In this document: positions 1 through 64,000 of the stretch, one piece after another
Position numbering within the stretch: the stretch's first letter is position 1
How the letters are laid out: the number at the start of each line of letters is the position of its first letter
Source: Bacteroidetes bacterium OLB12
Lineage (GTDB): Bacteria > Bacteroidota > Bacteroidia > Cytophagales > Cyclobacteriaceae
Length of the DNA: 64,000 nt
Direction of reading: 5' to 3'
NCBI GenBank assembly: GCA_001567185.1
Contig: LNFR01000110.1
Coordinates: 62,001 to 126,000 of the forward strand
The notes under the pieces: generated by a model
What the model was told of the DNA's origin: nothing
What the model saw: the letters and a program-made list of their open reading frames with translations, nothing else
Database searches by the model: none
Made by a program: the position numbers and the translations under genes

Positions 1-19
1 TCTCTGAAAGGAATTTGAA

Positions 20-178
20 TTAACCTTTCTTGGCCAGCGTTTCCTTTACCAGGTCGGCTGCTACAATTTCTTCTTTGAAGACATACGCGCCTGTTTTTTC
101 AGAGCGCACTGCGCGAATCACTTTAGCGTAATTCTTACCGTCAGTTTTCTTTAAGCTTGCAACAACTTTCTTTGCCAT
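20..178 (-). CDS. DUF4295 family small protein
   Basis: The reverse strand encodes 52 residues beginning MAKKVVASLKK and ending KETLAKKG, very basic. This is the DUF4295 family, a short Bacteroidota protein of unknown function normally found directly after rpmB and rpmG, as here. It begins two bases after the rpmG stop, so it is almost certainly cotranscribed with both ribosomal genes. Its charge and company suggest a ribosome-associated role, which is inference. In many relatives ftsY follows, but that would lie beyond the window edge. Confidence 0.9.
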   Translation of the reverse strand: MAKKVVASLKKTDGKNYAKVIRAVRSEKTGAYVFKEEIVAADLVKETLAKKG

Positions 179-180
179 GA

Positions 181-363
181 TTACTTAATTTCTTTGTGAA
201 CTGTATATTTTTTCAATACCGGATTGTATTTCTTCAACTCAATACGCTCGGTCGTGTTTTTACGGTTTTTGGTGGTAATGTAACGGCTCATACCAGCCTG
301 GCCGGTAGCCTTGTGTTCTGTACACTCTAATATTACCTGAATTCTATTGCCTTTCTTTGCCAT
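181..363 (-). CDS. rpmG: 50S ribosomal protein L33
   Basis: Sixty residues, highly basic, starting [18 protein letters not shown] and ending with a [10 protein letters not shown] tail, the usual L33 pattern and length. The protein is part of the large ribosomal subunit near the E site. Only one cysteine is present, so it is the zinc-free (C-minus) form. It sits between rpmB upstream and the DUF4295 gene downstream in one reverse-strand operon, the normal order in Bacteroidota. Confidence 0.97.
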
Positions 364-386
364 GGTGCAGCCTGATTAAATCGTAA

Positions 387-626
387 TTAGATAGAAAGTG
401 TTCCTTTAGCTTTGGCTTCTTTCAAAACGGCCGTTATCCCTTTCAGGTTGATGGTCTTAATAGCTTTGGCAGAAAGCTTTAATGTGATCCACTTGTTTTC
501 TTCAGGAATAAAGAAACGTTTGGTTTGAAGATTGGGATAAAACCTGCGCTTGGTTTTATTATTCGCGTGCGAAACGTTATTTCCAACCTGGGGTCTCTTT
601 CCGGTAATTTGACAAACTCGTGCCAT
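387..626 (-). CDS. rpmB: 50S ribosomal protein L28
   Basis: Seventy-nine residues beginning [20 protein letters not shown], the canonical L28 start, and ending KAKGTLSI. An in-frame ATG 66 bases further upstream adds a tail that matches no L28 and was not used. The protein is a structural component of the large subunit. First gene of the rpmB-rpmG-DUF4295 operon; rpmG follows after 23 bases. No well-formed promoter was identified in the upstream 200 bases. Confidence 0.97.
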
Positions 627-773
627 AATATGATTGAATTTTAGTACCCCTTCTCTAAAAAGGGACTGCAAATATCGGGAAATCGACCCCAAATATCCAA
701 AGCAGTTTTTAAATTAATGGAGGAATCATCCATATCTACCCTAAATAATTGATTTTTAGCTTGTTATTTAGGT

Positions 774-805
774 TTTGCTGATCGCACTCCAGCCCATTAA
801 CTTTA
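774..805 (+). promoter_or_regulatory. Bacteroidota-type promoter for the TPR histidine kinase
   Basis: TTTG at 774-777, a 20-base spacer, then TAACTTTA at 798-805, close to the Bacteroidota -33/-7 consensus (TTG, TAnnTTTG) with A as last base. The start codon lies 25 bases downstream. The response regulator at 3335 has the same arrangement with the same spacing. Confidence 0.5.
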
Positions 806-829
806 GCGCCAACTCCTAAACCCCAGCCT

Positions 830-2643
830 ATGAAAATCTGTTGGCCCGTTCTGTTTATTCTCCTCAACCTTTCAGCTACTGCCCGCCAATTTGATGCAGC
901 CGGAAGCGAGGCCCAAATGCAAGGCCTTACCGACCGGCAGAAGGTTCTGTTTATTAATCAAAATTTTTACGCACTATACAGTGCCGATTTTAATAACGCC
1001 AAAACCCTGGCCGAGTGGGCTGCCGCAAATGCAGCGGCCAACGGGTGGAAACAGGAAGAAGCCTATGCACAAATGAACTGGGGTATTGTAACCTACCTTT
1101 CGGGAGACTATGAGCATGTGCAGGAAAAATATTTTCGGGCACTTGCAGTATTCGAAGCGTTGAAGGACAAAGCGGGTATTGCTGCTGTAAATAATGAAAT
1201 GGCGGTTTTTTACCATAAGCAAAATGAGTTGGATAAAGCACTGGCCTGTTTAGCGGTTGCCGAAGAAAATGCCCGTGAGGTAAATGATCTTACGCGGCTT
1301 GGTACCGCGCTGGCACATCGCGGATCGTTTCTTTCCAGGCGCGGAAAAATTGAAGAAGCAAAACCCTACTATCTCGAAGTTTATGAAATCCGCAAAAAGA
1401 CAGCCGATAGTGTAGGATTGGGATATGTTCTGCTCGACCTGTCTGAAGTAGCGCTTCATGAGGGGAACTTAACCCAGGCGCTTAATTACATAAGCGAATC
1501 GAGCCGCATTCGCCAAAAGCTTGGCGATAAACAAGGTGTGGCCGTAAACCTGGTAACAAATGGAGAAGTGTTGCTTCAGGCAAAAAAATAAAAGAAGCGA
1601 TTACATCGCTTGAAGCCGGATTAAAACAGGGCGAAGCCATTGGTTATACCGATTTGGTGAAGTTTACGTTGGGTGCGTTGGCCGATGCACATTTGCAATT
1701 AAACGACTACAAAACGGCCTATACGTATCGCGAGCGGCAACATATCTTAAACGATAGTTTGTTTAACCTGGACAAAGCCAAAGTAATTCACGAAATGCAG
1801 ACCAAGTATGAAACCGTAAAAAAGGAAAATGAAATTCTGTTGCTCCGGCAGGAGAACCAGGTTAAAGATACAAGGCTTACTCAAAGCATGCAGGCCATTG
1901 TGGCCCTGTTGGGTGTACTGGCATTAATTCTGGCATTGGGATACCTGTGGAAAAACCGATTGCAATTAAAACAGCAAGCCGAATTGCAGTCAACGCGTGC
2001 CACTTTGCGCGAAGCACAATTGAAGGCGGTAATTGCATCGCAGGAAGAAGAACGAAAACGATTTGCTGCCGATTTGCATGATGGTTTCGGGCAAATGATT
2101 TCTGCCTTGCGGCTAACCCTATCGAAAGAAAAAATTGAAAAGCCTACGGTTGAACATGCACTGGGTGTGTTAAATGATATGAATACCGAAATCCGGAACA
2201 TCGCCTTTAACCTAATGCCCCAGGTGTTGATGAAGAACGGATTAAGTGAGGCAGTAAAAGAATTTGCAGCCCGCATTACCCGGGCCGGGGCAGTTTCAGT
2301 AACCGTACAAACTTTTGATCTGGATGAAGCCATGCCAGATGATTTGCGCATTGCCCTGTATCGTATTTGCCAGGAGTGGGTGAACAACATATTAAAATAT
2401 GGAAAGGCAAGCCAGATTGTCATTCAGTTGGTACAACACCCGCAAGAACTTGTGCTTACCATAGAAGATGATGGCAATGGCTTTGATTTAAGTTTGCTTA
2501 CCGAAGGCACCGGCAATGGCTGGAAAAATATTAATTCGCGCCTGCACATGATTAAAGGAAGCATTGAAATTGACACCACTCCCGGCCGAAGGGGAACAAC
2601 CCTGGTAGCCACAGTGCCCCTGGCGATTGCGCAAGCCGCCTGA
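830..2643 (+). CDS. TPR-containing sensor histidine kinase (HisKA_3/NarX type), frameshifted
   Basis: The repaired product is about 604 residues: signal peptide, TPR-like helical repeats over roughly residues 40-320, one membrane segment (VALLGVLALILALGYLW), then a HisKA_3 dimerisation domain with the phosphoacceptor in AADLHDGFGQM and an HATPase domain with NNILKYG and EDDGNGFD. This architecture is common in Bacteroidota kinases that signal through NarL/LuxR-type regulators. The likely partner is the regulator at 3335, which shares the promoter pattern. The frame breaks in the A7 run at 1582-1588: adding one A reads QAKKIKEAITSLEAG and joins both halves. A sequencing deletion is more likely than a true pseudogene. 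The signal sensed cannot be inferred. Confidence 0.88.
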
Positions 2644-2719
2644 CTCCGTGCTACCACGTATGTTTGAATACCTCTCTTGTGGTATTTAATACAGAGGTAA
2701 ACGCAGGTATTTTGCCTGT

Positions 2720-3268
2720 ATGAAAGTTTCAACCGAATACACGTTTAAAAACAGTGCGCATGAAAAGCCCTGCACGGTATCTCTAACTGATTATAACCTT
2801 ATTGTGCAAATGGATGGCAGTGCGCGTGCGGTTCCTTATGCGATGATTACCGCTATACGTTTATGCAGATCGCGAAATCGGTTTAAAGTTATTGTACAAC
2901 CGGATGGCCAACCGGCCATTGCAATCAGCAATCAGTATTATTTGTCGGGTTGCGAATGTGAAGATCGGTCGCGACAATATGCAACGTTTGTGCGTATTCT
3001 GCACTTTCACCTGAAATCAAAAAGCGCCACCACTTATATGTGTGGAAAACATTTGCACCGGTTGATAGGCTGGGCTTGCGGGTTGGTGGTACTTTCTTTT
3101 ATAGCGGCTTTTGTGCTGGAGTATTATAATCTCAATCCTTTCAGTACATGGGGGGTAGCTTTACTTTTTTCGGCTTTTTCCTTGCTGATACTGGTTGCAT
3201 TAAACTGGGGCCGAATGCCCAACATCTATAACCCCGATCAGATCCCATTTCAGTTTTTGCCTCAATAG
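2720..3268 (+). CDS. Two-TM membrane protein of unknown function
   Basis: 182 residues, not recognised as a named family. Residues 1-95 look like a soluble beta-rich domain and contain the short motif SGCECEDRSRQY; the overall pattern resembles PH-like membrane proteins, but only weakly. Two hydrophobic helices follow (about 113-132 and 142-160), then a short tail with NIYNPDQIPFQFLP. It lies between a histidine kinase and its probable response regulator, both in the same direction, so a link to that signalling pair is possible. The regulator has its own promoter, so cotranscription is uncertain. Confidence 0.7.
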   Translation: MKVSTEYTFKNSAHEKPCTVSLTDYNLIVQMDGSARAVPYAMITAIRLCRSRNRFKVIVQPDGQPAIAISNQYYLSGCECEDRSRQYATFVRILHFHLKSKSATTYMCGKHLHRLIGWACGLVVLSFIAAFVLEYYNLNPFSTWGVALLFSAFSLLILVALNWGRMPNIYNPDQIPFQFLPQ

Positions 3269-3281
3269 CATTGCTTGAAAC

Positions 3282-3312
3282 TTGTGTAGGATTTAATGAG
3301 CGTTTACCTTTA
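3282..3312 (+). promoter_or_regulatory. Bacteroidota-type promoter for the NarL-family regulator
   Basis: TTG at 3282-3284, a 20-base spacer, then TACCTTTA at 3305-3312; start codon at 3335. Spacing and final base match the promoter in front of the TPR kinase at 830. Confidence 0.5.
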
Positions 3313-3334
3313 AGGCGCACAGTTTTTTCTTTAA

Positions 3335-3971
3335 ATGAACACGGGCAGTCCTATTAAACTTATGTTGGTTGATGATCATCGCATTGTGCTGGATGGTTTA
3401 AAATCCATGTTCGACCAGGATAATAACTTTCAGATTGTCGCTACTGCAGGAAGCGCTGAGGAAGCGATGAGTTTATTACAGACCAAGCACCCTGATGTTT
3501 TACTTACCGATTATCGCCTTCCCGATGCCAGTGGCCTGGATTTATGTGTGTGGATAAAAGATAAACTACCCGCTACTAAAAGAGTAATTCTGAGTATGTA
3601 CGATGAGGTTGCCCTGGTGCGGCTGATTTTAAAGGAAGGTGTGGATGGTTACATTATGAAAAGTGTGCAGCAACTTGAATTAAAAAAATGCGCTCCACCA
3701 AATTATTCGGGGCATGCCGTACGTAAGCCCTGAAATAACACGCATGTTGTTAACCGATATAGGAAAGCAACCCGAAGAATTGCTTACAGCGCGTGAGCGG
3801 GAAGTATTAAACCTGATCGCCAAAGAATATTCCAACAAACAAATTGCCGACAAACTGTTTATTAGTGAGCGTACCGTGGAGACGCATCGTAAAAATATTT
3901 TCAGAAAAACGAATACTTCTACCCTGGTTGGCTTAATCAAATACGCATTCGCAAATAACTTAATACAATAA
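3335..3971 (+). CDS. NarL/FixJ-type response regulator, frameshifted
   Basis: The repaired product is about 211 residues. The receiver domain has acidic residues D13/D14, phosphoacceptor D59 in LLTDYRLPD, and the conserved lysine in GYIMKS. A LuxR-type helix-turn-helix follows (LTAREREVLNLIAKEYSNKQ, then ISERTVETHRKNIF). It is expected to be phosphorylated by the TPR kinase upstream and to bind DNA as a dimer. The frame is broken at the A7 run 3682-3688; with six A the text reads ELKNALHQIIRGMPYVSPEIT, the normal linker. A one-base sequencing insertion is the simplest explanation. Confidence 0.9.
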
Positions 3972-3973
3972 GC

Positions 3974-4629
3974 TTACGATCGGAGAACCATCGCAAGACT
4001 TTCCAACTCAAGGTGTGTAAAATCCGGTATAACCAGGTCGCAATGTTTTAACTCTGCCGGGGTGTGGGTGGTTGTTACACCTACTACGCGGGCCCCGGCC
4101 CGTTGGGCAGCTTCTATCCCCGAAAGGGAATCTTCAAACACAATAGTTTGAGCTGGTGCCAGGCTAATGCCTGGGCTGTTTTCAGATAAATTTCCGGGTT
4201 GGGTTTACCGTGCGCAACATGCGATTGATCCAGAATTACCGGAAAATAATTGCGCAAGCCGGTATTGTTCAAAACAAAATCCACATTGCTGCGCGGGGCC
4301 GAAGTACCGATGGCACAAGGAATTTTTTGATTGGATAATTTTTCTAAAAATAATTCCAGCCCGGCAACGGGAGCAATCGCGTCTTTATAAATAGCCCGAA
4401 ACATTGCTTCTTTTTCTTCGCCTAACTCGAGCAATCTCTCTTTGGAAAGTTTACCAAATAGGTTGGTGATCCACTCGTTATTGGTGCGACCATAAATACG
4501 CTTAATCAATTCTTCATCTGAAAAATGATATCCATATTTTTCACAGAATTGTTTTAACGAAATTTTATGGTAGGGATTGGTGTCCACAATCACCCCGTCC
4601 ATATCAAACACTACTCCAAATAAATTCAT
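3974..4629 (-). CDS. HAD-superfamily hydrolase, beta-phosphoglucomutase-like, frameshifted
   Basis: The repaired product is about 218 residues beginning MNLFGVVFDMDGVIVDT. The DxDGVxxDT motif (D9, D11) supplies the aspartyl nucleophile and acid/base; GTSAPRS is motif II, and GKPNPEIYL with FEDSLSGIEAA after repair are motifs III and IV. The cap size fits subfamily I sugar-phosphate phosphatases or mutases; the substrate is not predictable. A missing base near 4164-4167 breaks the frame (LGLAPAQTIVFEDS is restored by adding one). The start was chosen because the preceding gene on this strand stops ten bases upstream; an earlier in-frame ATG lies within that gene. Confidence 0.88.
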
Positions 4630-4639
4630 GAAATCAAAC

Positions 4640-6817
4640 TCAATGTATAACAACAAAACGCCTGCCGGTGGTTTTACCCTGGTAAGAAAACCGGGCAATA
4701 TAAATACCGGGCAGCAATCCGGAAACCTGAATGGGGTATTCCTGGTTGGCCGGAATGAAATAACTATTGGAAATCCGTTGGCCCATCAGGTTGTAGAATT
4801 GAACCAGCATGTTACGATCTGTTTTTATGTTGAAAGTTTCATTCGCATGAATTGGGTTTGGAAAAATTTCAATCAAGGGTTCATCCGGAAGGGTAGCCCC
4901 ATCTTCATTCTTCAGCACTACCAGGCCTCCGGTAGTCGTTCCGCATACAATGGCCGGCTTGTTGCTGTTAAACAGGTTAACAGTGGTTGGCCAGATGCGG
5001 CCCCCCAGGTTTCTCGATTCATGCGTTTCAGTAATCGGATTGAAGATGATTTCGGAAACACCCTGAATGTTTGTGTTCTGCGCCCGAAAATCTCCAAACA
5101 AGGTTAATTCCCCGCGTTGATTTCCCATTACCAGGTCTGCGCGCCCATCGCCATCCAGATCGGCCGCAGCTAATGCGGGATTTTGCCTGGCAGTACTGGA
5201 TGTTAACCCAAGAAAACTCTCATTTTTCAGGGTGTAAACAGGTTGAGTACCGCCTGTGTTTTGCCAATATTGAACGGCACCGGTAGCTTTTCCAATCAGG
5301 ATATCGGTTTTGCCATCCAGGTTTACATCTATCAGTAAAATGTTTTCCTGCTGTCCAAAAGAAAAATTCACTACCTGAAATGTTTGCCCGCTTATATCAA
5401 GCCGGCTGGTAGATTGATTTGGTATAAAGTATAAACTGGTAATACCTGTTTGAAAATTAGTGGCGGTAAAAACAAAATCCAGTGTGGCATCGGCATTCAT
5501 GTCGGCAAACTGAATCTTTACATTAAACAAAGGCGAGGTTGAAAAACTGGCAAAGTCTTCATTCACGAGTTTGAAATTGGCCTCGGTAGCTGAGCCGGTG
5601 TTTTCATAAACCCGAACTGTGCTGGCAAAGCCCGGCCCGGCAAAATTGCTGATGAACATATCCTGATCGCCATCGCCATCGGCATCCATAAATGCGGGAA
5701 CCGCGTAATCTCCCACATCAATCATTTCATCTTGTAAGAAATTGTTTTGTTGAAACACAAACTGGGGTAGTTGTTCGGTGCCTGTGTTTTTATAATACCA
5801 AAGCGACTGGCTGAAGTTGATGGAGTTAGTAAAAGTTCTTGCATATACATTGGGCGATGCAAGGAGGTCGCGCTTGCCATCCATGTCCACATCTTCATGG
5901 TAGGCAGCCGGAAAAAGCATGAAGTTGATGGGGTTAGCAGCAGGAAATAAGGTAGCGCTGTTCATGTTTGCGGTTTCAGAAGTACCCTTGTTTTCGAGAA
6001 ACGAAAGTTCGGTACATGCTTCTTCACTAAAGAACAAATCGCGGTCACCATCTCCATCGGTGTCGATGGTTAACATTGCTTTTCCACCGGCATGTTCAGT
6101 CCGGCCGTTTGGTATAGAATTGCAGGGAGCACCGCCAAAGGCAAAAAAGTTACAGTCGCACTCTTCCAGGTTGCCAAACGTTTGTGTTACCCGCTCCAGT
6201 TGTAACGAATCGCACGTGCCGGTGCGTTCCATACTCAGATTCTTATGGTATTCAATGGTGCCAATACCTACAAAGCGAACGTTTAAAATATCCAGGTCGC
6301 CATCGCCATCAATATCGTCAATTACAGGGATGTCCGAAGCATTGAGTTGCAGGTTTACATTCGATGTAAAACCTTTGGTTAAGATGGGGAAGCCGGGATT
6401 GTAGGCGCGCCACGATAAAGTTTGTTGCGGTTGCGTGGTATTGATGAAGGCAATCATGCCAAACGGATCGCTGGTGAACAAATCTTTTTTACCATCGCAA
6501 TTCAAATCGCGCAGCAAAAGCCATTGTGTTACTTCGGAAGGAAACAGCGATTCATATTCCGGAGCGTATTGGTAGCGGCTACCGGTATTCACGTAGGTGA
6601 AGATTTTATTGGCGGTGCGATCAAAAACAACCAAATCGTCTTTGGTGTCGCCATTTATATCCAGGGTGTTGATTTGCGCAGCGTTAAGACCACCGGCCCA
6701 GGGCATGGAAAGTATGTGAGAGGTCTCTACGGGTATGCTTTGATCGATCGTATAGGTAAACTGACCGAAAGCACTAAACGTTAAAGTAAGAAAGCACACA
6801 AGCCAGCCGGTCTTCAT
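4640..6817 (-). CDS. Secreted FG-GAP/VCBS-repeat protein with T9SS C-terminal sorting domain
   Basis: About 725 residues from MKTGWLVCFLTLTFSAFGQ, a clear signal peptide; a longer in-frame start would bury it. The body holds about nine calcium-binding-like repeats of the DxDGDxxxD kind (for example DIDGDGDLDIL, DTDGDGDRDLF, DLDGDGRADLV), which form an FG-GAP/VCBS beta-propeller. The last 80 residues (from about EIFPNPIHANETF to GRRFVVIH) are a type A T9SS sorting domain, so the protein should be exported through the Por system to the surface or medium. Function is probably adhesion or binding. A HAD hydrolase gene follows ten bases downstream. Confidence 0.9.
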   Translation of the reverse strand: MKTGWLVCFLTLTFSAFGQFTYTIDQSIPVETSHILSMPWAGGLNAAQINTLDINGDTKDDLVVFDRTANKIFTYVNTGSRYQYAPEYESLFPSEVTQWLLLRDLNCDGKKDLFTSDPFGMIAFINTTQPQQTLSWRAYNPGFPILTKGFTSNVNLQLNASDIPVIDDIDGDGDLDILNVRFVGIGTIEYHKNLSMERTGTCDSLQLERVTQTFGNLEECDCNFFAFGGAPCNSIPNGRTEHAGGKAMLTIDTDGDGDRDLFFSEEACTELSFLENKGTSETANMNSATLFPAANPINFMLFPAAYHEDVDMDGKRDLLASPNVYARTFTNSINFSQSLWYYKNTGTEQLPQFVFQQNNFLQDEMIDVGDYAVPAFMDADGDGDQDMFISNFAGPGFASTVRVYENTGSATEANFKLVNEDFASFSTSPLFNVKIQFADMNADATLDFVFTATNFQTGITSLYFIPNQSTSRLDISGQTFQVVNFSFGQQENILLIDVNLDGKTDILIGKATGAVQYWQNTGGTQPVYTLKNESFLGLTSSTARQNPALAAADLDGDGRADLVMGNQRGELTLFGDFRAQNTNIQGVSEIIFNPITETHESRNLGGRIWPTTVNLFNSNKPAIVCGTTTGGLVVLKNEDGATLPDEPLIEIFPNPIHANETFNIKTDRNMLVQFYNLMGQRISNSYFIPANQEYPIQVSGLLPGIYIARFSYQGKTTGRRFVVIH

Positions 6818-6861
6818 AAAAATATTTTCAAACTCTATAACGCTTACCCCTAGGCACCTGT

Positions 6862-6879
6862 TATCTTGCCTGCAAGATA
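6862..6879. promoter_or_regulatory. Inverted repeat between divergent genes (operator-like)
   Basis: Two perfect 8-base arms, TATCTTGC and GCAAGATA, are separated by CT. The dyad sits in the 82-base gap between the divergent FG-GAP gene and murF, 20 bases before the murF start. It could bind a dimeric regulator; no regulator can be assigned. Confidence 0.35.
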
Positions 6880-6899
6880 GTTTAGTTTCATACAATCGC

Positions 6900-8183
6900 A
6901 TGCACATTCAAGAACTCTACCTGCACTTTTTAGAATCAAGAAAGGTATCCACCGATACCCGCCAGATCGTTCCGGGTTGTCTGTTTTTTGCACTGCGCGG
7001 AGATAAGTTTAATGCCAACGAGTTTGCAGCCCAGGCGTTGGCAAATGGGGCATCGTATGCCGTGGTGGACGATGCCAACTATGTTGTAAGCGATCGGTGC
7101 ATTCTGGTGGAGGATACATTAGCAACACTGCAGGCACTTGCAAAATATCATCGCAGTCAATTAAAAATACCGGTTGTTGGCCTTACGGGATCGAATGGAA
7201 AAACCACCAGCAAGGAATTGGTTTTGGCTGTGCTGAGCAAAAAATTTAAAACGCATGCTACCAAAGGTAATCTCAATAACCATATTGGGGTACCGCTAAC
7301 TGTTTTATCGATTGATGATTCGTACGAAATGGCAGTTGTTGAAATGGGGGCCAATCATGTAGGTGAAATTGCCCTGCTTTGTTCTATTGCCAACCCTACG
7401 CACGGATTTATTACCAACATTGGCAAGGCACACATTGGTACTTTTGGCGGGTTTGAAAATATTATTCGGGGGAAGTCGGAACTATACCAGCACCTGATTT
7501 CGAATAACGGCACCGTATTTATCAATTCGCAAAATCCTATACTGGCTAACATGGCCAAGCGGTTTAAACAACCTTACTTTTATCCGGCTGTGGGAGATTA
7601 TTATCATGCCGTGCTGCTGGAAGCAGATCCGTTTATCCGTTTTAAGACCGAAGCGGGGGCCATCGTGCAAACACAATTAATGGGCGCTTATAATTTTGAG
7701 AACATAACGGCCGCACTTTGTATTGGAAAATTTTTTGGTGTAGCGGCAACAGACGCCAACCGGGCAATAGCAGAATATGTTCCGGGTAATATGCGGTCGC
7801 AGGTAATTACCAAAGGTTCCAACACAATCATATTAGATGCCTACAATGCAAACCCCAGTTCGATGGAAGCAGCCATTGAAAACCTGGCCGCTATGAAAGC
7901 CAAAAAGAAAGTAGCCATTGTTGGCGATATGTTTGAGTTGGAAGAGGAAGCAGCAATGGAACACGCGCGTATTGGAGAATTGTTGAAAAGCAAAAATTTT
8001 GATTCTGTGTATTTGTGTGGCGCGCTGATGCAATCGGCCAGCGCTCAGTTTCCAGGCGCAGTGTATTCTTCCTCTAAAGCCGGCTTAATTGAGTTATTAA
8101 AGAAAAACCCGATACAGGATTCAACAATATTAGTAAAAGCTTCGCGGGGTATTGGATTGGAGACAATTGTTGATTTTTTATAA
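6900..8183 (+). CDS. murF: UDP-N-acetylmuramoyl-tripeptide--D-alanyl-D-alanine ligase
   Basis: 427 residues, normal for MurF. The Mur ligase order is visible: N-terminal UMAG-binding domain (STDTRQIVPGCLFFALRG), central ATPase with P-loop GLTGSNGKTT (lysine about 101) and VVEMGANHVGEI, then the C-terminal ligase domain (LDAYNANPSSMEAAI, VGDMFELEEEA). It adds D-Ala-D-Ala to UDP-MurNAc-tripeptide in the cytoplasm, the last soluble peptidoglycan precursor step. Here it stands outside a division/cell-wall gene cluster, which is common in Bacteroidota. Confidence 0.97.
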   Translation: MHIQELYLHFLESRKVSTDTRQIVPGCLFFALRGDKFNANEFAAQALANGASYAVVDDANYVVSDRCILVEDTLATLQALAKYHRSQLKIPVVGLTGSNGKTTSKELVLAVLSKKFKTHATKGNLNNHIGVPLTVLSIDDSYEMAVVEMGANHVGEIALLCSIANPTHGFITNIGKAHIGTFGGFENIIRGKSELYQHLISNNGTVFINSQNPILANMAKRFKQPYFYPAVGDYYHAVLLEADPFIRFKTEAGAIVQTQLMGAYNFENITAALCIGKFFGVAATDANRAIAEYVPGNMRSQVITKGSNTIILDAYNANPSSMEAAIENLAAMKAKKKVAIVGDMFELEEEAAMEHARIGELLKSKNFDSVYLCGALMQSASAQFPGAVYSSSKAGLIELLKKNPIQDSTILVKASRGIGLETIVDFL

Positions 8184-8202
8184 CACATAAAAAGTAAAAG
8201 TT

Positions 8203-8475
8203 ATGGTACCTCATGCAGCTTACCACAATTCTCAGCAAGCACTCAGAATGAACGGGGTGTTTGTAAAACTAGCGCCCGAGGATTTTCAGAATTTGCTAAA
8301 TCGAAATGAAGGCCTGGCAGTAGTAACAACAAGCACTCATTTTTTTGGAACAACCTTTACGTATGTTACTTCGTACAAGGGATTGATTTTTTATTGCAAA
8401 ACCAAATCGCAATTGTCTGTTTCGAGTAAGCATGAATTAATTTTGGCACAGTCGGTTGCATTGCCACAAACCTAG
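8203..8475 (+). CDS. Small conserved-looking protein of unknown function
   Basis: Ninety residues starting MVPHAAYHNSQQALRMNGVF; no signal peptide or membrane segment. It has a mixed alpha/beta look with VVTTSTHFFGTTFTYVTSYK followed by GLIFYCKTKSQ. I do not recognise the family. It fills the gap between murF and the DUF2461 gene in the same direction with spacings of 19 and 3 bases, so it is likely cotranscribed and real. Confidence 0.65.
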   Translation: MVPHAAYHNSQQALRMNGVFVKLAPEDFQNLLNRNEGLAVVTTSTHFFGTTFTYVTSYKGLIFYCKTKSQLSVSSKHELILAQSVALPQT

Positions 8476-8478
8476 AAA

Positions 8479-9138
8479 ATGAATTTAGCAGCAATTCAAT
8501 CTTTTCTGAAGGCTATTGCCAAAAATAATAACCGCGAATGGTTTGAGAAGAACAAGACTAAATACGTAGAAGCCAAAACGTATTTTGATGATTTTGTAGA
8601 AGCCCTACACAAAGAAATTTTGAAGTTTGATGAAAGCCTGGCGGGCTTAAATCCTCGTAAGCTGGCGTTTCGAATTTATCGCGATGTGCGGTTCAGCAAA
8701 GATAAACGCCCGTATAAAACCAATATGGGCGCGGGCCTTTCTGCGCATGGTAAGATGGATCAGGAGCCGGGCTATTATATTCACATCGAACCGGGTAAAA
8801 GTTTTATGGCTGGTGGATTTTATATGCCAAACCCGGAGAACCTTGCCAAAATCCGGCAAGAGATTGATTACAACACGAACGACTTTCTGAAAATCCTGAA
8901 CGACAAAAAATTTAAAAAATATTTTACCGGCTTAGATGATTTCGACAAACTGAAAACCGCACCCAAGGGTTATCCAAAAGATCATCCGCACATTGGCCTG
9001 CTGAAGAATAAGAGTTTTGTGATATCTCATTACTTTACAGATAAAGCCGTACAAGACAAAAAATTTGTAAAAACGGCAGCCGAAGTTGCCAAGGCTATGA
9101 AGCCGCTAAATGATTTTCTGAAAGCGGCCGTAGGTTGA
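8479..9138 (+). CDS. DUF2461 (TIGR02453) family protein
   Basis: 219 residues. The family pattern is clear: FLKAIAKNNNREWFEKNK at the start, RIYRDVRFSKDKRPYKTNMG in the middle, then PGYYIHIEPGKSFMAGGFYMP. Members are soluble, widespread and of unknown biochemical function. It begins three bases after the preceding stop, in the same direction as murF and the 90-residue gene. Confidence 0.92.
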   Translation: MNLAAIQSFLKAIAKNNNREWFEKNKTKYVEAKTYFDDFVEALHKEILKFDESLAGLNPRKLAFRIYRDVRFSKDKRPYKTNMGAGLSAHGKMDQEPGYYIHIEPGKSFMAGGFYMPNPENLAKIRQEIDYNTNDFLKILNDKKFKKYFTGLDDFDKLKTAPKGYPKDHPHIGLLKNKSFVISHYFTDKAVQDKKFVKTAAEVAKAMKPLNDFLKAAVG

Positions 9139-9536
9139 TTTTTACAGATCATACACAGTAGCTAGGGCAGTTGCCCCTGATATTCAATGTGCAATTTAGG
9201 GGATTGATTTTTGATTGAATTTTCACCTGATCTCGGTAGGCCAGCAGGAAGAACATACCATATAGAAAGGGGTAGGGTTTGCCGGCCCGTTTCAGGGCAG
9301 ACCATTGGCAGCAGGCGTGCTTCTGTTGTAACCAAGCTCAGCACGCTGAAAAGCGTGGCAATAACTTCAAATAATTGGTTTTTTGCTTCAAACGGAAAGT
9401 ACTAACATATAAGCCGTTAGCTGTTTATTAAATTGTTAATAAAATGTTAGGAAGATTTAAAACGGAGCCTTCGTTTTTTGAAGGGTAAAAGGGATATTTT
9501 TGCTGCCTGAAAATCCAATTACTTAAACCCAATTTT
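9139..9536. other. 398-base intergenic leader upstream of the TonB receptor
   Basis: Only short unconvincing reading frames occur here on either strand. The last 60 bases are AT-rich and contain a likely -7 promoter element. I see no RNA gene, repeat or terminator. Confidence 0.5.
9478..9502 (+). promoter_or_regulatory. Candidate promoter of the TonB-dependent receptor
   Basis: TATTTTTG at 9495-9502 is an exact TAnnTTTG -7 element, 34 bases before the start codon. The nearest TTG (9478-9480) is only 14 bases upstream, shorter than usual, so the -33 assignment is weak. Confidence 0.4.
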
Positions 9537-12500
9537 ATGAGGAAAATTCTACAGTTAACCCTTGTCTTGATCCTGGTTGCTGCAGGAAGTTTGGTTGCGC
9601 AGGTAACAACTTCTTCTGTAACAGGCTTTGTTACTGACCAGCAAGGTGGTGCCCTACCGGGTGCAAACGTTGTTGCAACGCACGTACCTTCTGGTACAAC
9701 TTATGGAACCACTACTTTGGCCGATGGAAGATTTATTATTCCCGGTATGCGCGTAGGTGGTCCTTACACGATTAAAGTTTCATTTGTTGGTTATAAAGAG
9801 CAGGTTTTCCAAGATGTGTTTCTGGCACTTGGTGTTGCCAGCAACTTGTCAATCCGGTTGGCTGATGAAAGTACCCAATTGGAAGAAATTGTTATATCTG
9901 GTGATAAAGACGGTATTTTCAGTTCGGATCGTACAGGTGCAGCTGCATCGTATGGAAGAGGGCTGATTAATAGCGTTCCAACTATTGGAAGAACAGTTGA
10001 CGATATTGTTAAGTACAATGCGTATGGAAATGGCCGATCATTCGCTGGCCAGGATAGCCGCTTCAACTCGTTTACAATTGATGGTTCTGTTTTCAATAAT
10101 GGTTTTGGATTAGGTAGTTCAGCCCAGGCTGGTGGCCGCACGGGTACAACACCTGTTTCGTTGGATGCGTTTGACGAAATCCAATTGAACGTTGCTCCTT
10201 TTGACGTGCGTCAGTCTGGTTTTGCAGGTGCTAGTATAAATGCAGTTACTCGCTCCGGTACAAACGATGTATCGGGTTCTGTGTATTATATTACCCGTAA
10301 TAATGGATTGACTGGTAATAAAGTTTATGGCACGGAGTTAACAGGTATCAATATCGATGAAAAAACAATGGGCTTTCGCATTGGTGGACCCATTATTAAA
10401 AACAAACTTTTCTTCTTTGTAAATGCTGAACAATATACCAGTACTGCTCCGGCACTTAACTGGTCTGTCGATCGTGGCCAGACTGGTGGTAATATTTCTC
10501 GTGTTACAGAATCCGATCTGCTTACCTTAAAAAATTACATGCTTACCAACTTTAATTGGAATGGTGGCGCAATTGATGGTTACAACAATGACATAACCAG
10601 TAAGAAAGCGCTGGTGCGTCTGGATTACAACATCAACGATAACCATAAACTTTCTTTACGCTACTCGCACCATGATTCTGAGTCTGGTTCAATAATCAGT
10701 AATAGCAATAGTAGTAATACCGCAGGTTTTGGTAACCGTAATAATCTACAGACAGCCATTTCAATGGAAAATACAGGCTATCTGATACAGGATAACACCA
10801 GGTCGGTAGCACTTGAGTTAAACTCTAATTTTGCCAACCGATTTTCAAATAAAGCAATATTAACTTTTAACAAGCAAATTGAAGATCGTAGATACAGAAC
10901 GGATTTATTCCCAACCATCGAAATTCAAGACCCAGGAACCCAATCAACCTATACCACGGTAGGTTTCGATCCGTTTACGCCTGATAACAAGTTGCGGTAC
11001 TCAACCTTCAATTTTACGAACAACCTAACCTATTTCGCAGGCAAGCACACCCTTACAGGTGGTATATCCTTTGAAAGGTTTGTTTCAGATAACCTTTTCT
11101 TCCCAAGTTCGAATGGTGTTTATGTATACAACTCATTGGCTGATTTCTATACGGCAATGGACGATTTTCTTGCAAACCCAACCGCTACAACCTCCCCTGT
11201 TACTGTAAGAAGATATAACGTTCGCGTTTCATTACTTCCGGCAGGTGAAAAGCCTTGGCAGACATTGAAAACAAACACCTACAGTTTTTACATTCAGGAC
11301 GAGTACCAGGTTAACGACCGCATTAAGTTAACAGCTGGCCTACGTGGTGATATTTTCACCTACGACAATTCGACAACGGAGGCTTACAATAACACTACCG
11401 TTGCAGGACTTACATTCAGCGATGAGAATGATGAAGATTATAAAGTTACAACGGGGGCCTTTCCTAAAAACAGACTTTTGCTATCACCTCGGTTAGGATT
11501 TAACTATGATGTAATGGGCGATAAGAAAACCCAGATCCGTGGCGGTATAGGCGCATTTGTTTCACGTATCCCGCAGGTATTAATTTCTAACCAGTTGGGT
11601 AACAATGGTGTGAATACTGCAGTTGTTAGCTTTCAGAACACAACCAACGTTCCTTTCAGGTTAAGTCCAGCTGATTTACCAGCAGGTTTAATTAATCCAA
11701 CAAGTCCAACTGGGTTTGTTGTAAATGCATCTGATCCCAATCTTAAATATCCCAAAATACTTAAGGGGAATGTTGCGGTAGATCAAAAGTTGCCTTGGGG
11801 CCTGATTGGTACTGTAGAAGCAATCTATAACAAGAATCTTCAGGCTTTACGATACATTGATGCGAACCTGAACGCACCAACTTCCAATTTCACCGGCCCG
11901 GATACAAGAGATCGTTTTGGCTCTCCTCGTTTTGCCAATACAGAAGTTAGTAATGTGTTTGTATTGAAGAATACAAAAGAAGGTTATTCCTACACTTTTA
12001 CTGCTAAAGTTGAAAAGCCAGCAACCAAAGGATTTGGTGGAATGTTAGCATACACCTATGGTTATGCACGTGATATGCAATCGGTAGGAAGTACAGTGCA
12101 AGCGAATATGCCAACTGTAACAGGTCAGAATTATTTGACTACTTCATATGCAGATAACGATTTGCGCCACAGAATAGTTGGGTATGGAAACTATCGTATT
12201 GAATATGGTGGCCAGTATGGTGGTGCTACCACTTTCACCTTGGGAACAACTGCCAATAGTGGCTTCAAACTATCCTATATCTATAGCAACGATATGAACG
12301 GTGATGGTCAGAACAACGATCTTATTTTTGTTCCGAATGCCGCATCTGATTTAACCTTTGTTTCTTCGTTTACCTCAGGTGGAAAGACATTTACTGCAGC
12401 CGATCAACAAGCTGCATTTGATGCGTGGATTGATGGCGATGAATATTTATCTAGCAGAAGAGGTAAGTATGCAGAGCGAAATGGCCAGGAAGTGCCATGG

Positions 12501-12836
12501 TTAACCCGTTTCGATTTTACCGTAGCACAGGATTTCTTTGTAAAAGTTGGTCCTTCCGGAAAGCGTAACGCAATCCAGGTTCGTTTTGATATTTTGAATG
12601 TTGGCAATTTGTTAAACAATAAGTGGGGCGTTGGCTATGCATCTGTAACAGGAACACCACTCACGTTATCAAGTGTTGATGTTAATGGTTTGCCAACATA
12701 CAGATTGGCCACTCAAACAATCATCAATTCAAATGGTGACTCCGAAGTGGTGTTGGTTCGCGATCGCTTTGTTAGAAGTTTAACTGTTAACAACGCTTGG
12801 CAGGGACAGCTAACGCTGCGTTATACTTTTAACTAA
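9537..12836 (+). CDS. Oar-like TonB-dependent outer-membrane receptor
   Basis: 1099 residues. A signal peptide ([22 protein letters not shown]) is followed by a carboxypeptidase-regulatory beta domain (about 25-105, ending [17 protein letters not shown]), a plug domain (about 110-245, with [10 protein letters not shown] and [20 protein letters not shown]), and a large barrel rich in alternating aromatic strands ending [11 protein letters not shown]. This is the Oar-like group of TonB receptors, whose ligands are mostly unknown (peptides, proteins or polysaccharides). No SusD partner is adjacent, arguing against a classical polysaccharide utilisation locus. The gene is monocistronic: it has its own promoter candidate and a strong terminator. 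Confidence 0.93.
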
Positions 12837-12854
12837 TCAATCAAAATACCATGT

Positions 12855-12885
12855 TAAAAAGGCCTCATTTGAGGCCTTTTTTTAT
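12855..12885 (+). terminator. Rho-independent terminator after the TonB receptor
   Basis: AAAAAGGCCTC, ATTT loop, GAGGCCTTTTTTT: an 11-base perfect stem followed by a T run, 20 bases after the receptor stop codon. Confidence 0.9.
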
Positions 12886-12913
12886 TTACCGGTAAGCCGT
12901 ATCTTCCCTACCT

Positions 12914-14345
12914 ATGTTCAGGCGGCAATCTTCGGTTTTATTACTCTTTTTAGCCCTATCTGCCTGCAAACCGTTAAACAACGAGCTCCCCTTCGCCACC
13001 GAACCCCTGGTGCATGTGGATCTTGATGCCATCCGCAAGCGCGGTTCGTTGGTAGCCCTGCTCGACAACAACTCCATCAGCTACTTTATTTATAAAGGCC
13101 AAACCATGGGGTATGAGTATGAACTACTAAAGCGGTTGTGCACACACTTAAAAGTTGATTTAAAAAGTAAAATTGGTTTCGGGTATTGAACAAGCCATTG
13201 ATCTTTTAAACAAGGGCGAAGGCGATGTATTAGCCTTTCCGCTTACGGTTACGTTAGAGCGAAAGCAATATGTATCTTTTACCAATCCTCATTTCAACAC
13301 ACACCAGGTGTTGGTTCAAAAAAAACCGGCCAACTGGCGTATGCTGGCTCCTGAAATTTTAGAGAAAAAGCTGATTAAACAACCTGAACAACTTAGCAAG
13401 CAGGAGGTATATGTCTTGAAGGGTTCTTCCTTTCGCCAGCGCTTGTTGGAGCTAAACGCACAACTGGCATCGCCCATCATCATTAAAGAAGATAGTGCTA
13501 CGGCCGAAACAGAATCGCTGATTCAAAAAGTAGCTACTGGTGAAATTAAATACACGGTAACTGATGAAGCAATAGCGAATGTAAATACACTATACTATCC
13601 TAACCTGGACATTCGTACGGTTTTAAGTGAACCGCAACAAATTGCATGGGCTGTGCGCACCAACTCGCAAGAATTGCTTACCGAAATCAATGCCTGGCTG
13701 GAAAAGACCAAAAAATCGGGTGTGTTTACGGTAATCTACAACAAGTATTTTAAGAGCAACCGCTTGGCGCTTGCACGGATAAAAGATGATTACTCTTCGT
13801 TAACGGATGGTCAACTTTCTCCTTTTGATGAGCAACTAAAAAAAGGCGCGGAGCAAATTGGTTGGGATTGGCGATTAGTCGCTTCGGTAGCCTACCAGGA
13901 ATCAAATTTTAATCCGCGTGTAAAATCCTGGGCCGGTGCTATTGGTCTGATGCAGATTATGCCCGAAACCGGTAAGTATTTTGGTGCCAGCAACCTTTGG
14001 GATCCATCGCAAAACATTAGCGTGGGTATTCGTTTTCTGAAATTTCTTGACAAACACTGGGCTAAAACCGTACCCGACCCAGAAGAGCGAATGAAGTTTG
14101 TGTTAGCCTCGTACAATGTTGGTTTATCGCACGTAATTGATGCACAGAAATTAACACGTAAGTACGGCAAAGACCCAACCCTATGGGAAGAAAACGTAGA
14201 GTACTTTCTGTTACAAAAGCGCGATCCAAAATATTTTCGCGACCCGGTTGCAGTAGTAGGTTATTGCCGTTGCGATGGCCCCGTGCGGTACGTGAAAGAA
14301 GTGCTGCAGCGCTACGATGAGTACCGGCTTCGTATTGCTGTCTAA
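12914..14345 (+). CDS. MltF-like membrane-bound lytic transglycosylase lipoprotein, frameshifted
   Basis: The repaired product is about 476 residues. The N-terminus (MFRRQSSVLLLFLALSAC) carries a lipobox, LSAC, so it should be a lipoprotein. A solute-binding-like domain follows (LVALLDNNSISYFIYKG to about residue 265), then an SLT domain with catalytic glutamate in VAYQESNFNPR, GAIGLMQIMPETG and ASYNVGL. It cleaves the MurNAc-GlcNAc bond of peptidoglycan with anhydro-sugar formation. The frame breaks at the A5 run 13162-13166; with four A the text reads DLKVKLVSGIEQAID, which fits the binding-protein fold. Confidence 0.9.
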
Positions 14346-14425
14346 CCCGAAGGCCTCGTGTTGATTTGAGGGATCGTTCTGCGTGTGCAGGATCCGCGAT
14401 GACAAAGTATTTTTGAGAGGACTTC

Positions 14426-15892
14426 TCAGTTCTTTTTAGGGCTAATATCCGGAAGTTTAAATTTCTGAAGCGGGCTTGATTGTTTCATCATGGCTTCAAT
14501 ATCCGCTACGGTTCGGGGCGCATAACCTGAAAGCAGTTCGCAACCCTCTTTGGTTACGAGGTAATCATCTTCGATACGTACCGCAATACCCCACCACTTA
14601 GGATCAGTCGCGCTGTTGTTGGGTATATAAATACCGGGTTCAATGGTAATGGCCATGTTCGGTTCCAGCACCCGATTGCCCGCATCGTGTACATCTAACC
14701 CAATGTGGTGCGAAACCCCATGCGGAAAGTATAAGTGCTTTTCGTTACCTGTTTGAATAATTCCTAACTCAACCAATCCTTTGTTCACAATCTCGCGCGA
14801 TACCGTGGTAAGATGTGCCATTTCAACACCCGGTTTACAGGCTTTCATGGAGGCTTCCTGTGCGCTTAATACCAACTCGTAAATCATTTTTTGCTCAGGC
14901 GAAAATTTTCCGTTTACCGGGATGGTTCGGGTTATATCAGCGGTGTAGCCATGAAACTCCGCACCTAAATCCATTAAAATTAATTCTTTGTTATCAAGGG
15001 CAGGTTTATAGTTATCGATATAGTGTAGAATGCAACCGTTATGGCCGCCCCCAACTATGGAAGGATAACCTAAATCCTCAGCCTGGTATTTTTTAAAAAC
15101 AAATTCATGGATACCTTGAATTTCACGTTCGCTTAAACCCGGTTCAATGGCTTTCATTACCTCTACCTGTCCCACACACGAAATCATAACCGCTTTGCGG
15201 ATCAATTCAATTTCTTCTTTTGTCTTAATCCCGCGCAGGTTGGCCATTAGTGGATAGAGTCCGCGGGTGTTCAGGTTATTCTTCGGCTGTTCTTTCGAAA
15301 CAATCATGCTGTTGTCTTTTTTAGGGTAGTTTGCCTTTTCTTTAAATTGTTCTATCAAACTGAATAAGTCGGCCGAATCACGCGGATTGTCCCGAACATC
15401 ATTATGAAAATCGTAAAACAACACTTCACTAAATTTAGAGAAATCGAGATTATATTTTTTGAACTGACTGCCATTAAAAGCTTGTTCAAAACCCAACAAA
15501 CTCTTCGTGCCTTCGGCCCCGATTCTGCGGCCGTTCCACATCTCGCGCAGGGCATTACGTTCTTGTACAAAGATTATTTCATCATACGCGGCACCGTTGG
15601 CTGCAGTTTGCTTCTCTTTGAAAATCAACAACACTGCTTCTGGTTCGCGGTAGCCAGTCAGATAGAAAAAATTCGGATCCTGGTGATAGACATAGTCCAC
15701 ATCGTTAGACCGGTTGCGCACCGCATTGGCAAAAAACACGGCAACAGAATTTTGGGGCATACTCTCGCGTAGCTTTTGCCTGCGTTCTTTGTGCCATTCT
15801 TTGCTAAGAAAATCGTTGGGTAAGTCGGGGCTTTGCGCAAATAGATTTGAAAGACAAAACAGTGCCAACAGGCTAAAGCAAAATGATTTCAT
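14426..15892 (-). CDS. pepP: Xaa-Pro aminopeptidase (M24B), exported
   Basis: About 488 residues from MKSFCFSLLALFCLSNLFAQ, a signal peptide; an in-frame ATG 84 bases upstream would hide it. The N-terminal AMP_N domain (residues about 25-190, with SNDVDYVYHQDPNFFYLTG) is followed by the pita-bread metallopeptidase fold with metal ligands in MDLGAEFHGYTADITR, FPHGVSHHIGLDVHD, AITIEPGIYI and AVRIEDDYLV. It removes N-terminal residues ahead of proline, here probably in the periplasm. It lies downstream of kmo on the same strand (84-base gap). Confidence 0.93.
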   Translation of the reverse strand: MKSFCFSLLALFCLSNLFAQSPDLPNDFLSKEWHKERRQKLRESMPQNSVAVFFANAVRNRSNDVDYVYHQDPNFFYLTGYREPEAVLLIFKEKQTAANGAAYDEIIFVQERNALREMWNGRRIGAEGTKSLLGFEQAFNGSQFKKYNLDFSKFSEVLFYDFHNDVRDNPRDSADLFSLIEQFKEKANYPKKDNSMIVSKEQPKNNLNTRGLYPLMANLRGIKTKEEIELIRKAVMISCVGQVEVMKAIEPGLSEREIQGIHEFVFKKYQAEDLGYPSIVGGGHNGCILHYIDNYKPALDNKELILMDLGAEFHGYTADITRTIPVNGKFSPEQKMIYELVLSAQEASMKACKPGVEMAHLTTVSREIVNKGLVELGIIQTGNEKHLYFPHGVSHHIGLDVHDAGNRVLEPNMAITIEPGIYIPNNSATDPKWWGIAVRIEDDYLVTKEGCELLSGYAPRTVADIEAMMKQSSPLQKFKLPDISPKKN

Positions 15893-15976
15893 GTGGATTC
15901 TTTTATGAGGTAAACTAACTCTAAAATTGATTCGGGTAAAATTTATAAGTGATGAATGGTGACGGCAGGTAAACAA

Positions 15977-17308
15977 TCAATCCAGTTGGCTAACAATATT
16001 TTTATAATCTAACTTGCGCCAATTGGTTTCAATATCCGGTTGCCGCATTACATCATCCATAATTTTGCTTTGCTTCTTACTGATGGCCAATGCTTCCGAG
16101 TATCGCATTGTATCCATAAACGTAACCATGGGATAAAGCGGAATCCACTTATCCGGAAAGAGTTCGTAAAGTTTGGCTTCAATTTTTTTTCGAAGCAGAA
16201 AATCCGCATCGGCAACCAAATCCCGCATCTCTACAAAATTATCCAACGCAAGTTGGGCGATGGCATCGGCATCTGGTTTTCGCAATTGCTGAAATTCAGG
16301 AAGCATGTTTTCCCAATTGTCGTTGTGTTTGGTTAATAGGGAATTTAAAATTCTGCAATCTTCAAAGCCGGCATTCATACCCTGGCCGTAAAAGGGAACA
16401 ATGGCGTGGGCAGCATCTCCGATTAACAGGGTTTTGTGGCGCACCCATGGGTAGCATTTGATGGTAACCAACGAGGCGGTTGGGTTGCTCTCAAAATCGT
16501 GCAGCAAATCGGGCATGAGCGATTGCGCATCAGGAAACGTTTCTTTGAAAAATACTTCTACTTCTTTTCTGGTTTTTACCGTATCAAAGGAAGGGGTGCC
16601 TTCAAACGGAAAGAACAACGTACAGGTAAAACTTCCATCGGGATTTGGCAGCGCAATCATCATAAAACTTTCGCGTGGCCAAATGTGGAGGTAATTTTTT
16701 TCTAATTGAAAGGATCCGCCTGCTCCGGGTGGAATGTGCAGTTCTTTATAACCGTGGTCGATGTAATCCTGTTCATAATCAAACCGATCGGTAAATTGAA
16801 ATGCACTGCGCACAGCAGAAAATGCGCCATCGGCACCGATGATGTAATCGAAAGAATGGTTACTGGTTACGGGTAACTGGTTCCTGGCAACTTCTAATGA
16901 AGTCTTCTCTAAATCCACCTTTGTAACCCGCTGTTCAAACTTAAATTCGACACCCAGCTTTTCAGCTTCATTCATCAACACAATATTCAATCCGCTGCGC
17001 GAAACCGAATTGATAAACTGGCCTTCTTTGCCATACGCAAACGAGGAAAGATTGCCTTGCGTGTCGTGCATCAGGCGGCCATGCATGGGGATGGCTACTT
17101 TTTTAAGCTCATCGGCCAGGCCAACTTCTTCCAGTGCACGAATGCCCCGGTTGCTTAGCGCGAGGTTAATAGACCGACCGGTTTCGGCACCCGCCTTGCG
17201 CATATCGCTTCTGCGTTCGAATACGGTAACGGAGTAACCCCGCTTTCTTAAGTAAATGGCTACCAACGAGCCTACCAGCCCGGCACCTGCAATGGCAATG
17301 TTTTTCAT
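15977..17308 (-). CDS. kmo: Kynurenine 3-monooxygenase
   Basis: 443 residues. The Rossmann FAD motif GAGLVG is at residues 8-13, then VFERRSDMRKAG and GRSINLALSNRGIRALEEVG, typical of KMO. The second FAD motif is GDAAHAIVPFYGQGMNAGFED. It hydroxylates L-kynurenine to 3-hydroxykynurenine with NADPH and O2. The next enzymes, kynureninase and 3-hydroxyanthranilate dioxygenase, lie about 8-10 kb away in this window, so the pathway is regional and not one operon. The C-terminus has two weak hydrophobic segments at most and no obvious membrane anchor. Confidence 0.95.
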   Translation of the reverse strand: MKNIAIAGAGLVGSLVAIYLRKRGYSVTVFERRSDMRKAGAETGRSINLALSNRGIRALEEVGLADELKKVAIPMHGRLMHDTQGNLSSFAYGKEGQFINSVSRSGLNIVLMNEAEKLGVEFKFEQRVTKVDLEKTSLEVARNQLPVTSNHSFDYIIGADGAFSAVRSAFQFTDRFDYEQDYIDHGYKELHIPPGAGGSFQLEKNYLHIWPRESFMMIALPNPDGSFTCTLFFPFEGTPSFDTVKTRKEVEVFFKETFPDAQSLMPDLLHDFESNPTASLVTIKCYPWVRHKTLLIGDAAHAIVPFYGQGMNAGFEDCRILNSLLTKHNDNWENMLPEFQQLRKPDADAIAQLALDNFVEMRDLVADADFLLRKKIEAKLYELFPDKWIPLYPMVTFMDTMRYSEALAISKKQSKIMDDVMRQPDIETNWRKLDYKNIVSQLD

Positions 17309-17347
17309 CAGCTGAAAAGTAGTAAGTTTTTAGCTCTTTGGTGTAGG

Positions 17348-17376
17348 GGTGGTATAAAATTGAGGGGTGTACCACC
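17348..17376. repeat. Inverted repeat upstream of kmo
   Basis: Seven-base perfect arms GGTGGTA and TACCACC flank a 15-base spacer, 40 bases upstream of the kmo start. It could be an operator or an RNA hairpin in the leader. There is no T tract to make a terminator. Confidence 0.3.
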
Positions 17377-17432
17377 AGCACTTTGTCACAAACTTTTCGT
17401 GATGGAGCTTAAACAACCTTACTAGTTGAGTG

Positions 17433-18869
17433 CTATCGGGTTTTCATGCTAAATCCAACCCGACCCGTAAATTTATTATCGAGGTAAGGGTTGCCAAATA
17501 CCCACCCTTTGGTTTTATACGACAGGTCGGCTATCATGGAAAATCTTTCGGTAATGGCGTAGCTGGGTTGAACTCCTATGGTTATTCCAGATTCTGCTTT
17601 GTCGGCTGCGAACAGTTGGTCTTTAGGTTGCATCCATCCCGCTACTTGCAGGTTTGTATTAAATTTTGAATTCTCGTTTTTGATCAGGTTGTAGTACCGC
17701 AATTCAACTGAAGGAAGCGTTAGGTTTTTACTTCTGTTCACGCCAAGGCTTACCATCATCTGGCGGTTATTGAAGTCAAGGAAAAAATCTCCTCCGGCAA
17801 AATACCCGAAAGAGGCAGGAACGCTGCGCAATGCAAAGTTAAAATAGTAACCGGGTTTTAACTGCAGCCTGTTAATGCCCACCATAAAAGGCGACACGAA
17901 GTTCAGGTATTGCATGTTGCCGGTTTCACTCAGAAAACTTTTCATTTCTGGTGTTAAATCCGATTCTTTTACCGGACGTTTAATACCAACACCACCAGGC
18001 CATGTGCCCCGGGCTTCATAGGGTTCGTTGGGTGTAAACAAATCATATACCCACGCAGAAAAATCATATCCGGTAAAATCTCTTGCTAAAATGTTTTGCC
18101 TGTCATGCACCATAATGCTATCAGTAATGGCATTAAATCTTTTGGTAAAAGGCAGGTTCACATAATTTACAGCATGAAGTGTACCTAACAGCGAAATGCC
18201 AACCATGGGATAGCCGGTTTGTTTGAAGAAATTATCTTCGCGCATGCGTTGCAGGTAGCGATATTCTCCTTCCACACCTGCTGCTGATAGGCGCACCTGA
18301 TCTGCCGGAAAATTTTCTTTTAAGTACATAAGATCTTCATCTTTCACATGTGTTACTGCAATATCCAATCCTTTTCCAAAACTCCACACTTCGTCATAAC
18401 TGTATATATGCCGGGTAGTCATAACGGCACGATGAAATTCTTCGTGTTGAAAAGCATATCCATAAGGCAATTTGATTGCCAGGTAGTCTGTACCCAATGC
18501 AGTAATGTTAGCCAACACCCGGTTAAGAATATACTTTCTGGTATTTACAGGCTTTACGAATTTATTCCACAAAACATTATGGCCATAATACAAACTACCA
18601 TGCAGGTTGCGCGCCATATCGGTTGCCTGTGCCATGCTCAGGTTACGATAAAACCTGCCATAGTGCTGCGCACTCAAACCAGCATTATAAGGAGCAGTTC
18701 CACCATTGTCTCTGATTGCTTCTGTTTTGGCTGCATCCGTCATGTACGGAGCGTCTATCAGGTATAGGCTCCATTCGAAAGCCGGAGGCAGCGTGTCTTT
18801 CACAATAACCTGTCCATAGCCGTTGCCACAGCAGAGAGATAATATGATGAGTGTTATAATCCTGGTCAT
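17433..18869 (-). CDS. Putative envelope protein with an HExxH motif and barrel-like C-terminus
   Basis: 478 residues with a signal peptide (MTRIITLIILSLCCGNGYGQ). I do not recognise the family. Residues 142-146 read HEEFH, matching the HExxH zinc-peptidase motif, and acidic residues follow at E200 and E202 in AAGVEGEYRY, a possible third ligand position. From about residue 320 the sequence alternates hydrophobic and aromatic strands (YYFNFALRSVPASFGYFAGG, VELRYYNL, VGFSMKTR ending on a basic residue), suggesting an outer-membrane barrel or beta sandwich. Catalytic activity is a hypothesis. It is upstream of kmo on the same strand, with 124 bases between. Confidence 0.75.
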   Translation of the reverse strand: MTRIITLIILSLCCGNGYGQVIVKDTLPPAFEWSLYLIDAPYMTDAAKTEAIRDNGGTAPYNAGLSAQHYGRFYRNLSMAQATDMARNLHGSLYYGHNVLWNKFVKPVNTRKYILNRVLANITALGTDYLAIKLPYGYAFQHEEFHRAVMTTRHIYSYDEVWSFGKGLDIAVTHVKDEDLMYLKENFPADQVRLSAAGVEGEYRYLQRMREDNFFKQTGYPMVGISLLGTLHAVNYVNLPFTKRFNAITDSIMVHDRQNILARDFTGYDFSAWVYDLFTPNEPYEARGTWPGGVGIKRPVKESDLTPEMKSFLSETGNMQYLNFVSPFMVGINRLQLKPGYYFNFALRSVPASFGYFAGGDFFLDFNNRQMMVSLGVNRSKNLTLPSVELRYYNLIKNENSKFNTNLQVAGWMQPKDQLFAADKAESGITIGVQPSYAITERFSMIADLSYKTKGWVFGNPYLDNKFTGRVGFSMKTR

Positions 18870-19802
18870 AAATTGGGGGTTTCCTTTTCTAAAAAAATAT
18901 TATTCGAATTTTAGTTTAAACGCACTGTTTTTCCGGTATGCTTTGAGTCGATACCATCTTTTGTACAGGAGCTTAACAGAACAGCCCAGGCACAAAATAT
19001 GAAAACACTTGCGCTACTTAACGATATCTGATTCATGTTGGTTTTAGTTTTATGGCATTAAGAATTACGTGCTGCAAATTTGAACGGAAGGATGCCTTGG
19101 CCGGAATGGAAGTTTGGTTGAATTGTTAAATTGGCACAATGAATTGTTATTGGATATTTCTGACTCACAAATGTGCCACCAGGCCAAATAAGGAAGCTGG
19201 TTGGTTACTTGCCGGTTTTAATACAGTTCATAGTATAATTTTGACAATTCATACTAACTCTAGTGGATGAAATGACTGCTTCCGCTGAATTTTGACCTTA
19301 ATAAAACAAAAGCGAATGGCACAATTAGTATGAATAAAAAACTTCACAACTCCATTATTGGCGGCACGTTGGAAATCATTGCCGAAGGTAAGGACACCAT
19401 CAGGCCTATCATTTAATAGAGGCATTTATACCAAAAGGTTGTCTGAGCCCGTCACCGCATTTTCACCTTTCATTCTGAGAAGAGTTTACAGTATTGAACG
19501 GACGTTTGGATATGCTGTACAGCAACGAAAAATGCTGTTGACCAAGAAGCAAACTTTTCTCGCAGAGAAAGGCAAAATCCACAAGTTCTGGACGTATGGC
19601 TAAAACAGCCAAAGGAAAAGGTGTACGAGAGAAATTAATGAAGAAATAAGCGGTATGGAGAGCCAGCCGGAATTGGCTATGCCTTAGACGGAAACGATAG
19701 CTGATATGGTGAGGAAAGTTTAATAAAAAGGTTAAACCACATATAAATCATTATTCCTGCTGTGCCTGTGCGATTTTTATATTTGTATAAATTGAACCAG
19801 AA
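18870..19802. other. 933-base gap with decayed coding remnants
   Basis: No intact gene is supported. A 29-codon frame at 19330-19416 (MNKKLHNSIIGG...) stops abruptly; an overlapping frame to 19603 ends VYSIERTFGYAVQQRK...FWTYG; and 19636-19722 reads INEEISGMESQPELAMP, stop, TETIADMVRKV. Together they look like fragments of one or more degraded genes, but I cannot name the source. An 11-base inverted repeat, ATTCATACTAA at 19245-19255 and TTAGTATGAAT at 19325-19335, lies just ahead of the fragments. Confidence 0.4.
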
Positions 19803-20858
19803 GTGAATATTATTAAAATCAGCTCTAAAGATGTAAAAGTGCTGTTGTTTATAAAGGCGCCATTTATGGCGTTGCTTTGTTATACATTTTTCGGTAAGGC
19901 TTATTTCACCAACCTAAAAATACTCGTTCCGGCTACGCTTGCAGCCGTGGTGCTTATAATTGTCTTCTGGCGGTTACACTTGTATGCCGACCAATTTTTC
20001 CGTAAAAAATTTGTGAACAGCGATCAGACACAAAATCGGATAGCTTTATCGTTGCTGTTCCATTTTGGTATTGATTTAGTGGTTATTACCATTTTGTTTC
20101 TTTGGGCAGATGCGGTTCATTTTTTGGGTTACACGTTTAGCTGGCAAAGTTATATTTCAGGGTTGTTGGTTAGCTTGTGCGATAATGTGGCTGTCAATAG
20201 TTTTCATGAAGGCGTATATATTTTCGAGAATTGGAAACGAACCCTTATTGAAGCAGAAGAATTAAAGAAGCTTGCACTTAAAAACAGGCTGGCTAGGCTT
20301 CGCAACCAAACCGACCCGCATTTCTTTTTTAACAGCATCAATACATTGTCGGGTTTGATAGAAGTGAACGAAGAAAAAGCAAATCGTTTTCTGGATGAGA
20401 TGTGTAATGTTTATCGTTACCTGTTGCGGAACGAGCCTGATACATTTGTTCCACTTCACAAGGAAATAAATTTTATCCGTTCGTGGATTTATATTGCACA
20501 AACACGATATGGCAGTTCATTACAAGTTACCATTCAAAGCAATGTGCAAGCTCAGAATTTCTCCGTTCCCCGTCTAAGCCTGCTTGCATTTCTGGAAGAT
20601 ATGCTCGATAGTCATATTATTGACAAAAAGACTTGTTTCAAAGTAACAATTGGGGTAAAAAATGATTGCGTTGAAATATTGCACTCCGCACACAAAAGGA
20701 AACCTTCTGAGAACTACAGGCATAATGGGCAAATAGAAGAAGTAAAAACCATGCATCGTTTGTTAGGGTTACCGCCTATTGAGGAACAAACCAATGGTAA
20801 CGTAAAAACAATACAAATACGGCTACACCATTCAGTAACTGACCATGAGCATCTATAA
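19803..20858 (+). CDS. LytS-like membrane histidine kinase with degenerate ATPase domain
   Basis: 351 residues from a GTG start. Four membrane helices fill residues about 10-130, followed by a short coiled linker. The His_kinase domain keeps the phosphoacceptor region, TDPHFFFNSINTLSG with H173, and NVYRYLLRNE. Its ATP-binding half is degenerate: where the neighbour has VENAIKHN, this protein has LEDMLDSHI, and the glycine-rich NVGLANI is replaced by GQIEEVK. The two align without gaps there, so a frameshift is not the cause. It probably cannot bind ATP normally and may act as a regulatory partner of the intact kinase that overlaps it by 14 bases. Confidence 0.85.
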   Translation: MNIIKISSKDVKVLLFIKAPFMALLCYTFFGKAYFTNLKILVPATLAAVVLIIVFWRLHLYADQFFRKKFVNSDQTQNRIALSLLFHFGIDLVVITILFLWADAVHFLGYTFSWQSYISGLLVSLCDNVAVNSFHEGVYIFENWKRTLIEAEELKKLALKNRLARLRNQTDPHFFFNSINTLSGLIEVNEEKANRFLDEMCNVYRYLLRNEPDTFVPLHKEINFIRSWIYIAQTRYGSSLQVTIQSNVQAQNFSVPRLSLLAFLEDMLDSHIIDKKTCFKVTIGVKNDCVEILHSAHKRKPSENYRHNGQIEEVKTMHRLLGLPPIEEQTNGNVKTIQIRLHHSVTDHEHL

Positions 20859-21924
20859 GCCTACACGCATACAATGGATTACAGCTGTGTTTCCACTTCC
20901 GCTGGTGGTAATTCTTTTTTTGTACCTGCTGATTGATTTTTCTACACTTGACAGGGGCAACCTGATCCTGCTTTTATTGTTGTTTACCCCAATCAGCGTT
21001 TGCTCGTGGTACACCTGTGTATTGGTTAACAACTTTATAACCCGGAAGTTTCCCCGGGAAACAGAAACCACCAAAAGAGCACTCATATTATTATTTGCGC
21101 AAGTCAGTATTCATTTCATTACTGTGATTGGTTTGGCGCTTTTCATTTTAAACGGGATTATAGATTTTTCATTTTTAAATATAAATTTTGTTAATGAAAA
21201 TTTCTTGCCTGCAATACTCCTGGGCCCTGTTTTTAATATCATCTTTACCATTATCTGGCAGGTAGAATATATTTTCAACAAGTGGAAGACAACTCTTGCA
21301 GAAAAAGAATACATGGAGCATGAATTGTTGCAACAGGAATTTGACAGACTGAAACTGCAATTAAATCCACATTTTTTGTTTAACAATCTAAATGTGCTTT
21401 CGTCTCTGATTTCAGAAGATAAAGAAAAAGCATCTTATTATTTAGATGAATTGAGCAAGATATACCGTTATTTATTGAGACGGGGCAATGAAGACTTGGC
21501 AACACTTGAAGATGAGTTTGCGTTTATTCGTTCGTACGCAGCGCTTTTGAAAATACGTTTTGGAAAAGCAGTGCAAATGAACATTGAAGCCGATGCCGGA
21601 AAAATAAGTGGTCTGTTGCCAATGTTGTCATTGCAACTACTGGTAGAAAATGCGATTAAACATAATATCGCAAGCAAAACTTCTCCCTTAAGAATTAATA
21701 TCAGAAACGTTAATCACAGTTATATTGAAGTAACAAATAACCTGCAGCGAAAACAATTTTCTGTGCCATCCAACAATGTTGGGCTTGCCAATATCCAAAC
21801 CAAATACCGCATGCTGAATATTGAAAACATGACGGTGATACAAACCGTGGATAATTTTGAGGTGAAGCTGCCGATAATTAAATTAGAATATAAAGAGAAT
21901 AAACATGAATATACTCATAATTGA
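20845..21924 (+). CDS. LytS-like membrane sensor histidine kinase
   Basis: 359 residues with four membrane helices (about residues 12-140), a linker helix, and the His_kinase domain: LQLNPHFLFNNLNVLSS with H176, ELSKIYRYLLR, N box LQLLVENAIKHN, and the nucleotide-lid motif NNVGLANIQTKYRML. It autophosphorylates and passes phosphate to a LytTR-type regulator, which follows with a 20-base overlap. It overlaps the degenerate paralogue upstream by 14 bases, so all three genes should be translated together. The stimulus is unknown. Confidence 0.92.
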   Translation: MSIYKPTRIQWITAVFPLPLVVILFLYLLIDFSTLDRGNLILLLLLFTPISVCSWYTCVLVNNFITRKFPRETETTKRALILLFAQVSIHFITVIGLALFILNGIIDFSFLNINFVNENFLPAILLGPVFNIIFTIIWQVEYIFNKWKTTLAEKEYMEHELLQQEFDRLKLQLNPHFLFNNLNVLSSLISEDKEKASYYLDELSKIYRYLLRRGNEDLATLEDEFAFIRSYAALLKIRFGKAVQMNIEADAGKISGLLPMLSLQLLVENAIKHNIASKTSPLRINIRNVNHSYIEVTNNLQRKQFSVPSNNVGLANIQTKYRMLNIENMTVIQTVDNFEVKLPIIKLEYKENKHEYTHN

Positions 21925-22677
21925 AGACGAAGAATTAGCAGTAACAAAGCTTAAAAAGACACTTGCCGATGTTGCCCCAGATGCAATAGTGATGGGTGTA
22001 ACCGATAGCATTTCTGCTTCTATCCAATGGCTGGAAGAAAACCCTCACCCTGATATTATATTATCAGATATTGAACTTACCGATGGACAGAGCTTTGAGA
22101 TTTTCCGAAATCTAACGGTAGAGAGTATGCTCATTTTTATCACCTCGTATGATGAGTATGCTATGCAGGCATTCAAATTGAATAGCATTGATTACCTGTT
22201 AAAGCCAGTTCAGAAAGATGAGTTGAGGGCAGCCATCGAAAAATACAGACGACTTTATGGACATTCTAAAACCAATGCCGTGTCCGATTCAAAAGATATT
22301 GAACAATTGCTGCGTTCTTTTCGATTAGTACAACCGGTTCAATACAGAAAGCGATTTCTGGTTAAGAGCTTGCAAAAATTAATATCGATATCCATAGAGG
22401 ATATTGGATATTTTTATTTTGAAGAGCTCACCTTCTTTAAAACATTCGATAATAAAGCGTATGTGGTAGATTATACGTTGGATGAGATTGAAGCAATGGT
22501 AGATCCTGAAACTTTTTCCGAACCAGCCGTTCATATATCGTTTCCTTACAAAGTATTCAGAGAATTGAGGATTACTTTGGTAACAGACTTTCTCTGAAAT
22601 TAATACCCGAAAATGAAAAAGAAGCATTGGTAAGCCGCGAAAAAGTGAATGCATTTAAAAAGTGGTTAGGCAAATAA
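21905..22677 (+). CDS. LytTR-family response regulator, frameshifted
   Basis: The repaired product is about 257 residues. The receiver domain has D8/E9 and phosphoacceptor D55 in LSDIELTDG, T in LIFITSYDEY and K in YLLKPVQ. The LytTR DNA-binding domain starts about residue 145 (RFLVKSLQKLISISIEDIGY). The frame is lost in the T5 run 22513-22517; with one more T it reads PETFFRTSRSYIVSLQSI and continues to KKWLGK, the normal LytTR end. It is the partner of the two overlapping LytS-like genes upstream. Confidence 0.92.
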
Positions 22678-23134
22678 CGGCCAATAGGTAACTGAACAGT
22701 AGGGTATTATGGAAACAGAAGGTGTCTGCCAATGAGGTAATCTAATCAACCAGAACAAAAACATTCGACACATATAGTCATTAACAATGATCACTTTAAC
22801 AAGCCCATTTTCCAATTGAACTATACCGCCCGAACGGGATTTTGGCTGGAAAATGAAATCATTAAACACCGCTAAAACCAATTTTATCAGGCCTTTGATT
22901 TTTAATAAAGCAATGGCAACCGCTTGATTGAAACATAACATTAAGTAGGTCGGGAATTTCGAGTTCTTTTTCCTGAGTTTTTGATGCGAAGGAAAATTGA
23001 AATAATGGTGTTATGCTCTCCACAGTTCAAACAGATTGTTCTTACAATTCATTCAGTATTTTCTACAATTCAGCAAAATATATCTATGCCAGGCAAGTCA
23101 TACCCACCACCTTTGATCTGTAATTTTTAATAAA
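22678..23134. other. 457-base gap without a supported gene
   Basis: A reverse-strand frame of 91 codons exists (22666-22941) but overlaps the end of the regulator gene, has no family resemblance and uses rare-looking composition, so I did not call it. The remainder is AT-rich with no clear terminator, repeat or RNA structure. Confidence 0.4.
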
Positions 23135-24112
23135 ATGAAAAATAAAGTTTATGGAATAGCACTCGGTATACTTACCGTTGTTTTTATTGGAGTTGGGTTT
23201 ACAGGCACTTATGTGAAAATGTTTTTGCCCAATGTAAATCCACCAGCCGATATAAAGATTGAGCCAACATCTGAAATGATAGCGCGCGGCCGTTATCTGG
23301 CAAACCATGTAACAGTATGTATGGACTGTCATAGTTCGCGCGACTGGTCAAAGTTTGCCGGGCCAATAACAGATAACCCGGGTAGTGGTGGCGAAAAGTT
23401 TGGAAAGGAAATGGGTTTTCCGGGTACTATTTACACACCCAATATTACACCGTATAATCTGGCCAACTGGACCGATGGCGAACTGTTCCGGGCTATTACT
23501 ACAGGTGTAAACAAAGAAGGAGAAGCGCTATTTCCTTTAATGCCATACACGCATTACGGACAAATGGATAAAAACGATATTTATAGTATTATTGCCTATA
23601 TCAGAACGCTTGTACCTGTTCAAAATAATACGGCAGAACGCGAGTTAGATTTTCCTTTGAATTTTTTGGTTAATACTATGCCTAAGGAAGCACAGCCGCA
23701 ATCAATGCCCGAAGAAAGTAACCAGTTGCTATATGGCGCTTATTTAGTAAATGCTGCAGGCTGCATGGATTGCCACAGTAAAACCCATAAGGGAGCGATA
23801 GTAGCTGGTTCGGAGTTTGGCGGTGGCATGGAGTTTAGGCAAGCAGCAGGGGTTGTACGATCGCCCAATATTACTCCCGACAAAGAAACAGGTATAGGCC
23901 AATGGACGAAATATGCATTTGTACAACGTTTCAAAGTATATGCCGACAGTAATTATCAATCACCAACCTATACCCCCAATGATCTGAACAGCCCAATGCC
24001 CTGGCATATGTATGCAGGAATGAAGGAAGCAGATTTAGAATCTATCTATACTTACCTGCAAAGTCTAAAGCCAATTAAAAATTCAGTAACCCGATATGAA
24101 AAAATCAAATAA
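23135..24112 (+). CDS. Di-haem cytochrome c
   Basis: 325 residues with an N-terminal membrane anchor or signal (about residues 5-27). Two haem-binding CxxCH motifs are present: CMDCH at 62-66 and CMDCH at 210-214, each starting a cytochrome c domain of about 130 residues with similar text (TPNITP near 101, SPNITPDKETGIG later). Candidate axial methionines lie in FPLMPYTHY and SPMPWHMY. It resembles membrane-bound cytochrome subunits that accept electrons from periplasmic dehydrogenases. The next gene, an FAD monooxygenase, overlaps by 17 bases, so the two are cotranscribed. Confidence 0.92.
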   Translation: MKNKVYGIALGILTVVFIGVGFTGTYVKMFLPNVNPPADIKIEPTSEMIARGRYLANHVTVCMDCHSSRDWSKFAGPITDNPGSGGEKFGKEMGFPGTIYTPNITPYNLANWTDGELFRAITTGVNKEGEALFPLMPYTHYGQMDKNDIYSIIAYIRTLVPVQNNTAERELDFPLNFLVNTMPKEAQPQSMPEESNQLLYGAYLVNAAGCMDCHSKTHKGAIVAGSEFGGGMEFRQAAGVVRSPNITPDKETGIGQWTKYAFVQRFKVYADSNYQSPTYTPNDLNSPMPWHMYAGMKEADLESIYTYLQSLKPIKNSVTRYEKIK

Positions 24113-25250
24113 TAGGAATGTTGCAATTGTTGGAGGCGGTATTGCCGGATTGGCCGCAGCCATCGCCTTTCGGAAAGCGGGTTATACACCCGTTGTTTTT
24201 GAAGCCGCAGAAACAATGAAACCCGTAGGCGCAGGATTGGGACTTGCCGCCAATGCCATTAAGGCATTTGATAAGCTGGGCATTAAAAATGAAATAGTGG
24301 AAAGAGGAAGAATACTCTCATCCTTTACCATAAAAGATGAAAAAGACAAAACCATTACCTATACCGATAGCCTGAAAATAAGCCGGGAATATGGCATTGA
24401 TAATTTTACCATTCACCGGGCAGCGTTGCACGAAGTGTTGCTGGCACAAATACCGGAGGTAAAACTTTATACAGGTAAAAAGTGTGTTGACTATGTTATA
24501 AAAGAAAACAACGTACAGGTATTGTTTAAAGACGGAAGTAGTTTTGATGCCGATTATCTTATTGTGGCCGATGGCATCCACTCTGCAGTAAGGCAAAAAC
24601 TGGTTCCGGGGTCTGCCCCGCGCTTTGCCGGCTACACCTGCTGGCGGGCCGTTGTGGATAATACCGCATTGAAGATTAATAACAGCTACGAAATTTGGGG
24701 CAGCCAGGGAAGGTTTGGTGCCGTACCGCTGGCCGATAATCAATTGTATTGGTTTGCAACAGTAAATAGTACAGCCAACAATACTAGTTTTAAAAATTTT
24801 ACAATAGCCGATCTGAAAACCTGGTTTGCTAAATACCCGCAGGAGACAGCCGCAATACTAAACTCAACTCCCGATGACGCATTAATATGGAACGACATTA
24901 TTGATCTGAAACCCATTTCGAAATATGCGTTTGGTAATGTGCTGCTGCTGGGCGATGCAGCTCATGCTACTACACCCAATATGGGGCAGGGGGCTTGCCA
25001 GGCAGTAGAAGATGCTGCTGTGTTGTATGATGAACTTTTAAAAGGTGGAGAGCTTAGTAATGTTTTTCTCTCTTTTGAAAAGAGAAGATTGAAACGTACG
25101 CATTTTATTACAAACCAGTCGGCCCGCATTGGTAAGATTGCGCAGGCTACAAATCCATTTATGATAAAAGTTCGTAATGCGCTGTTCCGTTCTTTGCCGG
25201 CAAGTACAAAAGAAAAGCAATTCAAAAAACTATATCAGACTGATTTTTAA
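24096..25250 (+). CDS. FAD-dependent aromatic monooxygenase (PHBH-like)
   Basis: 384 residues. FAD motifs: GGGIAGLAAAIAFRKAGY near residue 13, DG motif VADGIHSAVR, and GDAAHATTPNMGQGACQAVED. These place it in the class A flavin monooxygenases with salicylate or 6-hydroxynicotinate hydroxylases and TetX-like enzymes. The substrate is not predictable. It is distinct from kmo and shares little beyond the FAD fold. No signal peptide, so it is cytoplasmic, whereas its translationally coupled neighbour is an exported cytochrome. Confidence 0.88.
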   Translation: MKKSNNRNVAIVGGGIAGLAAAIAFRKAGYTPVVFEAAETMKPVGAGLGLAANAIKAFDKLGIKNEIVERGRILSSFTIKDEKDKTITYTDSLKISREYGIDNFTIHRAALHEVLLAQIPEVKLYTGKKCVDYVIKENNVQVLFKDGSSFDADYLIVADGIHSAVRQKLVPGSAPRFAGYTCWRAVVDNTALKINNSYEIWGSQGRFGAVPLADNQLYWFATVNSTANNTSFKNFTIADLKTWFAKYPQETAAILNSTPDDALIWNDIIDLKPISKYAFGNVLLLGDAAHATTPNMGQGACQAVEDAAVLYDELLKGGELSNVFLSFEKRRLKRTHFITNQSARIGKIAQATNPFMIKVRNALFRSLPASTKEKQFKKLYQTDF

Positions 25251-25284
25251 AAAAGGCTGTAATACAAATTGCTTATGCTGATTT

Positions 25285-26553
25285 TTATTTCAAGGCTTCA
25301 TTAAAAATTTTTGCAAACCGATACACTTCTTCAAATGTATTGTACAACGGCACCGGGGCTACACGAATTACGGAGGGCTCGCGCCAATCGGCAATAACAC
25401 CGGCTTTGGTTAGTACATCGAAAACTTTTTTGCCTTGTTGCTTCATGTAGATGGAAAGCTGACAACCGCGTGCCCGTTTATCGGAAGGAGTTAGAACTAA
25501 AAATTTTTCGCCCACATAGCCGGTTTGGTTTAGCAGGTATTCAAGATAACCTGTTAATAAAATGCTTTTTGTTTGCAGATGTTTTATTCCTGCTTGCCTG
25601 AAAATTTCTAACGAAGCTAACAACGCAGCAGCGGGCAGTACCGGGTGGTTTGAAAGTTGCCAGCCATCTGCACCCGCCATGGGTATAAAACCCTTTTTCA
25701 TTTGGAAACGCTCTTGTTCATGATGGCCCCACCAGCCAGCAAAACGCGGTAAGTTAAAACGTTTAGCATGGCGCTCATGAACAAAAACTCCGGCCACAGC
25801 ACCGGGCCCCGCATTTAAATATTTGTAGCTGCACCAAACAGCAAAATCAACCTGATCTTTATGAAGATTAAGTTTAACATTGCCCATGGCATGTGCCAGG
25901 TCAAACCCTACCACCGCACCGGCAGCATGGCCGGCCTGTGTAATTTTTCTAATATCGAAAAGCTGACCCGTATAATATTGTACCCCTCCAAAAATTACTA
26001 AAGCAAGTTCATCTTTATGTTGATGAATTGCCGAAAGAATATCTTCGGTGCGTACGGTGTACTCGTGTTTGCGCGGGTTTAATTCAATAATAGTTTTATC
26101 GGGATCAAAGCCATGAAATTTTACTTGCGATTCGAGGGCGTATTGATCGGATGAAAAGGCTCCGGCTTCTGTAATTATTTTAAATCTGCTTTTTGTTGGC
26201 CGATAAAATGAAACCATCAACAGGTGCAAATTTACTGTGAGGTGATTCATGGCTACCACTTCGGCCGGTTTGGCCCCGGCAAGCAATGCCAATCCTTTTT
26301 TCGTGAACTTGTGATAATACAACCACGGGCGTTTGCTGTGCAAATGACCTTCTACACCCAGTTGGGCCCAGTCGGTTAATTCTTCGGTTAAAAATTGCCT
26401 GGTTGATTTCGGCTGAAGCCCCAGCGAATTACCAGTAAAATAAAGGGCTGTTTTGCCTTTTACTTTTGGAAGATGAAATAGTGCACGAAATTTTTTAAGC
26501 GGATCGGTACGATCAAGGGTACGGGCAAACGCAAGCGTATTTTCAAATTGCAT
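25285..26553 (-). CDS. kynU: Kynureninase
   Basis: 422 residues, normal for KynU. The sequence has FTGNSLGLQPKSTRQFLTEE near the start, WAQLGVEGHLHSKRPW, and the PLP-lysine region FAVWCSYKYLNAGPGAVAG. It hydrolyses 3-hydroxykynurenine to 3-hydroxyanthranilate and alanine. On this strand it is the last gene of haaO-ogt-kynU, following ogt by 21 bases. With kmo and haaO it covers three successive steps of the kynurenine pathway. Confidence 0.96.
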   Translation of the reverse strand: MQFENTLAFARTLDRTDPLKKFRALFHLPKVKGKTALYFTGNSLGLQPKSTRQFLTEELTDWAQLGVEGHLHSKRPWLYYHKFTKKGLALLAGAKPAEVVAMNHLTVNLHLLMVSFYRPTKSRFKIITEAGAFSSDQYALESQVKFHGFDPDKTIIELNPRKHEYTVRTEDILSAIHQHKDELALVIFGGVQYYTGQLFDIRKITQAGHAAGAVVGFDLAHAMGNVKLNLHKDQVDFAVWCSYKYLNAGPGAVAGVFVHERHAKRFNLPRFAGWWGHHEQERFQMKKGFIPMAGADGWQLSNHPVLPAAALLASLEIFRQAGIKHLQTKSILLTGYLEYLLNQTGYVGEKFLVLTPSDKRARGCQLSIYMKQQGKKVFDVLTKAGVIADWREPSVIRVAPVPLYNTFEEVYRFAKIFNEALK

Positions 26554-26574
26554 GCTGAAAATTAATTTATTTGT

Positions 26575-27064
26575 TCAGAACAATGAAAGTTGTTTTAATA
26601 CAGCGCCTTCGTGCTCCAATAACCATTGTTTGTTTTCTAATCCACCTCCATAGCCGGTAAGGTTACCATTCTTACCAATTACCCGGTGGCAAGGCACCAC
26701 GATGGCAATCGGGTTTTGTCCATTGGCAAGCCCAACCGCACGGATCGATTTTATATCGCCTACACGAACGGCAAGTTCTTCGTACGAAATGGTTGTGCCA
26801 TACGGTATATGCAGCAGCTCCTGCCAAACCCGGGTTTGAAATTCAGTTCCGCGAAAGCCAAGATTGAACGAAAAAAAATTTACGTCCTTTTGTAAAATAC
26901 TCATTCAACTCCGCCAGGCATTGGTCAATTACAGGTGTTATGCTTTCTGTTCCGTACGCTTTTTTCCAAAAACCAATGCGGGTTATGCTTTCTCCTTCCG
27001 ATTCAATAATTAAATCACCCACCGGGCTATTTCTGTAATAAGCAATTCCTTTTTGAGTACTCAT
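26575..27064 (-). CDS. ogt: Methylated-DNA--protein-cysteine methyltransferase, frameshifted
   Basis: The repaired product is about 162 residues starting MSTQKGIAYYRNSPVGDLII. The C-terminal half has the active-site motif VPCHRVIGKNG with the alkyl-accepting cysteine, and VGLANGQNP and YGGGLENKQWLLEHE. It transfers the methyl group from O6-methylguanine to itself. An A8 run at 26871-26878 (T8 on the coding strand) breaks the frame; with seven the text reads RKFFSFNLGFRGTEF. It lies between two kynurenine genes with gaps of 38 and 21 bases. Confidence 0.92.
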
Positions 27065-27102
27065 GCTGGAAGGCAAACCGCCAATGGCTGCACTTTATGA
27101 GT

Positions 27103-27633
27103 TTAAACAAACCTGGGATCGGTTTCCATTACGGTGCCACAGTTTTTACAGGTGCGTAATTCTTGCGAGCCATAAAAATCGCGGAAGCGGGGAAGAAAAT
27201 CCTTTTCAATGTTTTCTAAATGAAATTTGTATTCATGTAACTTATGATTGCAGGCATCGCAATACCAGATCAGGCGGTCTTCAAAGGTTGGATCTTCGCG
27301 TTTGCATTCAATTACCAACCAACCGTATGGGCGGGCCGTTCCGGCCGGTGCGGAGTATTAGCGGGTAGCAAAAACATTTCTCCTTCTTTGATGGGGATAT
27401 CAACTGCTTTACCATCTTCTTGTATGCGCACGTTAATGTTCCCTTCCAACTGGTAGAATAACTCTTCGGTTTGATTGAAATGATAATCTTTGCGTGCGTT
27501 TGGCCCACCTACAATCATCACAATATAATCACCGGCATCGGCATATAGATTTTTTATTTCCAACAGGCGGCTTAAGCAGATCACGATTCTCCGTAATCCA
27601 CTGTTTTAGGTTAAATGGTTTTCTGATAGCCAT
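27103..27633 (-). CDS. haaO: 3-Hydroxyanthranilate 3,4-dioxygenase, two frameshifts
   Basis: The repaired product is 176 residues starting MAIRKPFNLKQWITENRD. The cupin core shows GPNARKDYHFNQTEELFYQL and GEMFLLPANTPHRPERPA, giving the iron ligands. The C-terminus has a second, rubredoxin-like iron site with CDAC and CKNC, typical of bacterial HAAO. It opens the ring of 3-hydroxyanthranilate to aminocarboxymuconate semialdehyde. Two breaks: an extra base in T6 at 27550-27555 and a missing base near 27314-27324; fixing both restores GNKNLYADAGDY and HTVGLVIECKRE. It is first in haaO-ogt-kynU and divergent from the SDR gene. Confidence 0.92.
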
Positions 27634-27673
27634 GTGGGTAACAGTTAATTGTTTTGTAATCGTATGGGTTTAA

Positions 27674-27706
27674 TTGCTACTGGAAAGTTAGTGTTCTTTA
27701 TCTTTA
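27674..27706 (+). promoter_or_regulatory. Candidate promoter of the SDR gene
   Basis: TTG at 27674-27676, a 22-base spacer, TATCTTTA at 27699-27706, and the start codon 17 bases later. It lies in the 89-base divergent region between haaO and the SDR gene, where one regulator could control both directions. Confidence 0.4.
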
Positions 27707-27722
27707 CTGAAAAACTAATTTT

Positions 27723-28505
27723 ATGAATCTGAACCTTACTGGAAAAACAGCAATTGTATGCGGAAGCACACAAGGTATTGGTAAGGCAGCGGCCATTGAA
27801 TTGGCCACATTGGGGGCAACCGTTACGCTGATCGCCCGCGATGAGGAAAAACTGAAGCAAACAATCCGCGAACTGCCAACCATCCACGCATCTCACAACT
27901 ACCTGGTAGCCGATTTCTCCGATCCGGAAACGTTGCGGAAAAAAATAACTGATTTTGTTGCCGGTACTCACGTGCATATTCTTATTAATAATACAGGCGG
28001 ACCTCCGGCCGGGTTAGCGATTGAGGCACAACCCGATGACTTTCTAAAAGCTTTCACCAATCATTTAATCTGCAGTCAGATTTTAGTACAGGCCGTAGTA
28101 CCCACCATGAAGCTGGAAAAATTCGGGCGCATTGTTAATGTAATTTCAACATCTGTAAAAATTCCCATAAAAGGTTTAGGTGTATCCAACACCATTCGTG
28201 GAGCGGTTGCAAATTGGGCAAAAACCTTGTCGGTAGAGTTGGGGCCTTTTGGAATTACGGTAAACAATGTACTGCCGGGGTCCACCCTTACGGGGCGGCT
28301 CGAGTCATTATTAAAAACAAATGCGGGTAAGTTTGGTAAGTCGTATGAAGAGGTTCGTCAGGATATGATTAAGGAAATACCAGCGGGCCGCATAGCCGAG
28401 CCACACGAAGTGGCCGCAGCCATTGCTTTTTTGGCCAGCCCGGCCGCAAGTTATATCAATGGAATAAACCTTCCGGTTGATGGAGGACGTACCGGAAGTT
28501 TGTAA
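27723..28505 (+). CDS. SDR-family protein lacking the catalytic Tyr-Lys pair
   Basis: 260 residues. The Rossmann motif is present (GSTQGIGKAAA near residue 14) and NNTGGPP replaces NNAG at 89. The usual YxxxK catalytic motif should fall at residues 155-159, but this reads SNTIR, with serine for tyrosine and arginine for lysine; S142 and S144 precede it. The C-terminus (INLPVDGGRTGSL) is ordinary. It therefore binds a nucleotide but may not be a classical oxidoreductase. Divergent from haaO and on the same strand as the aminomuconate-semialdehyde dehydrogenase, so a role in kynurenine or aminomuconate metabolism is inferred. Confidence 0.88.
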   Translation: MNLNLTGKTAIVCGSTQGIGKAAAIELATLGATVTLIARDEEKLKQTIRELPTIHASHNYLVADFSDPETLRKKITDFVAGTHVHILINNTGGPPAGLAIEAQPDDFLKAFTNHLICSQILVQAVVPTMKLEKFGRIVNVISTSVKIPIKGLGVSNTIRGAVANWAKTLSVELGPFGITVNNVLPGSTLTGRLESLLKTNAGKFGKSYEEVRQDMIKEIPAGRIAEPHEVAAAIAFLASPAASYINGINLPVDGGRTGSL

Positions 28506-28517
28506 TTTGCCTACTTC

Positions 28518-30592
28518 ATGAAGTTACTGGTTTGCCTTTTAGTTTTTTCAATGGTATTGCAGGCGCAGCCTCCCGTTTTGCTGCAGGAAGATTTCAGCTC
28601 CAACAAAGAAGGGCTTTGGTGGACGGGCAAAGGCGATAACTATACGATTGCGCTTGAACGTGGCAAATACATTGTTACCACTACTCAAAAAAATAAAGGG
28701 CGCTACATCACCATCAGCCCTTATATAGACAGTAAAAAGGATTTTTCAATTGAGGCAACATTTGTACAAAAATCCGGTTCGGATGACAATGGTTTTGGAT
28801 TAATGTGGGGCGATAACGCAAATGGCAAGTATCATGATTTTACTATTGCCACAACCGGATACTTTCGCATTCTGAGCCCCGAGGTGCACCCCAAACTAAA
28901 TGAATGGATTGCTACCAAAGTTAACCCACTGGGCCAGGCGAATACATTAAAGATAGAGCAACAGAAAGGACGGTTGTATTTTTATATAAATAATCAGCAA
29001 GTACTGGAAACAACCGCATTGCCCCTTTATGGTACACGGCTGGGGTTTATTGCGCACACCAATATGATTTTGGAGATCGACAATCTTATCATTCGGCATG
29101 ATTTGAAATTAACCTGCCGCCTAATCTTACCAGGGGGCTGGTAAAAGAAAACCTGGGGCCGCAGGTAAATTCACCGTACGATGATTTGGGTCCGATAATT
29201 ACTGCAGATGGAAGAACCATCTATTTTGGACGTGAAAACTCGCCCGATAATATAGGAGGAATAAACGATGGCGAAGATATTTATGTAACCACCAGCATGG
29301 ATGGTGTTACCTGGAGCAAAAGTAAAAACCTGGGCCCACCGATTAACGATGCCGAAGTTAATAACATGGCAGCAGTTAGTGCAGATAATAACATGTTAAT
29401 GTTTTGCCGGTTTGATGGCTTTCAGGTTAGAAAACGTACCAAAGAGGGTTGGTCTGAGCCCGAATACCTGAATGTGCGTTTTAAGAATGAAGCAAAAACG
29501 ATGGAAGCGAACCTGTCATCCGATGGAAAGGCAATTGTATTTACATCCAAACTTGCTCAAAATCTTTTTTACAATCCGGCCGATGATGTACTTGAAAAAG
29601 ATATTTATGTAACCCTGCAAGACGAAAAGGGAAACTGGGGTGCCCCCATAAACCTGGGTAAACAAATCAATACTTCGGGCGATGAACTTTCGCCCTTTCT
29701 GGCAGCCGATGGCCGTACGTTATACTTTGCTACTAACGGCAGGCCCGGCTATGGCAATTACGATATCTTTATGAGTAAGCGCACAGGTAATTCATGGACC
29801 GACTGGACCGAACCGGTTAACCTGGGCCCGGAAATAAATACAGTTGATTTTGATGCGTATTATACGTTATCAGCCGCAGCAGATTATGCCATTATGGTTA
29901 GTAATCGTAATTCGATTGGAGCTTCGGACCTGGTGCGCATAAAATTGCCGAAAGAGCTAAAGCCCGATCCGGTTGTATTGCTGATGGGACGGACACTCAA
30001 CGCCAAAACAAAAGAACCTGTAAGTGCAGATATTTTATTTGAAGATTTAACTGCACGCAAAGAGGTAGGCGTGGCAAGGTCCGATCCAAAAACCGGATCG
30101 TACCGCATTACGCTGGCAATGGATAAAAATTACGGCATACGGGCACAGGCAAAAGGATTTCTCTCTGTAAACGAAAATTTTGAGCTGGCATCGGTAACAG
30201 AATACAAAGAAATAAGCAAAGATTTGTTATTGGTTCCGATTGTGGTTGGCGAAAGTGTTATGCTTAACAATGTTTTTTTTCAGCAAGGACGCCCCACCTT
30301 AAAACCAGAGTCGTTTCCGGAACTGGATCGCCTGGTCGAAATCATGCAGGAAAACCCCACCGTAAATATTGAATTGGGAGGCCACACCGATAACGTAGGT
30401 AATAAGGAAGCATTAAGAGCACTTTCCGAAAATCGGGTGAAGGCCGTAAAGGAGTACCTTGTGTCAAAAGGAATCAGTAAAGACCGGATTAGCGGGAAGG
30501 GATATGGAGGGGCCATACCGATGGTGCCCAATACAAGTGAAGCCAACCGACAACGAAACAGGAGAGTGGAGTTTAAAATTGTGAAAAAGTAA
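28518..30592 (+). CDS. OmpA-family envelope protein with PD40 repeats, frameshifted (copy 1)
   Basis: The repaired product is about 691 residues: signal peptide (MKLLVCLLVFSMVLQAQP), a jelly-roll domain to about 195 (FSIEATFVQKSGSDDNGFGL), PD40 propeller-like repeats (GRTIYFGRENSPDN, GRTLYFATNGRPGYG), a carboxypeptidase-regulatory beta domain (LNAKTKEPVSADILFEDL), and a C-terminal OmpA peptidoglycan-binding domain (GGHTDNVGNKEALRALSENR, QRNRRVEFKIVKK). The next gene is a close paralogue with the same order of domains. A missing A in 29106-29108 breaks the frame; restored text is HDLKINLPPNLTRGLVKENLG, matching the paralogue. It starts 13 bases after the SDR gene. Confidence 0.9.
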
Positions 30593-30679
30593 TCCGTGCC
30601 AGCACGTATTTAAGGTACCGCCATCAGGGTATTGATGAGTAGATTGAATAAACGTTATTTCAGATTTTCTTTTTAAACT

Positions 30680-32758
30680 ATGACTAAACTAACAGCGCTG
30701 CTTATTCTTCTTTCGGGTTGTGCATTCGGGCAACCCGTGTTTTTCAATGAAACTTTTTCAGATAACTACCGGTCGTGGCCACTGGGCTCTGGCGATAATT
30801 ATACCCTTCGTATTGAAGGCGGAAAATACATTATTACCACCACAGAGGAAGGGAAGGGGCGTGTTATACGAATTTATCCCTTCTTCGATAAGCGCAAGGA
30901 TTTTTCACTCGAGGCCACCTTTCTTCAGAAATCGGGCAGCAACAATAATGGTGTGGGATTAGTGTGGGGCGAAAACCCCTCCGGAAATAACTATGAATTT
31001 TTGATTGCAGGCACAGGGTATTACAAAATACGTGGGGCTGATAAGGTAAAGGGAAATGATGAATGGGTTGAGAATAAACACATTAATCCCACAGGTAAAA
31101 CCAACCACCTTCGGGTGCAACAAAAAAATGCAGTGTGGAGCTTTTATATTAATGACAAGAAGGTAAAAGAAATTGAGGTGCAGAAACTAAATGGCAATGC
31201 GATTGGATTTACCAACTACACCAACATGGTTTTGGAGATAGACGATCTTATTTTTAAACACGATGTAAAGATTAACCTTCCTGATAAGATGACCACCGGG
31301 TTGGTAAAAGAGAACCTGGGGAGCCATGTAAACACCATTTACGGAGATATCTCGCCAAAGATTACAACCGATGGCCGCACCATTTATTTTGCGGTACGAG
31401 ATGACCCGGCCACACAAACCAAACCAGATGAAGAAACATCCGATATCTGGATCACCACTTCCGAAGATGGTATAACCTGGAGCAAGAGTCGCAAACTCGG
31501 GCCGGAAATAAACACGAGCCGGGTAAATAATTTAGCGGCAATTAGTGCGGATAATAACATGATGTTGTTTTGTCTTACAGAAGGATTTAAGGTGCGCAGA
31601 AAAACGGCCACCGGGTGGTCTGAACCAGAATGGCTGAATGTAAAATTTAAAAATGAGGCCAATCACATGGAAGGTTCGCTTTCGGCCGATGGAAAGGCGA
31701 TTGTATTTGCAGTAAAACTTCCCGGAAACGTTGAATATGTAAAGGAGCAAAAAAAGGAAGACAAAGACATATATGTAACGGTTCAAGATAATAATGGTGT
31801 ATGGTCTGCGCCTATAAACCTGGGTAAAAAGATTAATACCGGAATGAATGAGCTGGCACCCTTTTTAGCTGCGGATGGCCGCACACTTTATTTTGCATCC
31901 GATGGCCACCCGGGTTATGGAGGTGCTGATATATTTATGAGCAAACGAAAGGGGAATGGTTGGACCGATTGGACTGAACCGGTAAACCTGGGCCCCGAAA
32001 TCAATACCCCGGCATTTGATGCGTATTATACAGTTTCGGCCGCAGCCGATTATGCGTATATCAGTAGCGCTGCCAACGAAACGGGCCAAAACGATATTGT
32101 TCGAATAAAACTTCCGCAGGCTATTAAGCCAAGCCCGGTGCTCTTAGTGTTGGGCCACACACTCAATGCAAAAACCAAACAACCGGTAAAGGCAGATATT
32201 ATTTTTGAAGACCTTGCCGCCAAAGAAGAGGCAGGAAAAGCTATTTCAGATCCGGCCACCGGCTCTTATCGTATTACACTACCCGATGGCAAACACTATG
32301 GAATACGGGCCGAAGCAAAAGGATTCCTTTCCGTAAATGAAAACATGGAATTGGCGCCCATTACCGAATACACCGAAGTAAAAAGAGATTTATACCTCAT
32401 GCCCATCGAAGAAGGAGAAAGCATTTTGCTGAATAACGTTTTCTTCGAGCAGGGTAAACCGATTTTGAAACCCCAATCATTCCCCGAGCTCGATCGCCTG
32501 GCTCAGATACTGGACGAAAACCCAACAATTAAAATCGAAATACAAGGCCATACCGATAATGTGGGTAATAAACAGGCTTTGCAGCAACTATCTGAAAACC
32601 GGGTGATGGCCGTGCGGGAATATCTTATTAAAAAAGGTATTAAGAAAGACCGGATTACCGGTAAAGGATTTGGCCCCAACAAACCCATTGCACCAAACGA
32701 TACCGAAGAAAACCGGCAACGAAACCGAAGAGTGGAATTTCAGATTGTTAAGAAGTAA
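30680..32758 (+). CDS. OmpA-family envelope protein with PD40 repeats (copy 2)
   Basis: 692 residues, intact. Order: signal peptide (MTKLTALLILLSGCAFGQ, in which LSGC could also serve as a lipobox), jelly-roll domain, PD40 repeats (GRTIYFAVRDDP, GRTLYFASDGHPGYGGADIF), carboxypeptidase-regulatory domain (LNAKTKQPVKADIIFEDL) and OmpA domain (GHTDNVGNKQALQQLSENR). It is a tandem duplicate of the gene 87 bases upstream, clearly diverged. The protein should sit at the outer membrane bound to peptidoglycan. Function is unknown; some PD40-OmpA proteins are part of the type IX secretion machinery (PorE-like), but PorE has a different domain order. Confidence 0.92.
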   Translation: MTKLTALLILLSGCAFGQPVFFNETFSDNYRSWPLGSGDNYTLRIEGGKYIITTTEEGKGRVIRIYPFFDKRKDFSLEATFLQKSGSNNNGVGLVWGENPSGNNYEFLIAGTGYYKIRGADKVKGNDEWVENKHINPTGKTNHLRVQQKNAVWSFYINDKKVKEIEVQKLNGNAIGFTNYTNMVLEIDDLIFKHDVKINLPDKMTTGLVKENLGSHVNTIYGDISPKITTDGRTIYFAVRDDPATQTKPDEETSDIWITTSEDGITWSKSRKLGPEINTSRVNNLAAISADNNMMLFCLTEGFKVRRKTATGWSEPEWLNVKFKNEANHMEGSLSADGKAIVFAVKLPGNVEYVKEQKKEDKDIYVTVQDNNGVWSAPINLGKKINTGMNELAPFLAADGRTLYFASDGHPGYGGADIFMSKRKGNGWTDWTEPVNLGPEINTPAFDAYYTVSAAADYAYISSAANETGQNDIVRIKLPQAIKPSPVLLVLGHTLNAKTKQPVKADIIFEDLAAKEEAGKAISDPATGSYRITLPDGKHYGIRAEAKGFLSVNENMELAPITEYTEVKRDLYLMPIEEGESILLNNVFFEQGKPILKPQSFPELDRLAQILDENPTIKIEIQGHTDNVGNKQALQQLSENRVMAVREYLIKKGIKKDRITGKGFGPNKPIAPNDTEENRQRNRRVEFQIVKK

Positions 32759-32814
32759 GAGGGAGAACTACATCTATTCATAAACATCCGTTAACTTGAG
32801 CCACATTTCGGCTC

Positions 32815-34257
32815 ATGGAAAAAATTCTGAACTACATTAATGGCGAATTAACAAATCCGGTTAGCGGTAATTTTTTTCCTACAATAAACCCGGCCATTGG
32901 CAAACCCTATGCCCTGGTTCCCGACTCGGATAAACCAGATGTAACGAAAGCCGTAGAGGCAGCCCGGGCGGCATTTCCGAAGTGGGCGGCTACCCCAGCC
33001 AGCAATCGGTCAGCAATACTTATAAAAATTGCTGAATTGATTGAACGCGACCTCGATAAACTTTCATTGGCTGAAAGTATTGATCAGGGTAAGCCGGTTA
33101 AACTGGCTAAGTCGTTGGATATACCACGGGCAGCCGCCAACATCCGGTTTTATGCCACCGCTATTCTTCATGAAAGTGCCGATGCACACTTCACAAATGA
33201 AGAAGCGATTAATTACACGCAATACACCCCAATTGGGGTAGTGGGTTGTATCTCACCCTGGAATTTGCCCTTGTATTTGTTTACCTGGAAAGTAGCGCCT
33301 GCATTGGCAGCCGGTTGCACGGTGGTGGCCAAACCATCGGAGATTACACCCATGACGGCTTATTTGTTTTCTAAACTTTGTATGGAAGCAGGCTTGCCTG
33401 CCGGAGTTTTAAATATTGTGCATGGTGTTGGTCCTAAAGCCGGGCAGGCAATTATTGAACATCCTGAAATCAAAGCCATTTCGTTTACAGGAGGTACAGC
33501 CACCGGAAAAATTATTGCCGCTACAGCCGGCCCCATGTTTAAAAAACTTTCGCTGGAGTTGGGTGGAAAAAACCCGAACATCATTTTTGCCGATTGCGAT
33601 TTTGAAAAGGCCGTAAGTACCACCATTCAATCTTCCTACTCCAACCAGGGCGAAATCTGTTTGTGTGGCTCGCGCATTTTTGTAGAGCGGCCACTTTATG
33701 AAAAATTTTTAAAGGAATTTACAGCACGTACAAAAGCTTTAGTTGTAGGCGATCCGCTGGATGAAAAAACCAACCTGGGCGCAATGGCTTCTGATACTCA
33801 CATGAAAAAAGTGCTTTCCTATATTGAGTTGGCCAAACAAGAAGGCGGAACAATTGTGCAAGGTGGCAAGCAGGTGAAACTTACCGGCCGTTGTGCGGAT
33901 GGATATTTTTTAGAACCTACAATCATTACCGGGTTGCCACATACCTGCCGCACCAACCAGGAAGAAATTTTTGGTCCGCTTGTTACCATCATGCCATTCG
34001 ATACAGAAGCTGAAGTGTTGGAGTATGCAAACAGTACCACCTACGGGTTGGCAGCCACTATCTGGACAGAAAATTTAAAACGGGCACATCGTGTAGCCGC
34101 ACAAGTTAAGAGTGGCATAATATGGGTAAACTGTTGGCTCTTCCGCGATTTGCGCACTCCGTTTGGCGGTATGAAGCAAAGCGGCATTGGGCGCGAAGGC
34201 GGCTTTGAAGCACTGAAGTTCTTTACCGATGAGAAGAATGTGTGTATTAAACTATAA
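32815..34257 (+). CDS. Aldehyde dehydrogenase, probable 2-aminomuconic semialdehyde dehydrogenase
   Basis: 480 residues. Class motifs are clear: SPWNLPLYLFTWKVAPALA, FTGGTATGK, catalytic glutamate in LELGGKNPN, and catalytic cysteine in NQGEICLCGSR. The C-terminal WLFRDLRTPFGGMKQSGIG is characteristic of hydroxymuconic and aminomuconic semialdehyde dehydrogenases (ALDH8A1-like). It would oxidise 2-aminomuconate semialdehyde, a product of 3-hydroxyanthranilate degradation after decarboxylation, with NAD. The neighbouring haaO, kynU and kmo support this. The required decarboxylase (ACMSD) is not in this window. Confidence 0.9.
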   Translation: MEKILNYINGELTNPVSGNFFPTINPAIGKPYALVPDSDKPDVTKAVEAARAAFPKWAATPASNRSAILIKIAELIERDLDKLSLAESIDQGKPVKLAKSLDIPRAAANIRFYATAILHESADAHFTNEEAINYTQYTPIGVVGCISPWNLPLYLFTWKVAPALAAGCTVVAKPSEITPMTAYLFSKLCMEAGLPAGVLNIVHGVGPKAGQAIIEHPEIKAISFTGGTATGKIIAATAGPMFKKLSLELGGKNPNIIFADCDFEKAVSTTIQSSYSNQGEICLCGSRIFVERPLYEKFLKEFTARTKALVVGDPLDEKTNLGAMASDTHMKKVLSYIELAKQEGGTIVQGGKQVKLTGRCADGYFLEPTIITGLPHTCRTNQEEIFGPLVTIMPFDTEAEVLEYANSTTYGLAATIWTENLKRAHRVAAQVKSGIIWVNCWLFRDLRTPFGGMKQSGIGREGGFEALKFFTDEKNVCIKL

Positions 34258-34280
34258 GCTCATCTCCATCACACCTGCTC

Positions 34281-34940
34281 ATGTTATTTTTTGATATCGA
34301 AAAAATCTTTTTTACCGTGCTGGGCTATTCCCTCAGTTACCTGGAGTTTTTTGCTGTATTGTTCGGATTGTTAGCGGTTGCACTTTCCGCAAAGGCAAAT
34401 ATCTGGAGTTGGCCAATCGGTATTGTTAATGTGGTGCTTTCTGCATTCTTCTATTACCAGATTCAACTTTACCCCGATATGTTTTTGATGGCCTTCTTTT
34501 TTGTTACCAACATTTTAGGCTGGTGGCGATGGGCTAATCCCAAACCCGGTGAAGAAGATAAGAAAAAGGAATTGAAGGTAAGTTTTATGAAGCCAGCCGT
34601 GTTTTGGTTTTGGCTGGGAGTTGGTATCGTAGGCACCTTTCTGATGGGAACCTTAGCCTCCCGCCTGCATGAGTGGTTTCCGTTGTTGTTCAACTTACCC
34701 AGCGCCTATCCGTTTGTGGATTCATTTATCCTGGTGATGAGTGTGATCACCACCTTTTTAATGGTGCAAAAGAAAATTGAATGCTGGATTATCTGGATTT
34801 TGATCGATGTAGTAGCTACCGGATTGTATTTTGTGAAAGGCGCCATGTTCTTTGGTGTTGAGTATGCCGTGTTTACCGGCATTGCTGGTTTTGCATTATG
34901 GAATTGGATTCGTGAGTATAGAAGTTATTCCGTAACATGA
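34281..34940 (+). CDS. pnuC: Nicotinamide riboside transporter PnuC family
   Basis: 219 residues with about seven membrane helices. The signature text is WSWPIGIVNVVLSAFFYYQI early and WIIWILIDVVATGLYFVKG with YAVFTGIAGFALWNW late. PnuC imports nicotinamide riboside by facilitated diffusion. Its stop overlaps the start of the NadR-like gene by four bases (ATGA), the usual pairing in which the kinase traps the imported nucleoside. Some PnuC relatives carry thiamin (PnuT), but the NadR neighbour favours nicotinamide riboside. Confidence 0.93.
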   Translation: MLFFDIEKIFFTVLGYSLSYLEFFAVLFGLLAVALSAKANIWSWPIGIVNVVLSAFFYYQIQLYPDMFLMAFFFVTNILGWWRWANPKPGEEDKKKELKVSFMKPAVFWFWLGVGIVGTFLMGTLASRLHEWFPLLFNLPSAYPFVDSFILVMSVITTFLMVQKKIECWIIWILIDVVATGLYFVKGAMFFGVEYAVFTGIAGFALWNWIREYRSYSVT

Positions 34941-35905
34941 CACGCGCGTTGGTAATAGGAAAGTTTATGCCCATCCACAAAGGCCATGTGGCACTGATTG
35001 AGTTTGCTGCCACGCAGGCCGATGAAGTGATTGTATCGATGAGTTTCACACCAAATGATACCATCGATCCGCAATTGCGTTTTTCGTGGATTAAAGAAAT
35101 ATTCAAAGACAGTCCGAATATAGTTCCTTCAATTATTAAAGATGATTTTGATGATGAGTCAATTCCATTAGCCGATCGCACAAGCGTGTGGGCTGCCACC
35201 ATGCGCCAGGTTTACCCGAAGATTGATATCGTGGTAAGCTCAGAAGCTTACGGATATCCATTTGCAGCCAACTTAAACGCCACACATATTTCATTTGACC
35301 CCGAGCGAAGCAAGGTACCCGTTTCCGCTTCGCTTATCCGGGCAAAGCCGTTTCGGTATTGGGATTTTATTCCGGCTGTGGTGCGCCCCTACTTTGTAAA
35401 AAAGATTTGCTTTTATGGTTCAGAAAGTACGGGCAAGTCTTTTATGGCTCAAAAGATGGCCAAACGCTACCATACAGAATTTGTTCCTGAAGTTGCGCGC
35501 GAGTTAATTACCAGCAATGATTTTACCGAAGCCGACATTATTAAAATTGGCTATGCCCAGATTGAGCGCATCAATGAGAAAATAAAAACGGCCAACAAGA
35601 TTTTGTTTTGCGACACCGATACCATCACCACGCAAATCTATTCGCGGCATTATTTACATACAGTACCGGCTGTTCTGTTTGAATTAGAAAAACAGGTTCA
35701 GTACGATCAATATTTTTTGTTTGATATTGATGTGCCGTGGGTGGCTGATCATATGCGTGATTTGGGAAGTGAACGCGAGAAAATGTTTGAGGTGTTTAAG
35801 AATGAATTAGATCAGCGTGCTATTTCTTACCAGTTGGTTACCGGTAATTATAAGCAGCGGGAAATAATGATAAGCAAATGTATTGATGAAATGCTGACGA
35901 AATAA
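34937..35905 (+). CDS. nadR: NadR-like NMN adenylyltransferase / ribosylnicotinamide kinase
   Basis: 322 residues. The N-terminal nucleotidyltransferase motif GKFMPIHKGH (residues 8-17) and the ISxSLIR-like VSASLIRAKPF belong to NMN adenylyltransferase; the C-terminal kinase has Walker A GSESTGKS and LFCDTDTITTQIYS. It phosphorylates nicotinamide riboside to NMN and adenylates NMN to NAD. The N-terminal repressor helix-turn-helix of enterobacterial NadR is absent, as in other Bacteroidota. Translationally coupled to pnuC. Confidence 0.93.
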   Translation: MTRALVIGKFMPIHKGHVALIEFAATQADEVIVSMSFTPNDTIDPQLRFSWIKEIFKDSPNIVPSIIKDDFDDESIPLADRTSVWAATMRQVYPKIDIVVSSEAYGYPFAANLNATHISFDPERSKVPVSASLIRAKPFRYWDFIPAVVRPYFVKKICFYGSESTGKSFMAQKMAKRYHTEFVPEVARELITSNDFTEADIIKIGYAQIERINEKIKTANKILFCDTDTITTQIYSRHYLHTVPAVLFELEKQVQYDQYFLFDIDVPWVADHMRDLGSEREKMFEVFKNELDQRAISYQLVTGNYKQREIMISKCIDEMLTK

Positions 35906-35984
35906 TAGAAGCAATCTTAAAAACATACGGAGGGATGAATGCCATGCTCCGCATGTGCAGAATTTGCGTGATGGCTTTTGTTAC

Positions 35985-36955
35985 CTACCGATCATTCCAT
36001 TTTTTAAAAGCCCTGCGAAAGGCACTCGGGTCGGAGTAGCCAAGTAAATTTGAGATTTGTGAAGCACTGCTATTTAATTTAAATAGTTGCGCGGCTAATT
36101 TCTTGTGTACTTCAGCAACCAGAGCACGGTAAGAAACTCCTTCGGCTGTTAGTTTGCGCTGCAGTGTGCGGGTTGTCATGTTCAATCGGCTGGCCACTGT
36201 TTCAATGGATGGAATATGCCCTTGGAATTCGGTGCGCACCAAATGTTTAATTTGTTCGGAAAGGCTTTGGTGGGTAGTTACTTTCTTTTCGCGCAATATT
36301 TTATCGAAGAAGGCAAACAACGATTTATCGTGACTAAGTATCGGAGTAAGCAAGTCTTCTTTTTTGAATACGAGGTGATTGCCAATTCCATTAAACTGAA
36401 CCGGAGTACCAAACACGCGGTGGTACTCGGCCAGGTCACCACCCCGTTTATGGTTGAAAATCGTTTGTACGGGCCTGACTCTTTTGCCCGCAAGTAAACT
36501 GAAAACATGCAGGTTCCTGCCATGGATTGTTCCATGGAGTGGCGAATGCTTATGGATTTTGTTTTGAGCCAAAGTGTCTGAGGCTTGTAGGATAGAGTTA
36601 CTTCACGCGCATTTTGTTTTATTCCGAAGTGAATCATATCTGTGGCCAGATCTATGTAGTGCGTCATCGTTTCAAAAGCGGATAGCAAATCCGGGCAACT
36701 CTGCATCAGGTTTCCTACAAGGCCTAAGACAGACATGGTACTGGTTTCGCCTAAATGAAGACCAAGCAGATTGTCTTTAGTTTGGTGCGCGCAACACTCC
36801 CACGTTAGGCAGGCTTGTTCAAATGGCACTTTAAATTCAGAGTCGCCCAAATCGTTCACTGAAATCCCAATACAGTCGCATAAATCGGAAAGTTGCGCAC
36901 CCCGTTGAACGGAACCATAGAGAATTCCCTGGATGATGGGCATGTGAGCAAACAT
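35985..36955 (-). CDS. AraC-family regulator with arabinose-binding-like N-terminal domain, frameshifted
   Basis: The repaired product is about 323 residues. The N-terminal part (FAHMPIIQGILYGSVQRG, ECCAHQTKDNLLGLHLGE) matches the PF12625-type sensory domain found in OruR/ArgR-like regulators. The C-terminal AraC DNA-binding domain shows IPSIETVASRLNMTTRTLQRKL and SNLLGYSDPSAFRRAFKKW. The break is at T4 36482-36485; adding one base reads VYLRAKRVRPVQTIF. In-frame ATGs exist up to 37132; I chose 36955 because the family starts near there. It may regulate adjacent genes; no operator is evident. Confidence 0.85.
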
Positions 36956-37187
36956 AGGGTTGTCGAATGCACAATAATACGTTACGTGACTGATTCGGTT
37001 GGTTCGCCAGTAATTTTCTTTATCAACGGTTATTAACACGGGAGGATGGTACGTGTAACCACCAGGAGGGTGACAAGCCGGATAGCCTGACAGGCAAAAA
37101 CCAAATGGCGCGAATTGTCCTGTTTTTGTCATAAACTATCATGTCGGCCAGCATCTCAAAATCGTGAAAGGGATAAAATAAAATGAT

Positions 37188-38678
37188 ATGAAAACCCGAT
37201 TTGCAAAAATGATGAGTGGGCTGCTACTGGTGGCCCTGATGAGTTGTGAAGACCCCGAAGACCTTGTGTCGGAGCCGTTGGTTCAGGTCCAATTTCAAAA
37301 TGAAACCTTAACCATTTCTGAAAACAGTACAGAGGGTGCCCTGGTTGTACTTACCCTTAACCGCGCCACAACAGCAGCCGGAACTATACGGCTAATGGTG
37401 GCGGAAGGCGAACATAACCGAATACAAACCAATCCTATGCATGTGGATGGCATTTTATCGTTGCCTGTAGCAAAAGGAGTAACTCAATTGCAATTCAATG
37501 TAAAACCGGTCGACAATGCATTAACGGAAGGTAACCAAACGCTGCTGATTTCTATTGATGAATCCAGCGGTTTCCTTTTAGGTGAGCAGAAAACTTTTGA
37601 ACTGGTAATTGAAGATGACGATACCGATGGTGACCCTGAGCCTGTGTGGAGCACTGCCAATTTTATTGAGCAAGCAGAAACCGTAAAAGAAAATGAAGGA
37701 GCGGTTGCATATAAAATTGTTTTATCGCCAGTTGTTTCGGTTGATAGCAAAGTGGTAGTTGAAATGAATACAAGCAATAGTAGCACTTTCGTTACACAAC
37801 CCGCCAGCACGAATGGCCGGATAACCCTGGAGGCACCTGCTGGTACTGCTGAACTGAGCTTTACCGTAGAAGCAATTAACAATACCGTGATTACCGGGTA
37901 CACGGAAATTGAGTTTTCTTTAGTGAGCACAGAAGGGTCAGTTATTTTGGGGCAACGTGTTTTACAAAAAGTAACCATAAGTGATGATGAACTGGCCGGA
38001 AGGTTGAAAACATATACGATCCATGCGGGCGAGAACGGAGAAAAGCGCACGTATGAGTACGATGCCACCGGAAGAATTGCCAGAGTAATTACCGTACGCA
38101 ATGCCCCCCACAACACAACCACCCTAACCGATACATACTTTTACGATGCGCAAGATAGGGTTGTAAAGCGAAACCTGTGGTTGGGTCGTGATGTGGTTTA
38201 CACCTGGGAAAACAATCGCATAGAACGAGCCGATGTTTACCAGGATGGTGTATTGATTCAGTATGCTAATTATGCCTATGATGATGCAGGAAATGTGGGA
38301 GGTGTGGAACCATTCTATAAGCAGAAAGATGGTTCGTTTAAGCGTGGACTGTTTAACATCTACCTGTATTTTACAAATGGTAATATTTACAAGGCATTGA
38401 CCTATCAGGACTCACCAAATTCCGAAGAACCCGTTTTGGTATCAACTCAGACCTATGATCAGTACATGGATGTAAGCGCACCCATCGCTATGTTTGAAAT
38501 TCTTCCAACTGTAAAAGCACAGATAAACCTGGCAGGCGCTTATCGTTACGAACAACACCTGATTAATAGTGACCTTTCCTACACGATAACCTATGAATTC
38601 AGCCCGGATGGGTTACCGCTAAAACGTACCGCCTCAGCCCCGGGCGATACCCAGGTAGTTTTGTACGACTATTATTAA
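37188..38678 (+). CDS. Lipoprotein with Calx-beta-like repeats and a YD-repeat-like C-terminus
   Basis: 496 residues. The lipobox is LMSC (about residues 17-20) followed by EDPED. Two immunoglobulin-like Calx-beta type domains follow, about 32-140 and 155-270, each ending in an acidic turn (VIEDDDTDGD and VTISDDELAG). The C-terminal part (about 275-496) has RHS/YD-like text: KRTYEYDATGRIARVI, YFYDAQDRVVKRN, YANYAYDDAGNVGG. It should be a surface or periplasmic lipoprotein; function unknown, with adhesion or calcium binding possible. A strong terminator follows. Confidence 0.85.
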   Translation: MKTRFAKMMSGLLLVALMSCEDPEDLVSEPLVQVQFQNETLTISENSTEGALVVLTLNRATTAAGTIRLMVAEGEHNRIQTNPMHVDGILSLPVAKGVTQLQFNVKPVDNALTEGNQTLLISIDESSGFLLGEQKTFELVIEDDDTDGDPEPVWSTANFIEQAETVKENEGAVAYKIVLSPVVSVDSKVVVEMNTSNSSTFVTQPASTNGRITLEAPAGTAELSFTVEAINNTVITGYTEIEFSLVSTEGSVILGQRVLQKVTISDDELAGRLKTYTIHAGENGEKRTYEYDATGRIARVITVRNAPHNTTTLTDTYFYDAQDRVVKRNLWLGRDVVYTWENNRIERADVYQDGVLIQYANYAYDDAGNVGGVEPFYKQKDGSFKRGLFNIYLYFTNGNIYKALTYQDSPNSEEPVLVSTQTYDQYMDVSAPIAMFEILPTVKAQINLAGAYRYEQHLINSDLSYTITYEFSPDGLPLKRTASAPGDTQVVLYDYY

Positions 38679-38690
38679 TCAATCCGCAAT

Positions 38691-38727
38691 AGCCCCGGTC
38701 CTATTCCAGCCGGGGCTTTTCTTTTTT
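38691..38727 (+). terminator. Rho-independent terminator after the Calx-beta lipoprotein gene
   Basis: AGCCCCGG, an 11-base loop, CCGGGGCT and then TTTCTTTTTT. The stem starts 13 bases past the stop codon. The opposite-strand gene ends just beyond it. Confidence 0.88.
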
Positions 38728-38751
38728 AGTAGCTACTATGCAGATCTTTCT

Positions 38752-39690
38752 TTAAAACGTAAGAGCCTTACCTTGTTGAGGGAAAATAAAATTTACGCTT
38801 AAGGTGTTTCCGCTTGCAATTTGTTTCCGTATTGTTTCTTCGCGGTTGCCCAACGGCTTCATGTGCGTAATTACCACATTCAGGTTTTTTAACTGGCCGG
38901 CCCCGGTTAGTTTCTCGAGCACCGATAATTCTTCCTTAAGCAGGTTGGGGGTAAGGTGTCCAAACAAGGAATTATCGGGTTGTTCGTTAGCAAATGAAAC
39001 TTCGATAAAAACAGCTTTTAGTTTTTTTGTTTGAATGAGTGGCGCAATCGCTGTCCACAATTGCATGAGTTTATCGGATTTCTCCAGCCGGTCGCAACCC
39101 GTATCGCCTAAGTACAACAAATAGCTATCCCCGCTTCGTACCAGAAAGGCAGTGCTTTCGGTTGGGCTAACGTGGCTCAATACAAACGGAGTAACAAACA
39201 GGGGCGTGTTGTGCAAGGGCACTTCCTTACCGGGAACTAAGGTTTGGTACGTATATTTATTTAACGTGGGGGCTTCTCCTTCGTTCCCAAAATTTGCCCA
39301 ACTCTTCCAGCTAAAATGTTTCTCTTTTAAAACCGACAAACAACTCTCAATACCATAAATGTATTTGGCCGAATCATCGGGTGAGTTGGTAATCAACCCG
39401 TTTGCATGATCGTAGTGCGGATGGGAAATCAAATATCCTTTTACATGCTTGCGCAGAAAAGCGGTTGCATCACCTTTCCACACTTTCTTTTTAATGGCCG
39501 CACGAATGCCCGTATGAAGCGTACCGGCATCTAAGCAAACATAATCTTGTGTGCCGCTGGCTGCCAGGGCATAGGCAGACAGATTACTTTCATCAACACC
39601 ACCTTTAACGCCTAAAGGTACTACCTGAAAAGCAGGTTGTGCATACGCGGAGAACCCGGCTAATACAAATGCAAACAGAAAATAGTTCAT
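38752..39690 (-). CDS. Exported class II 3',5'-cyclic-nucleotide phosphodiesterase (PDEase_II)
   Basis: 312 residues with a signal peptide (MNYFLFAFVLAGFSAYAQ). The metallo-beta-lactamase-like fold of PF02112 is visible: ISHPHYDHANGL (metal ligands), the YLGDTGCDRLEKSDKL region and VVITHMKPLGN. Class II enzymes hydrolyse cAMP or cGMP; the signal peptide implies periplasmic or extracellular action, as for the Vibrio periplasmic CpdP type. Its start overlaps the lactonase gene stop by four bases, so it is last in a three-gene operon with the lactonase and FucP-type transporter. Confidence 0.9.
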   Translation of the reverse strand: MNYFLFAFVLAGFSAYAQPAFQVVPLGVKGGVDESNLSAYALAASGTQDYVCLDAGTLHTGIRAAIKKKVWKGDATAFLRKHVKGYLISHPHYDHANGLITNSPDDSAKYIYGIESCLSVLKEKHFSWKSWANFGNEGEAPTLNKYTYQTLVPGKEVPLHNTPLFVTPFVLSHVSPTESTAFLVRSGDSYLLYLGDTGCDRLEKSDKLMQLWTAIAPLIQTKKLKAVFIEVSFANEQPDNSLFGHLTPNLLKEELSVLEKLTGAGQLKNLNVVITHMKPLGNREETIRKQIASGNTLSVNFIFPQQGKALTF

Positions 39691-40562
39691 TGGAATTTTT
39701 TTCCGGCCACTTCGCTTTCAAAAACCTCAACACACTTGCGATCCTGTAACGTAACGAAACAGGTTTTTCCATCGGGGCCGCCAAAGGTAAGATTGCTTGT
39801 TAGCTTGCCTTTCATCTGTACTTCGCGCAGAAGATCTCCTTTCGGTGAAAGGATTGCAATGGTTCCTTTGCCATGTCGTGTTACGTACAGGTTGCCTTGC
39901 TTGTCGCACTTCATTCCATCCAAACCAAAATCTTCAAACTTGTGGAATAGTTTTTTATTGGAAATGTTCCCTTTCCGGTCCACATCAAACACCCAAACGG
40001 TGCGTTGAACGCTTTCATTCACATAAAGCCTGGTTTCGTCCGGGCTAAGTTCAATGCCATTGGTGGTGCCCATGTTGTCGGCCAGTAATGTGGCTTTACC
40101 GGGGCCATCGATGCGCCAGAGTTTGCCGGTGTTTTCTTTCCAGTTAGGATCAGAGGCAAACAGCTTTCCGGATTTACGAATGCACAAATCGTTGGGTTGA
40201 TTGAATTGGTCGTTGTGAACGAACACGCTTACAGCCTTGGTGCGGGCATCTACTTTCAACACATTGTGGCCTTGCCAATCGGCCAGCAACATGTTGCCCT
40301 TTTTATCAAACATAATGGCATTGGCTACACTACCTTCAGGCAAGGTAACAAACAATTCAACTTCGCCATTGGGTTTTACGAGGCCAATGGTACCATCGCG
40401 TTGAAAATTTACTACGTATAAATTTCCGGCTTTGTCAACGTTGGGACCTTCAATGTTGTTTGAAAAAATATTTTCGGCCGTAAGATCGCGCGGTTGGTAT
40501 GGTTGGGCCCATACATATCCAATCGATAAAAACAAAACCAGTAAGGCGCCCCAGCGTGTCAT
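39687..40562 (-). CDS. SMP-30/gluconolactonase-like protein, exported
   Basis: 291 residues with a signal peptide (MTRWGALLVLFLSIGYVWAQ). A six-bladed propeller pattern is evident: NIEGPNVDKAGNLYVVN, NQPNDLCIRKSGKLFASDPN, GTTNGIELSPDETRLYVNES and GLDGMKCDKQGNLYVTRHG, containing the expected acidic metal ligands. Such enzymes hydrolyse sugar lactones. It lies between a FucP-type sugar transporter (four-base overlap) and the cyclic-nucleotide phosphodiesterase (four-base overlap), which supports a sugar-related role. Confidence 0.9.
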   Translation of the reverse strand: MTRWGALLVLFLSIGYVWAQPYQPRDLTAENIFSNNIEGPNVDKAGNLYVVNFQRDGTIGLVKPNGEVELFVTLPEGSVANAIMFDKKGNMLLADWQGHNVLKVDARTKAVSVFVHNDQFNQPNDLCIRKSGKLFASDPNWKENTGKLWRIDGPGKATLLADNMGTTNGIELSPDETRLYVNESVQRTVWVFDVDRKGNISNKKLFHKFEDFGLDGMKCDKQGNLYVTRHGKGTIAILSPKGDLLREVQMKGKLTSNLTFGGPDGKTCFVTLQDRKCVEVFESEVAGKKFQ

Positions 40563-41824
40563 GCGGCTTTACCTGCTTTATAACCTTTGGTAGCAAAAAA
40601 GAGAATAAATAAATAGCATGGTACCATCATCCAGTATGCCTGCTGGCTGGATGTAATTTCGGACAGCCAACCATATACCAACGGAATAATAGCACCACCG
40701 GCAATTGCCATGATTAACAATGCCGAACCTATTTTGGTGAATTTGCCGAGGCCATCAATCGCTAACGGAAAAATGGCAGGCCACATGAGTGAGTTAGCTA
40801 AGCCCAGCAATGCGATAAAGGCAACTGAAACATACCCGTTTGTTAAAACAGCGCCAACTGTAAAAGCAACGCCCAACCACGCACATATTTTTAATGCAGT
40901 AGCCTGGCTCATGTATTTAGGAATGGCAATAATACCAACAATGTAACCAACCAGCATGCACGCAAGGGTAGCTTGTGTAAAGTAACGTGCCGTTGCTAAT
41001 TCTATTCCTAACGATTTACCATAACTGATTATCGTATCACCCGCCACTACTTCTGCTCCTACATAAAGAAACAGGGTAATAACGCCAAGTACCAGGTGTG
41101 GAAACTGAAACACACTGGTTTTTCCGGATGAAGGTTGAGTTTGTGCCTCATCCTCACCACTATCATCAATATCAGGCAATGAAGAAAAGAGAATGGCTAT
41201 TGAAAGCAACACCAATATGCCTGCAATAATCATATAGGGAACAATTACCCGGCTGGCCAGTTCGTCAAGGGTAGCGTTTTTTGTTACCTCATCCATGGTA
41301 GTTAAACTGGCCTCAAGCGCATCGGCATCGTTTAATGCGATGTATCCAAAAATTAAACCGGCAAGAATACCCGCCACCTTATTACAAATACCCATTATAC
41401 TAATGCGTGTCGCAGCACTTTCAATGGGCCCAATGATGGTTGCATAAGGATTGGAAGCAGTTTGAAGCAGCGCCAAACCAGTGCCTATAATAAATAAACC
41501 AACCAGAAACATATCAAAATTGCGGGCTTGCGCTGCAGGCACGAACAAGATGGCTCCAATGGCCATTATAAATAGTCCTACCGACATACCTTTTTTATAC
41601 CCCGTTTTCTTTAACACATACGAGGCCGGAATAGCCATTACGGTGTAAGCAATAAAAAACGCAGTAGCAACCAGGTACGATTGAAAGTCCGTTTTTAATT
41701 CACACGCAATTTTCAGATAAGGAATCAGTGTGCCGTTAATCCAGGTAACAAAACCGAAAATAAAAAACAGAATCCCGATAATGGTAATGGACATCAGATA
41801 ACTGGATGGACGTGCCTGGGTCAT
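40559..41824 (-). CDS. FucP-type sugar MFS transporter
   Basis: 421 residues with 12 membrane helices. The N-terminal FFIFGFVTWINGTLIPYLKIAC is diagnostic of the FucP/GlcP sugar:proton symporters, as is the LLQTASNPYATIIGP motif. The exact sugar cannot be told. First gene of a tight operon with the lactonase and the exported phosphodiesterase. Confidence 0.93.
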   Translation of the reverse strand: MTQARPSSYLMSITIIGILFFIFGFVTWINGTLIPYLKIACELKTDFQSYLVATAFFIAYTVMAIPASYVLKKTGYKKGMSVGLFIMAIGAILFVPAAQARNFDMFLVGLFIIGTGLALLQTASNPYATIIGPIESAATRISIMGICNKVAGILAGLIFGYIALNDADALEASLTTMDEVTKNATLDELASRVIVPYMIIAGILVLLSIAILFSSLPDIDDSGEDEAQTQPSSGKTSVFQFPHLVLGVITLFLYVGAEVVAGDTIISYGKSLGIELATARYFTQATLACMLVGYIVGIIAIPKYMSQATALKICAWLGVAFTVGAVLTNGYVSVAFIALLGLANSLMWPAIFPLAIDGLGKFTKIGSALLIMAIAGGAIIPLVYGWLSEITSSQQAYWMMVPCYLFILFFATKGYKAGKAA

Positions 41825-41858
41825 AGGTACAGGGGTTAGACTTTGATTAGTAAACTTC

Positions 41859-41866
41859 TATTTTTG
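41859..41866 (+). promoter_or_regulatory. -7 element of the nucleotidyltransferase gene
   Basis: TATTTTTG, an exact TAnnTTTG match, 44 bases before the start codon. No standard-distance TTG is present, though TTAG lies 19 bases upstream. Confidence 0.35.
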
Positions 41867-41910
41867 CATCTTGTAAAACAATAGCTAACCTTTTTAATTC
41901 TTTAAAAATC

Positions 41911-42813
41911 TTGAAACAACAACAGCTTACGTTACTGGTAATGGCTGCCGGCATGGGTAGCCGCTATGGAGGAATAAAACAAATTGATGGCTTTGGGCCT
42001 AATGGCGAGACTATTATGGACTACTCGCTGTACGATGCGGTGCGGGCAGGCTTTGGCCGGATTGTGTTTGTGGTGCGCGATGAAATAGAAGAAACCGTAA
42101 AAGAGATTTTTCTGCCCAAACTTCAAGGAAAAGCAGAGGTGGATTTTGTGGTACAAACACTTGATAAATTTGTTCCTGCCCGGTTTCAACCGGTAAGCCG
42201 GAAAAAGCCGTGGGGGACCACACACGCCATGTTGTGTGGCAAAGAGGTAATTGATGGCCCATTTGCCGTTATCAATGCCGATGATTTTTATGGAAGGGAG
42301 GCATTTGACTCGCTGGCTGCATTTTTTAAAACCGCCCCGGCCAATCACCACGCCATGGTTGGCTATACGTTAAAAAATGTATTGAGCGATTATGGCAGCG
42401 TGTCGCGTGGGGTGGCTACAGCCGATGCAAACGGATTCTTAACGGGTATGCGCGAGTTGACAACCATAGTGCGCCAGGGCGACAAGATTTTTTCAAAAGG
42501 AAAAGAAAGTGATGAAGAATTAAACCCGATGGCTCCTGTATCGATGAATTGCTGGGGCTTTCAACCAGGCGCATTCGACTTAACCGAAAAAATGTTTACT
42601 GAGTTTGTAGAAAAAAATATTCAAAATCCTTCGGCCGAGTTTTACATCGCGTTGATGGTAACCGAATTGATTAACCGCGGCCTGGGCAAAGTACAGGTGT
42701 TGCCCGGAGGCAAAACCTGGTTTGGTGTTACCTACAAAGAAGATAAAGAAACGGTATCGAAAAAAATAAAAGATCTGGTGCAACAAGGTGAGTATCCTGA
42801 AAAATTGTGGTAG
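41911..42813 (+). CDS. Sugar-phosphate nucleotidyltransferase family protein
   Basis: 300 residues from a TTG start; the glycine-rich motif LLVMAAGMGSRYGG is then complete at the N-terminus, which is why this start was preferred over the internal ATG at 41941. Also visible: FAVINADDFYGREA (metal-binding aspartate) and PVSMNCWGFQP. It transfers a nucleotidyl group to a sugar phosphate. The next gene encodes a sugar kinase-like protein, 12 bases downstream, so both may form a sugar activation route that feeds nucleotide sugar. Confidence 0.9.
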   Translation: MKQQQLTLLVMAAGMGSRYGGIKQIDGFGPNGETIMDYSLYDAVRAGFGRIVFVVRDEIEETVKEIFLPKLQGKAEVDFVVQTLDKFVPARFQPVSRKKPWGTTHAMLCGKEVIDGPFAVINADDFYGREAFDSLAAFFKTAPANHHAMVGYTLKNVLSDYGSVSRGVATADANGFLTGMRELTTIVRQGDKIFSKGKESDEELNPMAPVSMNCWGFQPGAFDLTEKMFTEFVEKNIQNPSAEFYIALMVTELINRGLGKVQVLPGGKTWFGVTYKEDKETVSKKIKDLVQQGEYPEKLW

Positions 42814-42825
42814 TGTATGCGTAGC

Positions 42826-43852
42826 ATGGTTATACCGGTTTCTGTTTCCAACGCTTTTGCCATTTCAGCAAAGGCAACCATAAGCCCCATTGGCTCGGGC
42901 CATATCCATCAAACATTTCTGGTTGAAAACGCACAAAAAGTTTGTATTGCAACGCATTAATAAAAATGTGTTTACCAGGCCGGAAGCAATTGCCCGTAAC
43001 AACCGGTTGGCTGCCGACTTTCTGAAGGCTCATCATCCACACTATTTCTTTCTTACCGCTTTGCGCGATAAGCAAGGCAATGAATTGATTTATGCCGAAG
43101 ATGGATTTCCGTGGCGCGCGTATCCTCTTGTTGAAAATACCCTTACGGTAGATTTTGTGACATCAGCCAAACAAGCATGGGAAGCCGCAAAAGGGTTTGG
43201 CTTGCTAACCCGAAATTTAAATGGCATTGACAGTACCCGGTTTGAACCAACCTTAGACAGGTTTCATGATCTGCAATGGCGATACGAACAGTTCGAAACA
43301 GAATTGGCCCGGGCGGCACCGTCAGTAATTGAACAGGCACAGGAAGAAATAAACCTGGCCAAACAATTTCAGCCGCTGGTTCAGCAATACAATAAGTTAA
43401 TCCGTGGAGGCTCGTTGGTTACGCGGGTTACCCACAACGACACCAAGATCAACAATATATTATTTGACAAACTTACCGGAAAGGCAGTTTGTGTGATTGA
43501 TCTGGATACCCTGATGCCCGGCTATTTTATTTACGATTTGGGCGATATGGTGCGTACCTGTGTAAGTCCGGTAAGTGAAGAAGAACAAGACATTACCCGC
43601 ATTGCTTTTCGTAAAGAAATTTATGATGCGCTGCTCGATGGTTATTTATCGCAGATGAAGGAGTACATGTCTGATGCGGAGTTAGTAGCTGTGCCTTTTG
43701 CAGGTAAAATGATGACGTACATTATGGCCTTGCGCTTTCTGGCCGATTTTCTGCGGGGCAATACCTATTACACCATTCACTACCCCGAACAAAACCTGGT
43801 GCGTGCAAGAAATCAGTTTCAGTTGTTGAAATTGCTGGAGGCCAACACATAA
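42826..43852 (+). CDS. Aminoglycoside-phosphotransferase-fold sugar kinase (NahK-like), frameshifted
   Basis: The repaired product is about 341 residues. The APH fold shows IGSGHIHQTFLVEN and QKFVLQRINKNVF near the start, catalytic VTHNDTKINNILFD, and the metal-binding VIDLDTLMPGY. It resembles N-acetylhexosamine 1-kinases. The frame is broken by an extra A in 42935-42939; with four A the text is VENAQKFVLQRINK. The start ATG at 42826 is 12 bases after the nucleotidyltransferase gene. Together they resemble a kinase plus pyrophosphorylase salvage pair. Confidence 0.87.
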
Positions 43853-43975
43853 GGTTCAGGCTGGTATAATTATTTAACCAGACAGATCAATTCACGTTTA
43901 AAAGAAAGAAAAACCGGTTATATTTCGAGCATCCTGTTTGTGATGCAACAGTTCAAAATCAAATTTTAATATAAA

Positions 43976-45454
43976 ATGAAAAAGATTTTATTTCTGGGTC
44001 TTTGGGCCACCTGTGTTTTTGCGTTTGCGCAACAAAACCCTACAGCCGTTAAGTATGCGGCAACGATTACCGAAAAAAACCTGAAAGAGGATTTAACCAT
44101 TATAGCATCGGATGCGCTGGAAGGACGGGAAACCGGAAAGCGGGGCCAGAAGATGGCAGCCGCATTTATAGCCGCTTATTTTCAGGAGCTTGGTTTAAAA
44201 GCACCCGTAAACGGAAGTAACTACCAACCCGTTCCATTGTATGGTACCTCGGCCCCGGTGGTTGTGTTGAAAACCGCCACCGCAGAACTTAAACCGGAGG
44301 AATATATTTCTTTTGGAGGTAGCGATACCGGTGGCCCTGTAACATTACCACTAGTATATGCCGGTGCCGGAACAGCCGATGAACTGGCAAAGATTGATGT
44401 GAAAGACAAAGCGGTACTGGTTGCGTTAGACCCAACAACTTCTATGATGCGCAACCCAACATTAGCCACTTTGCGCGAAAAAGGTGCAAAAGCAGTTATT
44501 GCGGTTATTGAAAAGGCCGAAGACTTTCAACGCTTTTCAAGTATGGCCCGAAACTTTCGCGGAGGCGGATTGAGCCTGAATAAACCATCAAGTGGTGGTC
44601 CTAATTCGTTTTTTGTTTCCACAGAAACTGCGGGCAAACTATTTAATACCTCCTATGAAAAATTAAAAAAATCGGCAGGAGCAAAGGTAGCCAAAGTAAA
44701 ACCTACATCAGTATCGTATTCGGTTTCAGTAACATCCTACGAAGTAAAATCAGAAAATGTGTTGGGCTTTTTGGAAGGAACCGATAAGAAGGATGAAGTA
44801 GTGGTCATTACAGCACACTATGATCATATCGGTATTTCGCCACGCGCAGAAGGAGATAAAATTAACAACGGGGCTGATGATGATGGATCGGGTACCGTAG
44901 CGGTATTGGCATTGGCCAAAGCATTTGCACAGGCAAAACAGGAAGGCAACGGACCGCGCAGAAGTATTTTGTTTATGACCGTTACCGGGGAAGAAAAGGG
45001 TTTGCTCGGCTCGGAATACTATTCTGAAAATCCAATTTACGCATTGGATAAAACCGTTGTGAATCTGAACATCGATATGATCGGCCGCAGAGATCCACAA
45101 CATAAAGACAGCCCACCGTATGTATATATAATTGGTTCAGACAAACTGTCGTCTGAGTTGCATACACTCAGCGAGGCAACCAATAAAACCTATACCAACC
45201 TGGTATTTGATTATACCTACAATGCAGAAGATCACCCCGATCGCATATACTACCGTTCTGACCACTGGAACTTCGCCAAGAAAAATATTCCCATCATATT
45301 CTACTTTGATGGTATCCACGAAGATTACCACAAACCCAGCGATGAGGTTGATAAAATTGAATTCGACCTGCTGACCAAGCGTACACAAACTGTTTTTTAT
45401 ACAGCTTGGGAGATCGCCAATCGTAACAATAGACTGGTGGTGGACAAAAAGTAG
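43976..45454 (+). CDS. M28-family zinc aminopeptidase, exported
   Basis: 492 residues with a signal peptide (MKKILFLGLWATCVFAFAQ). A PA domain occupies about residues 110-230. The catalytic domain carries the ligands VITAHYDHIG, NGADDDGSGTVA, VTGEEKGLLGS and NIDMIGRRD, and the last histidine near IPIIFYFDGIHEDYHKPSD. M28 enzymes remove N-terminal residues from peptides outside the cytoplasm using two zinc ions. Monocistronic; the NPP-type gene follows 66 bases later. Confidence 0.93.
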   Translation: MKKILFLGLWATCVFAFAQQNPTAVKYAATITEKNLKEDLTIIASDALEGRETGKRGQKMAAAFIAAYFQELGLKAPVNGSNYQPVPLYGTSAPVVVLKTATAELKPEEYISFGGSDTGGPVTLPLVYAGAGTADELAKIDVKDKAVLVALDPTTSMMRNPTLATLREKGAKAVIAVIEKAEDFQRFSSMARNFRGGGLSLNKPSSGGPNSFFVSTETAGKLFNTSYEKLKKSAGAKVAKVKPTSVSYSVSVTSYEVKSENVLGFLEGTDKKDEVVVITAHYDHIGISPRAEGDKINNGADDDGSGTVAVLALAKAFAQAKQEGNGPRRSILFMTVTGEEKGLLGSEYYSENPIYALDKTVVNLNIDMIGRRDPQHKDSPPYVYIIGSDKLSSELHTLSEATNKTYTNLVFDYTYNAEDHPDRIYYRSDHWNFAKKNIPIIFYFDGIHEDYHKPSDEVDKIEFDLLTKRTQTVFYTAWEIANRNNRLVVDKK

Positions 45455-45520
45455 GTGATATACTTTATCTCGAGCGGTTTAAGTAGGTAAATCAGGAGCA
45501 AAAAGAACAAAATCATCTTC

Positions 45521-46756
45521 GTGTACCCTTTCAAAAAATATCTGTTTGTAATTGGGTTGTTTCTGGCTATTTCTGCGCAGGCCCAGGAAAAGCCATATGT
45601 AGTGCTTGTTTCTTTTGATGGCTTCCGGCATGATTACGTAGCAAAATACAACCCACCAAACTTCAGGAAATTTATTGCAAAAGGAGCGCAGGCGGAAGCC
45701 ATCATTCCATCGTTTCCCAGCAAAACATTTCCCAATCATTACTCCATCGTTACCGGATTGAACCCCGGCAATCATGGGTTAGTGGATAATTCGTTTTATG
45801 ATCGCACGCGCAACGAATTTTATGGTATGCGCAATAAAGACCGTGTGGTTAACCCGATTTATTATGGCGGTGTGCCTCTTTGGACATTGGCCAGACAAAA
45901 CAACATGAAGTCGGCTTCTTTTTTTTGGGTGGGTTCAGAAGTCAGCGATCAGGCCCACAGGCCCGACTATTATTTTCCATTCGATGACACCATCGATCCG
46001 CGCAAGCGTGTGCAGCAGGTTCTGGATTGGCTCAAGCTTCCAGCAGCAGAACGACCTCATTTAATTACGCTTTACTTTTCTTTTCCTGATCATGAAGGCC
46101 ATGAGTTTGGACCAAATGCACCTGAAACGCAACAGGCTGTGCTTCGTGCCGACTCGATGTTGAACGAATTAATGACTGGCATTGAAGCTACCAAACTGCC
46201 GGTAAATGTGATTCTTGTTTCTGATCATGGCATGAAAGAACTTTCGGTGGTAGAGGAGATCTTTATTTTTGTAGATGAATTGGTTGACCGGAAAAACCGA
46301 AGCATTAAGTTGGTAAATGGCGGTACACAAACGCATTTGTACGTGGATTCAAAGGCGAAGAAAGATTCATTGTTTGCCGTGCTGAAAAGAAACGAAAAGA
46401 ATTTTACAGTATTGAAGAAAGAAGATTACCCGGCAACCTGGCAATATACGCACGAACGTGTGGGCGATGTGATGATCATGGCCCACGAAGGTTATTATAT
46501 CCGCGAAGGTTCGCGCGAACGGTTTTTAAGTTCAGCCAAGGTGGGAACCAAAATGGGTGTGCATGGCTATGACCCGGCAACGGTGCGCGATATGTATGGA
46601 GTTTTTTATGCGCAAGGACCCAATATTAAAAGAGGAGTAACGGTGGCACCCTTTCAAAACATACATGTGTATCCGCTAATAGCCAAAATACTTGGGCTAC
46701 CGTTACCGGCTATTGATGGTAAAGAAGAAGTGTTGATTGGGATTTACCGGAAGTGA
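45521..46756 (+). CDS. Ectonucleotide pyrophosphatase/phosphodiesterase (alkaline phosphatase superfamily), exported
   Basis: 411 residues from a GTG start, with signal peptide YLFVIGLFLAISAQAQ. Motifs of the type I phosphodiesterase family: VLVSFDGFRHDY (metal), PSFPSKTFPNHYSIVTG with nucleophilic threonine, LYFSFPDHEGHEFGP and LVSDHGMKEL. It hydrolyses phosphodiester or pyrophosphate bonds, for example in nucleotides, in the periplasm or outside. Nothing in context fixes the substrate. Confidence 0.92.
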   Translation: MYPFKKYLFVIGLFLAISAQAQEKPYVVLVSFDGFRHDYVAKYNPPNFRKFIAKGAQAEAIIPSFPSKTFPNHYSIVTGLNPGNHGLVDNSFYDRTRNEFYGMRNKDRVVNPIYYGGVPLWTLARQNNMKSASFFWVGSEVSDQAHRPDYYFPFDDTIDPRKRVQQVLDWLKLPAAERPHLITLYFSFPDHEGHEFGPNAPETQQAVLRADSMLNELMTGIEATKLPVNVILVSDHGMKELSVVEEIFIFVDELVDRKNRSIKLVNGGTQTHLYVDSKAKKDSLFAVLKRNEKNFTVLKKEDYPATWQYTHERVGDVMIMAHEGYYIREGSRERFLSSAKVGTKMGVHGYDPATVRDMYGVFYAQGPNIKRGVTVAPFQNIHVYPLIAKILGLPLPAIDGKEEVLIGIYRK

Positions 46757-46831
46757 AAATTGTGAGGTTGAGTGACCTTACGGAAAAAAAGGGCAGCAAA
46801 TAAGTCAGGAGAAAAAAACAGACAATCGAAT

Positions 46832-47562
46832 TTACACCTGCGCACCGTTTTTCTCATTCCAATAATAACTGTCAGGATAGGCGCGCTGGCCAAAAATGGC
46901 CGTACCAACCCGCACCATGGTTGAACCTTCGGCAATAGCCGTTTCAAGGTCACCGCTCATACCCATAGATAATTCATGAACAGGAATATCTTTTTGCAGC
47001 AGTTGGTCTTGTATGTGTTTTAGCAACCGAAAGCATTTACGTACTTGCTCAGGTTCTGCAGAGAAAAGCCCAATGGTCATGAGCCCCTTTATATTAAGCC
47101 GGTCGAGCGGTTTTACTTGTAACGCAAAGGCTATTGCTGCTTCCGGAGAGATACCAAATTTACTTGCCTCGTATGATGTGTTTACTTGTAAAAAGACATC
47201 CATGGTTTTGCGCTCAAACTCTAAGCGCTTTTGTAATTTTTCTGCCAATTCAATTCGGTCAAGCGATTGAATACAATCGGCATACCTGATTACTTCCTTA
47301 ATTTTGTTGGTTTGTAAATGCCCGATGAAGTGTGCTTGATGCGGAATGGTTTTGAGAAAATCAGCCTTTTCAACAAGCTCCTGCACTTTGTTTTCACCAA
47401 TCAAGGTTTCGCCCGCTTCAAAGGCTATCTTAATGTTTTCTGCTGAAACGGTTTTAGTGGCCAGCAGGAGTTTTACTTCATTTGCATTTCGCCCCGAATC
47501 TGCGGCAGCCTTTTTTAATTCTTGTTTTTAATTTGCGCTATATGCCCGGTAATTGAACTCAT
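46832..47562 (-). CDS. YggS family PLP homeostasis protein, frameshifted
   Basis: The repaired product is about 243 residues starting MSSITGHIAQIKNK. It has the PLP lysine region LLLATKTVSAENI, GENKVQELVEKADFL, HFIGHLQTNKIK and MGMSGDLETAIAEGSTMVRVG, all typical of PLPBP/YggS. These proteins bind PLP without known catalysis and maintain B6 and amino-acid balance. A missing base at 47522-47523 breaks the frame; restored text is NKELKKAAADSGRN. The start overlaps the marR stop by four bases (ATGA), so it is the last gene of the DUF2024-marR-yggS operon. Confidence 0.9.
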
Positions 47563-48164
47563 GCCTGTAATTCATGGTCAGGGCAATCCACTCGCAATTC
47601 ATGGGCGGCCAGCCGGCTTTTCAAAAGGTTGCAGTAATGAACGCCCTTGTCAACCTGGTAGTTTGAACAGGTAAAACACATGCGTTGAATGGTAATGATG
47701 CCGGATTTATTCAGATCATGAATCAATCGTAGTAACCCGTTAAGCATGATGGTTTTCTGTTCGGTGGTTAGTTTTTCAAGCGGCTGCTCAATGGACGAGG
47801 CAAAAAGCGAAGTTTTTTTTGCAATGGCTTTTCCGGCCGAAGTCAACGCAAGCGAATAACTTCTTGTATCCGCGGGGTCTGTTTCTTTTGTAATTAAATC
47901 TTTGGATAGTAAGACCCTTACGCTGTCGCTGATGGTGGCTTTTGTCATGTTGAATTCATCAGCCAAATATCCAACCTTACATTTTTCTGAAGTGTGGAAG
48001 TAGATGAAGATCAATACCTGAATTTGAATTGGGCTAAGCGAATATTCTTTACTTTCATTCCAAAGCAATACCCGAAAGGCTTCCGAAACACGTTCCAAAG
48101 CCACCACAATCCGACTCTCCACCTTCTGGTTTTGTTCGGTTAAATTAAAGGAAGACGGTTTCAT
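47559..48164 (-). CDS. MarR-family regulator with Cys-rich C-terminal extension
   Basis: 201 residues. Residues about 30-150 are a MarR winged helix: KVGYLADEFNMTKATISDSV is the recognition region and DPADTRSYSLALTSAG is the wing. The extension beyond 160 holds CFTC (C163, C166), HYC (C178) and DCPDH (C194), a four-cysteine arrangement that could bind zinc or an iron-sulfur cluster or sense oxidants. The gene begins one base after DUF2024 and overlaps yggS by four bases. Dyads with core TAGGA-N-TCCTA lie upstream of its own operon and two neighbours, so it is the likely repressor. That assignment is inference. Confidence 0.9.
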   Translation of the reverse strand: MKPSSFNLTEQNQKVESRIVVALERVSEAFRVLLWNESKEYSLSPIQIQVLIFIYFHTSEKCKVGYLADEFNMTKATISDSVRVLLSKDLITKETDPADTRSYSLALTSAGKAIAKKTSLFASSIEQPLEKLTTEQKTIMLNGLLRLIHDLNKSGIITIQRMCFTCSNYQVDKGVHYCNLLKSRLAAHELRVDCPDHELQA

Positions 48165-48428
48165 TTAATTGCAATTTTCCATTTCAAAAATGAAATAACC
48201 ATTTTGCTTAATTTGAGCTTCCCAGTGTGGCTTAATAGTTTCAATGTGGCAAAAGCTGCATTCCCTGGCTGTCAGGTTTTGTCCTTCCTGGCCTTTGCTT
48301 TTCAAATACGCTTTTCCGTAGCCGTAAATTACGGTTGCGTCCTCTACCTCTTCGGGGGCTATAATGTCGAAATGCATGGTGCTGCCATCCTTTTTAGTTA
48401 CGTATGTATCCCAAACAGCTACTTTCAT
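48165..48428 (-). CDS. DUF2024 family protein
   Basis: 87 residues starting MKVAVWDTYVTKKDGSTMHF, with ECSFCHIE and a terminal MENCN. This is the DUF2024 family, small and of unknown function. The CxxCH could coordinate a metal or form a disulfide; haem attachment is unlikely because there is no signal peptide. First gene of the operon with marR and yggS; its promoter at 48490-48520 overlaps an operator-like dyad. Confidence 0.92.
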   Translation of the reverse strand: MKVAVWDTYVTKKDGSTMHFDIIAPEEVEDATVIYGYGKAYLKSKGQEGQNLTARECSFCHIETIKPHWEAQIKQNGYFIFEMENCN

Positions 48429-48482
48429 TGTATTGGTTGTTTATTGTTTTTGATTAATACCGGTTTCTGCCTGATAAGGCAA

Positions 48483-48519
48483 TGCCCTGTAAAGATAGGA
48501 TTCCTAACTTTACAGGGCA
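48483..48519. repeat. 12-base inverted repeat enclosing an operator-like dyad
   Basis: TGCCCTGTAAAG at 48483-48494 and CTTTACAGGGCA at 48508-48519 are perfect complements. The 13-base loop contains the TAGGA-T-TCCTA dyad. No clear T tract follows on either strand, so it is not a simple terminator, although it lies between two genes of the same direction. Confidence 0.7.
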
Positions 48520-48520
48520 A
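48490..48520 (-). promoter_or_regulatory. Promoter of DUF2024-marR-yggS with overlapping MarR-type operator
   Basis: On the reverse strand: TTG at 48520-48518, exactly 20 bases, TATCTTTA at 48497-48490. The dyad TAGGA-A-TCCTA (48496-48506) occupies the spacer and the first bases of the -7 element. A bound dimer would block RNA polymerase. The first gene starts 62 bases downstream. Confidence 0.65.
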
Positions 48521-48526
48521 ATAAAA

Positions 48527-49264
48527 TTACTTAACACGGTAGGGCAGCGATAAATTGCCACTGGCAACGGAATACACCTTGTAAACACCCAGCATGGGTT
48601 TGTTTCCGCCACCATGTCCACCGTCATCGCCTGTGCTTACTTGCATGTATGCAGTAACTCCATCGTAAGCAAAATCAGTTTTGTTGTTTATCCGATAATC
48701 GGGAACAACAACACGTATTGTATTGGCAATTGTGATAACCTGATAGCCCGGTGAATCCATGAACATAGGCATACCCGGAGCAGTTTTTGGAAGAACAACA
48801 CTTTTGTCATCGGCCTTAAATTCTTTTACAGATAATCCTCCCTCTACGCGTTTGTCTTCTGTTAGAATAACCCAGTGAGGATGCCAAACAATTCCATCGT
48901 TATCAAATTTTCCATCGCTGTTTTCGTCCCATAGCGGGCTATCGTCAAAATCGGGGTGCGAAGTCAGCGCCAGGGCAACTATACCTTGTGTGTTGCTAAA
49001 GCCAACGTCTGTTGGGGTTAGCGATGTTGGAAATACATAGCCCAAAACAGGAGCTCCATTAAGCTGCCCTGCAGGTTTAGGTGTTGTTTTACCTGCTGTT
49101 CCTTTAACTGTAATTTCCCAAATGGTGGCACCAATTTCTGCAGCATGGGTTACGCTTACTTTTTTAATTTGAAAATCGTCATTGTTATAGTTGCCACATT
49201 TTTCGCAGGCAAAAACCTGAAGCGAAAGCATAACAAAACTCAAAGAGAATAATAGCTTTTTCAT
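48527..49264 (-). CDS. Exported protein of unknown function with N-terminal CxxC
   Basis: 245 residues with signal peptide MKKLLFSLSFVMLSLQVFA; the mature protein would begin CEKCGNYN. VFAC could also be read as an imperfect lipobox. The body is beta-rich and acidic, with DENSDGKFDNDGIVWHPHWV (a calcium-loop-like acidic stretch plus WHPHW) and STGDDGGHGGGNK near the end. I do not recognise the family. It lies between the DUF2024 operon and the CPVC gene, in the same direction, with an operator-like dyad 45 bases upstream of its start. Confidence 0.8.
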   Translation of the reverse strand: MKKLLFSLSFVMLSLQVFACEKCGNYNNDDFQIKKVSVTHAAEIGATIWEITVKGTAGKTTPKPAGQLNGAPVLGYVFPTSLTPTDVGFSNTQGIVALALTSHPDFDDSPLWDENSDGKFDNDGIVWHPHWVILTEDKRVEGGLSVKEFKADDKSVVLPKTAPGMPMFMDSPGYQVITIANTIRVVVPDYRINNKTDFAYDGVTAYMQVSTGDDGGHGGGNKPMLGVYKVYSVASGNLSLPYRVK

Positions 49265-49308
49265 GTTTTAAGAATTTAAGGATGGGATAATGAATTTTCC
49301 TAAATTGG

Positions 49309-49319
49309 TAGGAATCCTA
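49309..49319. promoter_or_regulatory. Operator-like dyad upstream of the exported CxxC protein
   Basis: TAGGA-A-TCCTA, identical in its 11-base core to the site at 49620-49630. No good -7 element is evident on the reverse strand (AATTTA follows), so promoter placement is unclear here. Confidence 0.55.
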
Positions 49320-49337
49320 ACTTTTAGGGTTAAATTT

Positions 49338-49570
49338 TTAACCTTTTACATCAGCCAAGGATGCTCCAAAATTGATGTGAAGCACATGGCCGTTTGGAGT
49401 AAGCAATGCCGGAACAGATTTTACCCCGGCCTTTTCTGCTTCTGCTATCCGGCTGCGATCATTGCCAATGTGAACGATCTCTACATGAGCAGCTCCGATA
49501 AGATTTACGATGTCGTGCTCTGCACTGATGCATACAGGCAACCTGCGTGATAGAAAATTGATTTTGTCAT
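49338..49570 (-). CDS. Thioredoxin-fold small protein with CPVC motif, frameshifted
   Basis: The repaired product is 77 residues: MTKSIFYHAGCPVCISAEHD, then VEIVHIGNDRSRIAEAEKAG and the cis-proline region VKSVPALLTPNG. This is a glutaredoxin/thioredoxin-like fold with active-site CPVC. It is cytoplasmic. A base is missing at GG 49537-49538; without it the CPVC is lost and a stop follows soon after. A promoter with an embedded dyad lies upstream at 49610-49640. It probably reduces a thiol partner, perhaps linked to the cysteine-rich regulator nearby (inference). Confidence 0.85.
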
Positions 49571-49609
49571 TTTTTTGAAGATTTAAGTGAGTAAATATTA
49601 ATATGGATG

Positions 49610-49640
49610 CAAATATAGTTAGGAATCCTAACTAAACCAA
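49610..49640 (-). promoter_or_regulatory. Promoter of the CPVC gene with a perfect 19-base dyad in its spacer
   Basis: On the reverse strand: TTG at 49640-49638, 20 bases, TATATTTG at 49617-49610. The palindrome TAGTTAGGA-A-TCCTAACTA (49616-49634) fills the spacer. This is the best copy of the three dyads and sits 46 bases upstream of the start codon. The arrangement fits repression by steric occlusion. Confidence 0.7.
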
Positions 49641-49714
49641 CTAACGCTTAAAAAATTTCAAAATCATTTTCCACCGCATTGATCTTCAATGAAATAAAAG
49701 TAGCCCGAAGGATC

Positions 49715-51199
49715 TCAAGGATGTGCCTGCATCGCCAGGTAAACACCATTTGTCCAGCCAAAGCCATCCTGGTTTGGATATTCGCCACCACCCCCCTCGG
49801 CCTGAGGGTTATACACATTATACTTCTCCGTCATTTTGCCGGTTTCGGAATAAACGGTGTCATTGGTATGTAACCATCGGGTTTTTATTTCAGCGGCTAA
49901 TTCCTCAAAACCATAATTCAGCAATCCTTTGTATCCCATCCATTGCAAAGGCGCCCACCCATTGGGGGCATCCCATTGCTGGCCACTGTTAAAAACCGTT
50001 GTGGTAAGTCCACCGGCCTTTAAAAACTGTGTGCGCAAAACATTTTCTACACCCAACGCTTGTTCTGGTGTGGCCAGCTCAAAGAAAAGCGGAAACACAG
50101 CCGCCAGTGTAAGGGATTGCTTTTGCCGTTGCGATACAAAATCATAATCGAAGAAAAATTGATCAGACGCATTCCAGCAGAATTTTCGAATGGCGGCTTT
50201 GCGGGTATTCGCCAGTTGGATGTAATGGGCCGCCTGGGTTTGGTTGCCGCTTTCCTGATGTGCCTCGGCCAGTATTTTCTCAAGATGGAAGAGCAAACAA
50301 TTCAAATCTACCGGAATGATTTCGGTAGTGTGTATGGTGGCGAAGAGGTTCTCATCTTTAAACCAGCGGCTGCTAAAATCCCAACCCGATTCAGCGGCAG
50401 CCCGCAGGTGCCGGTACAAAATTTCAGGTTGTTGAATCGCATGGCGGGCAAGTTCTACATCTTCTTTATAAGATTCCGGGCGCGGAGTGTTGTGTTCATC
50501 CCAATAGCGGTTAAGAATACTTCCATCGGGCAACCGCACCACGCGGTGCAGGGCGGGTTGGGTTGCAGTAACCTCGGTTGAACCGCGCATCCAGAATTGG
50601 TATTCTTTTTCCAATTGTGGTAAGTAGGTTGGAAGGGTGTTCTTCTTTAAATCTGCCAGCACATTTACCATCAGTGAAAAAAACGGGGGTTGCGAACGAC
50701 CGAGGTAATAGGTGCGGTTTCCGTTTGGAATATAGCCGACTGTATTGATCAGGTAGGCAAAGTTTTTTACCATGTGTTGAACCAGGTCGGTGCGACCGGA
50801 AATTTTTAACCCCAGCAGCGTGAAGAAACTATCCCAATAATAAATTTCGCGAAAGCGACCACCGGGCACAATGTAAGGGTGGGGCAGTGGAATAAGCGAA
50901 CCAGCCACTGCATCGGGTTGGCGCGTGAGTTCATTCCATAAATTGTGAATGTGTTGTGAGGTGGTATTTCCAGGATGGCTTCTGTAGGTGGATGCCGGTG
51001 TTGATGGCAATGTAAAATGCTGGTGCACAAATTTTTTTAGATCGAAGTTGGCAATTTCTTTTTGTGCTTCGTACGCGCGAACGATTTCATCTACGTTGCC
51101 TTTGGGTAAACAATCCGGAAATGTTTTGCCGTCTTCAAAAATTCCTTGAAGTTGAACAGCTTCAAAGAGGGCTCCTGTATTGTAAATTTGATTTTCCAT
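49715..51199 (-). CDS. Trehalase (glycoside hydrolase family 37)
   Basis: About 494 residues from MENQIYNTGALFEAVQL; no signal peptide, so a cytoplasmic (TreF-like) enzyme. GH37 signatures: PGGRFREIYYWDSFF and QWDAPNGWAPLQWMG, plus the DGFGWTNGVYLAM end. It hydrolyses alpha,alpha-trehalose to two glucose molecules. It follows an MFS transporter gene on the same strand by 30 bases, so uptake and cleavage of the disaccharide may be linked. Confidence 0.94.
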   Translation of the reverse strand: MENQIYNTGALFEAVQLQGIFEDGKTFPDCLPKGNVDEIVRAYEAQKEIANFDLKKFVHQHFTLPSTPASTYRSHPGNTTSQHIHNLWNELTRQPDAVAGSLIPLPHPYIVPGGRFREIYYWDSFFTLLGLKISGRTDLVQHMVKNFAYLINTVGYIPNGNRTYYLGRSQPPFFSLMVNVLADLKKNTLPTYLPQLEKEYQFWMRGSTEVTATQPALHRVVRLPDGSILNRYWDEHNTPRPESYKEDVELARHAIQQPEILYRHLRAAAESGWDFSSRWFKDENLFATIHTTEIIPVDLNCLLFHLEKILAEAHQESGNQTQAAHYIQLANTRKAAIRKFCWNASDQFFFDYDFVSQRQKQSLTLAAVFPLFFELATPEQALGVENVLRTQFLKAGGLTTTVFNSGQQWDAPNGWAPLQWMGYKGLLNYGFEELAAEIKTRWLHTNDTVYSETGKMTEKYNVYNPQAEGGGGEYPNQDGFGWTNGVYLAMQAHP

Positions 51200-51229
51200 C
51201 TCAATGGCTTCCAGAAGAACCAAACCCAA

Positions 51230-52462
51230 TCACCGCCTCTGATTTTTCTGCAACCTGTTAAAGAAGAACAAACAAATTGCCAACATTGTAATGGGAACCA
51301 ACGAAAAGTAAAAAGCGGTTTCCCCACCATAGGCTTCAAAAATATGACCGGTAATCATGGAGCCGGTGGTTCCGCCCAGGGCAGAAAAGATTACAATCAA
51401 ACCCGACATGGGGCCGTGTTGCCGTGCAGGGAGCGTACTTAAAATTACCGAATTGATGGCCGGGTAAATAGGCGCAATGAACAAACCAATGAGTGGAAAC
51501 ACAAAAGCGCCTATTGGTGCGGTGCTCCAGCCGGTAACTTCATGCCCGCTTCCGGCTTTGGCCAGCGGAATGGCCACTACCACCAGGGTAGCGGCTGCCA
51601 TCAGGCAAGCAATTAACACAAGAAACCAATGAACTTTTCGAAGGACAATGCCCGCAGAAAATCTGCCCAATGCGGTGGAGGCAGCCAGGATGCTGGCCAT
51701 TTGGATGCTGAGAGTGGTGGGAAGCTGGAGTACCTTGCTGTTGAAGGTCGGCAACCAACTCATAATACTTTGTTCAATCAACACATAGGTAAACGCACTG
51801 ATGATGAAAACCAGCACCAGGGGTTTGATGGCCAGTTTGATCATATCTGCAAATTCCTGCACAAACGGTTTGGCTCCGGTGGATTGAATGGCGGATTCAT
51901 CCAACCGGGTAAGAAATAACAAAACAAACGCTACGGCCGAGATAGCCGCCAGCAGGTAATACACGTTTAGCCAGGCATCTGATTGTGTGGCCGATTCATC
52001 AACAAATGCACTGAAAATGAAATAACCGGTAAGAATCCCTACCATAAAAAAAGACTCGATGAAATTCATGAAACTGGCATGCTCTTTCTTATCGGCAGTA
52101 ATAATTCCAATAGTGGCATACACGGAAACTTTGATCAAGGCAAAGGAGGTACCGGTAACAGCAAATAATACTTTGGTCATAGCAAAGCTGCCAAGCGATG
52201 GCATGAGCAAACACGCCCCGGTAACAAGAGCCAGCGCCATGAGCATCGCGTTTTTATAGCCAATGCGGGTAATGTAACTGGCCACCAAAAACGAAACCGC
52301 TGCAATGCTTAAATCCTTAAAAGCCTCCAGGATGCTTGCCGAGGATTCGGAAACTCCATAATTGCTCTGTACTTGCAGAATAACGGTGCCAACACTATTC
52401 AGCAGAATGGCAAAAACAAAATAGTTAAGAAAGAGCGAGAGCTTGATTTTCCAGTGCGACAT
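51230..52462 (-). CDS. MFS sugar transporter
   Basis: 410 residues with about 12 membrane helices. MSHWKIKLSLFLNYFVFAIL opens helix 1, and the protein has the FucP/YbfB-like look with FVFPLIGLFIAPIYPAINSV. Located immediately upstream of trehalase, so trehalose is a reasonable guess for the substrate; the sequence itself does not prove it. The RprY-like gene lies 39 bases upstream on the same strand. Confidence 0.9.
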   Translation of the reverse strand: MSHWKIKLSLFLNYFVFAILLNSVGTVILQVQSNYGVSESSASILEAFKDLSIAAVSFLVASYITRIGYKNAMLMALALVTGACLLMPSLGSFAMTKVLFAVTGTSFALIKVSVYATIGIITADKKEHASFMNFIESFFMVGILTGYFIFSAFVDESATQSDAWLNVYYLLAAISAVAFVLLFLTRLDESAIQSTGAKPFVQEFADMIKLAIKPLVLVFIISAFTYVLIEQSIMSWLPTFNSKVLQLPTTLSIQMASILAASTALGRFSAGIVLRKVHWFLVLIACLMAAATLVVVAIPLAKAGSGHEVTGWSTAPIGAFVFPLIGLFIAPIYPAINSVILSTLPARQHGPMSGLIVIFSALGGTTGSMITGHIFEAYGGETAFYFSLVPITMLAICLFFFNRLQKNQRR

Positions 52463-52501
52463 GCGGTAGTGATTTACTACCTCTAAGCTACTACTTTCAA
52501 T

Positions 52502-53191
52502 TTAATTCCCTACCACAAAATGGTACCCCACGCCTTTAATCGTAATGATCTCAATGGCAGAATCATCCTTCAGGTAGTCGCGAAGTTTAGTAATGTACAC
52601 ATCGAGGTTGCGTGAGTTAAAAAAAGAATCATCGCCCCACACGCGCAGCAGCATGGTTTTCCGGTCGATGTTCTTGTTTTGATTTTCTGCCAGAATCTGC
52701 AACAGCAAAACTTCGCGGTGCGAAAGTTTTTTAACGTTTCCGTTTTTTCGAAGCTCATACCGCTGGGGTACAAATTCATATTGGCCCAGCTGTATATTTT
52801 CTTTTGGACTGGCTGCCAGCTTTTGTGTAAGCTGTAAAAGATTGTTTACGCGTACAATCAACTCCTCCATGCTAAAGGGTTTGCGCAGGTAATCGTTGCC
52901 GCCTACTTCAAATCCTTTCAGCAAATCTTCGGTTTGGGTTTTGGCTGTTACGAAGATGATAGGGATGGTCGCATTGATTTTCCGGATATCCTGTGCAATG
53001 CTATAACCATCTTTGTTGGGCAGCATTATATCCAACACACAAATATCGGGTTTAAATTCTTCGAATACGCTTAATACCAGCTTGCCATCGGCAACCATGC
53101 GCACCTCGAAATTGCGCACCTCCAGGCTTTCCTTTACAATACGCCCCAAAAAGGGTTCGTCTTCAACGTAAAGAATTTTTACTTTACTCAT
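52502..53191 (-). CDS. rprY: OmpR/RprY-like response regulator
   Basis: 229 residues. The receiver domain has E10/D11, phosphoacceptor D54 in CVLDIMLPNKDG, T in IIFVTAKTQ and K in LRKPFSMEE. A winged-helix domain (LSHREVLLLQILAENQNKNI, RNLDVYITKLRDYL) follows. The text matches the Bacteroidota RprY group. It follows the RprX-like kinase by 78 bases on the same strand. The gene symbol is by similarity. Confidence 0.92.
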   Translation of the reverse strand: MSKVKILYVEDEPFLGRIVKESLEVRNFEVRMVADGKLVLSVFEEFKPDICVLDIMLPNKDGYSIAQDIRKINATIPIIFVTAKTQTEDLLKGFEVGGNDYLRKPFSMEELIVRVNNLLQLTQKLAASPKENIQLGQYEFVPQRYELRKNGNVKKLSHREVLLLQILAENQNKNIDRKTMLLRVWGDDSFFNSRNLDVYITKLRDYLKDDSAIEIITIKGVGYHFVVGN

Positions 53192-53269
53192 TTCGTATTC
53201 AGCAGTCCTGTTTTACTTACTTCATTTTATTTGGGCACCAGATGTTTAAAAGCACCCCGATGCCTGGAT

Positions 53270-54773
53270 TTAGTTTTTAGGTAACCGGATAATAAACGTA
53301 CTGCCCTTGCCGGGTTCACTTTCTACTTCAATGGTTCCCTTGTGGCTTTTAATCACGCTATCCACATAACTTAACCCCAAACCGTATCCTTTAATGTTGT
53401 GGACATCGCCTGTAGGCACGCGAAAAAAATTTTTCAAATACTTTCGTTTTGTATTCGGAAGCGATTCCAATGCCATTGTCTTGAATGCGAATTGTAAGAG
53501 TTTCTTTGTTCTCTTGCAAATGGATATTGATGTTGGGATTAACCAGGCTATATTTCAGGGCATTATCAAGCAAATTATAAATTACACTGGTTAAGTGTGA
53601 TGCCCCACCCAACAGGCTAAAGTCCCTTCCTTCTGTGCTAAAGTTTACAATGGCATTCTGTTTTTTGAACACCAATTTCATAGAATCAATAACCTGGTTT
53701 ATTACCTGATGCAAATCAACCGGCTCTGCTGTATAGGTAACCCCTTTGTCTTCGAAGATGGCTGTCTTTAAAATTTTATCGGTAAGAATATTTAACCGGT
53801 TCAATTCATTCTGGGCAATGTTCAGATATTCGGTAGTAAGTTCAGGATTGTTTTGACCTTTAAAATTTTTGATTGCTTCCAGGGCAACACCTACCGTGGT
53901 TACCGGGGTTTTTAGCTCGTGTGTAATGTTGCTGATAAAGTCATTCTTTAATTCCATCAGTTTTTGTTGGGCTCGCATGCTGCGGTACATCACCACAAAA
54001 GCAGCAGTTGTTAGTATGGTAAGAAAAGCGGAGAATAAAATCTGAGGGGCAATTTGCTTTAGCAGAAGCGGCCGGAAATCAGACAGAATAGCGGAATATC
54101 TGCTGGCCGGATCGAACCGGACCCAGTCTGTTTGAAGTTTATTGGAATAGATTCTGTCCGAAATGGAATCCTCCCATTGGGGTTCACTCATTCGGAATCT
54201 TCTCTGGGTAAAATCAATTCTGGGTGGTAATTGTCTTATGGTTTGTACTTTGAACGGTACAAGCAGGTTATTTTTTTGTAAGGCATCGGAGAAGTAATGA
54301 TTAATTGAATCAACCGATAAAGTATCAGGGGTCATACGAATAATAAAACTCTTTCCGGCTATGAATTGTCCGGCTCGTAACCGGCCGGCCATCGGTCTTA
54401 AAATTTTTTCAACGGTATCTGCTTTTATATTTGGTGTGTTAACGTAAACCCGAACCTGTGATGCCGCCTCGGGAAGTTCTTTCCGAAGCGAGTCAATTTT
54501 GAGCTGCGCTTCAAAGACATTAATGGAATCCGGATAAAGGGGAGAAATACTCTGTGTGAACAAGGAATCGCGCATGGCAAAAATGGTGGTTCGGAATAAT
54601 ACATTGGTTTCCTTGCGCATGTCGGCATAAGCTTTCTCATATGAATTGGTTAGCCAAAAGGCTTGCAACGCCAGCAGCAAGCCCATGCTGCTCGCAATAA
54701 GAAGGAGCGTTAACCGGTTTTTGTTCTTCTTCACAATACAAAAGTACGGCAATAAGCACCGGGTTAATCGCAT
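53270..54773 (-). CDS. rprX: RprX-like membrane sensor histidine kinase, frameshifted
   Basis: About 500 residues from the ATG at 54773; a GTG at 54734 would give [14 protein letters not shown]-like starts seen in relatives and is equally plausible. First helix [20 protein letters not shown], a 220-residue periplasmic domain, second helix near 270, then HisKA with H in [13 protein letters not shown] and HATPase with [20 protein letters not shown] and GYGLGLSYV. The frame is broken by an extra base in A7 53423-53429; with six it reads [18 protein letters not shown]. Divergent from the GLPGL and barrel genes, which it may regulate. Confidence 0.9.
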
Positions 54774-54832
54774 TTTAACCTTAATTAACCTTGATTTTAG
54801 AACTATTAACCAGTTGTAGGCATCGTTAGCCG

Positions 54833-54840
54833 TACATTTG
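54833..54840 (+). promoter_or_regulatory. -7 promoter element of the GLPGL-barrel operon
   Basis: TACATTTG, an exact TAnnTTTG match, with TTG at 54814-54816 (16-base spacer), 35 bases before the GLPGL start. It lies in the divergent region shared with the RprX-like kinase. Confidence 0.45.
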
Positions 54841-54875
54841 TTCGTGTTTAAATCGATCATTCAATGTCTTCATCC

Positions 54876-55666
54876 ATGAAAAAAATTATTCTTTTGCTTG
54901 GCATTCTGGTGTCGTTAACGGCAGCGCATGTTGTACTGGGCCAAACCGGGGCCTATTTTATATGAAACAAAAAATAAATATGCACCGGAACATTCCGGCC
55001 GGGCGCGAAGCCATGAAGGCGATGATTCCGGAGTTTCGCACCACCAAACAGCAATTATTCTTCAACGACTCCGAGTCGCTTTACAAAACGGTAATCGAAG
55101 ATGAAGAAGAACAGTTTCCGACAGGTGGCGGTGGCATGCGCATGACCTTTCGAATGCCAAGCACGGAATTATATATGCAGTCGACAGGTAAAATTGTATC
55201 GCGACAGGAGTTTATGGGCAAATATTATTTGATTGGAGACTCTGTTCAAATGTCGCCCTGGAAATTTGGCGACCAGGTAAAAACTATAGCAGGGTACGAA
55301 TGTCGCATGGCGTACTTTACCCGAACCGATACCGTACAAGCAATGGTAATGGGTGGACCAGGTGCACCGGAAGCAAAAAGAGAACCCCAGGTGCGCACCA
55401 CTGAAATTACTGCGTGGTACACCGATAAGATCCGGCCCTTTCTTGGGCCTGAGCGTTACAACACGTTGCCGGGTGCCGTGCTGGCAATTGATATTAATAA
55501 TGGAGAGCGGGTAATCGTTGCAAAAACAGTAGAGCTGCGCGAGCTGAAAAAAAACGAATTGAAAGAGCCTACCAGTGGCACCAAAGTAACCCAGACCGAG
55601 TTCCGCAAGTTGATGGAAGAGCAAATGAAACAGATGGGCGGCCGCGGGATGATGATACGGAATTAA
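54876..55666 (+). CDS. GLPGL family protein, frameshifted
   Basis: The repaired product is about 263 residues: signal peptide MKKIILLLGILVSLTAAHVV, then GAYFYMKQKINMHRNIP and PEFRTTKQQLFFNDSESLYK, the usual N-terminal pattern of the GLPGL family (TIGR01200), followed by YYLIGDSVQMSPWKF and YECRMAYF. The function is unknown; members are exported and usually paired with an outer-membrane barrel protein, as here. A T is missing in 54956-54959. The gene starts 84 bases before the barrel gene, in the same direction. Confidence 0.9.
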
Positions 55667-55749
55667 CCAATACTTTTTTAAAAGGGAGCAGGATGTACCC
55701 AAACCGGGATAGCCAGCGTATGTTTAAATTTTATTAACAAACGAGTTGC

Positions 55750-58560
55750 ATGAAGAAGTTTTTACTGATGATGTTGGTGGTGGTTGCCTATAATGCCCAG
55801 GCCCAGAAATTTTCAATTAAAGGACAGGTAACAGATACGTTATCTTCTGCATTGCCTTCCACCACGGTTATGTTGTTGAGTGCAAAAGATTCTACCTTAG
55901 TAAATTTTGGTGTAAGCGATCTGAAAGGTTTTTTTGAAATCCGGAATGTAAACAAAGGAGAGTACCTGCTTAAAGTAACTTTTGTGGGCTATGCCAGCCA
56001 TATGCAGCGCGTTGTTACTCCGGCTGAATCAACCACCCTGGATGTAGGTATAATTAAAATGGCGGCCCAAACCAAAGAACTGGATGCGGTGGTAATTCAA
56101 GGCGAGAAAAACCCGGTAACGGTTAAGAAAGATACCATCGAGTTTAATGCTGGTTCTTTCAAAACCAAGGTAAACGCGAATGTAGAAGACTTGCTTAAAA
56201 CCATGCCCGGTATTGAAGTAGAAACAGATGGCACGGTGCGTGCCCAGGGCGAGCAGGTACAACGCGTAACGATTGATGGCCGCGAGTTTTTTGGTCGAGA
56301 CCCGAAATTGGCAACGCGTAATTTACCGGCCGATGCCGTTGAAAAAGTACAGGTATTCGACCGCAAATCAGACAATGCGCAATTTACTGGCATTGACGAT
56401 GGCCAACGCGAAAAGACAATTAACCTGGAATTGAAAGAAGACAAACGCAATGGTGCTTTTGGTAACCTGATGGCAGGTTATGGTACGAATGATCGCTTCC
56501 AGGCAACCGGAAGTGTAAACAAATTTTCAAAAGGCCAACAGCTTTCCTTTTTGGGAATGGGAAATAATATTAACGAGCAGGGATTTTCCATTGGCGATTT
56601 CATGAATTTTTCGGGCGGAGCGCAAGGTATGGCGGGTGGCGGTGGAGGAGTCCGCACCGTTACAATTAACACGAACACGGGTGGCCAGGCGGGTGGAGCA
56701 TCCATAAATTTTGGCGGCCGCCAGAGTGGAATTATGACCAACTATGCCGGAGGAATCAATTTCAACAAAGATCTGAACAAAGACACCAAACTTACCTCCA
56801 GCTATTTCTATAATCACATGGATAGAAATGTGAGTAGTACGCTCAATCGCGAAAACACCATGCCCAATCTGGGTAATTATAACTTTAGTCAGGATAGCCG
56901 CCAGTTTAGCAACAACAATAACCACCGGGGTACTTTAGTCATTGATCACAATATTGATTCGGCTAATACGATCAGGGCTACTGCAAATGCAACCTTTACC
57001 GAGTCGGAATCCAACACATACAGCCAAAGCGAAACCATGACAATCGGCAATACCGAAGTTCAGAATGAAAGTGAACGATCTTCGTATAATGCACAAACGC
57101 TAAAAAATGTTAACGCGAGTGTTTTGTGGCGCCATCGATTCGAAAAGAAGGGTCGCTCGTTATCCACCAATATTTCATTTGGTTATAGCGATTCCGACAA
57201 TAAGGGCTCACAAAACTCAACCAATATTTTTAATCTGTTAGGCACAGAACAAACAATCAATCAGACCAACACACAAGAAACTCAGAACCAGAACCTGGGC
57301 GCATCGGTTTCATATACCGAGCCTTTGGGCGGCCGCAAATACCTGGAGGCAAACTACAACTTCTCAACCAACCGCAACGAGGTAGACCGGCAGGTGTTCG
57401 ATTGGGAAAATGGCAACCCGGAATTTAACAACGGCCTGAGTAATAAGTACACCAGCAACTATATCTATAACCGGCCCGGCATGAATTTCAGGATGAACAA
57501 AGAAAAATATAGTGTAACCCTGGGGGCAAGTTACCAGATGACATCCCTTACGGGCGATTTGTTGCTACGCGATATTTCCATCAATCAGAAATTCGAAAAC
57601 CTGTTGCCGGTAGCTCGTTTCAATTACGATTTCAGCAGCTTTAAACATTTGCGATTGGATTATGAAACCTCTATGCAAGAACCCAGCATTCAGCAATTGC
57701 AACCAATCGTAGATAACAGCGATCCACTCAATATTTCGGTAGGTAATCCAGATCTGAAGCCGGCATATACCCACCGCATTAACACCAACTTTACCGCCTT
57801 TAATCCAGCTAAAATTTGTAAACTTCTTCGCGTTTATAAAATGCATCGTATATGAAAAAATGCAATTGTAAATTCGCAATCGGTAAATGACAGCCTGGTG
57901 CGCACTACCAAACCGGTTAACGTGCAAAGTGCACAGCGCCTGAGCGCTAATTTGAATGCCGGTTTCCCGATCAAGAAACTAAACAGCCGCTTTAACGTGG
58001 GGCCTACAGCATCGCTTTCTGAAAGTATCTCAGTACTGAACGAGCAGGAAAATCATGTTACCAATCGTACACTAGGCGGTACCGTACGATATAACTTTAC
58101 ATATAAAGAATATGTAATTTTTGATCTGAGCGCCAACCTTAGTAAACAACTAACTCAATACGATTTTAATACAGCCGATCAGGAATATTTTAATCAAACA
58201 TATCGTTCGGAGTTAAATCTTAACTTCTTAAAGAAGTACGCATTTAATACCAATTTTGAATACCTGATTTATTCTAGTGTAACGACTGATTTTCGCCAAA
58301 CCATTCCATTCTGGAATATGAGCATATCGCGGTTTGTATTGAAGAATAATGCCGGTGAAATTAAAGTCGGAGTAAATAACCTGTTAGACCAGAGCAATAG
58401 CGTTACCCAATCTACCGGAGAAAACTATGTACAGCAGCAGGTAATGAATAACCTGGGCCGGTATTACATGGTAAGCTTTACTTATGCGCTGAATAAACAC
58501 CTTAACCCAATGGGCGGTGGCCGAAGAGGGGGCGGCATGCGGATGATGATTAGCCAGTAA
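55750..58560 (+). CDS. TonB-dependent-like outer-membrane barrel protein, three indels
   Basis: The repaired product is about 935 residues: signal peptide MKKFLLMMLVVVAYNAQAQ, carboxypeptidase-regulatory domain (about 22-105, KGQVTDTLSSALPSTT), plug-like domain (NVEDLLKTMPGIEVETDGTV, VTIDGREFFGRDPKLATRNL) and a long barrel with asparagine- and glycine-rich loops, ending GGGRRGGGMRMMISQ. It is of the OMP_b-brl_3 type. Three extra A (57811-57814, 57838-57841, 57855-57860) interrupt it; removal reads AKFVNFFAFINASYMKNAIVNS. It is downstream of its GLPGL partner. The ligand is unknown. Confidence 0.88.
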
Positions 58561-58708
58561 GAGAGGTTGTGGTTGCTTGTTTCTGGCTGCTGGTGAGATT
58601 TGTTTTGTGATGGAGTGGTGGTCTTGAAACAGGTAATTTAAGTTGCCATTCCGCGTTTGGGTGAATTTTTTATTTCTTGATTGTTGATCACCTGTGTTAT
58701 CTTGCAGC

Positions 58709-59619
58709 ATGAAATTTTTTATTCTGCTTTCTGTTGACGGGTGCAGCCTTTGCCCAAACGTATATTCCAAAATTTGATGTGCAAGGCCACCGGGGTGCGC
58801 GGGGCCTCATGCCCGAGAATACCATAGCGGCATTTTTTGTTTGCTGTAGATTCCGGGGTAACTACGGTAGAATTGGACGTAGTGGTAACAAAAGATAGCC
58901 AACTGGTGGTATCACACGAACCCTGGATGTCGGCATCCATCTGTCTATCACCACAAGGCGATACCATCAAAGCCAAAGACGAACGCAAATTCAATATCTA
59001 TAAAATGACCTATGACGAAGTGCGGCTGTGGGACTGCGGTACGATGGGTAACGAAAAATTTCCGCAACAGAAAAAACTGGCAAGCACCAAGCCTTTGTTA
59101 CAGGATGCCATTGTAGCCATCGAAAATCACGTCAAAAATTTTACACGCTACGAGGTAGATTACAATATCGAAATCAAGAGCCTGCCCGAGGGCGATAACA
59201 AGTTTCACCCTAAGCCCGAAATTTTTTCAGACTTGGTCTATAACCTGGTTGATCAGTACCTGCCGCTCGACCGTGTGGTAATTCAATCATTCGATTTCAG
59301 AGTATTGAAATATTGGCACGAAAAATATCCGGAAGTTCGGCTGGCCGCATTGGTGGAGAATAAAAAAACGGTGGAAGAAAACCTGGCCGATCTGGGCTTT
59401 ACGCCATCCATCTACAGTCCCTACTTCAAACTGCTTACGCGCGAGGATGTGAAACTACTCCACACTACTAAAATCAGAGTAATTCCCTGGACCGTGAACG
59501 AAGAGCGGGATATGCTTTCCATGAAGGGGTTAGACGTTGACGGGTTCATAACCGATTACCCCGATCGTGCCGCTAAGTTCAAACGCACACTTAATATTAG
59601 ACCAAACGGAAAGAAATAG
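58709..59619 (+). CDS. Glycerophosphodiester phosphodiesterase family protein, two indels
   Basis: The repaired product is about 302 residues with a signal peptide (MKFFILLLLTGAAFAQ) and the GDPD core: VQGHRGARGLMPENTIAAF (catalytic histidine and arginine), VELDVVVTKDSQLVVSHEP (metal ligands) and IKSLPEGDN. It hydrolyses deacylated phospholipids to glycerol-3-phosphate and an alcohol in the periplasm. Extra T at 58728-58730 and in T6 58833-58838 break the frame. The PfkB kinase gene follows 120 bases later. Confidence 0.9.
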
Positions 59620-59620
59620 T

Positions 59621-59712
59621 TGAAAAGCTGAAAGTAAAAAGTTCAAAGTTGTTTTAAACGATATCACATTCAACTTTGTACTTTCAACTTTAAGCTTTCT
59701 ACTTTTTACTTT
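59621..59712. repeat. Imperfect AT-rich inverted repeat between gdpd and pfkB
   Basis: The arm around GAAAAGCTGAAAGTAAAAAG and TTCAAAGTTG (59622-59651) pairs imperfectly with CAACTTTGTACTTTCAACTT and TAAGCTTTCTACTTTTTACT (59671-59710). It would form a long hairpin in RNA and belongs to the purine/pyrimidine-skewed hairpin elements often seen between Bacteroidota genes. No coding capacity. Confidence 0.6.
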
Positions 59713-59739
59713 ATCATTGCAAAAAATTTCAAAAGAACC

Positions 59740-60756
59740 ATGCCCAGCAACCAGCAATCAACAACTAAATACGATGTGTACGGCATCGGCAATGCACTGG
59801 TCGATATTGTTACCGAAGTTGACCTCGACTTCTTTGAAAAAAAATGAAGTAGAAAAAGGGCTGATGACGCTGGTAGATGAAAAGCGGCAATTGCGCCTGA
59901 TGAAAGCCATTGATATGAAGCGAAGCAAAATGTCGGGCGGAGGTTCGGCTGGCAATACGGTGGTGGCTATCAATCAATTTGGCGGCAAGAGTTTCTATTC
60001 CTGCCTGGTGGCGAAAGATGAGTTGGGAAAATTTTTCCTGGACGATTTGAAACGCAACGGGGTAGATACCAACCTGGCCTATGAAAATTGCCCGGAAGGA
60101 CATACCGGCCGGTGTTTGGTAATGACCAGCCCCGATGCCGAACGCACCATGAATACATTTTTGGGTGTAAGCTCGTTTTTATCGCCCGAACAGTTGGACG
60201 AGGCCGCTATCAAAAACTCGGCATACATCTACCTGGAAGGGTACCTGGTGGCCAGCCCAAAGGGATTGGAAGCCCTGAAGGCCGCAAAGAAGATTGCCGA
60301 GCGAAACAAAGTAAGTACTGCCCTTACCTTTTCCGATCCCAGCATGGTTAAATACTTTTCATCGCAGATGGAAGAGATTGTGGGCGCCAGCGTGGATTTG
60401 CTTTTCTGCAATGAAGAAGAAGCCATGATCTTTACCGGCACCAACGAGATAAGCGAAGCCCGCGAAAAACTAAAACAAGTGGCCAAACGATTTGCCATTA
60501 CGCTTGGCGCGAATGGTGCGTTGATCTACGATGGCGATACGTTTATTCAAATAGAACCGTATAAAGTGCGCGCGTTGGATACCAACGGTGCGGGCGATAT
60601 GTTTTCAGGAGCTTCATGTACGGAATTACCCATGGCCATAGTTATGCCGAAGCGGGTAAGCTGGCTTCGCTGGCATCCAGCCGCGTGGTTTCGCAATTTG
60701 GGCCGCGCCTTCAACCCGACCAGATGAAAAAGATTTTGGGAGATTTGATAAGTTAA
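59740..60756 (+). CDS. PfkB-family carbohydrate or nucleoside kinase (adenosine-kinase-like), two indels
   Basis: The repaired product is 338 residues beginning MPSNQQSTTKYDVYGIGNAL. Motifs: GGGSAGNTVVAINQFGG near residue 60, CNEEEAMIFTG, and the anion hole DTNGAGDMFSGAF with catalytic aspartate. These fit PfkB sugar kinases of the adenosine-kinase-like branch. An extra A (A8 at 59837-59844) and a missing T at 60613-60614 break the frame; repaired text after the second is GAFMYGITHGHSYAEAGKLA and the end is KKILGDLIS. Substrate not assignable from the sequence. Confidence 0.88.
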
Positions 60757-60859
60757 AAGGGATTTCATTTTCAACAATCTCTTATCGTCAGGTTTTTTAA
60801 CCTGGCTGGTTCCTTTTTTTCGGGCTTGTTTAGTAATTTAACTTTTGAAAAGTTTAAAG

Positions 60860-61051
60860 ATGGAAAAACTATTATTAATTTTTATTTTCCTGAATCTTCT
60901 CATCATGTTCGTTGCGATTTATGATGTTTTGAAAAGAAATTTTAGCCAGCCCCGGAAAAATATTATAATGTGGATTTGGCCAATAATTTTTCTGCAGAGT
61001 ATTGGGGCTCTTATTTATTATCTCTACAAACCAAGAGCAAACAGAATTTAA
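60860..61051 (+). CDS. Small PLDc_N-like membrane protein
   Basis: 63 residues with two hydrophobic helices (LLIFIFLNLLIMFVAIYD and IIMWIWPIIFLQSIGALIYY) and the short basic end KPRANRI. The pattern WIWPIIFLQSIGALIYYLY resembles phospholipase D nuclease N-terminal (PLDc_N) domains, normally two-helix membrane pieces. It is a free-standing small protein; function unknown. Start chosen at ATG instead of the upstream TTG. Confidence 0.7.
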   Translation: MEKLLLIFIFLNLLIMFVAIYDVLKRNFSQPRKNIIMWIWPIIFLQSIGALIYYLYKPRANRI

Positions 61052-61123
61052 TGCTGTTAACTTCTGGTATTCTCTTCTGCCGTTAGGTTCTTAATTTCTG
61101 TTTTGTTCTATCTTGTTCAAGCA

Positions 61124-61966
61124 TTAAAAAATCTCCAGAAAGGCAACAATAAAAGGAGCTGAAATCAACAACCCATCAAACCGATCCAGAAAGCCGCCAT
61201 GGCCGGGTAGGCTGGTGCCGGAGTCTTTAATTTCAATGCTGCGCTTCAGTAACGATTCTACCAAATCACCAAAAGTGCCGCCCACAATAATAATTACTCC
61301 AATCACCATCCATTGCCATGATTTAATAGTTGGCTCATGGCCGATCGAGCTAAAAAAATAAGGTAAGCCATAGGCAAATGCAAAGGCGAGGGCAGCACCC
61401 CCGGCAAAACCTTCCCACGATTTTTTGGGTGAAATTCGTTCGAACAACTTTCGCTTGCCAAACAGGCTGCCGGCAAAATAGGCTCCTGTATCGCTGGCCC
61501 AAAGAATAAACAGGCAACCAAAAATAATCTGGTAATTGTACTCCTGATTTTCAAAGGCAGCTATGTTCAGTAACGCAAAAGGTACAGCCACATAAAAGAT
61601 GCCCAGAAACGTATAGGCAATGTTTGTAAAGGGTTTCCGTTCAAACTTTTTGTAAAGCTTAATCATATACACACACGATACAACCGGAAAAATCAGGAAA
61701 TAATACCGATAGGAGATATCGCCCCGTTCAATAAAAAAGGATAAGCAAAAAATAAGCAGGCCACAGAATGTTCCAAACGTTTTCTGCGGAAGCATACCAT
61801 CTAACCCTGCGAGTTTGTAAAACTCAGTAAGCGAGAGTACACAAATTATAAAGAACACAATAAAGTATGTCCACTCGCTAAACATAATTCCAAACACAAT
61901 ACCGGCTGCACCTAATAGCGCAGTAATCAATCGCGGCACAAGGTTGCTGAATTTACCGGAGCTCAT
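61124..61966 (-). CDS. cdsA: Phosphatidate cytidylyltransferase
   Basis: 280 residues with about eight membrane helices. The C-terminal CDS signature is present in SIEIKDSGTSLPGHGGFLDR, continuing into FDGLL, and the preceding text is GGTFGDLVESLLKR. It makes CDP-diacylglycerol from phosphatidate and CTP, the common precursor of bacterial phospholipids. It follows the CPBP gene with a four-base overlap (ATGA). Confidence 0.96.
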   Translation of the reverse strand: MSSGKFSNLVPRLITALLGAAGIVFGIMFSEWTYFIVFFIICVLSLTEFYKLAGLDGMLPQKTFGTFCGLLIFCLSFFIERGDISYRYYFLIFPVVSCVYMIKLYKKFERKPFTNIAYTFLGIFYVAVPFALLNIAAFENQEYNYQIIFGCLFILWASDTGAYFAGSLFGKRKLFERISPKKSWEGFAGGAALAFAFAYGLPYFFSSIGHEPTIKSWQWMVIGVIIIVGGTFGDLVESLLKRSIEIKDSGTSLPGHGGFLDRFDGLLISAPFIVAFLEIF

Positions 61967-62895
61967 GCCTGGTTTGGGTTTTGTGTTTTAGAATGGGTAT
62001 AGAAGTAGTACATCAATGCAGCAAAGGCCAGCGTAAAGCCAATTACTACCGGCCACGGTGCGGCTTCGGCCGATTCCATATCAATAGATATAATTCCTTT
62101 CTGAAAAAGGTAAATCATCAATACAGAAAAACTATTGTTCACAAAATGAGCGATCATCGGCATCCACAAATTTCCTGACCAAACATATAAATACCCAAAC
62201 AGGGCTCCTAAAAGCATGCGGGGTACAAGCCCAAAAAATTGCATGTGAAAAGCGCTGAATATAAAGGCCGAAATCCAAATGGCTGTATGATGATTTCCGC
62301 TTAGGCGATAAAATTCGGGCTGCAACATACCTCGGAAAACCAACTCCTCGCCAATGGCCGGAAGCAAGGCAATCACTACAAGGCCCAGTACCAGATCGCC
62401 CGTAGTGTTAAACGTAGTGAAGAATTTAGTTAGCTCTGCGGCAAGATCTTCGCGCTCGCGCGCCCAGGTGCCAAAGTCTTTCAAGAAATCAGGGAAGATG
62501 AAGTTGGTGTTCCACTCGATAAATACAGAATTGGTTCCCATAAAGGCAATTGTAGCCAGGGTTGCTACCAGGGCAAGCGCAGCCGGGGCCTTTTTGGATA
62601 CCAACAAAAGTGGGTTGGTTCGCTCCATTGCGTATAGGTATAACCCCGGAATAAGGATTAACCCAACCAATGTGGCAAAGCCCTGCATAATCAGAACGGG
62701 CAGCCGTAGTTCAGGATATTGGGTGGGGGTGGTAATTTTTTCAGAAAATTCCATCAGAGTTCCTTCATAAAAGGGTAAGGAAAAAAGGAAACCTACTATC
62801 GGACCAATAATAATAAACCCGATAAAAGCCATACACAGTATAAAAAAGATCGATAGTATCGGATTGCGCTGCGAAATACCAATAGGGCCGTGCAT
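61963..62895 (-). CDS. CPBP-family intramembrane metalloprotease-like protein
   Basis: 310 residues with about eight hydrophobic segments. The CPBP (Abi/CAAX protease) motifs are complete: GEELVFRGMLQPEFYR (EExxxR), FIFSAFHMQFFGL (FxxxH) and IAHFVNNSFSV (HxxxN). Its start is 60 bases from the divergent dusB start. Substrate unknown; some homologues give bacteriocin immunity. Translationally coupled to cdsA. Confidence 0.92.
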   Translation of the reverse strand: MHGPIGISQRNPILSIFFILCMAFIGFIIIGPIVGFLFSLPFYEGTLMEFSEKITTPTQYPELRLPVLIMQGFATLVGLILIPGLYLYAMERTNPLLLVSKKAPAALALVATLATIAFMGTNSVFIEWNTNFIFPDFLKDFGTWAREREDLAAELTKFFTTFNTTGDLVLGLVVIALLPAIGEELVFRGMLQPEFYRLSGNHHTAIWISAFIFSAFHMQFFGLVPRMLLGALFGYLYVWSGNLWMPMIAHFVNNSFSVLMIYLFQKGIISIDMESAEAAPWPVVIGFTLAFAALMYYFYTHSKTQNPNQA

Positions 62896-62955
62896 GTGTT
62901 TAAAAAGACTTAATTTTGTGCCGCAAACAACGGGGTTTTTGATCAGAATATCAAC

Positions 62956-63945
62956 GTGGTAAAAATCGGCAACATAACACTAAGCGATTTCCCGCTCTTA
63001 CTTGCCCCTATGGAGGATGTAAGCGATCCGCCTTTTCGTGCGGTTTGCAAAGCGGGTGGTGCCGATTTGATGTACACCGAGTTTATCTCCAGCGAAGGGT
63101 TGATTCGCCACGCAGCCAAAAGCAAACAGAAACTTGACATATTTGAATACGAGCGCCCCATCGGCATTCAGCTTTTTGGTGGCAATGTAGATAGCATGCG
63201 CGAAGCTGCTGAGATTGCAGCCGCAGCCAATCCCGATCTGATTGATATTAACTATGGTTGCCCCGTTAAAGCCGTGGCGTGCAAAGGAGCTGGTGCAGCG
63301 CTGTTACAAGACATACCCAAGATGGTACGCATGACGGAAGAAGTAGTGAAGGCAACCTCGCTACCCGTTACCGTTAAAACCCGCCTGGGTTGGGATGATA
63401 ACACCAAAAACATTGTGGAGGTAGCAGAACGTTTGCAGGATATTGGTATCAAGGCATTAGCAATACACGGTCGCACGCGCGTGCAGATGTATAAAGGCTC
63501 TGCCGACTGGACACTAATTGGCAAAGTGAAAGAAAATCCACGCATGCACATTCCCATCTTTGGTAATGGCGATATCGATTCACCACAAAAAGTATTGGAG
63601 TACAAAAACCGGTATGGTGTAGATGGCGTGATGATTGGTCGTGCCAGTATTGGTGCCCCCTGGTTTTTTAATGAGGTAAAGCATTATCTGAAAACCGGAG
63701 TGCAACTACCACCGCCCGATATAGCCGAGCGTGTTCGCATAGTACGCCAGCATCTCGATTTTTCCATTCGCTGGAAAGGTGGCAAGCTTGGCATTTTTGA
63801 AATGCGCAGGCATTATACCAATTACTTCAGAGGTACGGCTGACTTTAAACCATTCCGTACACGGTTGGTGGAGGCAGATACGCAGGAGGAGGTGAATCAG
63901 ATTTTGGACGAGGTAATCCATTGTTATAGCGAGGTTTCAGTCTAA
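62956..63945 (+). CDS. dusB: tRNA-dihydrouridine synthase
   Basis: 329 residues from a GTG start (VVKIGNITLSDFPLLLAPME). The FMN-binding fold shows LAPMEDVSDPPFRAVCKAG, INYGCPVKAVACKGAGAALL with the catalytic cysteine, and LAIHGRTRVQMYKGSADW. It reduces specific tRNA uridines to dihydrouridine with NADPH. Divergent from the CPBP gene. Nothing further is seen in the last 55 bases. Confidence 0.95.
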   Translation: MVKIGNITLSDFPLLLAPMEDVSDPPFRAVCKAGGADLMYTEFISSEGLIRHAAKSKQKLDIFEYERPIGIQLFGGNVDSMREAAEIAAAANPDLIDINYGCPVKAVACKGAGAALLQDIPKMVRMTEEVVKATSLPVTVKTRLGWDDNTKNIVEVAERLQDIGIKALAIHGRTRVQMYKGSADWTLIGKVKENPRMHIPIFGNGDIDSPQKVLEYKNRYGVDGVMIGRASIGAPWFFNEVKHYLKTGVQLPPPDIAERVRIVRQHLDFSIRWKGGKLGIFEMRRHYTNYFRGTADFKPFRTRLVEADTQEEVNQILDEVIHCYSEVSV

Positions 63946-64000
63946 ACTTTAGCAACAATCCGCATTTGAATTTCACACCCGATTAGCTTTCTTTGGCCCC

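Follow-up and report, generated by a model that had tools for sequence, protein, structure and literature searches.

A palindromic dyad accompanies a four-cysteine MarR-family regulator and its changing gene neighbours in Bacteroidota

What do three copies of a short dyad do around the gene of a MarR-family protein in Bacteroidetes bacterium OLB12? The window analysed here is a stretch of 64,000 nucleotides (contig LNFR01000110.1, positions 62,001 to 126,000), and a sequence-only reading of it had proposed that the dyads define a local regulon in which the MarR protein would also control its own gene. The features of the locus are collected in Table 1.

The 11-base core TAGGANTCCTA is present in three exact copies (48496-48506, 49309-49319 and 49620-49630), at the positions given in that reading and nowhere else in a pattern scan of the whole window, and each copy lies upstream of a reverse-strand gene, also as described. 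Dinucleotide shuffles of the window contain a mean of 0.02 cores per window, and three were reached in none of 100. Throughout the organism's own genome (3,596,296 bases in 118 contigs, 92% complete) TAGGANTCCTA is found only at these three sites, and a reversed control pattern once. The 13-base form TTAGGANTCCTAA, allowing at most one mismatch, occurs at five places in this genome, three of which are the window sites; the remaining two lie within a reading frame (contig C20) and upstream of a long frame with no -7 box after the match (C36). A search of the same genome for a wider regulon gave no convincing additional site, the best promoter-type match elsewhere (C55) being located within a reading frame. 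The perfect 19-base palindrome reported at 49616-49634 is indeed there, and widening it to 21 bases introduces one mismatched pair. It is positioned between a -33 element (TTG, 49638-49640) and a -7 box (TATATTTG, 49610-49617). The exact 20-base spacers from TTG to TAnnTTT were correctly assigned at 49620 (49638-49640 to 49617) and at 48496 (48518-48520 to 48497), and this promoter consensus we take to be of the Bacteroidota type. Operator 3 is embedded in a 35-base inverted repeat, a feature absent from the sequence-only reading.

Table 1. Features of the MarR locus in window coordinates; the operators are predicted.
Feature	Position	Strand	Remarks
Operator 1	49616..49634	-	perfect 19-base dyad, class A; ahead of the trx gene
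Operator 2	49308..49320	-	ahead of the exported-protein gene
Operator 3	48495..48507	-	class B; overlaps -7 box TATCTTT (48491-48497); TTG at 48518-48520; spacer 20
35-base inverted repeat around operator 3	48484..48518	-	11-base perfect arms; predicted RNA hairpin; stem covaries in relatives
Small thioredoxin-like gene (trx)	49338..49570	-	frame interrupted here, intact in relatives
Exported 245-aa protein (here ExpC)	48527..49264	-	signal peptide judged by eye
DUF2024 protein	48165..48428	-	CxxCH motif; PF09630, E 3e-35
MarR-family regulator, 201 aa (marR)	47559..48164	-	C-terminal extension with C163, C166, C178, C194
yggS, PLP-binding protein	46832..47562	-	TIGR00044, E 5e-48 for the open part

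The dyad was followed into relatives at several distances. In a family set of 98 genomes, marR orthologs were delimited at E values of at most 1.4e-41, the next best match being 3e-8; 16 genomes carry 17 such genes, and the ortholog is missing from one of two sampled genomes of the same genus. Every one of the 17 genes has a site in its island if two mismatches are allowed, and 16 still do if only one is. A scan of a species-genome collection returned at least 508 relatives at E 1e-3, the best 80 of which constitute the named set. These best 80 come mainly from Bacteroidota (Cyclobacteriaceae, Flavobacteriaceae, Saprospiraceae, Chitinophagaceae and others); a small number carry the label Acidobacteria, Pyrinomonadaceae, Ignavibacteria or Balneolaceae. 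In this named set, the region within 2.5 kb upstream of marR (193.5 kb in all) contains 125 sites with at most one mismatch, versus 3 in the other 703.9 kb, and exact sites number 32 near marR versus none elsewhere. When the 80 named loci were pooled with 14 family loci, three duplicates being dropped, 84 of the 94 loci showed an upstream site with at most one mismatch and 8 more a site with two; at the two loci with none (L120 and L123) the contig ends only 190 and 290 bases upstream of marR. No site within two mismatches was detected beside non-orthologous MarR genes (14 loci, 43.2 kb). The scan of relatives that the sequence-only reading had called for found sites that follow the orthologous marR and its targets and are missing at these 14 loci of other MarR genes. 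Near-exact sites are not equally dense at unrelated genes, yet 8 family genomes among the 82 that lack a marR ortholog contain one or two copies of the exact 13-mer TTAGGANTCCTAA; in the family genomes as a whole its exact copies occupy 18 places, 8 of them adjoining marR. Of the 65 family genomes that contain the exact 13-base dyad or its reversed control, 54 have fewer copies of the dyad than of the control, as if it were avoided elsewhere. The spread of marR across the phylum is patchy, since only 28 of 395 genomes in a phylum sample have the gene at E 1e-25. Twelve of the 29 matches in that sample, mostly weaker or more distant, were analysed as further loci. A site is found at 9 of them when two mismatches are allowed and at 6 when only one is; L213, L218 and L219 have none within two mismatches. 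Two genomes carry two marR copies with different neighbours (G046, on two contigs; G376, at L219 and L220).

The presumed targets travel with the regulator. Of the 98 family genomes, 12 contain trx, and every one of these belongs to the 16 that carry marR (Fisher 2.2e-12); DUF2024 is present in 10, namely 9 of the 16 with marR versus 1 of the 82 without (Fisher 6.8e-8). In one genome (G090), trx and the exported-protein gene are located on a different contig from marR and are accompanied by three sites with one mismatch each; no other finding speaks as strongly for a site that marks targets in trans as well as the locus itself. Together with the orthologous marR loci and their targets, this contig supports the proposed local regulon with MarR autoregulation. 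The dyads are very likely operators bound by the neighbouring MarR protein, which likely represses its own gene as well; judged by comparative genomics, the regulon is real and much wider than was supposed from the window.

The gene designated trx is thioredoxin-like by its CxxC motif and by Pfam matches below cut-off. Its product has 77 residues in relatives, and CxxC is present in all 69 Trx reading frames at the best 80 of at least 508 marR loci. The description of this gene as a CPVC thioredoxin fits the intact copies in relatives, but the window frame is interrupted near the CPVC codons. An assembly fault is the likely cause, given that intact copies are common and that a 96%-identical relative (L066, CP058703) has an unresolved N at the same spot of trx. 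The frame of yggS, whose ATG (47560-47562) overlaps the marR stop codon, is broken close to its start in the window, and the interruptions of both genes are probably assembly faults. In 24 of the named loci (best 80 of at least 508) marR has a yggS-like gene nearby; such a gene is missing from the marR islands of relatives in the family set. CxxCH is retained in all 44 DUF2024 copies of relatives. The CxxC ascribed to the exported protein is present in the window copy and in 22 of 23 named-set copies, but among nine family-set copies only the window's own has it. ExpC has no relative in Pfam or NCBIfam and no PDB sequence relative up to E 1; its AlphaFold model is poor (pLDDT 58), with a best Foldseek E value of 1.0. 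A link to phage defence was considered and rejected: the MarR protein has weak PADLOC matches, the best at E 8.6e-7, which are read as winged-helix regions in other proteins, and PADLOC gave none for DUF2024 or ExpC.

The regulator contains a MarR winged-helix domain, as it matches PF12802 (E 1e-10, 42.1 bits vs a cut-off of 27) and PF01047 (27.7 vs 24.6 bits); the Rrf2 domain PF02082 is not among its 9 Pfam hits (E up to 1). The domain is followed by a short tail in which C163, C166, C178 and C194, in the pattern CxxC-x(10-13)-C-x(about 15)-C, are invariant in all 17 family copies. The motif is likewise present at all 80 named loci (best 80 of at least 508), three of which are shared with the 17-copy set, and this is not forced by the retrieval because the scan patterns lie in the DNA-binding part. 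Of the 12 further copies, tails were inspected in 11 (all but L211); 10 show the motif, and L220 shows it in part. AlphaFold models the MarR body mostly with confidence and the tail poorly (pLDDT 35-67). The PDB MarR relatives listed align only up to about residue 155, and the four-cysteine (C4) tail has no relative among solved structures (best E 0.96). We propose that this extension is the sensor or its metal site, holding either [4Fe-4S] or zinc.

The sites are arranged in two fixed ways relative to the promoter. Among 152 near-exact sites, a TAnnTTTG box is found at an offset of +14 from the site start in 63 and of +10 in 28, and elsewhere only twice. With TAnnTTT taken as the -7 box, the operator fills the spacer in class A, where TTG precedes the -7 box by 19-20 bases in 27 of 66, and overlaps the -7 box in class B, where TTG lies exactly 20 bases before it in 37 of 49. 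Another 37 near-exact sites belong to neither class, having no -7 box at either offset; operator 2, the middle site of the window, is of this kind. Operators of both classes would block RNA polymerase, and repression with autoregulation is the best model because many operators overlap core promoters of the Bacteroidota type. At the best 80 of at least 508 loci, class A heads the island, with trx as the next gene in 54 of 58 cases and protoglobin in 3, and no recognised gene just before it in 57; class B sits between genes, a recognised gene coming just before it in 45 of 45.

A longer inverted repeat surrounds the class B sites, which form its tip. Across 42 distinct sequences, the stem pairs in 88.6% of cells versus 80.2% in shuffles; changes on both sides affect 72 cells versus 24.1 (sd 7.2), and the covariation score is 0.337 versus 0.181, neither value being reached in 500 shuffles. 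Slid versions of the stem pair at 33-55%. The number of pairs changed on both sides (7 vs 5.9 in shuffles; 156/500) and that of further pair types (20 vs 18.3; 92/500) do not stand out. Covariation is found in the outer stem, at pairs that lie 11-15 and 17 bases away from the centre, and class A arms cease matching at about 11 bases. In 40 of 45 class B cases the left base of the hairpin follows the preceding gene at a distance of 9-14 nt from its last matched codon, and T makes up 59% of the 10 bases after the stem. The window repeat has a predicted folding energy of -24.5 kcal/mol (z -7.1) and no T run behind it. On the simplest reading of these alignments, the class B hairpin would be the terminator of the preceding gene, nested with the operator and promoter of the next.

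In some relatives, though not in the window, the operator precedes genes for proteins that bind or detoxify nitric oxide. A protoglobin gene lies behind the operator in 2 of 17 family loci and, by similarity, in the operon at 5 of the named loci (best 80 of at least 508); the four such genes tested match PF11563 with E about 1e-27 to 1e-29. A truncated-globin-like gene directly precedes marR at 5 named loci (best 80 of at least 508); the operonic globin-like gene tested (L130) scores 17.4 bits, below the Pfam cut-off of 21. A cytochrome P460 gene (PF16694, E at most 9e-31) separates marR from the operator at 5 of the 12 further loci, one of which (L216) has an operator with two mismatches. Protoglobin genes are present at 3 more of the 12, once on the opposite strand. 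RIC/ScdA is encoded within 6 kb at 6 named loci (best 80 of at least 508), one of these genes having been tested by Pfam. A second Trx-like protein, with CPGC, is encoded in 4 of 17 family loci; two that were tested give weak Pfam matches below cut-off. DUF2024 genes without marR (the second copy in G046 and the only one in G032) are clustered with truncated-globin and hemerythrin-like genes, a clue that DUF2024 may belong to nitrogen-oxide or low-oxygen responses. The neighbours of these two genes also include RIC in G046 (L191, about 4004-6039) and FixO in G032 (L192, about 1866-6678). Binding of nitrogen oxides by the heme proteins of the cargo is established knowledge, and the sequence data suggest nitric oxide or hydroxylamine chemistry as the common thread of this exchangeable cargo. 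The window's own cluster encodes no heme protein. Genome-wide presence of RIC does not discriminate in the family set (12 of 16 genomes with marR vs 45 of 82 without, p 0.17), and the co-occurrence of protoglobin is not significant there (2 of 16 vs 1 of 82, p 0.07).

Some further neighbours were recorded. On contig C116 of the organism's own genome (L195, 1858-6780), an Rrf2 regulator, RIC/ScdA, a COX1-family oxidase subunit (by Pfam) and a hemerythrin-like gene (by resemblance) lie together. An AAA ATPase gene, one copy of which was tested by Pfam, is found near marR, mostly just behind it, at 11 of the best 80 of at least 508 loci: L110-L112, L114, L116, L125-L127, L131 and L138 (Tenacibaculum) and L113. 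A gamma-glutamyl-cyclotransferase-like gene (PF06094 in the one tested) precedes marR at 9 of the same best 80 (L067, L074, L078, L080, L083-L085, L106 and L107).

Other accounts of the dyads were weighed against this reading. Chance recurrence can be dismissed almost with certainty: we found no point in its favour, and it is contradicted by the window shuffles, the uniqueness of the core in the genome, the density on the marR side, the sites at 92 of 94 loci and their absence at non-orthologous MarR genes. Binding by another, unlinked transcription factor, marR being merely one of its targets, would account for the exact 13-mers in marR-less family genomes; we regard it as improbable, because trx is found in none of the 82 family genomes without marR and the operator tracks marR into other classes and phyla amid quite different cargo. 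The repeats might instead act mainly as RNA terminator hairpins and not as protein-binding sites, and the covarying stem placed so regularly behind the preceding gene speaks for this. Class A sites, however, share the core with arms that stop about 11 bases out and mostly without a recognised gene before them, and the class B tip is nearly fixed while the stem varies, as expected of a protein site inside a hairpin. This explanation is therefore very improbable, more so than an unlinked factor.

The same operator-repressor system could respond to something other than nitric oxide (oxidants, reactive chlorine, electrophiles or metals), the C4 tail then being a structural zinc site or a thiol switch. 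Four cysteines suit zinc equally, the window lacks a heme protein, and the cargo is rich in thiols, with the motifs of the Trx-like and DUF2024 proteins kept throughout (69/69 and 44/44) and the CPGC protein at 4 of 17 loci. Against this stand the recruitment of three families of nitrogen-oxide-binding heme proteins to the operon in different lineages and the RIC or hemerythrin genes near some loci. We consider such a different signal unlikely, though a serious contender. That nitric oxide or a related species is the signal, with a metal in the C4 tail, is what we infer, at chances about even to somewhat better.

The model that we favour combines these elements and is, as a whole, reasonably probable. 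A MarR dimer would bind TTAGGA-N-TCCTAA over the core promoter, either in the spacer that separates the -33 and -7 elements or on the -7 box itself, and thereby shut off trx, DUF2024-marR-yggS (its own gene included) and probably the exported-protein gene. The four invariant cysteines of the C-terminal extension would serve as the sensor or as its site for a metal, be it [4Fe-4S] or zinc, and the signal would be nitric oxide or a related nitrogen species. Once released by this inducer, the repressor would let a small set of stress genes be expressed, for thiol proteins and, in relatives, for heme proteins as well. Immediately behind the preceding gene, operator 3 also forms the tip of a hairpin, and this hairpin would probably end that gene's transcript.

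Several described regulators resemble the window protein in part. MepR and OhrR are autoregulated MarR repressors that use a short palindromic operator in a local unit; the MarR domain is common to them and the window protein, and MepR is among its best solved-structure relatives, but the solved MarR relatives listed have no counterpart of the C4 extension. SufR consists of a winged helix followed by a C-terminal cysteine region that binds [4Fe-4S], and it controls the suf genes of Fe-S assembly, none of which was recognised among the gene families here. ArnR of Corynebacterium is a dimeric repressor whose [4Fe-4S] form binds DNA, nitric oxide abolishing the binding, and it controls hmp, which encodes a nitric oxide-detoxifying globin; as described in the source, it has three conserved cysteines (179, 193 and 223) in a C-terminal domain and is almost confined to Actinobacteria (PMC12343034). 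ArnR and the window protein both join a MarR/ArsR-like winged helix to C-terminal cysteines, a likeness of plan and not of homology, and the window type is set apart from the published description by its short four-cysteine tail, other cargo and other phyla. ArnR is the nearest described analogue found, by plan, and by function too if the nitric oxide reading holds. The NCBIfam model named ArnR, an activator, matches the window protein weakly (E 0.016, 14.6 bits vs a cut-off of 400); membership in ArnR or SufR is not claimed, and the protein is assigned to MarR by its domain. SufR is listed in the same source as a related [4Fe-4S] regulator, and NsrR, of the Rrf2 family, is given there as an Fe-S repressor that responds to nitric oxide (PMC12343034). 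This last role is the one proposed for the window MarR, and an Rrf2 gene occurs with RIC elsewhere in the same genome, but the window protein matches MarR models and not Rrf2. HcpR of Bacteroides, predicted by comparative genomics to regulate the response to nitrogen oxides, with regulons of only hcp genes in most Bacteroides species, is likewise a predicted nitrogen-oxide regulator of this phylum, but belongs to the CRP/FNR and not the MarR family; the main text of that paper does not contain the word MarR (PMC1274295). In the text available of a review on P460 (PMC11928373), 'MarR' appears only as an author's name. No description of this MarR-operator system was found in the literature, as judged mostly from titles and the beginnings of abstracts.

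New here, by comparison of sequences, are the invariant four-cysteine extension of a MarR protein, a cargo that swaps protoglobin, truncated-globin-like protein or cytochrome P460, and an operator at the tip of a covarying hairpin. That they amount to a widespread, undescribed class of MarR proteins in Bacteroidota and some other phyla, sensing nitric oxide or hydroxylamine through a C4 Fe-S module and governing exchangeable heme and thiol cargo from a terminator-operator-promoter element of about 35-40 bases, we suggest tentatively, giving it slightly less than an even chance. If true, Bacteroidota and some other phyla would have a sensor of nitrogen oxides that belongs to neither the CRP/FNR nor the Rrf2 family, and one stress would connect three uncharacterised families: DUF2024, the exported protein and the 77-aa Trx-like protein. 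The locus would also offer a compact regulatory element, a hairpin that has the repressor site at its tip and would probably terminate the upstream transcript.
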